From assembly GCA_017161305.1 (NCBI GenBank), contig CP031518.1, positions 744,001-808,000 on the forward strand: a stretch of 64,000 nucleotides of DNA. Reading direction: 5' to 3'. Numbering within the stretch: the stretch's first letter is position 1; each line of letters starts with the position of its first letter. A program made the translations under genes and the position numbers. Shown piece after piece: positions 1 through 64,000 of the stretch. This DNA is from Treponema ruminis. GTDB taxonomy: Bacteria; Spirochaetota; Spirochaetia; Treponematales; Treponemataceae. Below the pieces are notes generated by a model. It searched no databases, had not been told where the DNA came from, and worked only from the letters and a program-made list of their open reading frames with translations.

Positions 1-248
1 GCAAAAAATACTTCTCTGTAGCTTCAGGCGGCGGTACAGGTCGTACATTGCATCCTGATAACATGGCTGCAGGCCCAGCTTCATACGGCTTCACAGATAC
101 TTTGGGTCGTATGCACTCAGACGCTCAGTTCGCAGGTTCTTCATCAGTTCCAGCACACGTTGAGATGATGGGCTTCATGGGCATGGGCAACAACCCAATG
201 GTTGGATGTACTGTTGCATGTGCTGTAGCAGTTGCAGGCTCATTCTAA
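1..248 (+). CDS. GGGtGRT-family protein, C-terminal 81 residues (5' end outside window)
   Basis: The frame is open from base 3 and ends at TAA 246-248. It carries GGGTGRT followed by HPDN, YGFTDTLGRMHSDAQF and a hydrophobic glycine-rich tail with GMGNNPMVG. The GGGTGRT string is the signature after which an uncharacterised bacterial family (GGGtGRT protein) is named; from memory its members are about 330 residues, so only the last quarter is here. Biochemical role is unknown. The gene is followed by the large stem structure at 298-422, its probable terminator. No start codon is visible in the window, and the apparent TTG at 48 is internal to the gene. Confidence 0.75.
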   Translation, partial: KKYFSVASGGGTGRTLHPDNMAAGPASYGFTDTLGRMHSDAQFAGSSSVPAHVEMMGFMGMGNNPMVGCTVACAVAVAGSF

Positions 249-297
249 TTGAAGAAGCTGAAAAAATAGAAAGCTGATTTATATTGGCAGTCTATCT

Positions 298-422
298 AAA
301 AAAGGTGGCCGGAGTCGGAGTTCTGGCAAAATGTCGCTTGAACTTGTTCACCGCGACATTTTTGACACGAGCACAATCGTTGTCGTGCTCGCTTAGTTTC
401 CGACGGGAGGCCACCTTTTTTT
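298..422. terminator. Large multi-branched bidirectional terminator-like structure
   Basis: Bases 298-310 (A6 then GGTGGCC) pair perfectly with 409-421 (GGCCACC then T6), a 13-bp outer stem whose run of T serves the + strand and whose run of A serves the - strand. Inside, GTCGGA 314-319 pairs with TCCGAC 399-404, AAAATGTCGC 328-337 pairs with GCGACATTTT 353-362, and CGAGCAC 368-374 pairs with GTGCTCG 385-391. The result is a junction with two hairpin arms on a common stalk. It lies between the convergent GGGtGRT and EAL genes, so termination of both is the simplest role, but two internal arms are more than a terminator needs. Confidence 0.75.
368..391. repeat. 24-nt hairpin module, copy 1 (second copy 41376-41399)
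   Basis: A 7-bp stem (CGAGCAC / GTGCTCG) encloses a 10-nt loop ending in GTTGTC. The same stem and the same GTTGTC loop half occur at 41376-41399; the two copies are identical at 21 of 24 positions, with all three differences in the first part of the loop. Conservation of the loop sequence as well as the stem argues for common origin. Confidence 0.6.
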
Positions 423-438
423 GTTTATAGCTAGTGTA

Positions 439-2130
439 CTAAATATTATAAATCCTACTTACTAATCTTTTTTCAAATTCGTCATGCTCCAGCGCTTTGT
501 CGAATAGGAAGCCCTGGGCCATGAAACAATTGTTTTCCTTTAAAAATTCTGCCTGTTCTTTGGTTTCGACGCCCTCGGCTATTACTTTGATGCCAAGTTC
601 GTGAGCCATGTTGATTATTGAGCGGCTGATTACCCGGTCGGTTTTGGCTTTCTGGTCGTCTCCGGCGGCTACGTTGTCGATGAGGGACTTGTCCAGCTTG
701 ATTACGTCCGGATTGAGGTTACGCACCAGGCTCATTGATGAGAAGCCTGTTCCGAAGTCATCGATTGAGATTTTGAAGCCGGCTGCTTTCATGGTGTTTA
801 CGAAACGCACGAGACGGTCAAAATACTGGTAATCGGAAAGCTCGGTAAGCTCAAGTTCCAGATATTTTGACGGGACATTGTATTTTTGAAGGACGGAGAT
901 GATATGATTCTCGAAATTTTCATCGGAAAGATGCAGCTTTGAGAAGTTCGTTGAGATTAGGACAGGTTCAATTCCTTTGTCCATCCATTCACGGATATTT
1001 TTGCACACGACCTCAAGCACGTAAAAATCGAGGTTTTTAATTGTGCCTTCTGCCTCAAGAATCGGAATGAATTCGGCCGGAGTAATCAGCCTTTGTGCGT
1101 ACCAGCGGGAAAGAGCTTCGCAACCGCAGAGCGTGTTTGTGATCAAATCAACCTTTGGCTGGTAATAGACTTTGAATTCGTTTTTGGCGAGAGAATCCAT
1201 GAACATATTGGAGATACTTTTGTCGTGGATTGCCTTTTCAAGCATTTCCTGCCGGAAGAAAATAATGTCGTGATGGCGGGAATGCCGTGCCGTATCAAGA
1301 GCGACCGCGGAATTTGACATGATATCGCCGAATGTTGTTTCTTCGTTTGTTTCGTAAATGCCGGCCCTTACGTTGATTTTGACGTCTTCGACCGTGCCCT
1401 TGTTGTTGACCGAAATTGAGATTCCTTCGATAAAGCGGATGAAATCCTTGAGCTTTTCTTTGGGGACCAGGACCAGAAAGTTGTCGCTTCCCAATCTTGC
1501 AATGTAGCCTTGCTTTTCCAGAAAGCCCTGAACCATCATGCTGTATTTGCGGAGGATGATGTCACCGTTGTCGGTCGTGACCTTCTGATTGATGTATTTG
1601 AAATTCTTGAAGTTGAGCAGGATGACCGAATAATACTGGATTTTCTGCATTGATAGAATTTCTGCTACGACTTCCTGGAAACCGTGCAGATTGAGGGCAC
1701 CTGTGAGGGAATCGGTGATTTTGACCGCCGCCATGATGTTTAGGAGCCTGATGCGGCTGCAGAGGATGTATGACAGGTCAACGTAGCAGTCAATCAGCTT
1801 TTTGTTTTCTTTTGTCCAGATTACGTTGGGAAGAAGGTTGGCCTTTAATTTTATGAAGCCGTTTTCCTCGGTAAAGTAAAATTTTTCGTATGTGTCGGAA
1901 TTGAAGCCCTTGGGACTTGTATAGCTTAAAATTTCAGTGTTGAGCCCCAGAGGCTCGTAGACAGTCTGAGGATTTGAAACCGTGACGGAAAGCCTGCCCA
2001 GCTGAAGGTCCTCTGCAAAATCAGTGATGGTATCCTGGAGAAAATCGTTCATTTCCTGCAGGGTATAGCCTGATTTTTGGGCCGTAGAGATAAAATCACA
2101 TAACTTTTCGCTGGCAAAAACTGATTTCAC
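439..2130 (-). CDS. EAL-domain c-di-GMP phosphodiesterase with degenerate GGDEF domain
   Basis: A 563-residue cytoplasmic protein. Residues about 1-140 match nothing I recognise. About 140-300 is a GGDEF fold whose signature reads GSDNF near residue 215, so cyclase activity is unlikely. About 310-560 is an EAL domain with its motifs present: GCEALSRW near 338, ELTE, IDDFGTGFSS near 457, VIAEGVET near 517 and a final GFLFDKA. It should hydrolyse c-di-GMP to pGpG, with the GGDEF part perhaps sensing GTP as in related proteins. Start is GTG 2128-2130 behind AGAGGAC; no ATG fits better. No signal peptide or membrane segment is seen, and it is probably monocistronic. Confidence 0.88.
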   Translation of the reverse strand: MKSVFASEKLCDFISTAQKSGYTLQEMNDFLQDTITDFAEDLQLGRLSVTVSNPQTVYEPLGLNTEILSYTSPKGFNSDTYEKFYFTEENGFIKLKANLLPNVIWTKENKKLIDCYVDLSYILCSRIRLLNIMAAVKITDSLTGALNLHGFQEVVAEILSMQKIQYYSVILLNFKNFKYINQKVTTDNGDIILRKYSMMVQGFLEKQGYIARLGSDNFLVLVPKEKLKDFIRFIEGISISVNNKGTVEDVKINVRAGIYETNEETTFGDIMSNSAVALDTARHSRHHDIIFFRQEMLEKAIHDKSISNMFMDSLAKNEFKVYYQPKVDLITNTLCGCEALSRWYAQRLITPAEFIPILEAEGTIKNLDFYVLEVVCKNIREWMDKGIEPVLISTNFSKLHLSDENFENHIISVLQKYNVPSKYLELELTELSDYQYFDRLVRFVNTMKAAGFKISIDDFGTGFSSMSLVRNLNPDVIKLDKSLIDNVAAGDDQKAKTDRVISRSIINMAHELGIKVIAEGVETKEQAEFLKENNCFMAQGFLFDKALEHDEFEKRLVSRIYNI

Positions 2131-2149
2131 AATAGTCCTCTTTAATATT

Positions 2150-2177
2150 ATTTTACAACAGTTTCCCTATTTTTCAA
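2150..2177 (-). promoter_or_regulatory. Sigma70-type promoter of the EAL gene
   Basis: On the minus strand, TTGAAA (2177-2172), a 16-bp spacer and TAAAAT (2155-2150). The start of transcription would lie near 2143, leaving a leader of about 13 nt that contains the AGAGGAC ribosome site. Confidence 0.5.
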
Positions 2178-2240
2178 TAACTCTATTGATTTTTATTGCG
2201 TTTTTTAAGACAATTGTAAACTAATAAAAATTAGGACTAT

Positions 2241-2915
2241 ATGGAAAATAAAATCTTAACATTGGCATATCTTGAAACCCTGTCTTCTGCAGATCTCATT
2301 GCTCTTGCAGATGATTACGGAATTGACATCCCGGACAACCTTAACCGCCGCTTTATAATCGGTGAGCTTCTTGAAGTTGCCCAGGAATCTAACCAGCCTG
2401 CCCTAAAGGCTCCGGTCATGAATGAGAATGGCGATATTCCCCTTGAAAACACGGAAATTCCTTCTTCATTCAATGAGACCGAGCTTTCTGTGATTCTTCG
2501 GAATCCGGCCTGGGCCTTTGTTTACTGGGATATCAGTGCCGAGGCCCTCAAAAAGATTTCGGAGTCTTCCCGCTTCAAGAATATGGTTCTTCGGGTTTCA
2601 TATTTTGAAAACGAAGAGGATTCAACGCCTGTTGATTATTATGACCTGCAGGTTTCTCTGACAGACCGCAATCAGTATATCCTCATTGAAACTGGCAGAA
2701 AGTTCCTGCGTGTTGATCTGGTTGCATTTTTTGTCAACGGAACTTATGACAGCCTCACGATTTCGAAAAAAATCGCTCTTCCTCAGACGCCTGCGATTTT
2801 CTCCAAGGCTTTTCCTGGGCAGGAGTTTGACGTTCCAAAAATCCTTGAGGTTTCCGGCATCAAAAAATTGCTCAAATCTCATTATGAAAAATACAGACAG
2901 TCTTTTGTGGAGTAG
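2241..2915 (+). CDS. DUF4912 domain protein
   Basis: 224 residues. Residues 1-60 form a small helical SAP/Rho-N-like segment (LSSADLIALADDYGID). From about 75 onward is a DUF4912 domain, recognised by ELSVILRNPAWAFVYWDIS (about 82-100) and the later beta-rich part. The family's function is not established; the NPxWAFVYWD strand resembles carbohydrate-binding beta sandwiches and homologues are often neighbours of GH57 genes, as here. The next gene begins 5 nt after the stop, so the two are co-transcribed and probably act together in glycan metabolism (inference). The start ATG follows TTAGGA at a suitable distance. Confidence 0.75.
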   Translation: MENKILTLAYLETLSSADLIALADDYGIDIPDNLNRRFIIGELLEVAQESNQPALKAPVMNENGDIPLENTEIPSSFNETELSVILRNPAWAFVYWDISAEALKKISESSRFKNMVLRVSYFENEEDSTPVDYYDLQVSLTDRNQYILIETGRKFLRVDLVAFFVNGTYDSLTISKKIALPQTPAIFSKAFPGQEFDVPKILEVSGIKKLLKSHYEKYRQSFVE

Positions 2916-2920
2916 GGTAA

Positions 2921-4525
2921 ATGGCTAAGAATCTTGTTTTAACAATAGTTGGTCATCAGGGATATATCCGTCATGAGGACGAAAAGCAGTATGCGCTCCA
3001 GAATGACATCCTTTTCGGGGCTATTTCTCAAACATATCTGCCTCTCGTGAACATGTTCCATCGTCTTGAGAATGACGGAATCGATTTTAAGCTTGCCCTT
3101 GTTCTTTCTCCGTCCTTGTGTTCCCTTCTTGATGATGATTTGATTAAGTCTCAGTACATAAACTGGCTTGAAAAACGCATCGCCTTTGGTGAGGCTGAGG
3201 TTGCCCGCCTTGCTGATGATTCAGATCTTCTCAGAAACGCCCAGGCCTGCCTTGCAAAAGCCAAAAAAGACCTGGCTGATTTTACCCAGCTTTATTCACA
3301 GAACCTTATCAAGGAATTCGCATATTTTGCCAGTAAGGGAAATCTTGAGCTTCTTGCTACCTGCGGCACTTTTGCCTTCCTGCCTCATTTTGGCGACATG
3401 ACTGAAATCCTTAACGCCCAGGTTGAAGTCGGCCTCTATTCTCACCGCCATTATTTCGGCATGAATCCAGAGGGCTTCTATCTTCCTTTTATGGGCTACA
3501 CTCCGGGAGTAGAGCAGGTTCTCCGTTCTTACGGCTTCAAATATACAATCGTTGACATCCGTTCAGTTCTTTTCAGCGAAACTGTTCCTGAAAAGGGCAT
3601 TTTCTCGCCGGTAAGATGCAATCTTGACAACACTACCAGCCTTTCAAAATCTTCCCTGGCTCTTTTCTGTCAGGATCCTGACACGCCGGAGGATATCGTC
3701 GGTGAAAACGGCTTCTCTTCAAATCCTGTCTACAAGAATCAGGGCAAGGACGCCGCTTATGAAGTTCCTTTCCAGGCTCTCGTTGACTCAGGCTTGATTG
3801 AGGACGGAATGCCTCGAATTCCTTCATATTTCCGCTATTGGAACAATTCTGAAGACGCTTCTTACAATGAAGACGATGCTGTAATCCAGGCTCACAAGGA
3901 TGCAGTCACTTTCTTTGAGTCAAAAAAAGCTAAGCTTGACGCCGCAGAGGAATGTCTGGGCCAAAGTCCGGCATCCCTTCTCTGCGTAATTGACGCCAAG
4001 AATATAGGTCAGGACTGGGCAGAGGGCTGCATCTGGCTCGAAAGCCTCATCCGCGAAACAGCCGCTTCTGACATCAAGCTTTCAGGTCCGGCTCCTTTAA
4101 TCGGCAATATTTTCTCACTTCAGAAAATCACTCCATATCCTGGAGCCGCTCAGGGCAACAGCTACGGCGAAGATTTGCTTGACAGCTCAAATGACTGGAT
4201 GATCCGCTACACCCGAAAGATGAGTGAGCGCATGGTTGATTTGTCTGACCGCTTCCCTAACGAGACAGGCTTAAAAGTCCGCCTTTTGAATCTGGGCGCG
4301 AGGGAACTCATGCTTGCCGAAAGCGGTGAGTGGAGCAAAATGATTCATGACGGTTATTTCCCGGAATACGCTACAAAAAGATTCAAGGAGTCAATCAAGG
4401 CCTTTATGATTGTTTTTGACGCCCTCGGCTCAAATACAGTAAGCACTGAATGGCTGACTAAACTTGAAAGGGAGCACCTGATTTTCCCATGGATGAACTT
4501 CAGGACCTTCTCGCCTAAAAAATAG
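2921..4525 (+). CDS. GH57/DUF1957-like protein, probable catalytically altered glucan branching enzyme homologue
   Basis: 534 residues, the usual length for GH57 branching enzymes. The N-terminal strand VGHQGYIRH corresponds to the family's first conserved region, and LLATCGTFAFLPHF to the second. Region 3, normally (W)LPEC with the nucleophilic Glu, reads GFYLPFMGYTPG at 185-196: the expected Glu position is Phe190. Region 4, normally FDAELFGHWW with the acid/base Asp, reads IDAKNIGQDW: Asp358 is kept but Glu, His and Trp neighbours are changed. So the fold is clear but normal branching activity is doubtful. It may be a glucan-binding or regulatory pseudo-enzyme, or have a different mechanism. 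It sits directly behind the DUF4912 gene. Confidence 0.78.
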   Translation: MAKNLVLTIVGHQGYIRHEDEKQYALQNDILFGAISQTYLPLVNMFHRLENDGIDFKLALVLSPSLCSLLDDDLIKSQYINWLEKRIAFGEAEVARLADDSDLLRNAQACLAKAKKDLADFTQLYSQNLIKEFAYFASKGNLELLATCGTFAFLPHFGDMTEILNAQVEVGLYSHRHYFGMNPEGFYLPFMGYTPGVEQVLRSYGFKYTIVDIRSVLFSETVPEKGIFSPVRCNLDNTTSLSKSSLALFCQDPDTPEDIVGENGFSSNPVYKNQGKDAAYEVPFQALVDSGLIEDGMPRIPSYFRYWNNSEDASYNEDDAVIQAHKDAVTFFESKKAKLDAAEECLGQSPASLLCVIDAKNIGQDWAEGCIWLESLIRETAASDIKLSGPAPLIGNIFSLQKITPYPGAAQGNSYGEDLLDSSNDWMIRYTRKMSERMVDLSDRFPNETGLKVRLLNLGARELMLAESGEWSKMIHDGYFPEYATKRFKESIKAFMIVFDALGSNTVSTEWLTKLEREHLIFPWMNFRTFSPKK

Positions 4526-4530
4526 AATTG

Positions 4531-5844
4531 TTAATCTTCAAGAGTGACCTTGTACATGTCTTCGAGCTTGCTTTTCTGCTTGTTGAAGTTGAGTGCAGCG
4601 TCCCTCGCCTGAATGGCCGGCTCAAACTTCATGCAGAGAGGTTGTGAGGCGGCCTTTTTTATTGCCTCTTCCCACCTCATGATTGCCTCGTTGTAGTAGC
4701 CCTCGGCGTAAAACTGAAGGCCTTCTAGGTAAAGCTGGTCAACCTGGGCCATCGTGGCTTTTCTGCCCCGGTCTCCCAGCTGCATTTTTGCGCTCAGACT
4801 GATGTGGTTGACTGGATTTGCCGAGCTTGTTAAGTCCAGGGTGTAGGCCACGTCCATCTTGATTCTCTTGATGTCAAATTCGCTGCCCAGACTGAACCTT
4901 GGATTGGCTCCCTGCAGGAGAAAGCCGCACTGAAAGGCGAATACCGGCGTAACTTTTGCTTCGATTCCTGTAGCGAATGAAATCTTGCCGCTGGAAGAAA
5001 AATCGCTTAAAAGGACATGCTTTCTTAATTCGCTTGTAATGAGCAGTCTTGCAAAGGGGCGGTAGGAAAGTCCTGCTGAAATCCTTGCGGGCGTGTCATC
5101 GTCCTTTTTAATTGAAGAGCCGAAGCCTGTGAGGGATGCGCCGAAATTGTTGAGGGTCAGGGCGACTTTGAGGTTGGGATCCCTGTCCTGATAGAATTTG
5201 AGGGCGTTGAAGCATGCTATTGCGCCAAGATCGCCCATGATTCCCAGGGCCGACTGCTCGAGTCCTGAGCCTGAGATTATTGAGTCATCGCGGTTGTCCG
5301 TATAGTCAGGTATGCTGCGCCAGGCCAGCTTGAAATTTGCTCCGGTAGAAATTCCCTTGAAATTGTAGCCTGCTAAAAAAGTGTGTGAAAGGTTGAATGT
5401 GGCGGAAGTTTCGCTGTAGTAGCTTGCTGCCACCCTGTCACCGTAAAGATTGTATTCGCTGAAGGGAACGTAAAAGCATTTGAGCTGGGCACCGTAGCCC
5501 GTGTTGCCGTTTCGGCGGGTGAGGGCAAGGGTCTCCAGGGCTGAATCTGCAATCCATGCGTTATGGGAAAGGGAAACTTCCGTCTGCTCGAGAATTGCGC
5601 TTGCGGCCGGATTGTAGTCGAAGAAGGTTGAATCGTCACAGAGGGCGCTGAATGCCGTGCCCAGTGCTTCAGTTCGGCCGCCGCATGGAATGTTCATTGA
5701 GCGGAAAACCGTATTTCCCTCGTTTGGATCGATTGAAGACGGAAAGATATCAGCCAGAGTGGACTGGGCATACGTTAAATCCAGGGCCTGGACCTGTGTG
5801 AGAAAAATAAAAAAAATGCTTACGGAGAAGATTTTTTTCATCAT
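4531..5844 (-). CDS. UPF0164-type outer membrane protein
   Basis: 437 residues with a signal peptide (about 1-20, ending VQALD). The body is rich in alternating beta segments and begins with the FRSMNIPCGGRTEALGTAFSALCDDSTFFDYNPAA block typical of the treponemal UPF0164 / PorV-FadL-like family, so it is probably a beta-barrel in the outer membrane. The last 80 residues (from about 365) are helical, with a TPR-like LYLEGLQFYAEGYYNEAIMRWEEAI segment that would lie in the periplasm. Start is ATG 5844 or the adjacent ATG 5841; neither has a ribosome site, and a -10 box abuts them (leaderless candidate). It is convergent with the GH57 gene, 5 nt away. Confidence 0.75.
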   Translation of the reverse strand: MMKKIFSVSIFFIFLTQVQALDLTYAQSTLADIFPSSIDPNEGNTVFRSMNIPCGGRTEALGTAFSALCDDSTFFDYNPAASAILEQTEVSLSHNAWIADSALETLALTRRNGNTGYGAQLKCFYVPFSEYNLYGDRVAASYYSETSATFNLSHTFLAGYNFKGISTGANFKLAWRSIPDYTDNRDDSIISGSGLEQSALGIMGDLGAIACFNALKFYQDRDPNLKVALTLNNFGASLTGFGSSIKKDDDTPARISAGLSYRPFARLLITSELRKHVLLSDFSSSGKISFATGIEAKVTPVFAFQCGFLLQGANPRFSLGSEFDIKRIKMDVAYTLDLTSSANPVNHISLSAKMQLGDRGRKATMAQVDQLYLEGLQFYAEGYYNEAIMRWEEAIKKAASQPLCMKFEPAIQARDAALNFNKQKSKLEDMYKVTLED

Positions 5845-5855
5845 ATTATATTATA
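5845..5855 (-). promoter_or_regulatory. -10 region placed for a leaderless start of the UPF0164 gene
   Basis: The minus strand reads TATAATATAATATGATG. TATAAT at 5855-5850 ends 5 nt before the first ATG and 8 nt before the second. No Shine-Dalgarno sequence can fit between. The -35 box is not convincing. Confidence 0.4.
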
Positions 5856-5938
5856 ATATATTTTCGGATAAATATCTTGCTAAACTTATTAAAAATACCG
5901 AAAAATAGAATGGGAGGCTTGTCGCTTGTAATAAGGAA

Positions 5939-8900
5939 ATGCCAAAAAGACATTTAGCCTTGATTTTGATTATTTCTCTTTTTCATTCCTCTATTCTTTT
6001 TTCAGAAAATGCTGAAAATGAGGCAGGGGAAGTTTTGTCTTTAAAGCAGATTGACCTTCTTATCGACACCACGGCCTACAACGATGCCCTCAGGGAGCTT
6101 TCAAGATATATAGCCGCCCACCCCAATGACTTCGACCGGGCTCAAAAAAGAATTTCCCGGGTAATGAAGCTGCGCGAGGAATACAACAAGGGGGCAGATT
6201 CCCTCGTTGAGCTTATCAGGAACGGCGATGAGTCAAAGTCTGAAAAGCTGGCAAAAATCGCTGAGCTTGAAAGTTCCGAACTTGAGTCAAACGAAAATGT
6301 CATTGAATTCACAAACCTGGCCCGAAGAACTGTAACTCTGGGCGAAATCCTTATCCTTTACGATAGAATCATGAGGGAAGGAGTTGCCCTTGTCAGAAGT
6401 GAAAAATTCTCTGATGCGGCCGTAAAATTTGAGGAAGGCTTTGCAATCAAAAATGAAGTCTCGGATCTGGTTTTTGATGTCGAAAATCATTCCTTTGCCG
6501 CGGAAGGTACTCCTGTCGTCTACGAGAGCGACATAACCGAGCCTGTCAGAAAGTCAGTCAGCAATATCCGAAGCCTTGTAGCCGGAAATCTTGTTTCTGC
6601 GAGCATGGAGTCAAGGATCAATGACTGCGAGAAGGCTTTCAACGAGTACATGAGGGCTGTTTCTGCCCGGGATGTCAATTCAATTTCAGCAGCCCTGAAA
6701 AATGTGAACGCCGCCTTTGAAAAATATGCCGCCCTGCGCAATAAAATTATTGCCGATGCCAAAGTCCTTGAGGCGGCAGACATACTTGCCAACGAGCGTA
6801 ACCCACTTCTTTACGGAACTTCTTACATCACCTTCCATCAGAAATTCATTCTCGGTGACGAATCAAATCCTGACACCGGCATAATCGGAGCCTTTGACGC
6901 TTATTTCAACAGCCGCGTTGAGAGAATGAAGGATAAAACTAACGAAGCTGTTCTTGAAACCCTTAACCTGCTTATTACAAATCTTCCTGAGGGTAAAATC
7001 TACTCTCTGGCCAATAAAATCGATGCCGAGCAGAAAAATGTCGCTGTGGCAAAAATGTATTCTCAGTTTGCCCGCTATGTCCATGACCTCTATAACCTCG
7101 AAAAGAATCTTGACGGAAGCACTGTCGGTGAGAAATTTTCCGGCTATGCATCATCTATGAGCTTTGTCAGCGAATATCTTTCGGATTTGTCCCTTGCCTA
7201 TAAGAGTGCCCAGGAGCTGGCCTGGGAAAAAGCCAATCCTGAGAAAATCGACAAAAATGACTTCTCGGATCCGGTTCTTGCCTACAACCTCAAAAAACTT
7301 CTCCGCTATGAGCAGATTAAAGCTGATTCCAAGTCTTATATCTCACTCGTAAATGAGGAAGAAAAAAAACAGAAGGAATTCTTTGACAAAAAATCTGAGC
7401 GCGAAAAGGAAATCGAGGAACTGCGTAGAATCAGCGGCGGCAGACTGAGGATTTCCGGGGCCCAAAAGCGGACTACGGCCGGAGTTCAGATTTCAGACAA
7501 TCCCCTTGATTTCCGTAAGCAAATCGGCTACTTCCTCTCCCTCAATGAGCAGAACCTTAAGGAAGCAAGAAATCATGCCAAAGGACTCTGGGGCTACATG
7601 GCAAGCGCATATTCAGCCCTGGCAAAAAAAGACTATGACCACTATGAAAAACTTTGCTCTGATACGGAAAAACTTCTGACCGGCGGCCTGGCCTCTTCTT
7701 CGGACTCTGATTTTTCTTCTGAGTTCATAAAGAAATATCCGATTGAGGCAAAAGATTCTGCCCTTAAGATAAATCAGGAAATCAGCATCAAAAAGACGGA
7801 GCTTCTTGAAAAGAGGGAAGTGCTTAACGGCGGAGAAGAGTACCGCATGAGCGAAAGTGACTACAACAAGGGAACCCTTGCCCTGGATAAAATCATTCTG
7901 GATTTCGATTCTCTTTATGCTAAAAATCAGACTCTGGCCGAGGAAGCGATTCCAAAAATCAGGGACTACGAAAATCTCATCAGAAATGCTGACGAACAGT
8001 ATGAAATCGCACTCAGGGCTTTCAAAAAAGAAGACTTTGAAAACGCCAATATTGCGGTTGATTCAGCCTCGGAAAAATACGCCGAGGCCCTGGACATAGA
8101 ATACTCAGAAAAAATCCGCGCAATGCGTGAGGAAACCTTGAACGAGCTTGCCGTAAAGATTCAGCGGGCAGAGTATGAGAAAGTCTTGCGTGAAGTCTTT
8201 GCCCTCAAGGACAAGGCGGCAATCGCCTATTATTCGAGCAGCTTTGATACTGCGGAAACCCTTCTTGTTACGGCTCAGTCCCGCTGGTCAAAAGTCAGCA
8301 CGGAAGAAGACTCAGAAATCGAAGACATGCTCAACATCGTAAAGACCATTAAGAGTATTGAATACGGCCGTGTTTTGCTCCAGTCTGACCCCCACTATCC
8401 TGAGCTTTCCTACAGTCTTGATATGGCTAAGCAGAGCTTTGAAAAGGGCGTCAAGCTCAAGAATGACGGAAATACGGTAAAGGCCAACGAAGCCTTCAAT
8501 CTTGCCCTTACAAATATCCGTAACGTGCAGAACGTTTATCCCCTCAACAAGGAAGCCCGTCTCATTACCCTTAAAATTCAGCAGGAACTCGACCCGGAAG
8601 GCTTCCCCCGTCAGTTTGAAAACCAGTACAACGCGGCCCGCCTCAATGCCAACAAAAACGAGCGCCTGGCCGACCTGGAAGACCTGTATGCGATTAACCC
8701 AAAATATCCGGGGCTGGCCCAGGAAATTTACGATATAAAGGACTCTCTTGGAATGTTCCCGAAAAAGGAAGTTAAAAAAGAAGTCAAGCGCTCTGCCGAT
8801 TCAAAAATTGCCGAGGCTAAGAAAGCCTTCAAGGATGCGGGTAGTGACGAGGCTAAACTCAACAAGGCCCTGCTTCTTGCCAACGAGGCGATTGCAATTG

Positions 8901-9139
8901 ACGGAACCAGCAAGGCTGCAAAGGAGCTTAAGCTTCAGATTCAGCTTAAAATCGGTGCCAGCGCCACGGCAATTCTTTCTCAGAATGACGAAAAGATGTA
9001 TGCTGAAGCTGCCCGACTCTTTAACCAGAGGCGTTTTGCCGATGCAAAAGGTATAATGGACAATCTTTTGAAAGGAGCGGCCGCTAAAAAAAGCCGCAAA
9101 GTCATAGATTTGAACAACCGTCTTCTCAAACGACTGTAG
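5939..9139 (+). CDS. Large exported helical-repeat (TPR/coiled-coil) protein
   Basis: 1066 residues. The N-terminus KRHLALILIISLFHSSILFSEN is a signal peptide, so the protein is exported, probably to the periplasm. The remainder is almost entirely helical, charged and repetitive, with TPR-like units such as AYNDALRELSRYIAAHP near residue 35, SEKFSDAAVKFEEGFAI near 155, FKKEDFENANIAVDSAS near 695 and RRFADAKGIMDNLL near the end. I do not recognise a named family beyond that. The downstream phosphatase gene starts 6 nt after the stop, and a UPF0164 gene diverges upstream, so an envelope scaffold or sensor linked to the phosphatase is a reasonable guess. Start ATG follows AAGGA. Confidence 0.7.
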   Translation: MPKRHLALILIISLFHSSILFSENAENEAGEVLSLKQIDLLIDTTAYNDALRELSRYIAAHPNDFDRAQKRISRVMKLREEYNKGADSLVELIRNGDESKSEKLAKIAELESSELESNENVIEFTNLARRTVTLGEILILYDRIMREGVALVRSEKFSDAAVKFEEGFAIKNEVSDLVFDVENHSFAAEGTPVVYESDITEPVRKSVSNIRSLVAGNLVSASMESRINDCEKAFNEYMRAVSARDVNSISAALKNVNAAFEKYAALRNKIIADAKVLEAADILANERNPLLYGTSYITFHQKFILGDESNPDTGIIGAFDAYFNSRVERMKDKTNEAVLETLNLLITNLPEGKIYSLANKIDAEQKNVAVAKMYSQFARYVHDLYNLEKNLDGSTVGEKFSGYASSMSFVSEYLSDLSLAYKSAQELAWEKANPEKIDKNDFSDPVLAYNLKKLLRYEQIKADSKSYISLVNEEEKKQKEFFDKKSEREKEIEELRRISGGRLRISGAQKRTTAGVQISDNPLDFRKQIGYFLSLNEQNLKEARNHAKGLWGYMASAYSALAKKDYDHYEKLCSDTEKLLTGGLASSSDSDFSSEFIKKYPIEAKDSALKINQEISIKKTELLEKREVLNGGEEYRMSESDYNKGTLALDKIILDFDSLYAKNQTLAEEAIPKIRDYENLIRNADEQYEIALRAFKKEDFENANIAVDSASEKYAEALDIEYSEKIRAMREETLNELAVKIQRAEYEKVLREVFALKDKAAIAYYSSSFDTAETLLVTAQSRWSKVSTEEDSEIEDMLNIVKTIKSIEYGRVLLQSDPHYPELSYSLDMAKQSFEKGVKLKNDGNTVKANEAFNLALTNIRNVQNVYPLNKEARLITLKIQQELDPEGFPRQFENQYNAARLNANKNERLADLEDLYAINPKYPGLAQEIYDIKDSLGMFPKKEVKKEVKRSADSKIAEAKKAFKDAGSDEAKLNKALLLANEAIAIDGTSKAAKELKLQIQLKIGASATAILSQNDEKMYAEAARLFNQRRFADAKGIMDNLLKGAAAKKSRKVIDLNNRLLKRL

Positions 9140-9145
9140 GAAATT

Positions 9146-12100
9146 ATGGATTGCCGCATGGATTCGGGATTTTTAAGAAAGTCCCAGAAAAAAAGTAAAA
9201 GTTTTTCTCGCTCAGGCCTGTCCTTCAGCTTTTTAAGGCTCTTCCTTTTCCTTCTAGTCTTCCTTTTTGCGGCAAATCTTGGCGCTCAGAACAGGGAAAG
9301 GTTTTTCTGGGATTCGGTTGAAAGGCTTTCGTCTAAAAATTCATATTTCCCTCTGGCCCTTTATGATTCCCACAACGCTTACATTTTTTATGAGTCGGTG
9401 GACAAGGCAAGGCAGGAGATAAAGATTTCCTGGCGGCAGAAAAAAGATGACCTTCTCTGGTCAGACACCTTCAGCCTCAAGGAAGCCTTTAAATATTCAG
9501 GCGATGACGTTCCTGATATGTATTCTGCGGCCCTTTCTCCGCTGGGAAGAATCGCCGTTTCTGTAATTGATTCTTCTGCGGCCAACGGCGTAGTCAAGGT
9601 TTATTCTTCTTCGGACAATGCGGCATCTTTTTCTGAATATACTTTCCCGCCTCAAAAAAAGCAGATAACTTCATCGAGAATCTTTGCTTCGGAAGACGGT
9701 TCATTTATCCTTTTCATTTCTCTGGGTGAAGGAAAGCAGAGCCCGACCGAGTCTTCCTTCTCGATTTTATATTCTGAGTCAGCTGACGGCAAAAACTGGT
9801 CGAGCCTCAAGTTCTTCAATCCGGCTTCTTCGATTTCAAACGCATTTTCTCCTTTCTTCACGAACATCAATGGAAATGACTTTGTCTTCTTTGAGGGCTG
9901 GAATGCAAAAGACTCAAGCACATCCCTGATTTACGCTTCATCAAGGGCTCCGGGCGGCATCTGGAGCGAGCCTTTCATCGTAACCGACTGGTCTTCAATG
10001 CCGGACAGTTCATCTTACCTTGATTTTAAGAATTTCCGTCCCTTCGTTCTTTCGGACGGGCAGAACACAAAAATTGTCTGGGAGCGCACCTCAAAAACCG
10101 GAAGCACTGCCACGGTAATGGTAGCCCCCCTTTCTCCTGATGGTAGAATCCTTGACCGGGCAGATGTCGAGTCCCTTAACGCTTTTGGAAACGGCCGCCG
10201 TCCGTCATTGTTTTTATTCCACGGAAAATTCTTTGCCCTCTGGTTTGATGACCGTAACGGCGTAAACAATGTCCATCTGGCGGAAAACCTGGGCGTTCAG
10301 TGGATTGAGGTTGATTCAATTCAGTGGCGTCAGGATAAAAAGATTTCTGCGACTTTCCCATGCGCCTTTATCCTTGCCGAAAATTCCTCTCTCTGTCTTG
10401 CATGGCAGGAAGATTCTGCTTCAACTTCAATTTCCATGCTCTGCGAGGATTACCGGGCTCCAAAACCTGAGATTTCCGCCAGAAACTTTAGGGCCGGAAA
10501 GCGTGGGGGAGAAAAGAATCCTTCCGTCCGGGTCCTGATGCCAAGTGATATTTCTGGAATTGAGGGCTGGTCTGGAATCTGGACGAGCGACAAAGACGCC
10601 CAGCCAGACAGGAACGTTTTGTCTTCCCACTACAGAAAAACTGGCGACAACGTGATTTCAGCAAAGGTTCAGACGGATTTAAAAGCTGACCAGATAATTT
10701 ATTTTAAGGCCTGCGTTCTCGACAAGGCCGGAAACTGGTCTGACACGGCAAGCCTTGAATACTATTATGACTGTACTCCGCCGCAAAAAGTCACTGACAT
10801 CAGCTTTGACAAGGACGAGTGGGGCTTTGCTTCCAGCAATGACGTCGCTTTCTCATGGCAGAATGATTTGAGCGACAGCGACGAGATTGCGGGCTACTCA
10901 TGGACTTTGACAAGAATCGCTCCGCTTGAAAAAAATCTTGCGGTAACAAAAACAAAAAAACTTGAAATCACCCCCGAAGAAAGCAGCGAAATCCTTGCGG
11001 GTCTTTTGGAGCAGAACGAGGATGCCCTTTCCCGGGCAAAAATTCCTGGCTCAAAGATTGCTTCCTCAAAAGCCAGCGCAGCCTACCGAAACCGGGATAA
11101 CGGACTTTATGTTTTCTCTGTCCGGGCGATTGACTCGGTTGGAAATGCGGGCGAGGCTGAAAACTGCCTCTTATTCCTGAACAAATACAAGGCCGCCACT
11201 TTAATCCGCAACGTCGAGGCCCTGCCTGATGATTTGGGAAATGTTTCGATTTCCGTATCGGGCGAGGAATTTTCTTATGACGGTGAAATTTCAGAAGTCA
11301 TCCTCACGCAAAAGGAAAGCGGCAAGAAATTCGTCTTCAAAAAGGATGAGGGAGACTATTCGATTGAAAAGGGCAGCTCTTCCCTGGAAAAAATTTCAGG
11401 AATCAAAATCGATGGAATGAAGAGCGGAATTTACTCAGTTCAAATCCGCCACACGGAGCGGGGCCTTTCTACATGGAGAAAAAATCTCGTGATCGGCGAA
11501 AACGGCACGGTCAAATACGAGAAGCAATATAACTTTGAGCCGGTTTGGAAAATCATTCCTAAAATCGAAGCCGATTACAGCGTGAACACGGACCTGCTTA
11601 TCTTCTGGTCGCTGATAGCCCTTGTTCTGCTGGGAATTTTCGTCTGCTTCCGGGGCATTATAAGTGCAGCCGGGGATATGATTAGAATCAGAAAAGATGT
11701 CGCCTTAATTATGACGGGAGAATATATGGAACAGGAAAAGATGGAAAAAATTCACTCTGCTTTGAGAACTCGATATTCCCTGAAAGTGAAATTCGGATTT
11801 TTGATTACCGGATTGCTGCTTTTCATCGTGGCGGGCATTTCCTTTGCCATCGGTTCGCGAATGATGCGGGTCCAGGAAAGAATCTTGATTTCCGGACTGA
11901 AAGACCGCGTTAAAGTCGTAATGGGAAACATGGCCAGCGGTCTTGAGACCTACCTTGATGACGGACGTGAAAAAATCGTTGAAATCGGAGCCATCGTAAA
12001 CCAGACAGACAACTTCCCTGAGTCAAAATTCGCTACAATTATAAGCCGCCACATCGACGGATACGCAGTTGATGACAAGTCTTCCATCGATTACATGAAA

Positions 12101-14038
12101 AAGCCACTGAACTATGTCTGGGCTACAAACGATGCTGACATCCTTGAGAAAATCACTTCTCCTGTATTTGATGCCGGTACCGTTCAGGTCAACGCATCCT
12201 TGAACTCGAATTTCCGCGCCCTGTCCATGTATTTAAACGACGAGGCTAAAAAAATCGTCGATGACCTGTCCAGAACTACGGCCGACAATTCGGATTTGAT
12301 TTTCCGCAGACTCAATGAATTTTCTGCCCAGAGCTTTACTTCCTTCCCTCATATGGACAATAACAAGCTCGACCATGACGTAACTGAATATGACTTTTAC
12401 TGGCCGGTAATCTACCAGAAGGCTAACAATGATTCTGACTTCTTGCAGGCCATTGTAATCCTCAGGGTCAGCACCAGCACCCTCCTGCGCCAGGTCGAGG
12501 ATTCCCGGAATCTTGTCGTCTACATTTCATTCGCTTCGGCACTTATCGCGGCCCTGATTGCCCTTGTCAGCTCTTTCACGCTTTCATCGGTAATCACTAA
12601 GCCAATCATGAAAATCGTCTCTCACGTTAAGAAAATCACCGAAACTGAAAACAAGCTTCTCCTTGAGGGTGTTGAGATTAAAATCACTTCCCGGGACGAG
12701 CTCCGTACTTTGGGCGATTCGGTAAATGAAATGACCAAGGGTCTGGTAAAGGGCGCCAAGGACGAGGAAAGGGCCAAGATTGCCTATCAGCGGGCTGCAA
12801 AAGAGCGTGAAAAGGCCGCCCGGGCTCAGGCAGAAGAGGCAAAGGCCCGCGCTGAGGCTGCTGAAATGAGCATCATGAACCTTGACGGTCAGGCCGTTCA
12901 AAAGGCTTTCATTCCTCTTGTAAGTGAGGGAGCCGAAAAGGAAACCGTCGCCGAGCTTAAGGAAAAGGAAATCCAGCTCTACGGCTATTACGAGGGAACT
13001 GATGCCGTTTCAGGTGACTACTTCGACTACAAAAAGCTCGATGACCGCTGGTATGCCTTCATCAAATGCGATGCTTCCGGCCATGGTGTTCCTGCGGCCC
13101 TTATCATGACAATTGTCGCTACGATTTTCCGCCGCTATTTTGCCAACTGGAAATTTGAAAAGAACGGAGTAAAGCTAAATCTTCTTGCTTCGGACATAAA
13201 CGACTTTATCGAATCCCTTGGCTTACGGGGCAAATTCGCCGCCATGATGATATGTCTCTTTGACACAAAGACCGGTGACGTTTACACCTGCAATGCGGGC
13301 GACAACATCCTCCGTGTCTTTGACTCAGCCGAGCGGAAAATCAAGGTCATTACCCTGCATGAAGCCCCTGCTGCCGGTCCTTTGCCAAGCTTTATGGTTG
13401 AAATGAAGGGCGGCTACAAGGTTGAGAAAATCCACCTCAAGTCAAACGACGTCCTCTTCCTCTATACTGACGGCATTGAGGAATCGACAAGATTCTTCCG
13501 CAACAGTGATTTTGAAGTTATTGCCTGTAACGAAGCCAGCCTTAAGGCCGGAGAAGTCCACGCGACCCACAAAAAGGGCGAGCAGAGCGAACAGATGGAG
13601 CCTAGCCGTGTTCAGGACATCATTGAATCAGTTCTGAATAAGAAAAAATATGTCTTGACCCGCTATCACAGTCCTATTGAGGGCGAAAAGCTGGAGTTCG
13701 ACTTCTCTAAATGCGATGGCACGATTGAAGACGCGATTATTGCCCTTACTGCTGTCGAAAAAGTCTTCCGAATGTACAAAAAGCCGGGCTCAAGCGGCAG
13801 GGTAGAAAAGACTGAGATGGATTTGGAAGGAAAAAAGAAGACCGTAATTCAGGTTTTCGGAGATGGAATCAAAATCGACCGCAAAATCGACATCTTCCTT
13901 TCAAAATACTTCAACCGCTACGATTATTACTGCGTGAACAAGGTTGATGAGGGGGAGACAAACTACGTCTATTACACGGGCGTCAGCGAGGACGTTCAGG
14001 CCGACGACTTGACCTTGCTTGCAATTAAGAGAATGTGA
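9146..14038 (+). CDS. Giant membrane-anchored SpoIIE/PP2C-type phosphatase with extracytoplasmic sensor
   Basis: 1630 residues. A signal-like segment (about 26-47) is followed by some 770 exported residues with BNR/Asp-box features (ADGKNWSS near 213, GGIWSEP, LWFDDRNG) and two fibronectin-like stretches ending in DKAGNWSDTASLEYYYD and DSVGNAGEAEN. Membrane helices follow at about 815-838, 882-902 and 1125-1144, with a second exported domain between the last two. Then come HAMP (about 1145-1205), an Ala/Glu/Arg coiled coil (about 1205-1250) and the PPM domain with SGDYFDY, CDASGHGVPAAL, YTDGIEEST and a terminal DDLTLL. The metal-binding Asp motifs are intact. About 150 residues are inserted between YTDGIEE and DDLT. 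It should dephosphorylate a partner, probably an anti-anti-sigma protein, which is not encoded nearby. Confidence 0.85.
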   Translation: MDCRMDSGFLRKSQKKSKSFSRSGLSFSFLRLFLFLLVFLFAANLGAQNRERFFWDSVERLSSKNSYFPLALYDSHNAYIFYESVDKARQEIKISWRQKKDDLLWSDTFSLKEAFKYSGDDVPDMYSAALSPLGRIAVSVIDSSAANGVVKVYSSSDNAASFSEYTFPPQKKQITSSRIFASEDGSFILFISLGEGKQSPTESSFSILYSESADGKNWSSLKFFNPASSISNAFSPFFTNINGNDFVFFEGWNAKDSSTSLIYASSRAPGGIWSEPFIVTDWSSMPDSSSYLDFKNFRPFVLSDGQNTKIVWERTSKTGSTATVMVAPLSPDGRILDRADVESLNAFGNGRRPSLFLFHGKFFALWFDDRNGVNNVHLAENLGVQWIEVDSIQWRQDKKISATFPCAFILAENSSLCLAWQEDSASTSISMLCEDYRAPKPEISARNFRAGKRGGEKNPSVRVLMPSDISGIEGWSGIWTSDKDAQPDRNVLSSHYRKTGDNVISAKVQTDLKADQIIYFKACVLDKAGNWSDTASLEYYYDCTPPQKVTDISFDKDEWGFASSNDVAFSWQNDLSDSDEIAGYSWTLTRIAPLEKNLAVTKTKKLEITPEESSEILAGLLEQNEDALSRAKIPGSKIASSKASAAYRNRDNGLYVFSVRAIDSVGNAGEAENCLLFLNKYKAATLIRNVEALPDDLGNVSISVSGEEFSYDGEISEVILTQKESGKKFVFKKDEGDYSIEKGSSSLEKISGIKIDGMKSGIYSVQIRHTERGLSTWRKNLVIGENGTVKYEKQYNFEPVWKIIPKIEADYSVNTDLLIFWSLIALVLLGIFVCFRGIISAAGDMIRIRKDVALIMTGEYMEQEKMEKIHSALRTRYSLKVKFGFLITGLLLFIVAGISFAIGSRMMRVQERILISGLKDRVKVVMGNMASGLETYLDDGREKIVEIGAIVNQTDNFPESKFATIISRHIDGYAVDDKSSIDYMKKPLNYVWATNDADILEKITSPVFDAGTVQVNASLNSNFRALSMYLNDEAKKIVDDLSRTTADNSDLIFRRLNEFSAQSFTSFPHMDNNKLDHDVTEYDFYWPVIYQKANNDSDFLQAIVILRVSTSTLLRQVEDSRNLVVYISFASALIAALIALVSSFTLSSVITKPIMKIVSHVKKITETENKLLLEGVEIKITSRDELRTLGDSVNEMTKGLVKGAKDEERAKIAYQRAAKEREKAARAQAEEAKARAEAAEMSIMNLDGQAVQKAFIPLVSEGAEKETVAELKEKEIQLYGYYEGTDAVSGDYFDYKKLDDRWYAFIKCDASGHGVPAALIMTIVATIFRRYFANWKFEKNGVKLNLLASDINDFIESLGLRGKFAAMMICLFDTKTGDVYTCNAGDNILRVFDSAERKIKVITLHEAPAAGPLPSFMVEMKGGYKVEKIHLKSNDVLFLYTDGIEESTRFFRNSDFEVIACNEASLKAGEVHATHKKGEQSEQMEPSRVQDIIESVLNKKKYVLTRYHSPIEGEKLEFDFSKCDGTIEDAIIALTAVEKVFRMYKKPGSSGRVEKTEMDLEGKKKTVIQVFGDGIKIDRKIDIFLSKYFNRYDYYCVNKVDEGETNYVYYTGVSEDVQADDLTLLAIKRM

Positions 14039-14046
14039 TATATAAT
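14019..14046 (+). promoter_or_regulatory. Promoter for the 117-residue gene
   Basis: TTGCAA (14019-14024), 16-bp spacer, TATAAT (14041-14046), with the -35 box inside the 3' end of the phosphatase gene. The predicted leader is short and contains CAGGAG before ATG 14067. Confidence 0.5.
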
Positions 14047-14066
14047 TAAAAATCAGGAGTTGCTTT

Positions 14067-14420
14067 ATGACAAAAGATGAGTTGAAAGGATATTTTGATA
14101 AAGGCATGGTCGCCCTCAAGCAGGCCCTGGATAAGGGCGGGGCAGCTTCCAAGGAGGCCCTCGATAAAGCGGGCAAGGCTGCCACAAAATTCGGTGACGA
14201 GAGCATCCTTAAAATCGAAATCCAGCAGTTCAAGTCCCAGATAAAAAAAGACAAGTCTGCCCTCGGCGAGCTTGCATGCAAGGCTTTTCTTGAGGACGGA
14301 TCCGAATCCCTTGCTGCTTCAGACGAAAATGTCGCAAAAATCCTCGAAAGCATCAAAAAGGCTGAGGATGAGATAAAATCAAGGGAAGAAAAACTTCAGG
14401 AATCAGCGGCTAAAAATTAG
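14067..14420 (+). CDS. Small helical protein, function unknown
   Basis: 117 residues, Lys/Ala/Glu-rich and predicted to be nearly all helix: ALKQALDKGGAASKEALDKAGKAATKFGD is amphipathic and the C-terminal third is coiled-coil-like. No signal peptide or membrane segment. CAGGAG precedes the ATG at a normal distance. It lies 28 nt after the giant phosphatase gene and has a plausible promoter of its own. I do not recognise the family. Confidence 0.65.
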   Translation: MTKDELKGYFDKGMVALKQALDKGGAASKEALDKAGKAATKFGDESILKIEIQQFKSQIKKDKSALGELACKAFLEDGSESLAASDENVAKILESIKKAEDEIKSREEKLQESAAKN

Positions 14421-14429
14421 AAAACATAG

Positions 14430-15173
14430 CTAACTGCTGATTTTATAAAACTTGCTTCTTCCTTTGACTTCATTTATTTCAAGGATTTGCATTTTTAAAA
14501 GAATCCAAATCAGGAGCGGAGACCATCTGGCGTTTTTCGCTCCTTTTTCTTTTGCCAGCTCCCTTTTAAAGTCAACGGTCCTGAAAGTCGGGTAATTTCC
14601 ATCTTCTTTTGTACGAAGGCTTTCCGGAATCAATTTTAGCCAGTCTTCCTTCGAAGCAAATCTTTCTTTTCTTGTGATTTTTTCCAGTCTTTTTCCCATT
14701 GGAAGCCATTCTTTGAGCCGGCGCCGGCTTTTTGTCTGATTTTGGCTCGGCAGCTCTGTTTTCCGCCTCATTTCGCTTATTTCGCAGTAGAGGATTTCAA
14801 GCTCGCAGTTTTCATGCAGAAAAAGCGGGGCGATTTGAGTCATTCCCCTGAGCGAGTCGAAAAAACTTGCTTTTTTGGGGCTTTTCTTGCGGTGGATAAG
14901 CTGTCCGTCCCTGCCGTAAAGCTCAATCCACTTGCTTTCTGCAATCGGGTGGACGATTTTAAGCTTTCTTCCTGTCTCCAGAATGTATCCGGCTTTTTCA
15001 GTCAGTGCCGAAAGATTTGAAGTCTGTATTTCAATTACGTTTTTATTTTCATCAAGAATGTCGCAAATCCAGGGAGTGTCGTCAAGTTTGACTTCCATCA
15101 AGCCGTTTGCTTCCATGGCGTAGAGTTTTTTGAGCTTTTCGTGAAGTTGGGATTCGTTGTAGGTGTTTATCAT
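14430..15173 (-). CDS. Uncharacterised protein with nuclease-like N-terminal core
   Basis: 247 residues. The N-terminal half contains PWICDILDENKNVIEIQTSN (33-52): Asp38, then Glu48-x-Gln50 ten residues later between beta strands, preceded by a helix with Glu21. That spacing resembles a PD-(D/E)XK nuclease core of the E-x-Q type, as in CoiA-like proteins. A conserved-looking KIVHPIAESKWIELYGRDG strand pair follows. The last 60 residues look like a small winged helix (LLIWILLKMQILEINEVKGRSKFYKI). No known gene name. It diverges from mraZ. ATG 15173 lacks a ribosome site and lies 10 nt after a TAAAAT box. Confidence 0.6.
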   Translation of the reverse strand: MINTYNESQLHEKLKKLYAMEANGLMEVKLDDTPWICDILDENKNVIEIQTSNLSALTEKAGYILETGRKLKIVHPIAESKWIELYGRDGQLIHRKKSPKKASFFDSLRGMTQIAPLFLHENCELEILYCEISEMRRKTELPSQNQTKSRRRLKEWLPMGKRLEKITRKERFASKEDWLKLIPESLRTKEDGNYPTFRTVDFKRELAKEKGAKNARWSPLLIWILLKMQILEINEVKGRSKFYKISS

Positions 15174-15183
15174 CAGTCAGCAG

Positions 15184-15213
15184 ATTTTAGCAAATTCCAG
15201 CCGCATCTTGCAA
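15184..15213 (-). promoter_or_regulatory. Promoter giving a nearly leaderless start for the 247-residue gene
   Basis: On the minus strand, TTGCAA (15213-15208), 18-bp spacer, TAAAAT (15189-15184), then 10 nt to ATG 15173. The expected leader is only 2-4 nt and no Shine-Dalgarno sequence exists. Confidence 0.5.
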
Positions 15214-15265
15214 TTTATAATTTTTAAAATTTTTGAAAAAACTGGCATTATCGGCATTTTTTCAG

Positions 15266-15294
15266 TTGACTTTAGTGAATTTGGGGGATAAAAT
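15266..15294 (+). promoter_or_regulatory. Promoter of the division (dcw) operon
   Basis: TTGACT (15266-15271), exactly 17 bp, TAAAAT (15289-15294). Transcription would start near 15301, immediately before the phased TGG boxes. Confidence 0.75.
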
Positions 15295-15304
15295 GATAAT
15301 CAAG

Positions 15305-15338
15305 TGGGAAATTGTGGGGTAAAGTGGTAAATAGTGGT
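15305..15338 (+). promoter_or_regulatory. Predicted MraZ operator: four 10-bp-phased TGG(G/T) boxes
   Basis: TGGGA at 15305, TGGGG at 15315, TGGTA at 15325 and TGGTA at 15335 occur at exact 10-bp steps. In other bacteria MraZ binds TGGGN repeats separated by 5 nt in front of its own operon, which this matches in sequence, phase and place. The boxes overlap the predicted transcription start and end at the mraZ ATG, so binding would repress initiation. Confidence 0.75.
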
Positions 15339-15794
15339 ATGGAGTTGTTAACTGGTGAGTACCGCAACACGCTGGACGAAAAGGGAAGAATCCTTTTTCC
15401 AACGAGATTGCGAAACGAATTGTTTGCAGAAACAGACAAAAACGTCCTCATCATTACACAGGCTTTCGACCACTGTTTATGGCTTTATACTCTCGATGAA
15501 TGGAAAAACATTTCGTCAAAGATTATGGAGACGGCCTCTCCATTTAATCAAAAAGACCGCATTGTTCTCCGTCACTTTATAGCTCCTGCTCAGGAAGTGG
15601 AGCTTGATAAGTCCGGACGCCTTTCTATCCCGCAGAGCTTACGCGAGTACGCTCATCTTTCTAAGGATTGCGTAATTCTTGGAATCAACAAATACATGGA
15701 GCTTTGGGACGCTCAGGCCTACAACGACTACCTCGGTGAGAATGCAGATTCTCTTGAGGAAGCGGCAGAAGCTTTGAGCAGCATCAGTTTCTAG
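15339..15794 (+). CDS. mraZ: Transcriptional regulator MraZ
   Basis: 151 residues from MELLTGEYRNTLDEKGR. It has the two SpoVT-AbrB-like half repeats with their DxxxR cores: DEKGRILFP near residue 14 and DKSGRLSIP near 90. It is the first gene of the division cluster and probably represses that operon through the upstream phased boxes. ATG 15339 was chosen because homologues begin there and because an upstream TTG at 15312 would place the start inside the operator. No strong ribosome site is visible. Confidence 0.95.
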   Translation: MELLTGEYRNTLDEKGRILFPTRLRNELFAETDKNVLIITQAFDHCLWLYTLDEWKNISSKIMETASPFNQKDRIVLRHFIAPAQEVELDKSGRLSIPQSLREYAHLSKDCVILGINKYMELWDAQAYNDYLGENADSLEEAAEALSSISF

Positions 15795-15832
15795 TATTTG
15801 AAAAAAAATATTAAAAAAGTGGGATAAGAAAG

Positions 15833-16825
15833 TTGGAAATTGTTCACACACCGGTTCTGCTTGGCGAATGCTTGTCTTATTTAAGCCCTGTCGGTGAACC
15901 GTTTGAAAAAAATGCATTCATGATTGACTCTACTCTTGGCGAAGGCGGCCATTCAAACGCATTTTTGTCTAAATTTCCTTCCCTTCATATTCTTGGACTT
16001 GACCGCGACAAGACAATCCAGGCCCGTGCCCGCGAGCGCCTTTCTGTTTACGGCGACCGCATGGATTTTTACAACGGCTGGTTCAACGAATTCTACGCAA
16101 ATTATCCTTCAGATAAAGAAAAACCGAACATCATTCTTTTTGACCTTGGAATTTCGGTCTATCACTACGAAAAATCTGGCCGGGGATTCTCTTTCCGCTA
16201 TGACGAGCCTTTAGACATGCGCCTTAACTTTGAGGAAGGGGAGTCTGCCAGCGACATCGTAAACAACTGGCGGGAAGAAGAACTCGCCAACATGATATAT
16301 CTTTACAGCGATGAAAAGATGAGCCGCAGAATTGCCCGCGCAATCGTTGAGGCAAGAACTGGCGGCAAAATCGAGTCTTCAAAGCAGCTTGCAGAGATTA
16401 TTTACAACGCTGTTCCGGGTAACTACAAGCACGGAAACATTCACCCTGCGACAAGGACTTTCCAGGCCCTTCGCATTGCAGTGAATTCCGAGTTGCGCCG
16501 GCTGCCACAGGCTCTGCATGACGCCTTTAATGTTCTTGCTGTGGGCGGAAAGTTGGGAGTGATTACCTTCCATTCCCTTGAGGACCGCATCGTAAAGAAT
16601 TATTTCCGGAATCTTGGCAAAAAGTGCATCTGTCCGCCTCAGCAGGCCCAGTGCACTTGCGGTGGTCAGCCTTGCGCCGAGATTTTAACCCGAAAGCCTG
16701 TAGAGCCGACTGCCGAAGAGGTGAAGACCAATTCACCAAGCCGAAGTGCCAAGCTCCGGGTTGTCCGAAAACTTCGTGACGCGACTGAAATGCACAAGCT
16801 GGCTATTGAGCAGGAGGCAATGTAA
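15833..16825 (+). CDS. rsmH: 16S rRNA (cytosine(1402)-N4)-methyltransferase
   Basis: 330 residues. Methylates N4 of C1402 in 16S rRNA using S-adenosylmethionine. Signatures in order: HTPVLLGECL at the N-terminus, the SAM-binding STLGEGGHS, RGFSFRYDEPLDMRL, HPATRTFQALRIAVNSEL and GVITFHSLEDRIVKNYF, then the Cys-rich loop CICPPQQAQCTCGGQPC and the RSAKLRVVRKL end. The start is TTG 15833; the next in-frame ATG would delete the conserved HTPVLL. The stop overlaps the next start by 1 nt. Confidence 0.97.
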   Translation: MEIVHTPVLLGECLSYLSPVGEPFEKNAFMIDSTLGEGGHSNAFLSKFPSLHILGLDRDKTIQARARERLSVYGDRMDFYNGWFNEFYANYPSDKEKPNIILFDLGISVYHYEKSGRGFSFRYDEPLDMRLNFEEGESASDIVNNWREEELANMIYLYSDEKMSRRIARAIVEARTGGKIESSKQLAEIIYNAVPGNYKHGNIHPATRTFQALRIAVNSELRRLPQALHDAFNVLAVGGKLGVITFHSLEDRIVKNYFRNLGKKCICPPQQAQCTCGGQPCAEILTRKPVEPTAEEVKTNSPSRSAKLRVVRKLRDATEMHKLAIEQEAM

Positions 16826-17112
16826 TGAAGATTAAGCATGATACAAAGTTGCGCTTCGTAGCTTATGCCGCAGTGGTGCTGATTCCGCTCCTTCTTGCCC
16901 TGGATGCCTTTCAGGCTCACCGTTACGCCAAATTAAAGCGTGACATTGCGCGGCTTGAGGCTAAGCAGGTCGAAATCGTCGAGCAGAACCGCAAGCTGAT
17001 TTCGGACATAAGCCTTCTTTCCAGTTCCGACCGCATCGAAAAGATTGCCGAGGAAGAGCTGGGAATGCACAAGGCAAAGAGCGAGGATATCGTTCGAGTT
17101 GAAATTAAATAA
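16825..17112 (+). CDS. ftsL: FtsL-like cell division protein
   Basis: 95 residues: a short cytoplasmic tail, one membrane helix (about 11-29, FVAYAAVVLIPLLLALDAF), then a periplasmic leucine-zipper-like coiled coil ending in IEKIAEEELGMHKAKSEDIVRVEIK, as in FtsL/DivIC proteins. It should join the FtsQ-FtsL-FtsB divisome subcomplex. GGAGG precedes the TAATG overlap with rsmH. Sequence identity in this family is low, so the name rests on topology and position. Confidence 0.85.
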   Translation: MKIKHDTKLRFVAYAAVVLIPLLLALDAFQAHRYAKLKRDIARLEAKQVEIVEQNRKLISDISLLSSSDRIEKIAEEELGMHKAKSEDIVRVEIK

Positions 17113-17169
17113 ATGAGCAGTATGTAAGAGATAATTACAAATTGCGAATTAAAAAAGGTGGATTATAAA

Positions 17170-18657
17170 ATGACAGACGCTCTTTGTGTCGAAAATATAG
17201 AAAGTCTCTTGAAATTGTCAGAAACCCTTGAAGCAGTGGGAGGAGTTCTTCTTAACGGGAATTTCCCGGAGCAGAACTTTTGCTTCACGAGCGTGCAGAC
17301 TGACAGCCGTTTGATCGCGGAAAAATCTCTCTTTGTTCCCCTCATCGGTGAATTTCAGGACGGGCATTCCTATATTCCTCAGGCACTTGAAAAAGGCGCG
17401 TCTGCCGTTTTTATTTCTAAAAAAACATCTAAAAATCTCCTTGAGGCCTTGAAAAAAGAGGCCGCTGATAACAAAAATGTAGCCTTTATTCTGGTGGAGA
17501 ACACAATGCAGGCCCTGCAGAAAGCGGCGGCTGCCTATGTCCGTAAGTTTCCCCGTCTTATTCGCTGTGCTGTGACTGGTTCAAGCGGCAAAACAACGAC
17601 TAAGGAAATTACGGCATCAATCCTCCGCCAGAAATTTTCTGTCATTGCCACAAAAGGCAACTTCAATTCAGAGACTGGTCTTCCTCTTTCCGTCTTCAAT
17701 ATCCGCAGCGAGCATGAGCTGGGACTTTTTGAGATGGGAATGAACCGCGTAAACGAAATCGGTGAGATTGCAGAAGTCTTCAAGCCTAATTACGCAATCA
17801 TAACCAACATCGGTACAGCCCACATCGGAATTTTGGGAAGCCGACAGAACATTGCAAACGAAAAGAAAAAGATTTTCACTTATATAGATTCATTCGGGGC
17901 TGCCTTTATCCCTGAAAAAGACGATTTTGCATCTTTCCTTGAAAAAGGAGTTAAGGGCAAGGTCGTAAAATACGGCGTCGACTGCGATGAAAGCGTAAAG
18001 CTTATTGCTGATGAAGGACTTTCCGGTACTGTCTTTAGCGTTGACGGTCTTGAAATGCGCCTTTCCCTTCCTGGAAAATATAATTTCCTCAATGCCCTCG
18101 GAGCAATCGCCCTGGCAAAGACTCTGGGCTGCACTGCAGAGCAGATTAAGACTGGAATTGAAAGCCTCAAGCCTCTCGGTGGCCGCTCTACAATCAAAAA
18201 GGGCAAATTTACTGTCCTTGAGGACTGCTACAACGCAAATCCTGACTCAATGGAAAAAGCCCTCGACCTCTGCGCTGACACAAAAATCCAGGGCAAAAAA
18301 ATCTATGTTCTGGGCGATATGCTGGAGCTTGGCGAGGAATCAGAAAAAGAGCACGCTAGAATCGGCGAAAAAGCCCTCTTTTCTGATGCTGACATGATTG
18401 TCTTCTTCGGTTTTGAGATGAATTTTGCTTTTGAAAAGGCAATTGAAATCGCCGAGAGAAAATCTTCCCTTGCAGACGAGAAAATTTCTTCCGTCCGCCT
18501 GGTTTATATCGGAAACAAAGACGAAGCGGCTGTAAATGATGCCGCAAAAGAAATATCTGAATTTGCCGAAAGCGGTGACCTGATTATGCTCAAGGGCTCT
18601 CGTGGAATGGGCCTTGAGCGGATTCTGCCTCTGATCGGAATGGGGGGCGAGTCGTGA
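17170..18657 (+). CDS. murF: UDP-N-acetylmuramoyl-tripeptide--D-alanyl-D-alanine ligase
   Basis: 495 residues from ATG 17170, which sits 8 nt behind AAGGTGG; an in-frame GTG at 17158 overlaps that ribosome site and is less likely. It adds the D-Ala-D-Ala dipeptide to UDP-MurNAc-tripeptide using ATP. Visible features are the Mur N-terminal QTDSR region, the ATP loop TGSSGKTTTKE (near 137), EMGMNRVNEIGEIAEVFKP, NIGTAHIGILGS, and EDCYNANPDSMEKAL in the C-terminal domain. It is the only Mur ligase of this cluster; mraY and the genes normally around it are absent. The stop overlaps the ftsW start (GTGA). Confidence 0.96.
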   Translation: MTDALCVENIESLLKLSETLEAVGGVLLNGNFPEQNFCFTSVQTDSRLIAEKSLFVPLIGEFQDGHSYIPQALEKGASAVFISKKTSKNLLEALKKEAADNKNVAFILVENTMQALQKAAAAYVRKFPRLIRCAVTGSSGKTTTKEITASILRQKFSVIATKGNFNSETGLPLSVFNIRSEHELGLFEMGMNRVNEIGEIAEVFKPNYAIITNIGTAHIGILGSRQNIANEKKKIFTYIDSFGAAFIPEKDDFASFLEKGVKGKVVKYGVDCDESVKLIADEGLSGTVFSVDGLEMRLSLPGKYNFLNALGAIALAKTLGCTAEQIKTGIESLKPLGGRSTIKKGKFTVLEDCYNANPDSMEKALDLCADTKIQGKKIYVLGDMLELGEESEKEHARIGEKALFSDADMIVFFGFEMNFAFEKAIEIAERKSSLADEKISSVRLVYIGNKDEAAVNDAAKEISEFAESGDLIMLKGSRGMGLERILPLIGMGGES

Positions 18658-19820
18658 ACTTCAGCATTGTTGCCGAACGTCCTCTGGAAAATTACAAAAA
18701 GTGCGACATTTCATTGATACTCCTTTCAATCCTTCTCTGGGGAATCGGCATTTTCACTCTTTATGTCTGCTCTGGAAACTACGGAATGAGGGCTTTCAAT
18801 GATTCTCTTTATTTCGTAAAAAGACAGCTGATCAGTTCATGCCTGGGCTTCATGCTTTTTGTCGTTTTTGCGACTTTCAGCATGGAGACAATCAAGCGTT
18901 TCCTGCCTCTCATGGTGGTAATTGCCCTTCTTCTTTCCATCATGACCTTTATCCCGGGAATCGGAATTGAAGTAAATGGTGCGAGACGATGGATTCGCCT
19001 TGGATTCATGACTTTTCAGCCTTCTGAAATGGTTAAGTTCGTCATAGTCCTTTACCTTGCAAATTATTTTGAAAAACAGGCCCGGATTACAGACGCTTTT
19101 GATAAGACTGTTTTCCCGGCTGTTGTAGTATGCTTCGTTATGGTCAGCTCAATTGCACTTCAGTCTGACCTTTCGACATCGGTTTTTGTTTCGGCCCTGG
19201 CAATCCTTCTTTTTATTGCAAGCGGCTCAAAAATTTTCTGGCTGCTTCCGGTCATGTCGATTATCGTTCCCCTGTGTGCGCTCTTTGTTTTCCTGGAGCC
19301 ATACCGGCTCAACCGAATCATCGGCTTTTTGGACCAGGACAGCTACTTACAGACTTTGAACTATCAGACCTATGCAGCCCGCAGGGCAATCTGTGCGGGC
19401 GGATTTTGGGGGCAGGGGCTTGGCTCAGGTCTTTCCAGAATCAATTCAATTCCAGAGGTTCAGTCAGACTACATTTTTGCCGGCTGGGCCGAGTCAATGG
19501 GCTATTTCGGGGTTTTGATTTATTTTGCCCTTCTTGCCCTTTTTGCATGGCGGGGACTTCACTGTGCCCTTACTGCAAAATCACGCTTTGCTTCGATTGC
19601 GGCTTTCGGCTTTATTGTTTCAATCGTTGCACAGTCAGTGATAAACGTCGCTGTTGTTGGCGGCGTTATTCCAACGACGGGTATTCCGCTCCCATTTTTT
19701 TCTTCGGGCGGCTCGTCAATTTTGTTCACCCTGGCAATTTGTGGCTTTCTGGTGAACGCTTCGCGTAATGAAATCGGTCCAAATGACGATATTGAAATGG
19801 AGGAGATAATTTATGAGTGA
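18654..19820 (+). CDS. ftsW: Septal peptidoglycan polymerase FtsW (SEDS family)
   Basis: 388 residues, about ten membrane helices. SEDS signatures: VNGARRWIRLGFMTFQPSEMVKF around 100-122 and, near the end, GVIPTTGIPLPFFSSGGSSILFTLAICGF. It polymerises glycan strands at the septum with a class B PBP, whose gene (ftsI) is not in this cluster. RodA is the alternative name for this family, but the position between murF and ftsQ favours FtsW. Start is GTG, overlapping murF by 4 nt. Confidence 0.93.
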   Translation: MNFSIVAERPLENYKKCDISLILLSILLWGIGIFTLYVCSGNYGMRAFNDSLYFVKRQLISSCLGFMLFVVFATFSMETIKRFLPLMVVIALLLSIMTFIPGIGIEVNGARRWIRLGFMTFQPSEMVKFVIVLYLANYFEKQARITDAFDKTVFPAVVVCFVMVSSIALQSDLSTSVFVSALAILLFIASGSKIFWLLPVMSIIVPLCALFVFLEPYRLNRIIGFLDQDSYLQTLNYQTYAARRAICAGGFWGQGLGSGLSRINSIPEVQSDYIFAGWAESMGYFGVLIYFALLALFAWRGLHCALTAKSRFASIAAFGFIVSIVAQSVINVAVVGGVIPTTGIPLPFFSSGGSSILFTLAICGFLVNASRNEIGPNDDIEMEEIIYE

Positions 19821-20676
19821 TTTTGTGATTCAGGGATTCGAAAATTTTGAGGTTCACGGAAGGAGAAAAAGAAAGGTGGTTTCGGAGTCAAAATTGAACG
19901 CCATCAAAATCTTTGCTGCTATTTTTGGAATTCTTCTCATCTGTGAGCTTTGCGTCTACTTTTTCGTAGTTCCCTGTCTTGATAAGGTTGAAATTTCATG
20001 GACAGGACTTTCCGCTTATTCAAAGGAAACTATGTCCGGCGTGATTATGCCTTGCGCAAACAAAAAGTTCATGAATTTCAGCACAAACGAAGCAAAATCA
20101 CTTTTGATGTCTGTTCCTGGAGTTGAGAGCGTAAAAGTTTCAAAGCGCTTCCCAAACAAAGTTTATATCCATGTAACTGAACGCAAGCCTGTCGCAATGA
20201 CTTTCGTTTCTGCAAACGGACGCACAGTACCTGTAGAAATTGACAAAAACGGCGTTCTTTTCAACGGAACTTCATTTTCTGCTAATTCTGACACATCTCT
20301 TCCTTTAATTTCTGGAATTCCTGTCGAAAATATACCAGAGGGGATGAGAATTCCTCAAAAGTATCGTGCTTTGATGGAGCAGATTGATCAGATTCGTTCT
20401 CTTTCACAGAATTATTTTGCGGCTGTTTCAGAAATTCATGTCATTCCTAAGGAATATGGAAACTATGAACTGGTACTTTATCCGATTCATTCTCAGACCA
20501 GAATCCTTACGGGACGACAGCTGAGCGAAGAGGCTCTTCAGTATATGATGGTCGCTCTTGATGTTGTGAATGCGCTTGAGCCAGATGTCGAGGAAATCGA
20601 TCTTCGCTACGGGTCAGTGACTTACCGGACAAAATCTGATACACTTCATCAACATACAGGAGAATTCGTTGAGTAA
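19813..20676 (+). CDS. ftsQ: Cell division protein FtsQ/DivIB
   Basis: 287 residues: a basic cytoplasmic N-terminus (HGRRKRK), one membrane helix at about 31-55, then a POTRA domain (VEISWTGLSAYSKETM... VPGVESVKVSKRFPNKVYIHVTERKP) and the FtsQ beta domain ending DVEEIDLRYGSVTYRT. It links FtsL to the divisome in the periplasm. GGAGGAG precedes the start, which lies inside the ftsW end (8-nt overlap). Confidence 0.92.
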   Translation: MSDFVIQGFENFEVHGRRKRKVVSESKLNAIKIFAAIFGILLICELCVYFFVVPCLDKVEISWTGLSAYSKETMSGVIMPCANKKFMNFSTNEAKSLLMSVPGVESVKVSKRFPNKVYIHVTERKPVAMTFVSANGRTVPVEIDKNGVLFNGTSFSANSDTSLPLISGIPVENIPEGMRIPQKYRALMEQIDQIRSLSQNYFAAVSEIHVIPKEYGNYELVLYPIHSQTRILTGRQLSEEALQYMMVALDVVNALEPDVEEIDLRYGSVTYRTKSDTLHQHTGEFVE

Positions 20677-21922
20677 CATAGTTGTTGGTCTTGACATCGG
20701 AACTTGTTTTGTTCGAGCTGTAATCGGTGTTGTAAATGATGACAAGACTGTCGAAATTGTTGATGTCGCAAAAAAGCCTTCGAGCGGTTGTCTTCGAAAC
20801 GGTACAATCGTCAATATCGAGGCAACAAAGCAGTGCATTCACGAGGTCATTGATGAAGTAGAGCAGAATACAGGCCTCGAAGTTCAGTCATGCGTAACCG
20901 GTATCGGCGGCGTTCAGATTGAAAGCATCAATTCCAAGGGTGCCGTTGCAATTTCTTCTTATGGAAAAAGCGAGCGGGCAATCACCGAGGACGATGTTAA
21001 GCGTGTAATTGATTGCGCCAATTCAATAAAAGTTCCTCTTGACCGAAAATTGCTCCATGTAATTCCTCAGCAGTACATTATCGACGGAACAGACGGATTT
21101 AAAAATCCTGTAAACAATATAGCCATTCGTCTCGAAGCTGACGTTCATATCATTACAGCCAGCCGCACGGCCGTTCAAAACATTACGACCTGTGTTGACC
21201 AGGCAAATTACCAGCTGGACGAGGTCATGCTTAAAACCCTGGCTTGTACCGAAGCCGTCATGATTGAGGACGAAAAGAAACTCGGCTCGATTTTGATTGA
21301 CATTGGTGGCGGAACTACCGATGTTATCGTCGTTTTAAATGACGCTCCTATTTGCACATGTTCAATTCCAATCGGCGGAAATCTTGTCACAAACGACATT
21401 GCGATTGTAAAGGGAATTCCAAATTCCACCGCTGAAAAAATCAAGATTGAAAATGGATGCTGCTGGCTTCCTCTGGTCGAAAACGAAAATGAGGAAGTTT
21501 TGATTCCTGGATTCGGCAGCAGAAGCACGGAGCTTACTACTAAAGTAGAATTATGCCAGATTATCTATCCAAGAATGGAAGAAATCTTTACAATGGTAAG
21601 GGACGAGATTTGTCGCAGGCTTTCTTCGATGCAGCTTTCAGGCAGCATTATCCTTACTGGTGGCGGTGCCCAGCTTAACGGTGCTGTTGAGATGGCTCAG
21701 AGTGTATTCAACACTTCTTCAGTTCGTCTCGGCTACCCTCAGAAAATGGGCGGCATGGAAGACAAATACCGGGTTCCGGAATATGCCACTGCAGTCGGCT
21801 TGATTCTGGCTCACAAAGATCACGCCCAGCTTGAAAAAAAACATTCGAAAAAGCGTGAGGCTGCCATTCCTAAGCCACAGGGAGAAAGCACATTTAAGAA
21901 GTTCATGAAGAAGTTCTTTTAA
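20669..21922 (+). CDS. ftsA: Cell division protein FtsA
   Basis: 417 residues, actin-like ATPase that anchors FtsZ to the membrane. Features: VGLDIGTCFVRAVIG phosphate loop at the N-terminus, SHS2/1C insertion with VTGIGGVQIESINSKG, IDIGGGTTDVIV, ILTGGGAQLNG, and a C-terminal amphipathic targeting helix TFKKFMKKFF. The start is TTG 20669, behind CAGGAG and overlapping ftsQ by 8 nt; homologues begin at the same place. Confidence 0.96.
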   Translation: MSNIVVGLDIGTCFVRAVIGVVNDDKTVEIVDVAKKPSSGCLRNGTIVNIEATKQCIHEVIDEVEQNTGLEVQSCVTGIGGVQIESINSKGAVAISSYGKSERAITEDDVKRVIDCANSIKVPLDRKLLHVIPQQYIIDGTDGFKNPVNNIAIRLEADVHIITASRTAVQNITTCVDQANYQLDEVMLKTLACTEAVMIEDEKKLGSILIDIGGGTTDVIVVLNDAPICTCSIPIGGNLVTNDIAIVKGIPNSTAEKIKIENGCCWLPLVENENEEVLIPGFGSRSTELTTKVELCQIIYPRMEEIFTMVRDEICRRLSSMQLSGSIILTGGGAQLNGAVEMAQSVFNTSSVRLGYPQKMGGMEDKYRVPEYATAVGLILAHKDHAQLEKKHSKKREAAIPKPQGESTFKKFMKKFF

Positions 21923-21966
21923 CAAAAAATAGAATTACAAAAATCAGTTGTAGGTGGGAGGACAAC

Positions 21967-23385
21967 ATGAGTTTTGAATACGAAGTAGTAAAGGCTGCGG
22001 GAACAGATTCTCCGGCTTTAAACACGGCTAGCCCGACAAAAATTAAGGTCGTAGGCTGCGGCGGTTGCGGTGGAAATGCCGTAAACACAATGATTGAGAG
22101 CGGAGTTGGCGGCGTAGAATTCATCGCCATGAACACAGACTTGCAGGCTCTCAGCCAGAATAAAGCACAGTACAAAATACAGATTGGTCAGAAACTTGCC
22201 GGCGGACTTGGTGCGGGCGGAAAGCCTGAGGTCGGTGAAGAGTCGGCTAAGGAACAGCAGGAACAGATTAAGGAACTCCTCAAAGATTCTGATATGGTAT
22301 TCATCACGGCCGGAATGGGAGGTGGAACAGGAACAGGTTCTGCCCCGGTCGTAGCTAAAATTGCCCGCGATTTGGGTGCCCTTACAGTTGCAGTCGTAAC
22401 AACTCCTTTCAAATTCGAAGGAAAGGTTCGAATGGCTCATGCAGAAGAGGGTGTCCGCAAGCTTCGTGAAGAAGTTGACTCACTTATCGCAATTCCAAAC
22501 GAGCTTATCCTCAAGGATGCAGAAAAACGTCTTTCAGTTCCAATGGCATTTACCCTCATCAATGACATTTTGCGCCAGGGCGTTCAGGGTATTTCTGACA
22601 TCATCACAAAACCAGGTCTCGTTAACCGCGACTTCCGTGACGTTGAGTCTGTAATGAAGGGCCAGGGAGATGCAATCCTTGGAATCGGTGTCGGCGAAGG
22701 TGATAACCGTGCTGTCGATGCTGCCCACAACGCAATCAACAACCGTCTTCTGGTTGACACAAATATCGACGGAGCCAAGAATGTCCTCATCAACATCTGC
22801 GGTAACAACGACGTCGGAATCGCTGAATGTAACGAAATCGCCCAGATCATAACTGAGCGCGCAAATCCTGATGCAGTTGTCCTCTGGGGCCAGGTTCTCG
22901 ATGAGTCAATGGAAGACAAAATCAGCGTAACTGTAATAGCAACAGGCTTCAACAAATCATCTGCGGCAGAAAAAACTCCGGAGATTCAGAAGGTTGAGGA
23001 GCAGATTAATTCTGACACAATCTCAATCGACAATTTCGTTAAAATCGGTTCACGAAAAACTCCTGTTGAAACAGCAGCTCCGGTTCAGGAAACAAAAAAG
23101 AATGATTTTATGACCGGAATTTTCGGAAATGACCAGATTTACGAAGATGACAAAAATCACTCGGCAGCTTCTTCATCAGCTTCAATTATGAGCGAAGAAA
23201 AGCCTGCAGAAAAAAAGGACTTCATGTCTGACTTTACCCGCGCTTCTAAGCCTCAGTCTCAGTCTTCTGCAAGTTCTCTTACACCACCGGCTGGATTTTC
23301 AGGCGGAGATGACTATGAGCAGCCTGCAATCTGGCGCCGAAATCTTGAAGGCCTTTCACGCGGAATTTCAATCGGTAAAAAATAA
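21967..23385 (+). CDS. ftsZ: Cell division protein FtsZ
   Basis: 472 residues, tubulin-like GTPase forming the Z ring. [13 protein letters not shown] and the tubulin signature [11 protein letters not shown] (about 118-128) are present, as is the T7-loop region. The C-terminal linker (about 345-450) is long, acidic and Ser/Ala-rich. The C-terminal peptide is unusual: QPAIWRRN takes the place of the common IPxFLRR, followed by a further 13 residues ([13 protein letters not shown]). GGGAGG precedes the ATG, 44 nt after ftsA. Confidence 0.97.
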
Positions 23386-23397
23386 TCCGGGGTCGCA

Positions 23398-24291
23398 ATG
23401 ACAATCGAAGGCTTGCTCTTAAGATTTCATAGCGATATGGTCTCAGTTGAACGCCTTTCAGAAAATTCAGCATCGACTTACGAAGAGTGCGCAAAGATTT
23501 TTCTGAACTGGCTTCAAAAAGAGGAAATAAAACTGGCGGCCGTTAATCCCCAGGTCCTTATTTCCTATCTTATCTGGCGGCGTACTGAGCAAAAGTGCGA
23601 CGAGCTTACGATTGCAAAGGATATTTCAGGCCTGCGTGCTTTGGGCTCATATCTGCTTCGTCAGAAAATGTGGCCGGAAAACCACGCGATGCTTCTGGAG
23701 CGTCCCAAGGCAAGCCGGGCTCTTCCAAAAGTCCTTTCGGTGGAGCAGGTTGATTCAATTCTTGATGCAATCGACACCACACAGGCTCTTGGTATACGCG
23801 ACCGGGCTTTATTCGAACTGATTTATTCATGCGGTCTTCGAATCAGTGAGGCGGCGACTCTGCAAGTGTCAAACCTTCACTTAAAAGAAAGGCTTCTTAT
23901 AGTTCGGGGAAAGGGTGACAAGGAGAGGATGGTTCCCTTCGGAATCTCTGCAAAAGAAAAACTTGAGCAGTATCTTATGGAAGTTCGTCCCCTTCTGGTC
24001 GGTTCAAAAATTGTTTCGGAAGTCTTTGTTAATTACAGGGGCGAGCCAATGAGCCGCAAGGGAATCTGGAAGAATTTCAAGGCCCTTGAGGTAAAGGCCG
24101 GAGTCCAGGCAAAGGTTCACACCCTCAGACATTCATTTGCCACCCATCTTCTTGCAGGTGGAATGGATTTGAGGAGCGTTCAGGAACTTTTGGGACATTC
24201 GGATTTGGCAACGACAACAATCTACACCCATGTGGATGACAAACAGCTTCGGGAAGGACACAAGGAATTCTTCCCGGGGCATAAAAATTAA
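23398..24291 (+). CDS. xerC: Tyrosine recombinase XerC-like
   Basis: 297 residues. N-terminal SAM-like core-binding domain (about 1-90), then the catalytic domain with Arg in SCGLRISEAATL, Lys in RGKGDKERMVPF, HTLRHSFATHLL and LLGHSDLATTTIYTHV carrying the Tyr nucleophile. It should resolve chromosome dimers with its partner, probably the second recombinase at 28287. Its place behind ftsZ supports a housekeeping rather than an integrase role. XerC and XerD cannot be told apart firmly by eye. Confidence 0.87.
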   Translation: MTIEGLLLRFHSDMVSVERLSENSASTYEECAKIFLNWLQKEEIKLAAVNPQVLISYLIWRRTEQKCDELTIAKDISGLRALGSYLLRQKMWPENHAMLLERPKASRALPKVLSVEQVDSILDAIDTTQALGIRDRALFELIYSCGLRISEAATLQVSNLHLKERLLIVRGKGDKERMVPFGISAKEKLEQYLMEVRPLLVGSKIVSEVFVNYRGEPMSRKGIWKNFKALEVKAGVQAKVHTLRHSFATHLLAGGMDLRSVQELLGHSDLATTTIYTHVDDKQLREGHKEFFPGHKN

Positions 24292-24311
24292 ACTCCAAAA
24301 CGGAGGAAAAT

Positions 24312-25046
24312 ATGAAAAAAAGATATAAATCATTTCTTGCAGTTGCTTTTACTGTTTTCACTCTCTGCGGATGTACAAAGTCCAACAAGGCTATTATCCG
24401 TATGCAGAAGATGGAGGAGGGCGTTTCTTCCCCAACGACAGAAGCAGAGTTAAAGGAAGCAATCGCAAAATATCAGCAGCGTGTCGCTGACAATCAGCTT
24501 GCAGACTCACAGGTCGGAATCTGGTACAAAATGCTTGCCGTCCGCTATCTTGATGCCAAGCAGTACGGTCAGGCCCTGCAGAATTTCCAGAAGGCGATTC
24601 AGATTTATCCAACCAACCAGAACCTTTTCTATTATGTGGGCTTGTGTGCAGGCTACATGGCAAAGGCCAGCCTTGATTACGGTGCGACTGGAGCTTCTTC
24701 TACCACAGAAAAATACAATTACCTTAAGCTTTCCGAAAGCGCTTATCTGAGGGCAGTTGAGCTTGAGCCAAAATACGGACGAGCCCTCTACGGACTTGGA
24801 ATCCTCTACGTTTTCGAACTTGACCAGAGCGAAAAGGCAATTCCTTATCTTGAAAGGCTCCTTTCTTTTGACACCCGCAATTTTGATGCGATGTTCGTCC
24901 TTGCCCGGGCCTATTACATGCAGGGCCAGTACGACAAATCTGCCAGCCTCTACGACAAAATTGCCAGTCAGACAAAATCCGAGCAGAAAAAGCAGGAAGC
25001 CCTCTCAAACAAAAAAATTGTTCTTGACGCTTCTTACTCAAAATAA
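24312..25046 (+). CDS. TPR-repeat lipoprotein
   Basis: 244 residues. Signal peptide with lipobox TLCGC (modified Cys about residue 21). TPR units follow: VGIWYKMLAVRYLDAKQYGQALQNFQKAIQIYP (about 67-100), AYLRAVELEPKYGRALYGLGILYV and FDAMFVLARAYYMQGQYDKSASLYDKIAS. It is probably a membrane-anchored periplasmic scaffold. GGAGGA lies just before the ATG. Genes on both sides are cytoplasmic DNA-processing functions, so its partner is unclear. Confidence 0.82.
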   Translation: MKKRYKSFLAVAFTVFTLCGCTKSNKAIIRMQKMEEGVSSPTTEAELKEAIAKYQQRVADNQLADSQVGIWYKMLAVRYLDAKQYGQALQNFQKAIQIYPTNQNLFYYVGLCAGYMAKASLDYGATGASSTTEKYNYLKLSESAYLRAVELEPKYGRALYGLGILYVFELDQSEKAIPYLERLLSFDTRNFDAMFVLARAYYMQGQYDKSASLYDKIASQTKSEQKKQEALSNKKIVLDASYSK

Positions 25047-25053
25047 TTATCTT
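25024..25053 (+). promoter_or_regulatory. Internal promoter for leaderless dprA
   Basis: TTGACG (25024-25029) and TATCTT (25048-25053) are 18 bp apart and lie over the last codons of the TPR lipoprotein gene. Only 7 nt separate the -10 box from ATG 25061, and no ribosome site is present. Confidence 0.5.
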
Positions 25054-25060
25054 TCCTAGT

Positions 25061-26029
25061 ATGGAAATAACATCAAAAACTCAAACCTCCCATAATATTG
25101 AGCTTTTGGCGCGTCTGATTGTTTCAGACGCGTCTTTTTTGACTGTCCGCGAAAAAATCATTTTCCATAATTTTCTTTTGACTGACGATCATGGAAATCC
25201 TTTTGCTGATGAAAAATCTTTTGCTGACAGGCTGCTTTCCCTCTCAATCACGTCAATTTCCCTTGCCGTAAAAAGAGTCTTTCCCCGTGCCAGGTGGGAT
25301 GCAGCTGAATGCCTGAAAAAAGTGAAGGTTTCCAGAAAAATCATGGAAATTCAGGGGATAAAAAGCTGCTGCTGCCTCGATTCTGATTATCCTGCCATGC
25401 TGCGTGAAATGAAGGATCCGCCCTTTATGCTTTTTTACCGGGGAAATCTTGAGATTTTAAATCGCCCCTGTGTTTCGGTTGTAGGAACCCGCCGGGCTTT
25501 TCCCCAGGCTCTAAAAGCGGCTACGGACTTTTCAAAGGCTGCCTGTGACGACGGATTTTGTGTAATCAGCGGCCTTGCCTTTGGAATTGACGCCGCTTCC
25601 CACAAGGGAGCCCTTCTTTCCAATAATTCAGCCACCTGCGCTGTCCTTCCGAGCGGAATTGACATCATCACGCCCCATTCCCATATCCGCCTTGCTTCAA
25701 AAATTCTTGAAAAAGGCGGGCTTATCCTGTCAGAATATTTACCGCTCACTCCTTCGGTTCAGTTCCGCTATGTTCAGCGTAACCGGATTGTGGCGGCTCT
25801 TTCTCCTGCAACTCTTGTCGTTCAGGCCCAGGCAGGCAGCGGGGCAATGATTACGGCAGACCTGGCCTTGGGCTATAACCGGGAAGTCTTTTTCCATCAG
25901 GAATGTTTTACTCGGGAAATTCCGGGCAAAATTGGGGCAAGTCAGGCTTCTTCGCCAGAGGCCTTTGTTTCGGACGGGGCAAAAATTATCTGTGATTATG
26001 AGGAATTCAAAAAAAACTTATGGCTTTAA
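25061..26029 (+). CDS. dprA: DNA-processing protein DprA/Smf
   Basis: 322 residues. The Rossmann-like DNA-binding core is clear: YRGNLEIL, VSVVGTRRAF, CVISGLAFGIDAASHKGAL, VLPSGID and AGSGAMITADLALGYNREVF. DprA loads RecA on incoming single-stranded DNA during transformation; whether this organism is competent is not shown here. The N-terminal 110 residues are less conserved and there is no clear C-terminal winged helix. No ribosome site precedes ATG 25061 (leaderless candidate). Confidence 0.93.
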   Translation: MEITSKTQTSHNIELLARLIVSDASFLTVREKIIFHNFLLTDDHGNPFADEKSFADRLLSLSITSISLAVKRVFPRARWDAAECLKKVKVSRKIMEIQGIKSCCCLDSDYPAMLREMKDPPFMLFYRGNLEILNRPCVSVVGTRRAFPQALKAATDFSKAACDDGFCVISGLAFGIDAASHKGALLSNNSATCAVLPSGIDIITPHSHIRLASKILEKGGLILSEYLPLTPSVQFRYVQRNRIVAALSPATLVVQAQAGSGAMITADLALGYNREVFFHQECFTREIPGKIGASQASSPEAFVSDGAKIICDYEEFKKNLWL

Positions 26030-26053
26030 TGGCTGAAAATATTTTAAAGCCTA

Positions 26054-26083
26054 TTGCAATAAATCAAACTTCATATTTATAAT
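26054..26083 (+). promoter_or_regulatory. Promoter of topA
   Basis: TTGCAA (26054-26059), 18-bp spacer, TATAAT (26078-26083). This leaves a leader of about 34 nt containing AGGAAG. Confidence 0.6.
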
Positions 26084-26123
26084 AGAAGAAAATTGTAAAA
26101 GTTCAAATAGGAAGTTTTGAATT

Positions 26124-28277
26124 ATGACAAAGGCTAAAGAAAAGTCAACGAAAGAACCAAAAGAAACTACGCTTGTAATCGTGGAGTCCCCTGCAAAAGC
26201 AACAACAATCGAAAAATATCTTGGACCTGGTTACACTGTAAAAGCCTCAATGGGTCACTTGATTGATTTGCCCAAATCCCGCCTGGCTGTCAATATTGAG
26301 AATGATTTTCAGCCCGAATATATTACCGTGCGCGGCCGGGCAAAACTCCTTAAAGAACTTCAAAAAGATGCAAAAAAATCAAGCCATGTCCTGCTGGCTT
26401 CCGATAACGACCGTGAAGGAGAAGCAATCGCATGGCATTTGAACAATGCTCTCAAAGATAAAACAAACGCCGACATCAAGCGAATCGTATTCAACGAAAT
26501 CACTCCTGTCGCAATCAAAGAGGCAGTAAAGCACCCTGGCGACATTGTTGAAAGCAAGGTAAACGCCCAGAAAGCCCGCCGTGTCCTTGACCGTCTGGTA
26601 GGCTACAACCTCAGCCCGATTTTGTGGGAAAAGGTAAAGAACGGCTTGAGTGCAGGCCGCGTTCAGTCTGTAGCCCTCCGCCTCATCTGTGAGCGCGAAA
26701 AGGAAGTTGAAGACTTTATCCCGGAAGAATACTGGACTTTGGAAGCCGATTTCCAGAAGGGAAAGACAAAATTCACGGCCCAGCTTGCAAAATACAAGGG
26801 TGAAAATCCCGAGCTCAAATCAGAAAAAGCCGTAAACGAAATCATCGAGGAAATCAAAAATTCCGAGTGCAAGGTCAGCGACGTAAAAGTTACAGAAAAG
26901 ACTGTCCGACCAAAGCCACCTTTCACCACTTCAAAAATGCAGCAGGCGGCGGCAAACCGTCTGGGATTCACTTCCCGAAAGACCATGCAGATTGCCCAGC
27001 AGCTTTACGAAGGCATTCAGATGGGAGCAAACCGTGTCGGTCTCATCACCTACATGCGAACAGACTCTGTCCGAATTTCCCAGACTGCTCTGGACGAGGT
27101 TCGCGAATGGATTGGAAAGGAATATCCTCAGAATCTGCCCGAAGAGCCCATTCATTACGCTGTGGGAAAGAGCGCCCAGGACGCACATGAATGTATACGT
27201 CCGACATATTCAAAATACACTCCTGACTATGTAAAAGACTATCTTACCCGCGACCAGCTCCGCCTCTACACAATCGTCTGGGAGCGCTTTGTTTCATGTC
27301 AGATGACAAACGCCAAAACGGCTACGACTTCTGTTGAAATCCTTGCCGGAGACGCTCTTTTCCGCGTTTCTGCAAGCAAACTGGTAGAAAAGGGCTTCTA
27401 TTCAGTCATCAAGCTTCTTTCTGCAAAAGAGGAAGTTACAGGCAATCTTCCATCCCTCAAAAAAGACGAGGTCTTGGAGTCAAGCCACTCATTCTATCCG
27501 GAGCAGCACTTTACTCAGGGCCCCGCCCGCTATTCAGACGCTTCAATCGTCCGCACCCTCGAAGAAAAGGGAATCGGCCGTCCTTCAACATATGCGCCAA
27601 TCATTTCGGTTCTTCTCGACCGCTATTACGTTACCCGCAACAACAAGCAGCTCATGCCTACAATTCTTGGCAAGATGATCTGCAAAATCCTTGTCGAAGC
27701 ATTCCCGGATGTAATCAACGAGCATTTTACTGCCGAAGTCGAAAATACTCTCGATGAAGTTGAAAACGACAAGATTGTCTGGAACAACATGATCCGCGAC
27801 TTCTACGGTCCTTTCAAAAAACGCTGCGATGAAGTTGAAACTAGCGTTGACAGCGTAAAGGGATTTTTGGACGAGCCTACGGAAAAGGTCTGTGACAAGT
27901 GCGGCAAGCCTATGGTCAAAAAACTCGGCCGTTTCGGCTACTTCCTTGCCTGCTCAGGCTTCCCAGAGTGCCACAACACCAAGTCAATTCCTCTTGCAAA
28001 ATGTCCAAAAGAGGGCTGTGACGGCGAAATCGTAGCAAGAAAGACAAAGGGCCGCGGCAAAGAATTCTACGGCTGTACAAACTATCCAAAGTGCGACTTC
28101 ATCTCTCACTTCAAGCCTCTCGATAATCAGTATTGTCCTAAGTGCGGCTGGTTCCTGGTCGAAAAATACGACAAAAAGAACGGCAGCTACAAGTCATGTA
28201 TCAACCCTGACTGCGATTATCTCCATACGGCAGATGAAGAGCCGGCAGAAATGCCTGCTGATATAAGGGAAGACTAA
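26124..28277 (+). CDS. topA: DNA topoisomerase I
   Basis: 717 residues. Type IA enzyme that relaxes negative supercoils. TOPRIM domain with VIVESPAKATTIEKYLG at 17-33 and the acidic SDNDREGEAIAWHL near 94; the usual DPD reads DND here. Active-site tyrosine lies in GLITYMRTDSVRIS near 312. Three C-terminal zinc-finger-like modules follow: CDKCGKPM...CSGFPEC, CPKEGCDG...CTNYPKC and CPKCGW...CINPDC. Length and order are normal. xerD starts 9 nt after its stop. Confidence 0.97.
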   Translation: MTKAKEKSTKEPKETTLVIVESPAKATTIEKYLGPGYTVKASMGHLIDLPKSRLAVNIENDFQPEYITVRGRAKLLKELQKDAKKSSHVLLASDNDREGEAIAWHLNNALKDKTNADIKRIVFNEITPVAIKEAVKHPGDIVESKVNAQKARRVLDRLVGYNLSPILWEKVKNGLSAGRVQSVALRLICEREKEVEDFIPEEYWTLEADFQKGKTKFTAQLAKYKGENPELKSEKAVNEIIEEIKNSECKVSDVKVTEKTVRPKPPFTTSKMQQAAANRLGFTSRKTMQIAQQLYEGIQMGANRVGLITYMRTDSVRISQTALDEVREWIGKEYPQNLPEEPIHYAVGKSAQDAHECIRPTYSKYTPDYVKDYLTRDQLRLYTIVWERFVSCQMTNAKTATTSVEILAGDALFRVSASKLVEKGFYSVIKLLSAKEEVTGNLPSLKKDEVLESSHSFYPEQHFTQGPARYSDASIVRTLEEKGIGRPSTYAPIISVLLDRYYVTRNNKQLMPTILGKMICKILVEAFPDVINEHFTAEVENTLDEVENDKIVWNNMIRDFYGPFKKRCDEVETSVDSVKGFLDEPTEKVCDKCGKPMVKKLGRFGYFLACSGFPECHNTKSIPLAKCPKEGCDGEIVARKTKGRGKEFYGCTNYPKCDFISHFKPLDNQYCPKCGWFLVEKYDKKNGSYKSCINPDCDYLHTADEEPAEMPADIRED

Positions 28278-28286
28278 AAACAGGAC

Positions 28287-29186
28287 ATGACAGTTTCCGA
28301 AGCGATTTCTGAATATCTTTCCTATATCGAATCCGTCCGCACTCTTTCGGTCAACACGGTGACGGCCTTCAAAAACGACCTGGATCAGTTTGCGGCTATG
28401 CCTTTTATCGGACCGGCCCGCCAGCTTGATTCAATCGAGCTTGAGGACTTAAAGCAGTGCGTCGGTTTTCTTTCCAAAAAAAAGCGTTCTGCGGCTTCGA
28501 TTAACCGCTTTATTTCTTCAGTTCGGAATCTGTTTGCCTATTGCCGGAAATTCGGCCATTTGAAGGTCAATGTCGCCTTTGAACTTAAGACCGTCAAAAA
28601 TCCCAAAAAACTTCCCCGCTTTATGACCGGAGCAGAGGTTGATAAGCTTTGCCACGAGCCTGAAGTGAATGAGCTTTTATGGGAAAAACGCGACAAGGCT
28701 CTTTTTGAGATGCTTTATTCTTCTGGCTGCCGTGTCTCTGAGATTGCTTCACTTACGCTTGATGATTTTAACGGAGATTTTTCTTCGGCGATTGTAACTG
28801 GTAAAGGTAGCAAGGACAGGCGAGTTTATTTTGAAGAAGATGCCCAGAAAGCCTTAAAAGCTTATCTTGAGGACAGAAAAAATCGCTTTGGGGAAACTGA
28901 CAAAGAACGGCATATTTTTGTGAATCAGCGGGGCGGCCCTCTCACCACAGGTGGAATCAGATTGATTATCACGCGATATTCTGGAAGCGAGGGTACAAAG
29001 CACCATATCTCTCCGCACGCATTCCGACATACTTTTGCAACTGCGATGATTACTAACGGAGCTGACGTGCGCCTGGTTCAGGAACTTCTCGGTCATTCAA
29101 GCATTTCCACCACCCAAAGATACACTCACATCAGCACAGAACAGATGATTGCTATGTATAACAAGGCGCATCCTCACGCAAAATAA
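28287..29186 (+). CDS. xerD: Tyrosine recombinase XerD-like
   Basis: 299 residues. Core-binding domain (about 1-95) and catalytic domain with Arg in SSGCRVSEIASL, Lys in TGKGSKDRRVYF, HAFRHTFATAM and LLGHSSISTTQRYTHIS. Probable partner of the XerC-like protein at 23398. It follows topA closely and is probably co-transcribed. The only nearby ribosome-site-like sequence, AGGAC, is adjacent to the ATG, so start efficiency is uncertain. No phage or integron genes are nearby. Confidence 0.87.
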   Translation: MTVSEAISEYLSYIESVRTLSVNTVTAFKNDLDQFAAMPFIGPARQLDSIELEDLKQCVGFLSKKKRSAASINRFISSVRNLFAYCRKFGHLKVNVAFELKTVKNPKKLPRFMTGAEVDKLCHEPEVNELLWEKRDKALFEMLYSSGCRVSEIASLTLDDFNGDFSSAIVTGKGSKDRRVYFEEDAQKALKAYLEDRKNRFGETDKERHIFVNQRGGPLTTGGIRLIITRYSGSEGTKHHISPHAFRHTFATAMITNGADVRLVQELLGHSSISTTQRYTHISTEQMIAMYNKAHPHAK

Positions 29187-29248
29187 TCTCTCGCTAGATT
29201 TATGTATCTGTTTAGCTTCCTCGAAAAAAAATAAATCATAAAAAAATC

Positions 29249-29277
29249 TTAATTTTATTTCAAAGTCGTGTTATAAT
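29249..29277 (+). promoter_or_regulatory. Probable promoter of the chemoreceptor gene
   Basis: TATAAT at 29272-29277, with a weak TTAATT 17 bp upstream (29249-29254). GGAGG follows before the GTG start. No sigma28 consensus is evident. Confidence 0.4.
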
Positions 29278-29295
29278 ATTCTGAAGGAGGCTTGT

Positions 29296-31389
29296 GTGAA
29301 AAGTCCACGAAAAAGCTTGAGCTTTAAAATTATTCTTACTGTATTTGTTGGCACTGTCATTTCAAACCTTATTATTGGTATTGTTGTCAGTCTAAATTCT
29401 TCAAAATCCCTTCAACAAATGATGTATGAGGATTTGCTCCATTCCGTCAATGCCGTTGCAAAAGAAATGCGACTTAACAATGAACGTGATGTTCGTATGC
29501 TCCAGACTCTTGCAGCAGATGTCAACATGCGGAATCCTGATGTAAGTCTTGCTGAAAAGGCCAGAATTGCTCGTGCCGTCACATCTTTGGACAAGGATTA
29601 TATTGATGTCTCTGTCCTTGATATGAATGGGCAGGGGGTGGATAAATCTTCCGGGGAGTTTTTCTCTGCGGCGAGCGAGGAATATTTTACAGGTGCAAAA
29701 AACGGCAGTCTTGTTATTACTGACCCTTCCGTAGACGAAAAAACAAACGCGGTTACGATGACATATTCTTATCCTGTAAAGGATTATTCAGGCCGAGTAA
29801 TCAATGTTTTGTACTGTGTAGTTGATGGTTTCAAGCTGAGCAATCTGTGTATGGCTCATCCGATGTCAAAGAATCGTAAGCCTTATGTAATCAGTGCTGC
29901 TACAAAAATTACCCTTGCGAACGAAGACCATTGGAAGGTCGGTGTTGAGGATGTCGGTGCGATTGAGAAGCAGAATCAGGGCACTTCACTTGGCGATCAC
30001 CTTACTCTCATGCTTTCAGGCGAGACTGGAAGTGATATTTATGTAGACAATGGCAAAAAATGGATGTCGGTTTTTGAGCGTATTCCAGATACCAGCTGGA
30101 TTGCGGCTTGTTCTGTTCCTTTCTCTGATTTTCAGGAGCGACTTGATTCTTTGATGACTCTAATTGTCATTGCGTTTATCGTTTTGACAGTTATTTCTCT
30201 TTCTGTCGTTGCGTTTGTAATCAGGCTTTCAATCAGGCCTCTTCGTCGCCTTAAGAGCGCGATTACTGAAATTTCAACTGGCAATGCTGACTTAACACAG
30301 CGGCTTGAAGTAAATTCAAAAGATGAGGTCGGCGATGTTGTTTCTGGCTTCAATGTGTTCGTAGCAAAACTTCATTCAATTATTTCTCAGGTAAAGAATT
30401 CAAAATCGAATTTGCAGAATGCAGGTTCGAATATGAGCGCGGTCAGTCAGGATACGGCGGCTTCAATCACGGAAATTCTTGCCAATATCGAGGGTGTAAA
30501 CAAGCAGATTGTGAATCAATCAGGTAGCGTGGATGAGACGGCTGGTGCAATCAATGAGATTGCTTCAAACATTGCTTCTTTGGAGCGCATGATTGAGAAT
30601 CAGGTTTCTCAGGTCTCACAGGCTTCCGCAGCCGTTGAAGAAATGATTGGAAACATTTCGAGTGTAAATCAGACTGTCGAGAAAATGGCAGGCTCCTTCG
30701 AGGAACTTGAAGTCAACGCACAGACCGGTTCCGCAAAGCAAGAGGATGTAAACAACAAAATCGAGCAGATTAAGACACAGAGCGAGATGCTTCAGGACGC
30801 TAACACCGTCATTTCAGCAATCGCTGAGCAGACGAACCTTCTTGCTATGAATGCGGCAATCGAGGCGGCTCATGCAGGTGAGGCGGGCAAAGGCTTCTCT
30901 GTTGTCGCCGATGAAATCCGAAAGCTCTCCGAGAATTCAAGCGAGCAGTCAAAGACAATCGGTATTCAGCTTGGAAAAATCCGTGCTTCAATTTCTGATG
31001 TCGTTTCGGCTTCTGTTGATTCAAGCACGGCTTTCCAGTCCGTGGCCGACAAAATCAAGGACACTGACCAGCTTGTGCGCCAGATTCGTGCCGCAATGCA
31101 GGAGCAGCAGGCCGGAAGTCAGCAGATTGGCGATGCCCTTCATGCGATGAACGACAGCACTTCCGAAGTCCGCACGGCTTCCGCTGAGATGTCCGAGGGC
31201 AACAAGCAGATTCTTCACGAAGTCCAGAAACTCCAGAACGCCACGCTCAAGATTAAGGATAGTGTCGGCGAGATGGGAATTGGTGCAAGGAAAATCAATG
31301 AGACTGGTGCGGCTCTCTCTGAAATCTCCGGCGTAATGAACGATTCAATCTCAAAAATCGGAAACGAAATCGATTTGTTCCGGGTTTAG
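29296..31389 (+). CDS. Methyl-accepting chemotaxis protein
   Basis: 697 residues. Membrane helix 1 at about 11-32, a periplasmic dCache-type ligand domain (about 33-283), helix 2 at about 285-308, HAMP (about 309-365), then the cytoplasmic signalling domain with the conserved hairpin tip EQTNLLAMNAAIEAAHAGEAGKGFSVVADEIRKL near 510-545. It signals to CheA/CheW to control flagellar rotation; the ligand cannot be told. Start is GTG behind AAGGAGG. No che genes are nearby. Confidence 0.95.
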   Translation: MKSPRKSLSFKIILTVFVGTVISNLIIGIVVSLNSSKSLQQMMYEDLLHSVNAVAKEMRLNNERDVRMLQTLAADVNMRNPDVSLAEKARIARAVTSLDKDYIDVSVLDMNGQGVDKSSGEFFSAASEEYFTGAKNGSLVITDPSVDEKTNAVTMTYSYPVKDYSGRVINVLYCVVDGFKLSNLCMAHPMSKNRKPYVISAATKITLANEDHWKVGVEDVGAIEKQNQGTSLGDHLTLMLSGETGSDIYVDNGKKWMSVFERIPDTSWIAACSVPFSDFQERLDSLMTLIVIAFIVLTVISLSVVAFVIRLSIRPLRRLKSAITEISTGNADLTQRLEVNSKDEVGDVVSGFNVFVAKLHSIISQVKNSKSNLQNAGSNMSAVSQDTAASITEILANIEGVNKQIVNQSGSVDETAGAINEIASNIASLERMIENQVSQVSQASAAVEEMIGNISSVNQTVEKMAGSFEELEVNAQTGSAKQEDVNNKIEQIKTQSEMLQDANTVISAIAEQTNLLAMNAAIEAAHAGEAGKGFSVVADEIRKLSENSSEQSKTIGIQLGKIRASISDVVSASVDSSTAFQSVADKIKDTDQLVRQIRAAMQEQQAGSQQIGDALHAMNDSTSEVRTASAEMSEGNKQILHEVQKLQNATLKIKDSVGEMGIGARKINETGAALSEISGVMNDSISKIGNEIDLFRV

Positions 31390-31419
31390 CGAGACTTTTT
31401 GCAATTACTAATTAATTAC

Positions 31420-31448
31420 TTGCCGACTTTCTTTATTTCCTTTATCTT
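31420..31448 (+). promoter_or_regulatory. Promoter for leaderless hslV
   Basis: TTGCCG (31420-31425), exactly 17 bp, TATCTT (31443-31448), then 6 nt and ATG 31455. The TATAAT directly abutting the ATG cannot act as -10 for this start because transcription would then begin inside the gene. Confidence 0.5.
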
Positions 31449-31454
31449 TATAAT

Positions 31455-31994
31455 ATGGAAAAGATTGAAATCAGGAGCACCACCGTAATCGCTGTAAAAC
31501 GAAACGGTAAGGTTGCTATGGCGGGCGACGGTCAGGTCACTTTGGGAAACACCGTCTGCAAAGGAAATGCCAGAAAGGTCAGAAAGATTTATAACGGCAA
31601 GATTCTCACTGGATTTGCGGGAAGCGTTGCCGATGCCTTTACATTGCTTGATAAATTCGAAGAAAAAATCAAGGAATTCAACGGAGATTTGACAAGAAGT
31701 GCTGTTGAACTTGCAAAAATGTGGCGCACGAACAAGATGTATCAGAAGCTTGAGGCCATGCTTATCGTTGCAGACTCATCAAAGATTCTTTTGATTTCAG
31801 GTGACGGAAACGTAATCGAGCCAGAGAACGACGTCCTTGCAATTGGTTCTGGCGGAAATTATGCCTATTCTGCAGCACTTGCATATCTTGATTCAAGCGA
31901 CTTGTCTGCCCGCGAAATCGCCGAGCGAAGCTTAAAAATCGCCGGCAACATTTGTATTTATACAAACAATAACATCACAGTCGAGGAACTTTAA
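31455..31994 (+). CDS. hslV: ATP-dependent protease subunit HslV (ClpQ)
   Basis: 179 residues. Proteasome-like threonine peptidase; [21 protein letters not shown] matches the mature N-terminus, with Thr9 as nucleophile after removal of an 8-residue leader. [12 protein letters not shown] and [16 protein letters not shown] are also typical. It forms the HslVU protease with the next gene, 1 nt downstream. There is no Shine-Dalgarno sequence, and this start is fixed by the catalytic Thr. Confidence 0.96.
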
Positions 31995-31995
31995 T

Positions 31996-33468
31996 ATGTC
32001 TATCGAAGGACTTACACCGAAACAGATTGTTGAAAAACTTGATTCTTACATTATCGGGCAGGACAAGGCTAAGAAGGCCGTTGCCGTTGCTCTTCGTAAC
32101 CGAATCCGCCGAATTCATTTGTCAGAAGATATTCGTGATGAAGTTGCGCCCAAAAATATCCTTATGATAGGACCGACTGGTGTTGGTAAAACAGAAATTG
32201 CCCGCCGTCTTGCCAAGCTCGTGAACGCGCCTTTTATCAAAGTTGAGGCAACAAAATACACTGAGGTCGGATATGTCGGCCGCGATGTTGAGTCAATGGT
32301 CCGAGACTTGATGGCAGTTGGCTTCAATAACGTCAAAAAAGAAGTCGAGGACTCAATGCGGGAGTCTTGCGGTCCAAAGGTTGAGGAGAGGCTGCTTGAC
32401 CTTCTCCTTCCTGGAACCGGAAAAAAGGAAGAAAAATCCGAAGAAAAGTCTGCTTCACCGTTTGAGATTATTCCATTCTCCGGCACTCCGGAAGAAGCCC
32501 AGAAGTTCATGGAAGAGCAGAACTCGCGCCTTGCCGCACAGCAGGCTGAGGACGAAAAAAAGGCAGCTGAAAAGCCCCTTGATAATTCAACCCGCGAGAA
32601 ATTCCGCACCATGCTCCGCGAGGGCAAGCTTGAAGATCGCGAAGTTGAAGTCACTGTCAAACGACAGCGTTCTATGCCGAGCATGGAAATCATTGCGGGC
32701 GGCTCAATGGACGACATTCAGAGCGGCATGATGGAAATCCAGAATATGCTTTCTGGAAAAAATCACAAGCAGAAGACTGTTACTGTCCGCGAAGCTCGAA
32801 AAATCCTCACGGAAGAAGTCCTGGACTCAATGATTGATTCAGATAAAGTCGCTGACAAGGCAAAAGAGCGGGTAGAGCAGAGCGGAATCATCTTCATTGA
32901 TGAGATTGATAAAATCGCCACAAAAAACGGCGAGGGCCACGGCTCAAATGTAAGCCGGGAAGGCGTTCAGCGCGATATTCTTCCGATTGTCGAAGGTTCA
33001 AAGGTCAACACGAAGTTTGGCGTTGTAGATACAACCCACATACTTTTTGTTGCGGCAGGTGCATTCAGTCTTGCAGCTCCCAGCGACTTGATTCCTGAGC
33101 TTCAGGGACGCTTCCCACTCAGAGTCGAGCTTGAATCCCTTTCAAAAACCGACTTCAAGCGGATCCTTACTGAGCCAAAGAACGCCCTTACCAAGCAGTA
33201 CACGGCCCTTCTTGCAACCGAGGGAGTCAACATCGTCTTCACTGAGGATGCAATTGACCGCATGAGTGAGATTGCCGAGGAACTTAATGCCCGAAGCGAA
33301 AATATCGGTGCCCGACGTCTGCACACAATCATGGAAAAGGTTCTCGAAGAAATCAGCTTTGATGCCGACGAGCACGAAGGTGAGACCGTTAATGTAGACT
33401 CAAAATATGTCGATGAAAAACTCACCGGCGTCGTAAAAGACCAGGATTTGAGCCGCTACATTTTGTAA
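31996..33468 (+). CDS. hslU: ATP-dependent protease ATPase subunit HslU (ClpY)
   Basis: 490 residues. AAA+ unfoldase: N-terminal [25 protein letters not shown], Walker [10 protein letters not shown] near 58, [24 protein letters not shown], the inserted I domain (about 110-245), Walker [11 protein letters not shown] near 297, sensor region and the C-terminal SRYIL that docks into HslV. It unfolds substrates for HslV. GAGGA precedes the ATG. Confidence 0.97.
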
Positions 33469-33505
33469 AGTGCAGCCCGCAAGGGATTAGGCCAAAGGAG
33501 AGAGT

Positions 33506-34198
33506 ATGACAAAGGCTGAAATTACCCCGCATCTTTTTAGTCTTCAGGATATTGCCTACCGCGATTTTCAGGCCAAGCTGATTCCGAATATAGCTTTGGA
33601 TTCTGTAATCGGGGTGCGCACTCCGCTTCTCCGTTCTTTTGCAAAAGAACTTTACAAAGAGGGCGGGGAGGGCCTGAGCGATTTTCTTTCTTCCCTGCCT
33701 CACAAGTATTTTGACGAAAATCAGCTCCATGCCTTTTTAATCAGCGAGCAAAAAGATTTTGAGGCCTGCCTGGCTCTCCTTGAAAATTTCCTTCCCTTTA
33801 TAAACAACTGGGCGACCTGCGACCAGCTTTCGCCCAAGGTCTTCAAAAAAAATCACGAAAAACTTCTTCCATACATCGAAAAATGGCTTGAATCAGGCGA
33901 AACTTACACAATCCGTTTTGCAGTCGGCATGCTCATGCAGCATTTTCTGGACGAGGATTTTAATCCTGACTATCTTGAAAAAGTCGCTTCAATCCGCTCT
34001 CAGGAATATTATGTGAACATGATGCTTGCCTGGTATTTTGCCACGGCCCTTGCCAAGCAGTACCAGGCTGCCCTTCCATTCATAGAGCAGAAAAAACTTG
34101 ATGTATGGGCTCACAACAAGGCAATACAAAAATCAATTGAAAGCTACAGAATTTCTCCTGAACAGAAAGAATATTTAAGAAGCTTGAAAATCCGCTAG
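33506..34198 (+). CDS. AlkD-like DNA alkylation repair family protein
   Basis: 230 residues, all-helical HEAT-like repeats. IPNIALDSVIGVRTPLLRSFAKEL near the N-terminus and INNWATCDQLSP near 106-117 match the short DNA-alkylation-repair family (AlkD-like glycosylases); the Trp and Asp there correspond to substrate-contacting residues in AlkD. Actual glycosylase activity is not proven for these short members. GGAGAG precedes the ATG. Its stop codon overlaps the stop of the convergent diguanylate cyclase gene inside CTAG. Confidence 0.8.
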   Translation: MTKAEITPHLFSLQDIAYRDFQAKLIPNIALDSVIGVRTPLLRSFAKELYKEGGEGLSDFLSSLPHKYFDENQLHAFLISEQKDFEACLALLENFLPFINNWATCDQLSPKVFKKNHEKLLPYIEKWLESGETYTIRFAVGMLMQHFLDEDFNPDYLEKVASIRSQEYYVNMMLAWYFATALAKQYQAALPFIEQKKLDVWAHNKAIQKSIESYRISPEQKEYLRSLKIR

Positions 34199-36153
34199 TA
34201 AAATTTGTATGCGTTGCCGCCCTGCTGCTTGCATTCGTACATGAGGGAGTCGGCCTTGCTGTACATCTGGGAGAATTCTTCGTTATCTGAAATCAAGACC
34301 GCACCCAGGCTGATTGAAATCTTGTGGTCGCCAAGTTCCGGAATCTTTATGTTTTTGATGTTTTTCATGAAGCGGTCGAGAACCATTTTGCCGACTGTCT
34401 GATTTTCGATTCCAGGGGCAAAGACTACGAATTCGTCGCCGCCCAGCCTGATTAAAATGTCTGAATCGCGGAAAGTCTTTTTCATGCATTTTGCAATTTC
34501 AATGAGGACTTTGTCGCCCGCGCTGTGACCGAATCCGTCGTTAATCGATTTGAATTTGTTGGCGTCGAAAAGACAGAACATGCCGTACTTTCCTTCGATG
34601 ACGGCTTTTTTGACCTTGTATTCGCCGCTGCGCCTGTTGCAGATTTGCGTGAGCGAATCAGTTTCTGAAAGGACTACAAGATTTGCCTCAAGTTTTTTCT
34701 GAGCCGAAATGTCGATGAAGGAGAAAATGATTACAGTCTCGCCGTTTGAGAGGTGGGCGGACTTTGCATGGCTTAAAAGATGAACTTTTTTGCCGTCGTC
34801 ATGAACCAGGGAAGTTTCGTAGATGATTTCTTCTTTTGACATCTTTGCCAGAGCCCTGACGTTGGCGATTTTTTCGGTTTCTTCCCTGTCAAAGCGGCTT
34901 TTAATTTCATCCATGGTGAGGGTGCCCTTCTTTTCCAGAGGAATTCCCCAGAGTTTGAGGGCCATTTTATTGACCAGGACTATATTGTTGTCTTCAAGGT
35001 CCGTTACGAGAGTTCCGACCGTCTGGGCTTCAAGCAGCTCGAAGAAAAGCTGATACTGGTTTTCGAGGACTCCGTGAAGTTCCTTAACCGCATTTGCGAT
35101 TGAACCAAATTCGTCGTCGCGGGTCAGATATTTATTGAGCAGGTCTGAGTGAGAGTAATCCCCGGCCTTAAAGTTTTCAATCTGCCTGTTGATGACTCGA
35201 ATCGGCCTCATCGTGAATTCTACGCTGGAACCGAAGATGAGCAGAATAATCAGGGTGATAAAAATGCAGATTGCAGCCAGAATGGTCCTGACTGAGCGGA
35301 CAATTCCAAAGACATTTTCGTTTGAATCCTCAACAACGAAGACCCAGTTTTTATCTTCCATAAAGTAGCATGATGTTACTGATTTTGCTGAGCGGTAGCT
35401 TACGGTTTTTGCATCATTATCTTCGGATTTGAAAGTCTCCAGGGCTTCAAGCAGATTCTGGTCGCTGCATTTCTGACCGACAAGCTGGGAATCTTCATTG
35501 AAAATATATTCGTTCGTATTGGCATTTATCAGGGAATAGCCTATGGCCTTGTCTGAAAGGGGAGCCAGCGTTTTTTCAAGGGCGTCGGTATAAAAGGCAC
35601 CGCCTGCAAAGCCGATTGCATTTCTGTCTTCGTCATAAACCGGCGCGTAGACAGGAATTACCATCTTTTTTGTGACCGGAGCCATGACGATTCCGGTGCA
35701 GAAGGCCTTTCCCTTTGCTTTTATTGTTTTCTCCAGAACTTTTGCGCTTTCCCTGTCACGGAACCTGATGTTTACTGACTTTGGATTTGTGTGGTCCAGA
35801 ACGAAGGTGTCCCATTCGGCTATGTAAAGGCCTTCCGTGTCGCCGTGGCCTGAAGCGTATGCCATGGTGACTTCGTGAACCTTCCGGCGGGCAAGTGGAT
35901 CGTTTTTTTTGGTGAAGCCTTCCCGGATTATGGGGGAGCGGCTGTAACCCGTCAGAAAATCGCAGCAGCCAATAACGTATGACTCGACCAGTTGAGCTCT
36001 GTCCCGGGCAATGATTTTCATGTCGCTCATGGCCTTGTCTTCCAGAACTTTTGTGAGACCGAGATTGATGATGAGAAAAAGGGCCGTCATTGCAATTATT
36101 TCAACTGTACCGACTATGGCCGCAATCTTCAGGCTGATTCTTCTGCTTTTCAT
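34195..36153 (-). CDS. Membrane diguanylate cyclase with Cache and PAS sensor domains
   Basis: 652 residues. Membrane helices at about 9-31 and 285-310 enclose a periplasmic dCache-like domain. Then come a HAMP-like linker with MRPIRVINRQIENF, a PAS domain (about 370-480, ELLEAQTVGTLVTDLEDNNIVLVNKMALKLWG) and a GGDEF domain (about 485-652) with intact RLGGDEFVVFAPG near 572 and DANKFKSINDGFGHSAGD. It should make c-di-GMP in response to an external ligand and a second PAS-sensed cue. An upstream RxxD inhibitory site is not evident. ATG start with a weak AAAGAAA upstream. Confidence 0.92.
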   Translation of the reverse strand: MKSRRISLKIAAIVGTVEIIAMTALFLIINLGLTKVLEDKAMSDMKIIARDRAQLVESYVIGCCDFLTGYSRSPIIREGFTKKNDPLARRKVHEVTMAYASGHGDTEGLYIAEWDTFVLDHTNPKSVNIRFRDRESAKVLEKTIKAKGKAFCTGIVMAPVTKKMVIPVYAPVYDEDRNAIGFAGGAFYTDALEKTLAPLSDKAIGYSLINANTNEYIFNEDSQLVGQKCSDQNLLEALETFKSEDNDAKTVSYRSAKSVTSCYFMEDKNWVFVVEDSNENVFGIVRSVRTILAAICIFITLIILLIFGSSVEFTMRPIRVINRQIENFKAGDYSHSDLLNKYLTRDDEFGSIANAVKELHGVLENQYQLFFELLEAQTVGTLVTDLEDNNIVLVNKMALKLWGIPLEKKGTLTMDEIKSRFDREETEKIANVRALAKMSKEEIIYETSLVHDDGKKVHLLSHAKSAHLSNGETVIIFSFIDISAQKKLEANLVVLSETDSLTQICNRRSGEYKVKKAVIEGKYGMFCLFDANKFKSINDGFGHSAGDKVLIEIAKCMKKTFRDSDILIRLGGDEFVVFAPGIENQTVGKMVLDRFMKNIKNIKIPELGDHKISISLGAVLISDNEEFSQMYSKADSLMYECKQQGGNAYKFY

Positions 36154-36179
36154 TTTCTTTAAATATTCTTATGTTATTC

Positions 36180-36207
36180 AGTATAACACAGGATTTTTGA
36201 TTTACAA
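36180..36207 (-). promoter_or_regulatory. Promoter of the Cache-PAS-GGDEF gene
   Basis: On the minus strand, TTGTAA (36207-36202), 16 bp, TATACT (36185-36180), with an extended TG element just upstream of the -10 box. It drives transcription away from the divergent gene at 36283. Confidence 0.5.
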
Positions 36208-36246
36208 AGAAAAATCTTCTATATTATGACAGCCATATAATAAAAC

Positions 36247-36275
36247 TTGTGAATCTGAAAATCAGGATTTATAAT
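36247..36275 (+). promoter_or_regulatory. Promoter for a leaderless mRNA of the 36283 gene
   Basis: TTGTGA (36247-36252), exactly 17 bp, perfect TATAAT (36270-36275), then seven A/T bases and ATG 36283. The expected transcription start coincides with the start codon; no ribosome site is possible. Confidence 0.6.
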
Positions 36276-36282
36276 TAAAAAA

Positions 36283-37476
36283 ATGACCGACATCGAGAAT
36301 CTCGAAAAAATCATCAGGCAGGTCTTCAAAGTCAGCAAGGTTATAAAGAACCGTGCGAACACGAACAACTGCATTGCCCCTCTCAACCGTAAGCCACACA
36401 ACCTCTTTGCCCGCAATTTCTTTGACAGGCTCAGGCGGCTCAATGATAAATTCTCCGGCGACAGGTCAGCAATCAACGATATTGCCGAGCGGGTTAAAAA
36501 CATCGGTGAGGCCAAAAATTCTGCCTGGGCGGGGCCTTACTCCGAGCTGGTTGCCCTGGATTTTTATTCCCAGTTTTCCGAATTCTTCAATCTTTCCTAC
36601 ATCAACCTTCTTCCTATAAAAAATCATCCCTCATCGATTCCGGCAATCAACGGTCAGAAAGAAGTAATCGACATCGACTTGTGCCTGCACCTTCGCCACG
36701 ACAAGGTTTTCACCGACATAAAATCATTCAACTGCATCCACCAGAACATTTTGGACGAAGTTATCGAGGTTGTGGAAGAATACGCCCTGGTCACTCTGGG
36801 AAAAAGCGTGATGATTGGCGTGGACAACCTTTCAAGCATAGACTACACCGAAGTAAAGTCCCATCTGGGCTATGAAAAACGAAAAATTTACTACGCCCTG
36901 ACAAATGCAATTTCTGAAAACCGCCGCCTTGTGCCCTACGAGTCAAAAACAGGAATCGTCTTTACCTTCCGAATCGAATATTCCGACACCCTGACAACCG
37001 TAAAAGAATATTCTCCCTTCGCCATGGCCGAGGCCTACAAGTACAAATTTCTGGACTACGGCTCAAAACTTGTGGACAATGAATATTCCGTTATCACAAT
37101 GGTGAGGAATCCCTGGTTCAACGAGGAAACAGTCGATTTCGGTGACTTCAACAATATCTTTTACCGCTCCCTTGCCCGCCGAACTTTTATCGAGCTCAAC
37201 AGAATCAAAGAAGATGCAGCCCGCTATTCGCAAAGCTATCAGAACAAAAAAATCCGGGTATGTGACGTGGCCAGAAATCTGGCGGGAATAGTCTTTATTG
37301 ATGATGAAAGTTCAAAGGAAAGCGAGGCCGAAAGCTTGTATTCGGCCTATTTTTACCTCAATCCCAATTACGCAAATAAAAATCCCCTCACAATCCGAAA
37401 ACTTGAAAAATATTTCCGGAATGAGAGGGAAGTGCAGATTAAGGATTTTGATGATTTCAGGTGGGACAATTACTGA
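36283..37476 (+). CDS. Uncharacterised protein, candidate PD-(D/E)XK nuclease
   Basis: 397 residues, no signal peptide or membrane segment. I do not recognise a family. The central region has WAGPYSELVALDFYSQ (82-97), VIDIDLCLHL (129-138) and KVFTDIKSF (141-149). This gives a helix Glu88, then Asp130/Asp132 on one strand and Asp145-x-Lys147 on the next, the order of a PD-(D/E)XK restriction-like core. The C-terminal 200 residues are mixed alpha/beta with several Tyr/Phe-rich strands. It stands alone: divergent from a cyclase gene, 3 nt from a convergent small gene, with no methylase beside it. Leaderless start predicted. Confidence 0.6.
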   Translation: MTDIENLEKIIRQVFKVSKVIKNRANTNNCIAPLNRKPHNLFARNFFDRLRRLNDKFSGDRSAINDIAERVKNIGEAKNSAWAGPYSELVALDFYSQFSEFFNLSYINLLPIKNHPSSIPAINGQKEVIDIDLCLHLRHDKVFTDIKSFNCIHQNILDEVIEVVEEYALVTLGKSVMIGVDNLSSIDYTEVKSHLGYEKRKIYYALTNAISENRRLVPYESKTGIVFTFRIEYSDTLTTVKEYSPFAMAEAYKYKFLDYGSKLVDNEYSVITMVRNPWFNEETVDFGDFNNIFYRSLARRTFIELNRIKEDAARYSQSYQNKKIRVCDVARNLAGIVFIDDESSKESEAESLYSAYFYLNPNYANKNPLTIRKLEKYFRNEREVQIKDFDDFRWDNY

Positions 37477-37479
37477 TTG

Positions 37480-37644
37480 CTACATTCGTCCTGCAGCCCT
37501 TTCCTGTTTTTCCCATTCAGCCTTAGGCATGTATTCCACGACAACTTTTCCGTCAATTTCATCGACTTTAGTCATCGCGAATTCCTCGTAATGCTGAATA
37601 AGCCAGGCATCATATTCCGTCCAGTTGCTAAAAGTTTCAGTCAT
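37480..37644 (-). CDS. Small protein gene downstream of ilvD (54 residues)
   Basis: Runs from ATG 37644 to TAG 37482-37480 with 54 codons: it begins MTETFSNWTEYDAWLIQHYE, has a strand pair around DEIDGKVVVEYMPKAEW and ends with a charged tail (GRM). It starts 9 nt after the ilvD stop on the same strand, so it is probably the last gene of that transcript. The composition is protein-like, with no low complexity. No Shine-Dalgarno sequence is visible, so translation may depend on ilvD. No family recognised. Confidence 0.6.
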   Translation of the reverse strand: MTETFSNWTEYDAWLIQHYEEFAMTKVDEIDGKVVVEYMPKAEWEKQERAAGRM

Positions 37645-37653
37645 ATTGCAATT

Positions 37654-39351
37654 CTATTGCAAAATAGCTCCCTTGTCAGCAGAAGAAACGAGTTTTGCGT
37701 AGCGGGCAAGGTAGCCTGTCTTAACTTTTGGTTCAGGGGCTTTCCATGCTGCCTTTCGACGGCTGAGTTCTTCATCGCTTACGTCGAGGTGAATCTTGTA
37801 GTTGTTGATGTCGAGGGTGATTTTGTCTCCTTCCTCAACAAGAGCGATAGGACCGCCGACTGCTGCTTCCGGTGAACAGTGACCGAGTGAAGCACCGCGG
37901 GTAGCTCCAGAGAAGCGGCCGTCTGTAATCAGGGCAACCTGCTTGTCCAGGCCCTGACCTGCGAGGGCTGCTGTAACTGCCAGCATTTCTCGCATACCAG
38001 GTCCGCCTTTTGGTCCTTCATAGCGGATTACGACTACGTCACCGGCCTTAATCTGTGCCTTCTGAACTGCTTCCATTGCCTCAGCCTCGTCGTTGAATAC
38101 GCGGGCAGGACCTGTGTGGAGCATGAGTTCCTTTGCACAAGCAGAGCGTTTTACTACAGTGCCGTTTGGAGCAAGGTTTCCGAAGAGGATTGCGATTCCG
38201 CCGTTGTCAGAGTAAGGATTTTCAATCGGGCGGAGGATTTCAGGATTGCGGTTTTTAACTCCCTTGATGTTCTCTGCGATTGTTTTTCCTGTGACAGTGA
38301 TGAGGCTTGTATCGATGAGGTTCTTTTTTGCAAGCTCAGCAAGAACAGCCTGAACGCCGCCTGCATCATCAAGCTCGCACATGAATGTGTGGCCTGCAGG
38401 AGCAAGGTGGCAGAGGTTAGGAGTGCGGTTAGAGATTTCGTTTACTTCGTGAAGGTCGATTTCGATTCCAGCCTCGTGAGCGATTGCAGGGAGGTGGAGC
38501 ATTGTATTTGAAGAGCAGCCGAGAGCCATGTCTGCGGCAAGGCCGTTCTCAAAATTCTTTTTGGTCATCATCGCTCGGGCAGTGATTCCCTTTTTGTACA
38601 TTTCCATTACAGCCATGCCTGCGTGTTTTGCAAGCTGGATTCGTCGTCCTGTTACGGCTGGAATTGTTCCGTTGCCCGGCAAGCCAAGACCCAAAACCTC
38701 AGTGAGACAGTTCATTGAGTTTGCTGTGAACATGCCTGAACAAGCACCGCAGCCAGGACAAGCGTAGTTTTCAAGTTCCTTAAGCTGGCACTCGTTGATT
38801 TTGCCTACTGCAAGGCCGCCTACAGCCTCGAACATATCAGTCAAGGAAAGGTTTTTGCCTGAGTATGGATTTGAAGGATCATGACCCGGCAAGTGACCAG
38901 GCATCATAGGACCGCCAGAGACGAAAACTGTCGGAAGGTCGAGGCGGGCAGCAGCCATGAGCATACCCGGAACGATTTTGTCGCAGTTTGGAATCATTAC
39001 CAGGGCGTCAAACTGGTGGGCCTTTGCGACACATTCAACTGAGTCAGCGATGAGCTCGCGGGTAACGAGGGAGTATTTCATGCCCTCGTGGCCCATTGCG
39101 ATGCCGTCACATACACCGATTGCAGGGAATTCAACTGGAGTGCCGCCGGCTAAGCGTACGCCAGCCTTTACAGCCTCAGCGATGCGGTCAAGCTCGATGT
39201 GGCCTGGAATAAGTTCGTTTTTTGCGCAGATGATTCCGACCATCGGCTGGGCGAGTTCCTCGTCAGTGTAGCCAGAAGCATAGAAAAGTGAGCGGTGCGG
39301 AGCGCGTGCCGTACCCTTGATTGCGTTATCAGATTTTTTAGTATTTGCCAT
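37654..39351 (-). CDS. ilvD: Dihydroxy-acid dehydratase
   Basis: 565 residues. Dehydrates 2,3-dihydroxy-isovalerate and -3-methylvalerate in valine/isoleucine synthesis, using an Fe-S cluster. Cluster and active-site motifs are present: [52 protein letters not shown], and [14 protein letters not shown] with [12 protein letters not shown] near the C-terminus. ATG 39351 (MANTKKSD) follows TTGAGGT. The TTG upstream at 39363 is itself part of that ribosome site and is not the start. ilvB lies 5.3 kb away, not in the same operon. Confidence 0.97.
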
Positions 39352-39368
39352 AATGTACCTCAATTGTC

Positions 39369-39391
39369 ATTGCCGGGCTTGACCCGGCAAT
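39369..39391. repeat. REP-like GC palindrome in the ilvD leader
   Basis: ATTGCCGGG (39369-39377), loop CTTGA, CCCGGCAAT (39383-39391): a perfect 9-bp stem. It lies in the predicted 5' leader of ilvD, ending a few nt before the ribosome site, and has no T-run, so it is not a terminator. Similar CCGGGCTTGACCCGG palindromes occur as dispersed repeats in many bacteria. Confidence 0.6.
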
Positions 39392-39408
39392 CTGTTGTAA
39401 CTCAGAGA

Positions 39409-39437
39409 ATTATACTTGTTCTTGAGTGTTGCGTAAA
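39409..39437 (-). promoter_or_regulatory. Promoter of ilvD
   Basis: On the minus strand, TTTACG (39437-39432), 17 bp, TATAAT (39414-39409). The leader of about 50 nt contains the palindrome at 39369-39391. Confidence 0.6.
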
Positions 39438-39466
39438 GTGAAATATTTGAAATGCTTTAGTGCGCC

Positions 39467-41278
39467 TTATGCAATATCCTCAGAGCAGACCTGGTTCTTT
39501 CCGTGCGTTTTGGCGTAGTAGAGTCTTTCGTCAACCCGCTTGTAGGAATCCTGCAGGTCTTCTTCGTCACGAACCTGGGTTACGCCGACTGAAATACTGA
39601 TTGCAGGCATTTTCTCCCATTGAATTGCATTGATTGATGAGCGGATTTTTTCTGCAATTTCCCTTGCTTCTTCTTTTTGCGCGCCCGGCAGAAGAATCAT
39701 GAATTCCTCGCCGCCCCAGCGACCGATTGAATCAGAGCTTCTTATGCAGCTTTTTGCCTTGCCTGCAATTTTGACCAGAACTTCATCGCCCATGTCGTGG
39801 CCGTAGGTGTCGTTTATCCGCTTGAAATTGTCGATGTCGAACATTATCAGGCTGATTTTTTCCTGACTTTTCTTTTTCAACTCGCCGCAAATGATTTCGG
39901 AGATCTTTTTTCGGTTGAAAATCTTTGTGAGTCCGTCCGTTGTCGCCGCTTCCTCAAGCTTTAAGTTTGCCTGATAAAGATCCCGGCTCGTCGCGTGTAA
40001 GAAATTTACCAGACGGTCTTCAAAGGGCAGGGCAATTTCGTCTTTTTTGCTCAGGGAAATGTCTTCGACCAGCTTGTTGTCGATAAAATTTCTTGCTCCG
40101 TAAAAGTCGATGTAGCAGTCTTCTTCGTTTATCTTTTCGTCGGCCGAAAATTCCCTGAATCCGACTACGACCAGAGCGCTGTTCTGCAGGCCCCCGCTTC
40201 TGTTTTTGTAAAGAATTTCTGAGAAGGCAAAACAGCCTGCCGCCTCACGGTAAAAATTCGAGAATGCGTGAATTTCAAGGATTTCGTCGTCCTTCAAATA
40301 GAGCTGCCTGTTGCGGCAGACGTGAAGCAAAAGACCGTCGAGATTTTTCCGGCTCATGTATTCGGCCAGGTTGAAAGATTGCTTTAAAATCAGTTTTTTT
40401 GAGCCGTAAGAGAAGACCAGTTTTTCGCCCTCGTGGATGTCAGCGGTAAAATGAACGAAGCCCTCTTCGTCCTTTTTGATTGGCATTCGGGCCAGCCACT
40501 TGTCGCCCCGCTTGAGCATAAAGGGAAATTCGCATGTGTTTTCAATAAAGCTTTGGCTGGATGTAACGCCAAGATAATTCTGATAGATTTCACCGGCCAC
40601 TTCACCGTCAAGGGTCTTTAAAATATGATTTTCAGCCACGCCGGTGATTTTGAATTCCTTGCCGATTGGAGTCCAGCCCAAAGTTGATTCCGCGTAAATT
40701 CTAAGCCTCTCGCCTCTGAATAAAGTGATGACTACGCCGTTATCATGGATTTTGTTTCCGATGATGTATAAATTCTGTTCTTCGGCAGTGTCTGCAAAGC
40801 CTGCCCCGGCACCAAAAATCGGAACATCTTCATGCTCAAAATTGACTGCGGAAAGAAAGTCGTTGGTGACATTGTTTTTGAGTGGAGTGGTGTAGACCTG
40901 AATTCCCCGCAAATTCTTGATTTTATGCAGGACTTCCAGAAAATTATTTTTTGCCTCATCAACCGAAATCTCAGAAAAATCATATTCCAAAAGTTCGACC
41001 TCAGACTGGCTGAAATAGAGGACTGTGAGAATGGTCCTTTCGCGAAAACTTTCTCCGTGAGCCAGGCCCTGAATGCAGGTGAGACCGGCAACCCTGGCCT
41101 TTTCAAGTTTTTCACGGACTATGCCAGAAAGATAGCTGATATAATCTTTTTGGACACGCTCCGTAAAAATATTTACAAGAACTGATTTCGCATTCTGATA
41201 TTCAGGACTCGCCTTTATTCCATCCAGAAATTTAACCGCATCAAAAGTATCCTGAACTGCACAAGTTATCTGCTTCAT
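39467..41278 (-). CDS. FIST-domain diguanylate cyclase
   Basis: 603 residues, soluble. Residues about 20-370 form a FIST N/FIST C sensory module: HGESFRERTILTVLYFS, an AGAGFADTAEEQNLYIIGNKIHDNGVVITLFRGERLRI block, TLGWTPIGKEFKITG, and later AAGCFAFSEIL. Residues about 435-600 are a GGDEF domain with RWGGEEFMILLPG near 522 and MFDIDNFKRINDTYGHDMGD, so catalysis should be intact. FIST domains bind small ligands (amino acids, or haem/NO in NosP-like proteins); which applies here is unknown. Ribosome site AAGGGAG precedes ATG 41278. Confidence 0.9.
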   Translation of the reverse strand: MKQITCAVQDTFDAVKFLDGIKASPEYQNAKSVLVNIFTERVQKDYISYLSGIVREKLEKARVAGLTCIQGLAHGESFRERTILTVLYFSQSEVELLEYDFSEISVDEAKNNFLEVLHKIKNLRGIQVYTTPLKNNVTNDFLSAVNFEHEDVPIFGAGAGFADTAEEQNLYIIGNKIHDNGVVITLFRGERLRIYAESTLGWTPIGKEFKITGVAENHILKTLDGEVAGEIYQNYLGVTSSQSFIENTCEFPFMLKRGDKWLARMPIKKDEEGFVHFTADIHEGEKLVFSYGSKKLILKQSFNLAEYMSRKNLDGLLLHVCRNRQLYLKDDEILEIHAFSNFYREAAGCFAFSEILYKNRSGGLQNSALVVVGFREFSADEKINEEDCYIDFYGARNFIDNKLVEDISLSKKDEIALPFEDRLVNFLHATSRDLYQANLKLEEAATTDGLTKIFNRKKISEIICGELKKKSQEKISLIMFDIDNFKRINDTYGHDMGDEVLVKIAGKAKSCIRSSDSIGRWGGEEFMILLPGAQKEEAREIAEKIRSSINAIQWEKMPAISISVGVTQVRDEEDLQDSYKRVDERLYYAKTHGKNQVCSEDIA

Positions 41279-41336
41279 CCACTGACTCCCTTATCTAATG
41301 ATACACTGGAAAAGTGGAATTTGTACAATTAAATTT

Positions 41337-41482
41337 TGGGGGCTGCCTTCGCATTCGCTCAGGCCAGGCTTTCCGCGAGCACTTTTGTTGTCGTGCTCGT
41401 TTGGGTTCCGCCTTTCGGCTGCATTGCTGCGTTCCTTCGCTTCTCTACGTCACTTCGCAACGGCTTCGCCGTCACTACAATC
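41337..41482. repeat. GC-rich structured intergenic element
   Basis: About 146 bases much richer in GC than their surroundings and not coding. They contain short inverted repeats: CGAGCAC/GTGCTCG at 41376-41399 (the module shared with 368-391), and ACGGC/GCCGT-type hairpins in the 3' half. Its boundaries coincide with the stop of the ATP-grasp gene on one side. It may be a dispersed intergenic repeat or a complex terminator; only one comparable module exists elsewhere in the window. Confidence 0.55.
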
Positions 41483-41483
41483 C

Positions 41484-42836
41484 TTAGCCCGCCAGTTCCC
41501 TGAGCATATCCTCCGCCTTGTCAAAAAATCCTTCTTCAATAAAATCAGCGAATTTCTCTTTTAAGTCCAGAAGATTTTCCAGAAGTTTTGCCCTGGTAGC
41601 GGCGCACAAAATCACCTCGCAGTATCCCTGCTCGCGAATCTGCCTGGCCGCATGGTTTTCAATCTGATTAACAAATGCAACGTAGGGCAGAGCCTTGAGT
41701 TCCAGAAGCTTTCCCCGCTCCAGAATCGGGAATTTGATATTTAACGACAATCTATGTGCCCTCTGTGCTCTCTGTGAGGAATTCAATAATTCATTAAAAA
41801 TTATCTCCGGTAAAAAAAGGCCGGAACTGGCCGCATAAGTCGTGCTCATCCCGGAAAGCCTTGGATTTACTTCAATCACGAACCATTTTTCGCCGTCGAA
41901 GACCAAATCCACCTGGGCAATTCCGTCGAGCCTCATTCCATTTGCGAGCTTCAAAAGCATTTCGTTCAGCTCCCTAATCTTGTAGAGCCTTTTTTCTTTT
42001 TCATTCAAGCCGATCGGCCCGATTTTCACGCTTTGCTTTGGGCTTGTGATTCCGTACTGGTTCACGCTGAATTTGAATGGCGGAAAAATCGTGTACTTGC
42101 CGCCGCTGCCGTAAATCTCGCAGCCGAACTGCTCTCCTGAAATCATTTCTTCTATTATTCTGTCCGAAGTCGTTTTCTTGGATTTTAAGATTCCCACCGC
42201 TTCATCGTAAGTATTCACAACGTCCGCGCCAAAAGAACTGAGACCCGTCGTGTCTTTTATAATCACCGGAAAGCGCAATTTTTTGATTTCATGAAAAACT
42301 GAGTCGCGAAAGACATTGCTCCGTAAATCACGCCTGTTTCCGCCGTTAATCCAAAGCTCGTGGTGCATGTAAACTGCTTTCGCACAGTTCACGCCGAGCT
42401 TTTCCAGAAAAACATGGGTGCGCCACTTGTCAAAGCAGATTGTCGCTGTCTCAACCGAGTGGCATATCGTTCTGATTCCCTTTTCGCGCAAAAAATCCGC
42501 CACCATCGCGTCCTTTATCGTGAGCCAGTCGTATGGAACGACATAAAAGCTGACCGCAATCGCAATGTCGGGCTTCAATTCCGCAAGTTCATCAGCAATT
42601 TCTTTTTCTTTGTCAGATTTTATCAAAATCCGCCGGACTTTCCCGGATTCTACTATAGAATTGCCATCAACGTCGCACAAAAACATGGCCGGAAGCTGAG
42701 TCGCAATCAAAATCTCGTGCTCAGGGTGACTTTCAGCAAAAAAATCCCATTGCTCAGTCCATGAAGGAAGTGTCGTGGTGGTGATTGCCCCGCCGTCGTA
42801 AATGTTTGAGCTTGTAGAATAAAAAAGAATCCGCAT
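41484..42836 (-). CDS. ATP-grasp carboxylate-amine ligase-like protein
   Basis: 450 residues from ATG 42836. The N-terminal domain (about 1-110) is Rossmann-like (MRILFYSTSSN, ELKPDIAIAVSFYVV). The ATP-grasp domain follows, with VIIKDTTGLSSFGADVV, RIIEEMISGEQFGCEIYG and metal-binding IAQVDLVFDGEKWFVIEVNPRLSGMST. It probably joins a carboxylate to an amine or thiol through an acyl-phosphate; the substrates cannot be named. The ATG at 42836 rather than an upstream start is chosen because a -10 element lies 6 nt before it. The gene stands downstream of the S41 peptidase gene. Confidence 0.8.
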   Translation of the reverse strand: MRILFYSTSSNIYDGGAITTTTLPSWTEQWDFFAESHPEHEILIATQLPAMFLCDVDGNSIVESGKVRRILIKSDKEKEIADELAELKPDIAIAVSFYVVPYDWLTIKDAMVADFLREKGIRTICHSVETATICFDKWRTHVFLEKLGVNCAKAVYMHHELWINGGNRRDLRSNVFRDSVFHEIKKLRFPVIIKDTTGLSSFGADVVNTYDEAVGILKSKKTTSDRIIEEMISGEQFGCEIYGSGGKYTIFPPFKFSVNQYGITSPKQSVKIGPIGLNEKEKRLYKIRELNEMLLKLANGMRLDGIAQVDLVFDGEKWFVIEVNPRLSGMSTTYAASSGLFLPEIIFNELLNSSQRAQRAHRLSLNIKFPILERGKLLELKALPYVAFVNQIENHAARQIREQGYCEVILCAATRAKLLENLLDLKEKFADFIEEGFFDKAEDMLRELAG

Positions 42837-42851
42837 AGAGACAATATACAA
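42834..42851 (-). repeat. 18-nt start element, copy 1 (TTGTATATTGTCTCTATG)
   Basis: Identical on the minus strand to 44581-44564 and ending in the start codon in both places. It contains TATATT (42848-42843) 6 nt before ATG 42836. Confidence 0.75.
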
Positions 42852-42871
42852 GTGGCAATAAATTACTGCAA
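42843..42871 (-). promoter_or_regulatory. Promoter for a leaderless ATP-grasp mRNA
   Basis: TTGCAG (42871-42866), exactly 17 bp, TATATT (42848-42843), then 6 nt to ATG. The -35 box overlaps the last two sense codons of the upstream S41 gene. Confidence 0.55.
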
Positions 42872-44566
42872 TCCCCACTCAATATTCTGAATCTTTTCTC
42901 GGAGTGATTCGTCACTAGTCAGATTAACAAGTGTTTCCAATAAATCTACCCCGTTTGTCCACACGTCCGGGTAAACGCCAAAGCCTTCGCCATGCCAGTT
43001 TTTGAATCGTTTGAGGCTTCCTGTCATTTCCGTTGCTGAAATGTAGAACACGATTTTTGATTCTGAGAGCCGGAAGGGATTCACATTCCAGTATTCACAG
43101 CAGCCTGAAGAATTTTCTCCCACAACAATAACCTGATTGCCAAAGTCTTCTTTTGCAGTCCACACAAACTCTTCTGTGGCAGAAGCTGAGTTCCTGTCGA
43201 TTAGTATAATCAGTTTTCCTGTGAAATGAGGTTTTTCTGGAACAGGAAGTGCATGTTCTGCCATCTTATCCAAAAAGTTTCTTGAGTCATAAGTGATTTT
43301 GCAGGGGGCATTTTTCTGTTCAAGCAGCATATTTTCCACGATATTGTCCGCTTCTCTGGTTTGTGTATTGAATTTTTTGTATTTCATGGCTTCAAGCTGG
43401 GTGAGGGCTGGTGACTGAACTTGTTTTGCTGGAACAAAGTTTTCTGCTTTCCAGAATTTTGAGGCAATTCCGATTCCATATCGCGCCAAGTCGTATTCGC
43501 TCACATTTTTGCTGCCCGGAACATACAGATTAATAAAAAAATTTGTGCCGTAAGTATCGTAGCCGCCAGAGTTGCTTCTTAAATCGACGATTATGTTCTT
43601 TTTGTCCTGAAAATTAGAGCCGGCCTTCATGAATTTTTGAAAATTTTTATCCGCACCTCTTCGATATTTTGAATCAGCTGGCGGCTGCTGAAAACTGCTC
43701 AGAGAAATATACGCGGAATTTTCGGTCTGTTTTTCGCCATAACGTACATTCGGAAGCATATTAATCGGAACTTCTGATTTTGCGTGAATTTCATAGACTT
43801 TGCCATCGATTGAAACTAAAAGCGACTTTTCCTGAGATGGAGCGACGTTGATTTTGTCGTCAGTTTTTTTGAGCATTTGAGAATAGGCTGGAAGGCGAGC
43901 TTTTTCGATTTCACCGACTCTGTAGATTCCTTCGCCTTTTCCTGGATAGTAAAAGAGATTTTCCGTGCTTCCTTCGTATTTTGAGCCGGTTTTAATTCCC
44001 AGTTTTGCCGAATCTTCCCCGACTTCCACGACTTCAAACGAATCTCCTGTCTTTTTGACGAAAATATCCGACCAGTAAACGATGTAATTGTCGCAGAAAT
44101 GCCATGACCAGTTATTGAGGTGGATTGAAAAGTGCGTGTCTTGAATTTTGCCCGAAAGTTCAGCTTTTAAGACTTCAAAAAATTCCTCAACGCTGATTTC
44201 TTTTCCTTCAAAATGATTTTTTATATTCTTTTTGAGAAGTTCTAGATCCAAGCCACGTTCACAAGCATTTTCATAGCCCGCATAAGTTGTTTTAAAAATC
44301 CAGCAGAACATATCCAGATCTTTTTCGAGCTGGTCTTCTGAAATTTTCTCAACAGAATTGAAATTTTCGTAAGGATTTTCAATGTCTTTCCATTCGCAAG
44401 GTTCAACTTTGAGTGCGTTTGCCTTAAATTCTTCAGACGTCACATGAACAGAAGGGAGTGTATTTCCGCCGCTGGTTGAAGCGCAGCCCAAAAGCCAAAA
44501 TGATGAAAGAATACCCGCAAAAGCAAGCATTGTCAGATTTTTTTGAATTAATGAAACTTTTTTCAT
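42863..44566 (-). CDS. S41-family peptidase lipoprotein
   Basis: 567 residues from ATG 44566. Signal peptide with lipobox WLLGC (Cys about residue 28), so a membrane-anchored periplasmic or surface protein. The S41 (C-terminal processing/tricorn-like) catalytic region has IIVDLRSNSGGYD and LIILIDRNSASATEEFVWTAKE, whose second Ser is the predicted nucleophile, then VGENSSGCCEYWN and GEGFGVYPDVW. No clear PDZ domain is seen. Substrate unknown. The last codons overlap the downstream gene's -35 box. Confidence 0.82.
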   Translation of the reverse strand: MKKVSLIQKNLTMLAFAGILSSFWLLGCASTSGGNTLPSVHVTSEEFKANALKVEPCEWKDIENPYENFNSVEKISEDQLEKDLDMFCWIFKTTYAGYENACERGLDLELLKKNIKNHFEGKEISVEEFFEVLKAELSGKIQDTHFSIHLNNWSWHFCDNYIVYWSDIFVKKTGDSFEVVEVGEDSAKLGIKTGSKYEGSTENLFYYPGKGEGIYRVGEIEKARLPAYSQMLKKTDDKINVAPSQEKSLLVSIDGKVYEIHAKSEVPINMLPNVRYGEKQTENSAYISLSSFQQPPADSKYRRGADKNFQKFMKAGSNFQDKKNIIVDLRSNSGGYDTYGTNFFINLYVPGSKNVSEYDLARYGIGIASKFWKAENFVPAKQVQSPALTQLEAMKYKKFNTQTREADNIVENMLLEQKNAPCKITYDSRNFLDKMAEHALPVPEKPHFTGKLIILIDRNSASATEEFVWTAKEDFGNQVIVVGENSSGCCEYWNVNPFRLSESKIVFYISATEMTGSLKRFKNWHGEGFGVYPDVWTNGVDLLETLVNLTSDESLREKIQNIEWGLQ

Positions 44567-44581
44567 AGAGACAATATACAA
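44564..44581 (-). promoter_or_regulatory. 18-nt start element, copy 2, with -10 for a leaderless S41 mRNA
   Basis: The same 18 nt as at 42834-42851, with TATATT at 44578-44573 and 6 nt to ATG 44566. The sequence upstream differs from copy 1 and has only a weak -35 (TACGCA). Confidence 0.5.
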
Positions 44582-44607
44582 TTTTTTAATGATTTTGCGT
44601 AGCTTAA

Positions 44608-44636
44608 TTGAATCAACTTCCCAAAATCAGTAAAAT
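44608..44636 (+). promoter_or_regulatory. Promoter of ilvB
   Basis: TTGAAT (44608-44613), exactly 17 bp, TAAAAT (44631-44636). The leader is about 25 nt with GGGGA before the ATG. I see no leader peptide or attenuator. Confidence 0.6.
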
Positions 44637-44668
44637 ACCCTTAATCAAAAAATCTTCATGGGGAACAT

Positions 44669-46390
44669 ATGAAAATTACAGGCGCACAAATCGTAATCGA
44701 ATGTCTTGTTGAGCAGGGAGTAACCACAGTTTTCGGCTATCCTGGCGGAAACATCCTCAACATTTATGACGCACTTTATCAGAATTCAGACCGAATCAAT
44801 CATATTCTAACAGCACACGAACAGGCTGCAGCCCACGCCGCAGACGGTTATGCACGCACCACAGGAAATGTCGGTGTCTGTATGGCAACTTCTGGCCCTG
44901 GAGCTACAAACCTCGTAACAGGTATTGCGACAGCCTACATGGACTCAGTTCCTGTCGTTGCAATCACATGTAACGTCGGCACACCTCTTCTCGGAAAAGA
45001 CACTTTCCAGGAAATCGACATCACAGGCGTAACCCTTCCAATCACAAAGCACAACTTCATCGTAAAGGATGTCAAAGACCTCGCAAAAACTTTCCGTGAG
45101 GCCTTCATCATCGCAAAATCAGGCCGTCCAGGCCCTGTCCTCATCGACATTCCAAAAGACGTAACTGCAAAATCATGGGAATTCGAGCCTCTTCCAAAAG
45201 GCAGTGACGGACTCAAGGACATCGTTGCAGAAAACGCAAATTTCTCACGAGTCGTAAAGGTTGCAGTTCCAACAGACGAAGAAATCAAAAAGGCAGCAGA
45301 AATCATCAACAAGGCTGAACGACCTGTAATCTACGCAGGCGGCGGCGTTAAAATCTCCGGCGCCGAAAAGGAGCTTCTGGAATTCGCAGAAAAGGCACAG
45401 ATCCCGGTTGCAGAAAGCCTTATGGGCCGCGACGTATTCCCTGCAAGCCACCCTCTCTGCACATGGATGGTCGGTATGCACGGAACAAGGGCCAGCAACA
45501 TGGCAGTAACCGAAAGCGACCTGGTCCTTGCCCTCGGCTCACGATTTTCTGACCGCGTAATCGGCGATCCAAAAAAATTCGCTGAGCATGCAACAGTATT
45601 CCACATCGACATCGACCCTGCCGAAATCAATAAGAACATTCCTGTCGGCGGACAGCTTATCGGCGACGTAAAGGCAATCCTTACACGTCTCCTTCCCCTC
45701 ATCGAAAAACACGACCACAAAGACTGGCTTAAAAAAGTCGATGACTGGAAAAAAGAAGTTCCGGCTTGTTACTCAGAAGTCAAGGCTGACGCAATCAATC
45801 CTAAATTCATGCTTGAGACAGTTCACAAATACGCAGGCGACGAAGCCTACATCACAACCGAAGTCGGCCAGCACCAGATGTGGACGGCCCAGTTCTATCC
45901 GTTCGGAAAGCCGCGCCGCTTCGTAACATCAGGCGGTTTGGGAACAATGGGCTTCGGTACAGGAGCCGCAATGGGAATCCAGGTCGCTCACCCGGAAGAC
46001 CGCGTAGTTCATATCGCAGGTGACGGCTCATTCCGTATGAACTGCAACGAGCTCTGCACAATCGCGCGCTACAATCTTCCAATCGTAATCGTTCTGGTAA
46101 ACAACGGCACTTTGGGCAACGTCCGCGTATGGCAGAAGCTCTTCTACGACAAACGCTACAGCCACACAACACTCGACTTCGGTCCTGACTGGGGCAAGCT
46201 GGCTGACGCATACGGAGTAGGCTACTACAAGGCAGGCAACAACGCCGAGTTCGAAAAAGTCTTCAAGGAAGCATTCGAAAGCAAAAAGCCTTGCATCGTA
46301 GACTCTCGCGTTGACATCGACGAAATGATTCTCCCGATGGCAATCCCAGGAAAACCGATCGACGACCAGATGATGTCGTGGGACAACTAA
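44669..46390 (+). CDS. ilvB: Acetolactate synthase, large (catalytic) subunit
   Basis: 573 residues, ThDP-dependent. Condenses pyruvate with pyruvate or 2-oxobutyrate at the head of branched-chain amino acid synthesis. Features: FGYPGGNILNIYDAL, the catalytic Glu in HEQAAAHAADGYARTTG, the FAD/Rossmann middle domain, and the ThDP motif GDGSFRMNCNEL with VNNGTLGNVRVWQ. No regulatory subunit gene (ilvN) follows; instead a GH3 gene overlaps the 3' end. GGGGAACAT precedes the ATG. Confidence 0.95.
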   Translation: MKITGAQIVIECLVEQGVTTVFGYPGGNILNIYDALYQNSDRINHILTAHEQAAAHAADGYARTTGNVGVCMATSGPGATNLVTGIATAYMDSVPVVAITCNVGTPLLGKDTFQEIDITGVTLPITKHNFIVKDVKDLAKTFREAFIIAKSGRPGPVLIDIPKDVTAKSWEFEPLPKGSDGLKDIVAENANFSRVVKVAVPTDEEIKKAAEIINKAERPVIYAGGGVKISGAEKELLEFAEKAQIPVAESLMGRDVFPASHPLCTWMVGMHGTRASNMAVTESDLVLALGSRFSDRVIGDPKKFAEHATVFHIDIDPAEINKNIPVGGQLIGDVKAILTRLLPLIEKHDHKDWLKKVDDWKKEVPACYSEVKADAINPKFMLETVHKYAGDEAYITTEVGQHQMWTAQFYPFGKPRRFVTSGGLGTMGFGTGAAMGIQVAHPEDRVVHIAGDGSFRMNCNELCTIARYNLPIVIVLVNNGTLGNVRVWQKLFYDKRYSHTTLDFGPDWGKLADAYGVGYYKAGNNAEFEKVFKEAFESKKPCIVDSRVDIDEMILPMAIPGKPIDDQMMSWDN

Positions 46391-47544
46391 ATTTGATTTT
46401 TTTCAAGGCATTTACAGTCCAATGCACTGCGGTTCTTTTGGCTGCAGTTTCATTGGCTGGCTGTGCCTCATCCCCAGAGGATAAAGCTTCTCCAAAACGT
46501 GATTTTGAGCTTACAGATGCCAAAGTCATACTTTCACAGATGACGACCGAGGAAAAAGTTGCTCAGCTTTTCATCATAACGCCGGAACAGCTTGTTTCAG
46601 GCAAAATCCTCGGCTCGCAAACAGAAGCAAATCCCGCCCTTTCAAAAGCCGCTTTAAAATACCCGGTCGCAGGCTTCATTCTTTTTGCCCGGAACATAAA
46701 GACTCCCGAACAGACCAGAAAACTCACAAAATTTCTTTCTTCACTCACGCCGATTCCAGCCACTCTTGCCATTGACGAAGAGGGAGGAAGGGTAGCCCGA
46801 CTTGCAAGGAACGAAAATTTCTTCCTTCCAAAGTTTAAGAGCATGGGAGAGGTCGGAAAAACTGGAGACATAGAAAACGCCCGCGGAGCCGGTCAAATCA
46901 TCGGCTCCTACCTTTCGATATACGGCTTTACCCTCGATTTTGCACCGGTCACTGATGTAAACACAAATCCAGAAAACATAGTCATCGGAGACAGGGCCTT
47001 TGGTGATAATCCCCAGCTGGTAGCCGATATGGCCGGGGCCTTTTTGAGCGGACTTCATTCAACAGGCCTAAAGGGCTGCATAAAGCATTTCCCCGGTCAC
47101 GGAGACACAAGGGGCGACACCCATTCAGACTATGTTGCGGTCACAAAGACCTGGGAAGAACTTAAAGCCTGCGAGCTCATCCCTTTCAGGCAGAACTTCA
47201 GCCAGACTGACTGCATTATGATTGCCCACGTCACCTGTACGGCGATAGACAGCCTTTATCCGGCCTCTCTTTCAAAAAAACTGATTACGGAAAAACTGCG
47301 TGGCGAGCTGGGCTACAAGGGTCTTGTTTTGAGCGATGCCCTGGATATGGGGGCAATCGAAAAGAACTACGGCTCAGGGGAAGCAAGCCTTCTTGCATTT
47401 GAAGCCGGAAACGACATCATCCTCATGCCCAAAGATTTTTTTGCAGGCTATGATGCCATTCTTGCGGCTGTACGCTCAGGCAGAATCAGCGAAGACCGTC
47501 TCAATGAAAGCGTACTGAGGGTTTTACAGCTTAAAGGGTATTAA
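46378..47544 (+). CDS. GH3 beta-N-acetylglucosaminidase (NagZ-like) lipoprotein
   Basis: 388 residues if GTG 46378 is used (13-nt overlap with ilvB); TTG 46393, just after the ilvB stop, would give 383. A signal peptide with lipobox SLAGC follows. GH3 features of the NagZ type: LAIDEEGGRVARL, DFAPVTDVNTNPEN, CIKHFPGHGDTRGDTHSDY with the Asp-x-His dyad used as general acid/base, and nucleophile Asp in VLSDALDMGAI. It should remove GlcNAc from peptidoglycan fragments. The NamZ-type gene starts 2 nt downstream. Confidence 0.88.
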   Translation: MGQLNLIFFKAFTVQCTAVLLAAVSLAGCASSPEDKASPKRDFELTDAKVILSQMTTEEKVAQLFIITPEQLVSGKILGSQTEANPALSKAALKYPVAGFILFARNIKTPEQTRKLTKFLSSLTPIPATLAIDEEGGRVARLARNENFFLPKFKSMGEVGKTGDIENARGAGQIIGSYLSIYGFTLDFAPVTDVNTNPENIVIGDRAFGDNPQLVADMAGAFLSGLHSTGLKGCIKHFPGHGDTRGDTHSDYVAVTKTWEELKACELIPFRQNFSQTDCIMIAHVTCTAIDSLYPASLSKKLITEKLRGELGYKGLVLSDALDMGAIEKNYGSGEASLLAFEAGNDIILMPKDFFAGYDAILAAVRSGRISEDRLNESVLRVLQLKGY

Positions 47545-47546
47545 AA

Positions 47547-48917
47547 ATGAAGATTCACAAACTTGCCTTTCTTCCTCTGCTGATTTCTTCTATAAATTTA
47601 ATGATTTTCACTTCCTGCACATCATCAAAATCGACGGCCGCAGACCTAAATCCCCGCGTAATACTTGGCGACGAGCAGTTTGACCAGTACGGCCCTCTTT
47701 TAAAGGAAAGGCGGATAGCTCTTTTTTCAAATCATTCGGGCATCGTTGGTGACAAAATCATTCTTTCTGACGGAAGCGTTCAGTTCGGCGGCTTTACAAG
47801 TTCCGCTGATAAGGACCTTTCCCTCATTCCTTTTGGCAGGGACTTGGAAGGAAATCCCGTCACTTACGGAGAGCATATTCTTGATTTTCTTCTTTCCCAG
47901 AAAATTAAGGTTGAGGCGATATTCTGTCCTGAGCATGGTTTCCGGGGCACTGAAGATGCGGGCTCAGGCATTTATGACAGCCTTGACGAAAAGACCGGAA
48001 TCCCGATTCTTTCCCTTTACGAAAACGACAGCAGGCACACGATAAATCCAAAGAACATGGAAGTTTTTGACACCCTTGTAATAGACATTCAGGACGTCGG
48101 GCTGCGTTACTACACTTATTACATTACCCTCTATTATCTTATGGATGCATGTGCGAAAAATCAAAAGGAAGTCGTTATCCTTGACCGGCCCAATCCCAAC
48201 GGCTTTTATGTGGACGGTGAAATCCTAAAGGACGACTTTAAATCCGGGGTTGGCCGCCTTCCGATTCCGACCGTGCACGGCATGACTCTGGGTGAACTTG
48301 CCCAAATGATGAATGGCGAGGGCTGGTTTTCAGCCGGTAAAGATTCCTGCCGCCTTACGGTCATTCCCTGCAAAAATTACACACATCAGACAAAATACTC
48401 CCTTATCCGGGCTCCTTCTCCAAACATCAAGAATATGAGGGCCATATATCTCTACGCCTCAACTTGCTTTTTTGAAAACACGATTGTTTCCGTGGGCCGG
48501 GGCACTGATTTTCCATTTGAAGCCTACGGAAGTCCTTATTTTGATTCCCTTGACGGAGTGGATTTTTCTTTTGTTCCGAAATCCATGCCAGGAGCGGTAA
48601 ATCCGCCTTTTTTGGAGCAGACCTGCTTCGGAAAAGACCTTCGATCAAAGCCCCTCGAAGAAATCTTTCTTGCTGGTTGCGATCTTTCCTATCTTTGTGG
48701 CGCCTATCAAAAAGCAAAAGAAGCCGGAAAGGACTCAGAATTCTGGGGAAAAGTCCGTTTGCGAGAATACTATTGGATTGACCTCTTGAGCGGTTCGACA
48801 AAAGTCCGCGAGCAGCTTGAAGCCGGCCTTTCAGCAGATAAAATAAAGTCATTCTGGCAGACTGACATTACAAATTTCAAGAAACTTCGAAAGCCCTATC
48901 TCCTCTACAAAGACTAG
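47547..48917 (+). CDS. DUF1343 / NamZ-type exo-beta-N-acetylmuramidase lipoprotein (GH171)
   Basis: 456 residues. Signal peptide with lipobox TSCTS (Cys about residue 26). DUF1343 signatures: LFSNHSGIVG, EAIFCPEHGFRGTEDAG, IPILSLYEND, LVIDIQDVGLRYYTYYITL, ILDRPNPNGFYVDG, PTVHGMTLGELA and SVGRGTDFPFEAYGSP. The characterised member NamZ of Bacillus removes terminal MurNAc from peptidoglycan. Together with the GH3 enzyme 2 nt upstream it would degrade wall fragments alternately from the non-reducing end. Confidence 0.9.
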   Translation: MKIHKLAFLPLLISSINLMIFTSCTSSKSTAADLNPRVILGDEQFDQYGPLLKERRIALFSNHSGIVGDKIILSDGSVQFGGFTSSADKDLSLIPFGRDLEGNPVTYGEHILDFLLSQKIKVEAIFCPEHGFRGTEDAGSGIYDSLDEKTGIPILSLYENDSRHTINPKNMEVFDTLVIDIQDVGLRYYTYYITLYYLMDACAKNQKEVVILDRPNPNGFYVDGEILKDDFKSGVGRLPIPTVHGMTLGELAQMMNGEGWFSAGKDSCRLTVIPCKNYTHQTKYSLIRAPSPNIKNMRAIYLYASTCFFENTIVSVGRGTDFPFEAYGSPYFDSLDGVDFSFVPKSMPGAVNPPFLEQTCFGKDLRSKPLEEIFLAGCDLSYLCGAYQKAKEAGKDSEFWGKVRLREYYWIDLLSGSTKVREQLEAGLSADKIKSFWQTDITNFKKLRKPYLLYKD

Positions 48918-48971
48918 GGGGCTCCTGCAAATCCTTTATCGTAAATCTTTCCTCTTTTTTTTAAGCCTACC

Positions 48972-48999
48972 TTGAAAAAGTCTTTTTATAAGTTATAAT
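48972..48999 (+). promoter_or_regulatory. Promoter of the giant lipoprotein gene
   Basis: TTGAAA (48972-48977), 16 bp, TATAAT (48994-48999). Leader of about 17 nt with AGAGGAA before ATG 49023. Confidence 0.6.
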
Positions 49000-49022
49000 T
49001 AAGAATAGAGGAATCCCAAAAT

Positions 49023-52000
49023 ATGAAAAAGTCTTGCATCACTAAAAAAATTTTACGAACTTTCAAATCACTTCTTTGTTTTACTATACTGGGGGGGGGT
49101 ACTTTCTTCTCTTTTGTATCGTGTGAAAACTTCCTTGACAACGGCGACTTTAAGGAACAGCTCGATAAAGACATTGCCTACGCAAAGGCAAAGTCACTTT
49201 CAATAATCATTTCCCCTGAAGTAGGAACAGGAGCCTCGATTCCTGACGGCAAGTACACCGTAAAGCAGGGCTATCCCTTTGAAGTCAGCTTTACCGAAGC
49301 ATCCGGCTACAGTTTTGTAAAGTGGATTGCAGTCTCAAACGAAGATTCCAAAAAGGAAATAGAGGGCGTTGTCTTTGACAATGAGGCATCCCCAAAAACC
49401 ATGGCAACCGTCAACATTGATTCAGACGACGTGCGCATCCTGCCATTATGCTCTGACCGAATAGCCGTAGTGGGCGAGCCAAACCCGAAATACGAGGCCA
49501 ATGGCGTAAGCCGTGACCGCTCAATCACCGTGCAATTCTCAAAAAAGCCGGATCCAAAAAGCTTTATTTTCAGCAAGGGCGAAATCCCGGACGGGGCTGA
49601 AACCATAGCAAGCAAAAAGACTGATTCAGAGACAGGCGAAGAAACAGAAGAAATCTGGGCCTATGTCTATGAAAACCAGACCTTCCTCAAGAACATTTCA
49701 ATTACGAATGCGGACGGAATTTCCCTTGCCGAGCATTTCAACCAGCCGGTCCTCGAGGATAACCTTCTTACGGTTTCCGTGAACAAGTCAAAGCCCATTG
49801 AATTTGAAAGCGGAGTCGAAAAGAAAGCAGTCATTGTAACTCTTTCAACAGGAATTTGTGACCAGAATGGCGTAAGCATGAGCGCAGAAAAGACATGGAG
49901 ATACCAGATTACCGAGGCAACTGACGAAAAGGCCACGGTCAACATCTCATGCGAGGTGGCAGAAGGCTCCCTCCATCTTTCCGGCACCAAGGATTACAGC
50001 ATCGGTCAGAAAATCAACCTTTCCTTCACTGAAAATGCGGACTATCAGTTTGTAAGATGGGACTACGACAAATCAATTATTTATGTTGCAGATCAAAAGA
50101 GCAATTCGACCACGGCGACAGTCCTCGAAAAAACAGGCTCTACCGAACCAACCCAGATTAAGGCCCTATGTGCACCAAGACTGAGGGTTTCAGCCTTTTC
50201 TCCGATAAATGACAGCCTCAATCCAAGCGTAAGCAAAAACTCTTCTATAATTATAACATTTGACCAGAACCTGCCGGATGACGAGGAAGGACTTGCCCAG
50301 CTTGAAAACATCATGATTACACTCGGCGGCTCTCCTGTCCATGCAAGCTTCCTTGAGCCTGTCATCAGCGGAAATACCGTAACCTTTGCGGCCGATAAGT
50401 CAAACATGCTGGACGTAGCTTCTGGTCAGACAAAGAAAATTTCAGTAACGGTACCGACTGATTTTTATTATATTCTTGATGACGGCACAAAAGTCACCTA
50501 CGGCGGAATCGGAAAGACCTTCAACTATACGATTGACGAAACCACCATCGACAAGGCCGAAGTCACTTTCGCAGCGGCAAAGAATTCCGGTTCCCTGACA
50601 CCGGCTGCAGGCTCAGCAAACAAATATTCAGTAGGGCAGGAAGTTCCGATTTCCTTCGAACTTGCCCAGGGCTGGCAGTTCAACGGCTGGAGCGTAACTC
50701 TAGGAAACACTGAAGTAGGCGAGGATAAAATCAAGATTCTCGATAAGAAATCCCTCTCAACAAAACTCATCGTCAATGAAGCGGTGCAGGGCATAACGGT
50801 TACGGCAAAGGCAAGCGAAAGCCTTAAAGTCGCATCAACGACACCTGCCGAAAAGACAAATCCAAAAGACTCAGACATTACGATTACCTTCAACAAGCCG
50901 CTCGCTTCAGAATGTGAGGCGCTGCTCGATAAAATTAAGGTAACAATGGACGGATATAATGTTGATTCATTCTTTGATAATGAAAGCCGAACTTTGAGTG
51001 ATAAAACAATTATCCTTAAAAACACAAAGTATCTTGATCTATCAGCTTCTGATAAAAAAACAGTTACCGTAACTATTCCAGCTTCATTTTACTACAATGA
51101 CGGTACTGAAAAAGCCTATATGCAGGAAGATTATGTTTTTAATTATGAAATAACTTCTGAAACAACAGCGAAATCAGGAATTAAGTATAGTCTTTCATCA
51201 GAAAATGGCGGCAAAATCTTTATAAATCAGGAATCGGTTTACTTAGATAGAAATATAGACTATGACATAGGTTCTGTTCTTGATTTGGAACTTTCCATCT
51301 ATGATGGATATCAGTTCAATGGCTGGGAAATTTATGGTTCGGATGTTTATGACACTGACTTAAAAATTGCTGATAGAAAAGCTCTTTCAACGAAACTTTA
51401 TATTTACAAACCGGTTTCTTATGTTACGATTGCGGCAAGTATAAGTTTGAAGCCTGCTGTTCTTTCTGTTTCGCCTGGCGAAGGAACTCATACGGCAAAT
51501 ACTCCAGTCAAAGTGACGTTCAATATGCCGATGAATAAACAGAATGTTTTGGATAATCTTTTAATTCTTTATACTGATTCTGCTAAAAACAATAAGGATA
51601 TGAGTGAATATTTTGAAACTCCTTCTTTTGATTCTGCAGGAAAAATCCTTACACTCGTACCAAAAGCAAATGACCTCAAAAATTTCGCAAAAAACATGGC
51701 TTACATAGATATTAGCGTAAGTTTTGGCGATGGCGTAAAAGTTTCAAATCTTCCTCTTGTACAGAATTCAAAGTCAACTTTCAAAGTGCGCTATAAGCCA
51801 GAAGTGGAGAACACGGCACCAAAAAAATATGACTTCTTTGCAACCACCAAATATTCTGAAATATCAAAGGTTTCTGGAATTAAGGATACTGAAAAATTCT
51901 CATTAGACAGTCTGAATTCATTCTCAGATGATCAAATATTGCAGAACAGAACCCAGGGAACTGTATATATTTACGGACGCTATTTTGACGAGGAGAGTGG

Positions 52001-54254
52001 TGTTAAATTTGTAAATATTACCGAGCAGAGAACAAATGATAAGAAGGGTAGTGTCGTAAATGAAGACGTATCTGATGCAGTTCCTTATTCCGCTGATTCT
52101 CACGATGCCCAGTTTGTAAATGATGGAACTGGATATACAGATTTTAGAATTAAGTACGATATTCAGTCTGATGACGGTGCAATTCTTTTAACAGTTAATG
52201 TTGCTGATGCCTGTGGAAATACGGATGAAAGTGAGAATCAGACTGTAATAGCGATAAAAGACAGCTATATTGATTTGACAGATTTGAATGTTGAGAATAC
52301 GACTAATGACCTTACGACAATTTGGTTTACACAGATAGGACATCCTTTTGTGAATGATGCCCCATATGGGCGATGGATAAATTTAAAGAAAATTGTTTAT
52401 AGAAACTGCGAAATAGATTCATCTAAACTTACCGTAAACTGTGAATATATTGATGATGAAGGAACTGAACGAGTTGTAGATTTTGATTTTAACGATTCTT
52501 TCCAATATTATGATAATTATTATAAATCTGATAGAATAGACTATAAATGGAGTCTTGTGCTTGAAAATATTGAAGATGTCTCAAATAAGAGTTTTACTGT
52601 AAAAGTAACAGATGACATTGGAAATGTTTCTGCTAAAAAATTTACATTCCCACCGACACCCGTTTTGCTTAGTATTACTCCGTATTATTATAACGGAGCA
52701 CCATATAGCGGCTATGTAGACTTTACTTTTTCACATGACTACCTAAAAAATTCTTCTGAAACAGATAAATATCATTTTAGGCTTCTATACAATTATAACG
52801 ATAATGACCGGGATTCAGCTTACTCTGATTCATATATTCCATGTGAATTTGAACATATAGATTATCAGGTTCATATCACAAAAAGTACACGGTCCAATTC
52901 ATACGGATTAAACAGTAAGGGAATAAACTTTAAGTCCGAGCTTACAGATTCTGAATTAGAGCCTGTTGGAATTAAGTATATTGAATATAGTAAGTCAAGA
53001 GATGACTATGTAAAAATAACAGTTCATATTGATTATGATTCATGGAATAAATATGATTTAATATACATAGATGATAATTTATTCTTTGAATCTGGAACAT
53101 ATTCTTGTTCATACGAAGTGCTTACAAGATATCTTTATGATCCTGCTAAAATCGATTCATACGCAGCAAAAACGATTACTGGTGAAAAGGACGGAAAAAT
53201 TTCTCCAAGAACTAAACTGCCAATAACAGTTCCGAATTCAGATCTATATGACAATAGTAAACCTGTCTTTCTAGATTCTGTTGGAGGCCCAGATAATTAT
53301 GATTACTTTAATGTGATTAAAAATAAATTTGGAACTTCTACAGAAATTTTTGATTACATGCTTTTTGGATATTCGGTTAAAGATTATGAATCGGGAGTAA
53401 AAAAATGTATTTTACAGAATAATTCTGCAGAAAGCAGTTATGAACTCGACTCGAGCCTTTATGACGCATCAACTCATTATGTATATTTGCCAAGATGGGA
53501 TTTGGATGATAATGTTTCGTATGAACTAAAAGTCGTTGATAAAGCTGGAAACGAAAACAGCCATTCACCTGGTAGATATGCATTTATGGAAGTTCCGCCA
53601 GAGATTACAAGGTTTGATATTCTTTATATGGAGATGTCATATCCAAATACGAGTTATTCACAGGCGTATCGCTGGCAGTATTATTTATATAGTTTTGAAG
53701 ATTCTGATAGTGATGGAATAGGTACATGGGAGCAAAAGAAAGTAGGTGACTTAAAAGGTTATTATTCAACTCAATATTCTGCATATATGCCGTTGCAAAA
53801 CTGTGAGGCACAGGGATTTTATATGATGGTATGCTATGGCTTCTATCAAGCTTCATATGGAACTGATCACGGTCGTTATGATTTTTCGATTCCAAGATAT
53901 TATTACTATTACAAAGGTACTGACAACAAATATGTTCAAAACACTGGGAACTACGACCTTATTCTAGCAAACGGTTCATCAAAAGATTCCGTGGCAATTT
54001 CTTCTGATGCTCCTGTTTTTGTTCAGACACTCACAACAAAATACTCTTACGAAGAATGTAAGTCATGGGACATAAACAAATGGCAAAGAAACCGTCGTCA
54101 CATAGGCGAAAAAGTAATGTCATTTGATAGCACTGATCATGCTGCAAAAAAATACAAAATACCTGTAAACGAAATTGACGAAGGCGACTGTTATGTGGTT
54201 ATTGCACACTTCGCTGACGGAACATCTTCAATGAGCGAGGTAAAGCAAAAGTAA
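49023..54254 (+). CDS. Giant repeat-containing surface lipoprotein, probably phase-variable
   Basis: 1743 residues. Signal peptide with lipobox SFVSC (Cys 34). The first half has four units of about 190-220 residues (starting near 58, 305, 515 and 715), each with an InlB-B-repeat-like part (GQKINLSFTENADYQFVRWDY, GYQFNGW) followed by an SbsA-like Ig part (SSIIITFDQN, TPVKVTFNMPM). The second half (about 930-1740) is Tyr/Asp/Asn-rich and beta-predicted, with Ig-like VNVADACGNTDES and VVDKAGNENS elements. Likely exposed and host- or substrate-binding (inference). A G9 tract lies in the signal-peptide codons. Codon use turns strongly AT-rich from about 50.95 kb to 53.9 kb. Confidence 0.8.
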   Translation: MKKSCITKKILRTFKSLLCFTILGGGTFFSFVSCENFLDNGDFKEQLDKDIAYAKAKSLSIIISPEVGTGASIPDGKYTVKQGYPFEVSFTEASGYSFVKWIAVSNEDSKKEIEGVVFDNEASPKTMATVNIDSDDVRILPLCSDRIAVVGEPNPKYEANGVSRDRSITVQFSKKPDPKSFIFSKGEIPDGAETIASKKTDSETGEETEEIWAYVYENQTFLKNISITNADGISLAEHFNQPVLEDNLLTVSVNKSKPIEFESGVEKKAVIVTLSTGICDQNGVSMSAEKTWRYQITEATDEKATVNISCEVAEGSLHLSGTKDYSIGQKINLSFTENADYQFVRWDYDKSIIYVADQKSNSTTATVLEKTGSTEPTQIKALCAPRLRVSAFSPINDSLNPSVSKNSSIIITFDQNLPDDEEGLAQLENIMITLGGSPVHASFLEPVISGNTVTFAADKSNMLDVASGQTKKISVTVPTDFYYILDDGTKVTYGGIGKTFNYTIDETTIDKAEVTFAAAKNSGSLTPAAGSANKYSVGQEVPISFELAQGWQFNGWSVTLGNTEVGEDKIKILDKKSLSTKLIVNEAVQGITVTAKASESLKVASTTPAEKTNPKDSDITITFNKPLASECEALLDKIKVTMDGYNVDSFFDNESRTLSDKTIILKNTKYLDLSASDKKTVTVTIPASFYYNDGTEKAYMQEDYVFNYEITSETTAKSGIKYSLSSENGGKIFINQESVYLDRNIDYDIGSVLDLELSIYDGYQFNGWEIYGSDVYDTDLKIADRKALSTKLYIYKPVSYVTIAASISLKPAVLSVSPGEGTHTANTPVKVTFNMPMNKQNVLDNLLILYTDSAKNNKDMSEYFETPSFDSAGKILTLVPKANDLKNFAKNMAYIDISVSFGDGVKVSNLPLVQNSKSTFKVRYKPEVENTAPKKYDFFATTKYSEISKVSGIKDTEKFSLDSLNSFSDDQILQNRTQGTVYIYGRYFDEESGVKFVNITEQRTNDKKGSVVNEDVSDAVPYSADSHDAQFVNDGTGYTDFRIKYDIQSDDGAILLTVNVADACGNTDESENQTVIAIKDSYIDLTDLNVENTTNDLTTIWFTQIGHPFVNDAPYGRWINLKKIVYRNCEIDSSKLTVNCEYIDDEGTERVVDFDFNDSFQYYDNYYKSDRIDYKWSLVLENIEDVSNKSFTVKVTDDIGNVSAKKFTFPPTPVLLSITPYYYNGAPYSGYVDFTFSHDYLKNSSETDKYHFRLLYNYNDNDRDSAYSDSYIPCEFEHIDYQVHITKSTRSNSYGLNSKGINFKSELTDSELEPVGIKYIEYSKSRDDYVKITVHIDYDSWNKYDLIYIDDNLFFESGTYSCSYEVLTRYLYDPAKIDSYAAKTITGEKDGKISPRTKLPITVPNSDLYDNSKPVFLDSVGGPDNYDYFNVIKNKFGTSTEIFDYMLFGYSVKDYESGVKKCILQNNSAESSYELDSSLYDASTHYVYLPRWDLDDNVSYELKVVDKAGNENSHSPGRYAFMEVPPEITRFDILYMEMSYPNTSYSQAYRWQYYLYSFEDSDSDGIGTWEQKKVGDLKGYYSTQYSAYMPLQNCEAQGFYMMVCYGFYQASYGTDHGRYDFSIPRYYYYYKGTDNKYVQNTGNYDLILANGSSKDSVAISSDAPVFVQTLTTKYSYEECKSWDINKWQRNRRHIGEKVMSFDSTDHAAKKYKIPVNEIDEGDCYVVIAHFADGTSSMSEVKQK
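49091..49099 (+). repeat. G9 homopolymer in the lipoprotein signal-peptide codons
   Basis: Nine consecutive G encode part of Leu23 and Gly24-Gly26. With nine G the long frame is open. Adding one G brings a TGA after about a dozen codons (YFLLFCIV then stop); removing one brings a TAA some 35 codons later. Slippage here would switch the protein off. Confidence 0.85.
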
Positions 54255-54258
54255 AAAC

Positions 54259-54560
54259 TTATCTGGCAACCGGAATTTCAAGCTTTCTGATTTCAATTCT
54301 TCCTTAATTGCCAGCACCTGCTCCAGCGGCAGAGAGCAACCTTCCGCAATTGTTTCTGGCGCTACACCAAGTTTTAGCAAGTTCTTCGCATTTTCGATGG
54401 AAGCTGCTTCTTTACCTGCGTCAAAATCATAAGCCCTCTGTCGTTCCCATGTCATATACTGAAATCTCCATTGACATTATGGCGGGCGTCAATTACATAG
54501 TCTTCAAGTTCCTTTGTGTAGTTTGACTTAGCCGTACTCGATGCAGATATTCTCAAACGT
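54259..54560 (-). pseudogene. Decayed C-terminal remnant of an Rpn/PD-(D/E)XK transposase-like nuclease gene
   Basis: This fills most of the 445-base stretch between the giant lipoprotein gene and fba. On the minus strand, three fragments join only across frameshifts: SNYTKELEDYVIDARHN, then WRFQYMTWERQRAYDFDAGK with IENAKNLLKLGVAPETIAEGCSLPLEQVLAIKEEL, then EIRKLEIPVAR and stop. The breaks are near 54470 and near 54285. YMTWERQRAYDF and the final LEQVLAIKEEL type helix are typical of the C-terminus of Rpn family recombination-promoting nucleases. The N-terminal catalytic part is absent. Bases 54561-54620 hold nothing I can identify. Confidence 0.65.
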
Positions 54561-54623
54561 ACAGACGATAATAGCGCGAGCGTTCCAGCAATGCAAATGG
54601 CAAAAAGTCAGAAAATTACAAAA

Positions 54624-54668
54624 AAAATGCCCGGTAATTCAGAATTTCTTCTGTTTACCGGGCATTTT
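54624..54668 (-). terminator. Intrinsic terminator of fba (symmetrical)
   Basis: AAAATGCCCGGTAA (54624-54637) pairs with TTACCGGGCATTTT (54655-54668), a perfect 14-bp stem. On the minus strand the 3' arm is followed by a run of T (the A-run 54621-54627 on the plus strand). It lies 31 nt after the fba stop and could also stop + strand transcripts. Confidence 0.85.
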
Positions 54669-54699
54669 CGTCATTGCAATTATTTATTGCGGTTTATGA

Positions 54700-55698
54700 C
54701 TAGTCCAATGCGTGTCCTGCTGAACCGAGAACTTCAACACATTTGTGCATGTACATCTTTTTGAGCTCTTCGCGAGCTGGTGTGAGGTACTGGCGTGGGT
54801 CGAAGTCGCCTGGGTGCTCTGCAAAGTGCTTGCGGATAGCTGCTGTCATAGCGAGGCGGCCGTCTGAGTCGATGTTGATTTTGCAAACTGCTGATTTTGC
54901 AGCCTTGCGGAGCTGTTCCTCTGGGATACCAACTGAGTCAGGGATTTTTCCACCGAACTGCTCGATGATTTTTACGTACTCTACTGGAACTGATGAAGAA
55001 CCATGGAGAACGATTGGGAATCCAGGAAGCTGTTTTTCGATTGCTTCGAGAACGTCGAATGCCAATGGTGGTGGAATGAGAACGCCGTCAGGAGTGCGTG
55101 TACACTGCGCTGGTGTGAACTTACAGCGTCCGTGTGATGTACCGATAGAAATTGCGAGTGAGTCACATCCTGTTTTTGATGTGAAGTCAACAACTTCCTC
55201 TGGTTTTGTGTATTTTGACTCTTCTGCAGCAACGTCATCCTCAACGCCACCGAGAACGCCAAGCTCTGCCTCAACTGTTACGTCGTGAGCGTGAGCGTAT
55301 TCAACTACTTTTTTTGTGAGTGCAACGTTCTCATCGTATGGAAGGGCAGAACCATCAATCATTACTGAAGAGAAACCGTTGTCGATACAGTCTTTAGCAA
55401 CTTCAAAGTTTGGACCGTGGTCAAGGTGAAGAACGATTGGAATATCGCATCCAAGTTCGTGAGCGTACTCAACAGCGCCGCGAGCCATGTTGCGGAGGAT
55501 GTTAGCGTTTGCGTAAGCGCGAGCGCCTTTTGATACCTGAAGAATTACAGGTGATTTAACCTCAACACAAGCCATGATGATAGCCTGCATCTGCTCCATA
55601 TTGTTGAAGTTGAATGCTGGGATAGCATATCCGCCTTTCATTGCTTTTGCGAACATATCTTTTGTGTTCACCAAGCCAAGTTCTTTGTAGCTAGTCAT
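54700..55698 (-). CDS. fba: Fructose-bisphosphate aldolase, class II
   Basis: 332 residues. Zn-dependent cleavage of fructose 1,6-bisphosphate to DHAP and glyceraldehyde 3-phosphate in glycolysis. Features: AIPAFNFNNMEQMQAI, LHLDHGPNFEVAKDCIDNGFSSVMIDGS with metal His and catalytic Asp, VEAELGVLGGVEDDV, AISIGTSHGRCKF and IVLHGSSSVP, ending with KINIDSDGRLAMTAAIR. TAGGAG precedes ATG 55698. The flaA pair diverges from it, an arrangement I recall as conserved in treponemes. Confidence 0.97.
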   Translation of the reverse strand: MTSYKELGLVNTKDMFAKAMKGGYAIPAFNFNNMEQMQAIIMACVEVKSPVILQVSKGARAYANANILRNMARGAVEYAHELGCDIPIVLHLDHGPNFEVAKDCIDNGFSSVMIDGSALPYDENVALTKKVVEYAHAHDVTVEAELGVLGGVEDDVAAEESKYTKPEEVVDFTSKTGCDSLAISIGTSHGRCKFTPAQCTRTPDGVLIPPPLAFDVLEAIEKQLPGFPIVLHGSSSVPVEYVKIIEQFGGKIPDSVGIPEEQLRKAAKSAVCKINIDSDGRLAMTAAIRKHFAEHPGDFDPRQYLTPAREELKKMYMHKCVEVLGSAGHALD

Positions 55699-55743
55699 AA
55701 AAACTCCTAAAATCCAATGGATTAATTACAAACTGTATGGAAT

Positions 55744-55772
55744 ATAATATGTTTAAAACGCGAGAAAATCAA
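55744..55772 (-). promoter_or_regulatory. Promoter of fba
   Basis: On the minus strand, TTGATT (55772-55767), exactly 17 bp, TATTAT (55749-55744). Leader of about 40 nt ends in TAGGAG. Confidence 0.6.
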
Positions 55773-55859
55773 GAACATGTCGCTTTTGTCTAAAAAATAT
55801 TTTTTTTCGGGGATAAAATGCAGGGAAGATAAAAAATTAAAAATAGTCTTTCAAATTAT

Positions 55860-55888
55860 TTGACAAAGATGTGTGTTAGAAATATAAT
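55860..55888 (+). promoter_or_regulatory. Consensus sigma70 promoter of the flaA pair
   Basis: Perfect TTGACA (55860-55865), exactly 17 bp, perfect TATAAT (55883-55888). Transcription should begin near 55895, giving a leader of about 94 nt with a small TTCTTT/AAAGAA hairpin and AAGGAG. A flagellar sigma28 signature is not seen. Confidence 0.88.
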
Positions 55889-55988
55889 TACTAATGATTT
55901 TGTGTGGGTTTTAGAAAGTTATGCCGATATTCAAGATATGGGTTTCTTTCAATAAAGAACGCACGAATAAATAAAAAGGAGTTTTTGA

Positions 55989-56777
55989 ATGAAAAAGGGC
56001 GTAGTAGTCTTTACTGGTTTTGCATTCATGCTTGCCTTGACAGTTCCGGCAGTTGCACAACCTAGCTCAAAGGCCGTAGAAACAAGAATCATTGATAATT
56101 TTGATAACGTAGGTTCTCAAGATTATCAGGTACCTGGAAAATCGGTCAACAGCACTGAGTCTCACAACTGGACATGGGCAGTTCAGGCGAGCCATTATAT
56201 TGATAAAGAAAAGGGTTTCCCAAAGCTTGAGTATTTTGATGGTCAGCCAAATTCCCTCAGATTGTTCAATAAAGAAGGAGATCAGCCAAAAGTTCTCGGT
56301 GTAAAAACCAGCTATCTTCGCAAAGGTGAGAACTGGTTCGAGGTTTATCCTGAGAATGAAGGCAAGCCATATGAGATTCCTTTCGTAGGTACAGTTACTC
56401 AGGTTGATTTCTGGGTTTGGGGCGCAAATTACCTTTATTTCATTGATATTCTCGTTCGCGATGCAGACGGTCGTGTTTATACACTTCCAGCCGGCAATCT
56501 TGCTTTCAACGGATGGCGAAATGTAATCGTTCCAATTCCTTCTCATGTTCGACAGCATTCACGCTTGCGCTCAGGTCCTACAACAATGACATTCGTTGGA
56601 TTCCGAGTTCGCACAGATCCAGATGAATATGTTGATGACTTCAATATCTTCTTCGATCAGCTCAAGTTCTCTACAAATGCTTTGAGCAATGTATTCGATG
56701 GATATGAGCTCAAGAACGTTGATTTCGGTGATTCTGGCTCAAGCGGAAGCACATCATCACAAGGAGAAGCTAAATAA
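55989..56777 (+). CDS. flaA: Flagellar filament outer layer (sheath) protein FlaA
   Basis: 262 residues with a signal peptide (cleavage likely after PAVAQ or nearby), exported to the periplasm where FlaA coats the endoflagellar filament core. FlaA signatures are RIIDNFDNVGSQ, WVWGANYLYFIDILVRDADGRVY, LAFNGWRNVIVPIP, FVGFRVRTDP and DDFNIFFDQLKF. The C-terminal tail is Ser/Gly-rich. AAGGAG precedes the ATG; the stop overlaps the next start by 1 nt. Which of the two paralogues corresponds to FlaA1 or FlaA2 of other treponemes is not decided here. Confidence 0.93.
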   Translation: MKKGVVVFTGFAFMLALTVPAVAQPSSKAVETRIIDNFDNVGSQDYQVPGKSVNSTESHNWTWAVQASHYIDKEKGFPKLEYFDGQPNSLRLFNKEGDQPKVLGVKTSYLRKGENWFEVYPENEGKPYEIPFVGTVTQVDFWVWGANYLYFIDILVRDADGRVYTLPAGNLAFNGWRNVIVPIPSHVRQHSRLRSGPTTMTFVGFRVRTDPDEYVDDFNIFFDQLKFSTNALSNVFDGYELKNVDFGDSGSSGSTSSQGEAK

Positions 56778-57511
56778 TGAAAAAGTTACTTACAGTTGCC
56801 ATTGCATTGGCACTTTCTGCAGCAGTTTTTGCACAGGATAACAATCGTCAGAACGACAACGAGAGCCTTGCTTCACCAGATCCAACAGTAATGGGTAATG
56901 ATTCTGCCCGCCAGGCTCTCCGTGAAGTATCAGTTGACCGCTATGAATTGGAAGGCAGCTGGAATGCTCACATTTCTCCGGATAACGGTGTAATTAATGC
57001 TCGTCTTTTTGAAGGAAACCCTCTTGCAAAAGAGCCTCTCAAAGGCGAAGAAGATGCTGAGGACTCAAAAGTTCTCGGTATCAAAGTTGAGTTCTTCCAT
57101 CGTGGTGTAAACTCATTCTTCATCAAATCAGCTCGCCCAATTCCAATCGAGGGTGTTACAAAGACAATTTCTTTGTGGGTTGCTGGCCGAAACATGAACC
57201 ATGAGATGTATGTCCTCGTTCAGGACTACAACGGCAACAACTTCGAGTTGTACCTCGGTTCACTCGGATTCTCTGGTTGGAAAAAGATGTCTGTAGCAGT
57301 TCCTCCAACTCCGGATGGAGAGCATGGAATTATCCAGTCTTCTGCTTACCATGGTGTAAAACCAGGTCTTCGCATTGTTGGTTTCCGTGTTGACTGTAAC
57401 CCAATGCTCGCTCGCGGCACATACTACATGTACCTCGACGACCTTCGCGCTGTAACAGATCTTTATGATCTCGAGAACCGCGACGAAGACGACATGAACG
57501 ATGACTGGTAG
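56777..57511 (+). CDS. Second FlaA-family flagellar sheath protein
   Basis: 244 residues with a signal peptide ending AAVFAQ. It shares the FlaA pattern with the upstream gene: YELEGSWNAHIS, ISLWVAGRNMNHEMYVLVQDYNGN, LGSLGFSGWKKMSVAVP, IVGFRVDCNP, YYMYLDDLRAVTDLYD. The C-terminus is strongly acidic (NRDEDDMNDDW). Translationally coupled to the first flaA (TAATG, ribosome site GGAG). Both are transcribed from the consensus promoter and stop at the terminator 57540-57565. Confidence 0.92.
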   Translation: MKKLLTVAIALALSAAVFAQDNNRQNDNESLASPDPTVMGNDSARQALREVSVDRYELEGSWNAHISPDNGVINARLFEGNPLAKEPLKGEEDAEDSKVLGIKVEFFHRGVNSFFIKSARPIPIEGVTKTISLWVAGRNMNHEMYVLVQDYNGNNFELYLGSLGFSGWKKMSVAVPPTPDGEHGIIQSSAYHGVKPGLRIVGFRVDCNPMLARGTYYMYLDDLRAVTDLYDLENRDEDDMNDDW

Positions 57512-57539
57512 TCGTTAATAAACAGTTCTACTGTGAAAG

Positions 57540-57565
57540 CCCGCTGAATTCGGCGGGTTTTTTTT
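57540..57565 (+). terminator. Intrinsic terminator of the flaA operon
   Basis: CCCGCTG (57540-57546) pairs with CGGCGGG (57551-57557) over an AATT loop, with one T-G wobble, followed by eight T. Confidence 0.9.
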
Positions 57566-57617
57566 ATGCTCGGAGACTGTCTTTAATTTCATTTATCGAA
57601 TTTTTAATCATTTTTTA

Positions 57618-57646
57618 TTCTAATTTATACTGAAAGATGTTATAAT
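57618..57646 (+). promoter_or_regulatory. -10 placed for a leaderless fliG-like mRNA
   Basis: TATAAT at 57641-57646, 6 nt before ATG 57653, no ribosome site. The -35 (TTCTAA, 57618-57623) is weak. Confidence 0.45.
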
Positions 57647-57652
57647 CTTTTT

Positions 57653-58987
57653 ATGAATCTAAGTAATTTTGGAATCAATGCCTATAAAAATACGGCAAAA
57701 AATGAATCTTCCGAAAATAACCCCGAAAAGAAAGTTTTTACTCCTGTTTTTGAGAAAATTTCAACGCAAAAAAATGAAGGCGAAAAGCAGGGATTTGTTA
57801 AATCATCTTTTTCTTCTGAAATCAAATCTTCCACTGCTTCTAATCATCATAAAACAATGAACGAAATCTTTGACAAAAGATTTTTCCCTCAGCTGAGCGA
57901 CAAGGATTTCCAGGGAAACGAAACTGCACGAATAGCGGCAAAGGCCCTTACTTCCGGCGGTTTGATTAAAGTTCCGGAGCAGCCCCGCGAAAAGGATGGT
58001 AAGGAAAATATTTATCGCCGCGTTGCAAAATTCCTCATGCTGATTGGAGTGGACGAGGCGGCAAAAATCCTTCCGCATCTTACTGATGAGCAGACGGAAA
58101 AAATCATTCCTGAAATCGCGTCAATCCGATATGTTGAGCCGGAAGAGGCTAAGGCAATTCTTGAGGAATTTCAGGGGCTTGTAAAACAGGCCAGGGAAGA
58201 GGGCGGAATAGACACGGCCCGCACGATTCTTGAAAAGGCTTTCGGCACCCACAAGGCCGGGGTAATTCTTGAAAAAACTGCGACCCAAATTTCCGGCAAG
58301 CCCTTTGAATATCTTGCTGAGACCGACAGCGAGCGGGTTTCCCTTCTTTTAAAAGATGAGTCCAACGCTGTAAAGGCTCTGGTCCTTTCTTATTTGAATC
58401 CCAAGGTTTCTGCCCAGGTCATTAACGGCATGGAGACAGAGGACAAAAAAGATGTCGTAATGCGTCTTGCCCGCCTTTCAAAAATTTCACCGGAAATCGT
58501 TCAGCGGGTAGACAAGGCAATGCAGGAAAAGATGAATCATCTTGCGACTTCAAAATCTGATTCAATCGACGGAAAAAATATTCTTGCCCAGATTCTTAAG
58601 AGAATGTCACCGGAAGCTGAAGAAGGAATACTTGCGAATCTTGCTGAAGCTGATTCTGAACTTGGCGAAGACTTGCGCGAGCGGCTTTTTACGACCGAGG
58701 ATATCATCAATGCAGACGACCGCTTTATTCAGGACAAGCTGCGTGACATGGATGAGGAAGAAATCGCTTATCTCATTGCCACAAAGGCAGAAGATTTCCG
58801 AAATAAAATCCTGGACAACGTTTCTGAAAACCGAAGAAAATCAATTCTCGAAACTGAGAAATTCCTATATCCGATGCGAAAGAGTGACTGTGAAAAGGCC
58901 ACTTCGCAATTCTTTTCTACGCTCAGGCGTGCTTATGAAGAAGGAAATTTGTATATAAAAGGCAGGGATGACGAACTTTATGTCTGA
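57653..58987 (+). CDS. FliG-like flagellar motor switch protein (divergent paralogue)
   Basis: 444 residues, about 100 longer than typical FliG because of a polar N-terminal extension (about 1-105). The FliG core follows: YRRVAKFLMLIGVDEAAKILPHLTDEQTEKI, then ALVLSYLNPKVSAQVINGM (middle domain, where the usual EHPQ is replaced by ESNA), and a C-terminal domain with RFIQDKLRDMDEEEIAYLIATK, ENRRKSILE and a charged end. It probably sits at the C-ring as the FliG1-type paralogue that spirochaetes carry beside the main FliG (inference). No ribosome site; leaderless start predicted. Its 3' end overlaps the protease gene. Confidence 0.8.
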   Translation: MNLSNFGINAYKNTAKNESSENNPEKKVFTPVFEKISTQKNEGEKQGFVKSSFSSEIKSSTASNHHKTMNEIFDKRFFPQLSDKDFQGNETARIAAKALTSGGLIKVPEQPREKDGKENIYRRVAKFLMLIGVDEAAKILPHLTDEQTEKIIPEIASIRYVEPEEAKAILEEFQGLVKQAREEGGIDTARTILEKAFGTHKAGVILEKTATQISGKPFEYLAETDSERVSLLLKDESNAVKALVLSYLNPKVSAQVINGMETEDKKDVVMRLARLSKISPEIVQRVDKAMQEKMNHLATSKSDSIDGKNILAQILKRMSPEAEEGILANLAEADSELGEDLRERLFTTEDIINADDRFIQDKLRDMDEEEIAYLIATKAEDFRNKILDNVSENRRKSILETEKFLYPMRKSDCEKATSQFFSTLRRAYEEGNLYIKGRDDELYV

Positions 58988-61900
58988 GCTTCTTAAAAAA
59001 GGTGATTCCTATAAATCTTTTAATGTTTTAAATGTTTTTGAAATTCCAGATTATCATTCCACGGCTTTTCATCTGCGCCACACCAAGACTGGCCTCGAAG
59101 TCTTTCATCTTCTGAATGATGATCCTGAAAATCTTTTTGCTTTTGCTTTCCGAACGCCAAACACAAAGGCAAACGGACTTGCCCACATAATCGAACACTC
59201 AGTTCTTTGCGGTTCCGAAAAATATCCGCTAAAGGACCCCTTTGTCATTATGTCAAACCAGAGCGTAAAAACTTACCTCAATGCAATGACATATTCTGAC
59301 AAGACAGTTTATCCGGCAAGTTCAATCGCAAAGGCCGATTATTTTAACCTTATGTCGGTTTATGGAGATGCGGTTTTCTTTCCACGGCTCAATAAAGAAA
59401 TCTTCATGCAGGAAGCCCACCGCCTTGAAATCGACGAAAACGGAAATCCTTCGATTCAGGGTGTAGTTTACAATGAGATGAAGGGGAGTTATTCTTCTTT
59501 TGAGTCCGTTGCGGCTGATATTTCTCTTGCCAGTCTTTTAAAAGGTTCAATTTACGAAAAGGATTCTGGCGGTGACCCACTTGAAATTCCGACTGTTACA
59601 TACGAGGAATTCCTTGATTTCCATAAAACCTGGTACCGGCCGGACAATTGCTTTGTCTTTTTGCACGGAAATATTCCGACGACTGAGCAGCTTGATTTCC
59701 TGCAGGAAAATTTTCTTACCCGCCTTGAAAAGAAATTCCCGGATATAGACCTTTCTGATTCTGCCCGAAAAAATCGGATCGATGATTTTATAAAGCTTGT
59801 TACTCCCCAGAAAATCTCTGAGCCGATTGAAGTGTATGCAGAGGGCCCAAGCGGAGACGGCGAGGAAAGCAATACCGTCCTTGTGAACTGGATGGTCGGC
59901 CGCTCGGAAAATGCCCTTTCTGCCACAGAAAAAATCGTACTCACTGGAATCTTGTGCAATCATGACGGTTCACCCCTTCAAAAAGCCCTGATTGAAAGCG
60001 GGCTGGGCGAGGATCTGGCCCCACAGAACGGACTTTTCGGCTCGATTTATACTACTGTTTTGACAATCGGTCTTCGGGGTGTTAAAAAGGGCAATGAGCG
60101 CAAGGTTGAAGAACTTGTTCTTGAAACCTTGAAAAATCTTCTTGAAAAGGGAATCTCTAAAAAAGATATCGAGTCAACTCTGGCGACTTTGGAATTCTCC
60201 CACCGCGAAATCAAGCGTGGTCACGGACCTTTTGCGATTTCTCTGATGGCTCGCCCGATTTACGGCTGGCTTTATGGTGACGGCCTTGAAAATCAGATCC
60301 GCATGCGCTCACATCTGGAGCAGGTTCACAAAAAAATCGAAAGTGACCCGGACTACATTCCTAATCTGCTGAAAAAGCTTATCCTCGAAAACAAGGCCCG
60401 CTCTCTTGTTGTTGTAACCCCGTCGAAAAATTATGTCGAAAAGAGGGAAGCGGCTGAAAAAGAGAGAATTGCCGAGCTTTTAAAGCATAAGTCTGTTCAG
60501 GAAATTAAGGATGAGCTTGACTCCCTTCATGCCTTCCAGCAGGTAGAAGATGATGCTTCATGCCTGCCTCATCTGCGGCCGGAAGATTTTATCACCAAGG
60601 GAAAGCCTGTGATGAACCGCTCCAACATTGAAATTGACTCGGTGGCTGGTTCTGACGGCTCTAAAATTCCATTCCTGAAAAATCTTGAGAACACGAACGG
60701 CATCATATATTTTGATCTTGCTTTCCCTGCTGACATTCTTTCTCCTTCTGATTATCCTCTTTTGCCGGCTTTTGCTGACTGTGTAACCGAATGTGGCTGG
60801 GGCAAGCTTGACTGGGCCCACGCCGCCGAAGAAACAGCCCTTCATACCGGTGGAATCGGCGTCAACCTGCTTACCATGGAAGGTCCCAATACTGAGAATG
60901 CAAAAAAACTTGCCGGAAAATACAATTGGGTAAAGCGTGACTGGGTGATTTTCAGAATGTCGATGATTGAGGAAGAGACTGAAAACGCTCTGGCTCTCTT
61001 CAAGGGCTGTCTTTCTGAAACTGATTTTTCTGATGAAAAGAGGATTCAGGATATCATCACAGAAAGCCGCAACGATTTTGAGTCTTCTGTTGTTCCTGAC
61101 GGCCACATTTTTGTCTCAAACCGAATCCTCTGCCAGAATTCCCGTAAGACTGCCGTGGATGAAATTTGGAACGGCATTTCCCAGTACCTCACTTTGAAAA
61201 AACTTGCTGATACTCCTGTTTCTTCAACTATTAAAGAATTCCGGCGTATTTTTAAGCTGATAAAAGAGGGCGGGGCAATAATTCACGCTACGGCCGAAGA
61301 ATCTTCTTTCAAAAAACTTGCGGAACATCTGCCTGCTTTTGCTTCTGAACTAAAACTCCGCGCTCCTCAAAATCCTAAGAAAAGCGAAGACTCTGACTTC
61401 TTTGCCCTTACGGAAATCGCCGGAACGGAAGGAAAAATACCGAATGCCGAGGCCTTTGTCACTTCTTCACAGGTGGGCTATGCGGCTGAGTGTATTCCGG
61501 CTTCCCGCTACGAGGATGCCAACAGCTATTCCGAGGAAGTCTGTACCCACTGGCTTTCAAACAATCTTCTCTGGGAGAAAATCCGCACTATTGGCGGTGC
61601 TTACGGTGCATTCTGCAATGCCGAGCCCATGTCAGGACTCCTGCTTTTTGCGACTTATCGTGACCCGGCCGCTTTTGATTCCTGCCAGGTCTTTGAAAAC
61701 TGCATAAAGGAAGCCTGCGAATACGATTTTTCTGATGAGGACGTAACCTGCGCCGTTATGGGCTGCTACAGTCATTTCATCCAGCCTCAGTCTCCGAAAG
61801 GGCGTGGTTCATCTGCACTTACAAGGCTGCTTTACGGAATTACGGATGAAGACCGGGAGAGAAAAATCCTTGGAATCCTTAATACCTCATCTTCTGACTT

Positions 61901-62039
61901 AAAAAATGCATTTAAGCGGCTTTATTCTTTGCTTTCCGATGAAAAAATGGAAAAATCGAAGAAAAAAGCCATAATTTGCGGCAAAAAAATGATTTCTGAG
62001 AGCGGTTTTGCTGGAAAAATCATTGCATTGTCGTTATAA
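58968..62039 (+). CDS. M16C-family zinc metalloprotease (PreP/Cym1-like)
   Basis: 1023 residues, the usual PreP length of about 1000. The inverted zinc motif HIIEH is at 73-77 with the distal Glu ligand in YNEMKG near 170. Four M16 domains and the linker hairpin fit the length. The N-terminus YHSTAFHLRHTKTGLEVFHLLNDDPENLFAFAFRTP is characteristic. PreP enzymes degrade unfolded short peptides inside a closed chamber. No signal peptide, so probably cytosolic. Start is ATG 58968 or ATG 58980; both overlap the fliG-like gene (stop 58987). Confidence 0.93.
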   Translation: MTNFMSELLKKGDSYKSFNVLNVFEIPDYHSTAFHLRHTKTGLEVFHLLNDDPENLFAFAFRTPNTKANGLAHIIEHSVLCGSEKYPLKDPFVIMSNQSVKTYLNAMTYSDKTVYPASSIAKADYFNLMSVYGDAVFFPRLNKEIFMQEAHRLEIDENGNPSIQGVVYNEMKGSYSSFESVAADISLASLLKGSIYEKDSGGDPLEIPTVTYEEFLDFHKTWYRPDNCFVFLHGNIPTTEQLDFLQENFLTRLEKKFPDIDLSDSARKNRIDDFIKLVTPQKISEPIEVYAEGPSGDGEESNTVLVNWMVGRSENALSATEKIVLTGILCNHDGSPLQKALIESGLGEDLAPQNGLFGSIYTTVLTIGLRGVKKGNERKVEELVLETLKNLLEKGISKKDIESTLATLEFSHREIKRGHGPFAISLMARPIYGWLYGDGLENQIRMRSHLEQVHKKIESDPDYIPNLLKKLILENKARSLVVVTPSKNYVEKREAAEKERIAELLKHKSVQEIKDELDSLHAFQQVEDDASCLPHLRPEDFITKGKPVMNRSNIEIDSVAGSDGSKIPFLKNLENTNGIIYFDLAFPADILSPSDYPLLPAFADCVTECGWGKLDWAHAAEETALHTGGIGVNLLTMEGPNTENAKKLAGKYNWVKRDWVIFRMSMIEEETENALALFKGCLSETDFSDEKRIQDIITESRNDFESSVVPDGHIFVSNRILCQNSRKTAVDEIWNGISQYLTLKKLADTPVSSTIKEFRRIFKLIKEGGAIIHATAEESSFKKLAEHLPAFASELKLRAPQNPKKSEDSDFFALTEIAGTEGKIPNAEAFVTSSQVGYAAECIPASRYEDANSYSEEVCTHWLSNNLLWEKIRTIGGAYGAFCNAEPMSGLLLFATYRDPAAFDSCQVFENCIKEACEYDFSDEDVTCAVMGCYSHFIQPQSPKGRGSSALTRLLYGITDEDRERKILGILNTSSSDLKNAFKRLYSLLSDEKMEKSKKKAIICGKKMISESGFAGKIIALSL

Positions 62040-62091
62040 TTTTAAGTGAAGATTAAGATTTGTTTTATCATAAAAAGTTAAGGAGTCAAAA

Positions 62092-62313
62092 ATGAAAAAC
62101 GAAAAGTTTGCAAAATGCATAAAGATGATGCGGCAGTTAGTTTCTGACATTCAGGGGGCGCCTATTCCAAGCGAGGATCTGGAACCAGAGCTTTACAGAA
62201 TCTGGTTTGAGCATGTCCAGACAGCCGGCATGGAGTGTCTTTCTTATCTTGATGAAAATTTTCCTCTTGAAAAGGAAGATATTGACTCAACACTCAATAA
62301 ATTCCTCAGATAA
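62092..62313 (+). CDS. Small helical protein, function unknown
   Basis: 73 residues, predicted all-helical and acidic at the C-terminus (LSYLDENFPLEKEDIDSTLNKFLR). AAGGAG lies before the ATG at ideal spacing, which supports a real gene. No signal peptide. It follows the M16 protease by 52 nt. Family not recognised. Confidence 0.65.
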   Translation: MKNEKFAKCIKMMRQLVSDIQGAPIPSEDLEPELYRIWFEHVQTAGMECLSYLDENFPLEKEDIDSTLNKFLR

Positions 62314-62380
62314 ATTAATGAAAAGATTGGTGCTGCCTGCTAAAGTTCATTATTTAAATTGTCGAGAATAAAAAAGATAG

Positions 62381-62405
62381 TCAGTTTAAAATCATATTAA
62401 ACTGA
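62381..62405. promoter_or_regulatory. AT-rich 9-bp inverted repeat upstream of the 388-residue gene
   Basis: TCAGTTTAA (62381-62389), 7-nt spacer, TTAAACTGA (62397-62405), 16 nt before ATG 62422. It could be an operator or a leader hairpin; no T-run follows. Confidence 0.45.
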
Positions 62406-62421
62406 TGTTGGTGGGCAGAAT

Positions 62422-63588
62422 ATGGCAAAGTCAAAAATTAATAAGCGTTTCGACCAGTATATACTCCGTGGAAAGTTAAGGCAGGAGGGCTTTGAGCGGT
62501 GGCGATATGTCTTCACTGCTATGAGCAAGCTGAATGGCCGCGAGAGAAAGTTTTTTATAGAATTATACATTGTAAATCCTGCTATTTCTCCTAAAGTCGC
62601 TGTAATCAGTCAGAAATCAAGACTTGCCATATCCGAAGCAGACTTGCAATATGCCCTTGCGGGAACGGAATCTGCCTCTCACGCCAATGATGAGATTGAT
62701 GTAAAGCCTTCCTATGTGCTTGTAAAGGCAGGGATTTACGGCGAAGACGGCAAGCAGATGAATAAATTCTATGCATCATCTCAGTTTTCTTATGTAAAAA
62801 ACACTGAAAATTTCAAAGTAGGGGACTGTCTTTTCAGTTCGAAAGGACTTTCCGGCTCAATTCTTGTTACCGCCCAGGATTTGCGGGTTAAACCGGAGCT
62901 TCTTTGCAACGTTGGCTCCATGGACTGGGACTTGAAATTCGAGCGGGCAATTGAAAATTCTCCATTATACGACCGCAAGAACTATCTTTGGATTCCAATC
63001 GGCTTAAAAACCCTTTTCTCAGGCTCAATTCATGTTGACAATCAGGAATTTGTAGTTCTTCCAAAATCTTCAAACGGCTACATCGATAAAAGCTGGGGAG
63101 AAAGGCTTAATTCTCCTTATTTCCATATTTCTTCGTCAAACCTTACCAGCATTATTTCTGGCCGGCAGATGATGAATTCCTGCTTTGCCCTTGAAGGTGA
63201 GTTCAACGGAAAATTGTGCTCGGTTGTCGATCTTGAGGGGGAGAAATATTGCGTTGAAAACCGCAAAATCTTCAAAAAAGACGTGATAATCCACGACTGC
63301 TCCCAGCTCAGTGACAATCTTGAGGGGGAGAGGGTTCACTGGAGCGTAAGCATTCACAAGGGAAAATACGTAGTCGATATCGATATTTACTGCCGGGGCA
63401 AGGAAATGTTTGTCCGGGACTACGAAATGCCCCAGGGAAAGCGCTGCCTTTTGAAGGTTCTTGGCGGAACTGGAAAGGGTGAAATCAGGGTCTACAAGAA
63501 AGTCAGGAAGAATCTTGAGCTTCTTGAGCATGCAAACATTAATGATGCAATCTGTGAATTCGGTCAGACGGAAGAGGTCGGAAAATAA
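62422..63588 (+). CDS. Uncharacterised protein with possible tocopherol-cyclase/lipocalin-like beta fold
   Basis: 388 residues, soluble, beta-rich from about 100 on. YIDKSWGERLNSPYFHISSSNLT (about 213-235) resembles the GYxEKxWG...W/FxQ segment of the tocopherol cyclase-like, AttH-like hydrolase families, and the paired domains SILVTAQDL...FALEGEFNG...DIDIYCRGKEMFVRDYE fit a two-lobed lipocalin-like barrel. The N-terminal 100 residues are helical and basic (INKRFDQYILRGKLRQEGFERWRYVF). Function unknown. It precedes rimP but is separated from it by a promoter and terminator. Confidence 0.5.
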   Translation: MAKSKINKRFDQYILRGKLRQEGFERWRYVFTAMSKLNGRERKFFIELYIVNPAISPKVAVISQKSRLAISEADLQYALAGTESASHANDEIDVKPSYVLVKAGIYGEDGKQMNKFYASSQFSYVKNTENFKVGDCLFSSKGLSGSILVTAQDLRVKPELLCNVGSMDWDLKFERAIENSPLYDRKNYLWIPIGLKTLFSGSIHVDNQEFVVLPKSSNGYIDKSWGERLNSPYFHISSSNLTSIISGRQMMNSCFALEGEFNGKLCSVVDLEGEKYCVENRKIFKKDVIIHDCSQLSDNLEGERVHWSVSIHKGKYVVDIDIYCRGKEMFVRDYEMPQGKRCLLKVLGGTGKGEIRVYKKVRKNLELLEHANINDAICEFGQTEEVGK

Positions 63589-63597
63589 GGCCCGGTG

Positions 63598-63626
63598 TTG
63601 ACAGAATCTCTTAGAAATGTTAATAT
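63598..63626 (+). promoter_or_regulatory. Promoter upstream of rimP
   Basis: Perfect TTGACA (63598-63603), exactly 17 bp, TAATAT (63621-63626). Start of transcription is expected near 63633, that is, before the terminator hairpin at 63655-63684. Confidence 0.75.
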
Positions 63627-63639
63627 ATTCCTAACATTT
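63615..63639. promoter_or_regulatory. Palindrome across the -10 box and start site of the rimP promoter
   Basis: AAATGTTA (63615-63622) and TAACATTT (63632-63639) form an 8-bp inverted repeat with 9 nt between, placed where a repressor would block RNA polymerase. Confidence 0.5.
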
Positions 63640-63654
63640 TAATAGAAATATTTT

Positions 63655-63684
63655 AATGGACTCGCAAAAACGAGTCCATTTTTA
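63655..63684 (+). terminator. Intrinsic terminator / possible attenuator in the rimP leader
   Basis: AATGGACTCG (63655-63664), loop CAAAAA, CGAGTCCATT (63671-63680), a perfect 10-bp stem followed by TTTATTTATT. It ends the upstream transcript but also lies downstream of the rimP promoter, so it may attenuate rimP. Confidence 0.8.
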
Positions 63685-63715
63685 TTTATTTGCAAGTTCG
63701 TGCAAGGAGGCACTC

Positions 63716-64000
63716 ATGGATTACATCGCTTTAGATTCTTATCCCCATTATACAGAATGTGAAAAAATCGTGAGTGAGCTTGGCTTTCATCTTGTTGAAC
63801 TTAAGATTTCCCCACAGAACGGTGTCACTCAGATTCTTGCAACAATCACCGGAGCAGATGCCAGCGTAAATATCGGCGTAAATGACTGTTCCCGCGTGCA
63901 TAAAGTCCTGCTTCCGGCCCTCGAAGAAATGCTTGGAACGGACAACACATACATGGAGCTTACATCTCCGGGTATGGAGCGCAATATCCGTAATGCGGCT
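63716..64000 (+). CDS. rimP: Ribosome maturation factor RimP, N-terminal 95 residues (3' end outside window)
   Basis: ATG 63716 follows CAAGGAGG and the frame stays open to the window edge. YTECEKIVSELGFHLVELKISPQNGVTQILATITG, the DCSRVHKVLLPALEE helix and YMELTSPGMERNIR match the RimP N-terminal alpha/beta domain, whose (L)E(V/L)(T/S)SPG(M/I)(D/E)R motif is the most conserved part. RimP assists 30S subunit assembly. In most bacteria rimP heads the nusA-infB operon, which probably continues past the window. Confidence 0.92.
   Translation, partial: MDYIALDSYPHYTECEKIVSELGFHLVELKISPQNGVTQILATITGADASVNIGVNDCSRVHKVLLPALEEMLGTDNTYMELTSPGMERNIRNAA

Follow-up and report, generated by a model that had tools for sequence, protein, structure and literature searches.

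The pilC genes of Neisseria are a known example of a genic poly-G switch, with tracts of 9 to 20 Gs (PMC5953494). In Treponema pallidum, 17 poly-G tracts were analysed, of which 76% were clearly variable; the lengths vary within isolates (7–11 Gs at tprL), and the tracts discussed in that study act in promoters (PMC7864442). For the variable surface lipoproteins of Mycoplasma, combinatorial lipoprotein variation is cited in a review (PMC11868660). Treponema ruminis Ru1T is, by its taxonomy, a commensal of the cow rumen, and the genome of the type strain (DSM 103462T, Ru1T, CP031518) comprises 2,895,582 bp with 44.6% GC (Table 1 of PMC8049484). T. ruminis has fewer homopolymeric tracts than any other treponeme compared in that paper, in which slipped-strand mispairing is mentioned for the syphilis treponemes; its available text contains neither "phase variation" nor "phase variable". 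Poly-G switching in treponemes is known from the syphilis spirochete, in the cases considered here from promoters; the tracts described here are candidates for translational switches in the signal peptides of predicted lipoproteins. Among the matches listed for the open-access literature, no description of this lipoprotein family, or of the DNA box treated below, was found in titles and beginnings of abstracts.

The window, i.e. the whole stretch of DNA analysed here, comprises 64,000 nucleotides (C1:744001–808000) of the 2,895,582-bp single-contig genome of T. ruminis and has a GC content of 38–47% in blocks of 4 kb. A large open reading frame in this window contains a tract of nine Gs close to its start. 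The features needed for the argument are the following:

48918–54691 (no strand): accessory segment; the flanking genes are adjacent in both relatives compared (L160, L161)
48972–48999 (+): sigma-70-like promoter TTGAAA-16-TATAAT, 11 of 12 consensus positions; a consensus match, not a mapped start, upstream of the tract and apart from it
49023–54254 (+): predicted surface lipoprotein of 1743 amino acids, in frame (ON) as assembled; from the open reading frame and Pfam
49023–49124 (+): signal peptide with the lipobox FVSC, Cys34 at 49122–49124; read by eye from the translation
49083–49090 (+): ACTATACT box, abutting the G9 tract upstream; common to many tract-bearing homologues in the genus
49091–49099 (+): G9 tract, proposed slipped-strand switch, in codons 23–26 (CTG GGG GGG GGT) of the signal peptide
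49124–49126 (+): TGA reached upon gain of one G, by frame reading; overlaps the Cys34 codon
49204–49206 (+): TAA reached upon loss of one G, by frame reading; about 27 codons beyond Cys34

The deduced protein starts with MKKSCITKKILRTFKSLLCFTILGGGTFFSFVSC-ENFLD and showed matches to Big_5 (Ig-like) and Flg_new_2 (divergent InlB B-repeat) above the Pfam cut-offs. Its signal peptide and lipobox were judged by eye; the homologues of the family also show a signal peptide ending in a lipobox. The NCBIfam search of the protein region revealed a sub-threshold repeat model and nothing more, and the Rfam scan of positions 48000–55000 gave no match at the gathering threshold. In L160 (G177) and L161 (G066), where the segment is absent, 165 and 68 nt, respectively, separate the aligned blocks. 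Since the flanking genes adjoin in both relatives, the gene represents an accessory insertion at 48918–54691. A close orthologue was not found among 196 genomes of the genus, in which the best other DNA match across the tract (69% identity) was of the paralogue type. A protein search of the genome contigs likewise gave no relative, and records of or near the window's own genome may be excluded from this search.

The tract is located 68 nt downstream of the ATG (49023); in the family this distance mostly amounts to 35–90 nt. With nine Gs it is a homopolymer of slippable length (about eight or more) within a reading frame, and a change by one G in either direction leads to a premature stop. The earlier note had placed a G9 tract in the signal-peptide codons of a 1743-residue lipoprotein and had predicted early stops around the lipobox in both shifted frames. 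The sequence and the open reading frame confirm both points, one stop overlapping the Cys codon and the other following about 27 codons past it. Slipped-strand mispairing during replication would be expected to alter the number of Gs. One length class modulo 3 would join the ATG to the long frame, and the other lengths would stop at or shortly after the lipobox, so that single cells of T. ruminis would either make or lack the large predicted surface lipoprotein. The G9 tract is very probably such an on/off switch, since in related species the runs of related genes differ in length and most of these copies are out of frame. To its interpretation as a contingency locus, i.e. ON/OFF translational phase variation of the predicted lipoprotein, we assign a probability of roughly 0.87. 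Slippage within populations, its reversibility, the exposure of the protein at the surface and a benefit of switching are what we infer from this; the benefit may consist in evading phage, protozoa or host antibody, or in varying attachment.

A protein search of 200 genomes of the genus gave matches in at least 50, with a maximum of two candidates scored per genome, and the N-terminal DNA of 53 homologues chosen by protein was examined. Homologues with at least seven Gs (n = 17, including L033 with G8, OFF) comprised 5 ON and 12 OFF copies, and those with five or six Gs (n = 5) comprised 3 ON and 2 OFF. Among the 31 with four Gs or fewer, 30 were ON, none was OFF and one had no recognisable start. 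The tract-bearing homologues in the genus carry 7–11 Gs at the same place, and about one third are in frame and two thirds out. When all loci were pooled, an automatic rule detected 59 distinct tracts of at least seven Gs before a lipobox (19 ON, 38 OFF, 2 unresolved). Without six that were unconvincing by eye (L013, L110, L118, L213, L280 and the second of L100), 19 ON and 34 OFF were obtained (n = 53), and with a stricter filter 17 ON and 26 OFF (n = 43). These pooled sites were partly selected by the box or by the G run, not by frame. The ratio of ON to OFF among tract-bearing copies is near 1:2, about as free length drift predicts.

Long homopolymers can provoke polymerase slippage. This, together with the open frames kept in OFF copies, would also be in agreement with RNA or ribosome slippage at the G run, by which a steady fraction would shift the frame and OFF genes would still give some protein; the tract would then be a dial and not a heritable switch. 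Such slippage is improbable here, since programmed slippage favours one length, whereas lengths of 7–11 in near-random phase were seen, as genomic slippage predicts.

Tract lengths taken from metagenome assemblies may be erroneous. All 22 named contigs with the ACTATACT box in front of a tract are metagenome assemblies, and stretches of N occur near the tract at a few sites. However, if the tract lengths and especially the OFF states were sequencing or assembly errors, the tract-less homologues, which come from assemblies of the same kinds, should not be in frame in 30 of 31 cases. In addition, the pooled states lie near 1:2 with lengths spread over 7–11, and the box occurs beside G runs of varied length. 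We regard such errors as extremely unlikely to account for the data.

Some further loci were observed in this survey. In L216 (G154:C136), a further predicted lipoprotein has G11 within its signal peptide; it is out of frame with the ATG and the tract is followed by ATATAGTATAAT. In L213 (G154:C101), an out-of-frame G10 is located in what appears to be the conserved N-terminus of a family-1 beta-glucosidase, as judged by eye, which is either an error or a switched metabolic enzyme. L332 (G079:C13) and L335 (G079:C18) of one assembly possess identical flanks with 11 and 12 Gs, respectively, and may represent length variants of a single locus or else a repeat.

A paralogue of the gene is present in T. 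ruminis, with an open frame of 2225 codons, 56% identity over residues 1–880 and a G9 tract at the same place, ON. The counterpart of this paralogue in G154 (contig 98) was aligned over 3341 bp with 142 substitutions and one gap. This sole gap lies in the tract, which has nine Gs in the T. ruminis paralogue and eight in G154, and the G8 puts the G154 counterpart out of frame (OFF). ON and OFF lengths are found at homologous tracts both in this pair and among the 5 ON and 12 OFF homologues. Uniformity of the tract in relatives, which by the earlier note would speak against a switch, was examined for the paralogue and the wider family, and the lengths differ in both (9 versus 8; 7–11). The ON/OFF phase variation that the note had considered probable gains support from the indel in the paralogue tract, from homologues with 7–11 Gs of which about one third are in frame, and from the in-frame state of the tract-less ones.

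It has to be considered whether the G9 is a chance homopolymer which the signal peptide tolerates as Gly-Gly-Gly and which is stable in practice, the OFF homologues being dying pseudogenes. GGG codons suit a signal peptide, in which residues have to be small or hydrophobic. When a first-order Markov model was fitted to the window, about 6.3 G/C runs of at least nine were expected genome-wide, and six were observed; the length of the G9 alone is therefore unexceptional. Runs of at least seven, however, are strongly depleted (15 observed versus about 126 expected by the model). In the whole genome, the counts at lengths 7, 8, 9 and 10 are 5, 4, 5 and 1, a flat tail without decay. Because of this depletion and these counts, the run-length profile looks as if a purged background were mixed with a small retained set. 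Nine of the 15 runs are on the plus strand and six on the minus strand, which equals the 9 G and 6 C tracts given in PMC8049484. The in-frame state of 30 of the 31 tract-less homologues, in comparison to 5 ON and 12 OFF with a tract, also speaks against chance, as does the tract being the only place with an indel in the near-identical paralogue loci. The same is true for the downstream frames of OFF copies, which are open for up to 1733 codons from the Cys; as the lipobox rule itself requires 80–90 open codons, they count as evidence solely beyond that length. A tolerated chance run is thus very unlikely.

Besides the tract in the window, the genome of T. ruminis contains the following tracts of at least nine Gs:

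1805119–1805127 (contig C1): G9 in the signal peptide of the paralogue, ON
1532340–1532348 (−): G9 (L005) within the first part of the signal peptide of a predicted lipoprotein not related to this gene, OFF; the frame of the ATG terminates directly behind the tract
2380938–2380946 (−): G9 (L007) in the 19-nt spacer between a perfect TTGACA and TATAAT, before a predicted lipoprotein gene
1391733–1391741: G9 in an acyltransferase-like membrane protein; function read from the translation
554787–554796 (−): G10 (L001) at the 3' end of a LuxR-type open reading frame; function read from the translation

Three of the six tracts are located within signal-peptide codons of predicted lipoproteins and one in the promoter spacer before another, L007, which is a candidate for a promoter-spacer switch. 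This placement at lipoprotein genes looks unlikely by chance. The G9 gene is among a few candidate switches of this genome, and it belongs to a family of predicted lipoprotein genes in the genus, in which many members have the same built-in tract. Cells with different mixtures of large surface proteins would result from translational switching, with the promoter-spacer type contributing at a few further genes. At L001, GTATAGT occurs 5 nt beyond the G10, and a change in tract length would swap the C-terminal tail of the LuxR-type regulator.

The presence of a box beside the tracts is a finding beyond the earlier note. ACTATAC is the reverse complement of GTATAGT, so that the box faces the tract whether it is located before or after the G run. 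The left-hand pattern, ACTATACT-N(0-12)-G7, gave matches in 23 of 196 genomes of the genus and its reversed control in none. The right-hand pattern, G8-N(0-12)-GTATAGT, was matched in 55 of the 196, with 149 overlapping matches versus 13 for the reversed control. Across a sample of the family, 19 of the 71 genomes from this genus showed the right-hand pattern and none of the 74 genomes from 19 other genera did, an absence that may partly reflect fewer G8 runs there; in these other genera the reversed control matched in one genome (G263) and the box in none. The 22 named stretches with a longer left-box pattern are all titled Treponema or Spirochaetaceae MAGs. Four of the titles give a source animal, two of them water buffalo, one water deer and one goat, and all four samples are from rumen or omasum. 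Several contigs of G166 gave 25 overlapping matches to G8-N-GTATAGT; among those listed, many share the spacer TACAACA, which suggests a repeated element or a multigene promoter family.

Box sites were detected in signal peptides of unrelated predicted lipoproteins (L236–L239, L242, L249), in a glycosyltransferase-like N-terminus (L222, by eye) and in promoter-like sequences of the form TTGACA-N9/10-G9/10-TANNNT-(T)GTATAGT (L224, L225, L230). For comparison, 92 tracts of at least nine Gs which had not been selected by the box were collected from 13 of 14 genomes (T. ruminis, G154 and 12 more; G004 has no G9). Very few tracts of G198 and G191 entered this sample and only a part of those of G079, of which one listed place was left out, and L335 was dropped because of flanks identical to L332. 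The box was present within 20 nt and in the expected orientation at 14 of these 92 tracts (background 0.8%) and in the opposite orientation at 2 of 92. An unsupervised count of 6-mers revealed TTGACA as the top word on the left (12 versus 0.88 expected) and TATAGT on the right (12 versus 0.53). In single genomes the box accompanied 1 of 8 (G007), 0 of 9 (G012) and 0 of 16 (G015) of such tracts. The box is strongly enriched at G tracts, yet it is present at a minority of the long ones.

Among the homologues, the box was found in 13 of 16 with a tract versus 4 of 32 without (Fisher, 4.9e-6), L033 with its G8 being counted as tract-less. The codon ATA accounted for 16 of 35 Ile codons in tract-bearing signal peptides. 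In tract-less signal peptides its share was 12 of 67 (p 0.005) and in the mature parts of the proteins 496 of 1931 (p 0.011), each in comparison to the tract-bearing signal peptides. Into these ATA counts 52 of the 53 homologues were entered (L033 out), 16 with and 31 without a tract were scored, and copies with G5–6 were excluded. GTATAGT was found in one codon phase at 11 of 13 scored sites, mostly as TGT ATA GT (C I V). L237 and L280 showed another phase, the latter being unconvincing as a lipoprotein, and L242 and L249 read TAT AGT by eye. The reading-frame phase was considered as a proof of constraint at the DNA level and was found weak for this purpose, as 11 of 13 sites share one phase.

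The case for a role at the DNA level rests on the sites in promoters and outside the family, on the association of box and tract and, modestly, on the use of ATA. We conclude that the box is apparently in part related to promoters and in part something else acting at the DNA level. It is possible, although rather doubtful, that it represents a dedicated cis-element of the poly-G switch class in this Treponema genus, located beside runs in unrelated lipoprotein signal peptides and promoters. It would then be recognised by a cellular factor, or form a DNA structure, and in this way preserve the G run or determine how fast it slips. If this was true, poly-G switches would be a marked class and not scattered accidents.

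Alternatively, tract and ACTATACT box might primarily be a promoter here, with TATACT as −10 and TTCAAA 17 nt upstream, which would vary transcription as in the tpr genes of T. pallidum. In the promoter scan, TTCAAA-17-TATACT (9/12) indeed ends right at the G9 tract. Poly-G within promoter-like sequence is known in the genus from L224, L225 and L230, and TTGACA stands left of 12 of the 92 tracts where 0.88 would be expected. With the box on the right, TTGAC precedes the tract by no more than 18 nt at 7 of 48 sites. An enrichment of −35 elements was sought at 50 sites with the left box, where the score was no better than background, and the left box as a −10 element was rejected for this reason. 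Moreover, a better match for the gene is available at 48972–48999 (11/12). In the T. pallidum type the tract lies in the promoter before the start codon; here it follows the start codon by 68 nt, and the tracts at the other lipoprotein sites also follow theirs. It is therefore highly improbable that the tract is primarily a promoter element. The location 68 nt inside the open reading frame and the separate promoter match are in accordance with the translational switch that the earlier note had preferred. Its statement that poly-G tracts of T. pallidum are mostly found in promoters agrees with PMC7864442, and the promoter type also occurs in T. ruminis (L007) and in relatives.

The lipobox FVSC with Cys34 was read by eye at the end of the signal peptide, as in bacterial lipoproteins; a type II signal peptidase, which the host genome of a lipoprotein should encode, was not detected in this assembly. 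The search for the family PF01252 (signal peptidase II) in the T. ruminis assembly (G000; single contig, completeness score 81%) gave no match, in agreement with PMC8049484, which reports no signal peptidase 2 in bovine gut treponemes. Of 59 genomes from the genus, 51 contain PF01252, among them 29 of 29 well-completed ones; it was also identified in G154, and it was missed in 8 of 59, including G000. Because of the completeness score, a missing stretch is possible. As the family was not found in the assembly, processing as a lipoprotein is not assured, and if signal peptidase II is truly absent, the 1743-residue protein would probably keep its signal peptide.

At least four of the six long G tracts of T. 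ruminis are placed as switches of predicted lipoprotein genes; the low number of tracts in this organism has been stressed before (PMC8049484). With a harmless, cultivable rumen treponeme and many relatives that carry candidate translational switches in signal peptides, an easily handled organism would be available for work on treponemal phase variation. As a conserved box accompanies some of the tracts, in coding as well as in promoter contexts, it becomes a testable question whether local DNA signals set the slippage rate.

The product of pilC is an exported surface protein whose signal-peptide codons presumably contain the tract, and no conserved DNA box is known around this tract. Like the G9 gene, pilC carries its poly-G inside the reading frame, and its phase-variable alleles are confined to the pathogenic species of Neisseria (PMC5953494). 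PilC differs from the T. ruminis protein in that it is not a lipoprotein of that family. In T. pallidum, the tract of tp0126 lies in the spacer between −35 and −10, like that of L007 in T. ruminis (TTGACA-19-TATAAT), and the tracts of tprE/G/J, tprL and tp0126 act in promoters, whereas the G9 lies inside signal-peptide codons (PMC7864442). The right-hand box pattern further distinguishes this genus from the 19 other genera of the family whose 74 genomes lack it, T. pallidum not necessarily being among them. Switching of the mycoplasma Vlp proteins involves poly-A tracts in promoters. The Vlp proteins and their relatives resemble the T. ruminis candidates in that several phase-variable surface lipoproteins occur per cell. 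The mycoplasma case described first was later shown to be due to site-specific recombination (PMC11868660), in contrast to the candidates of T. ruminis, in which the poly-G lies in the signal-peptide codons.
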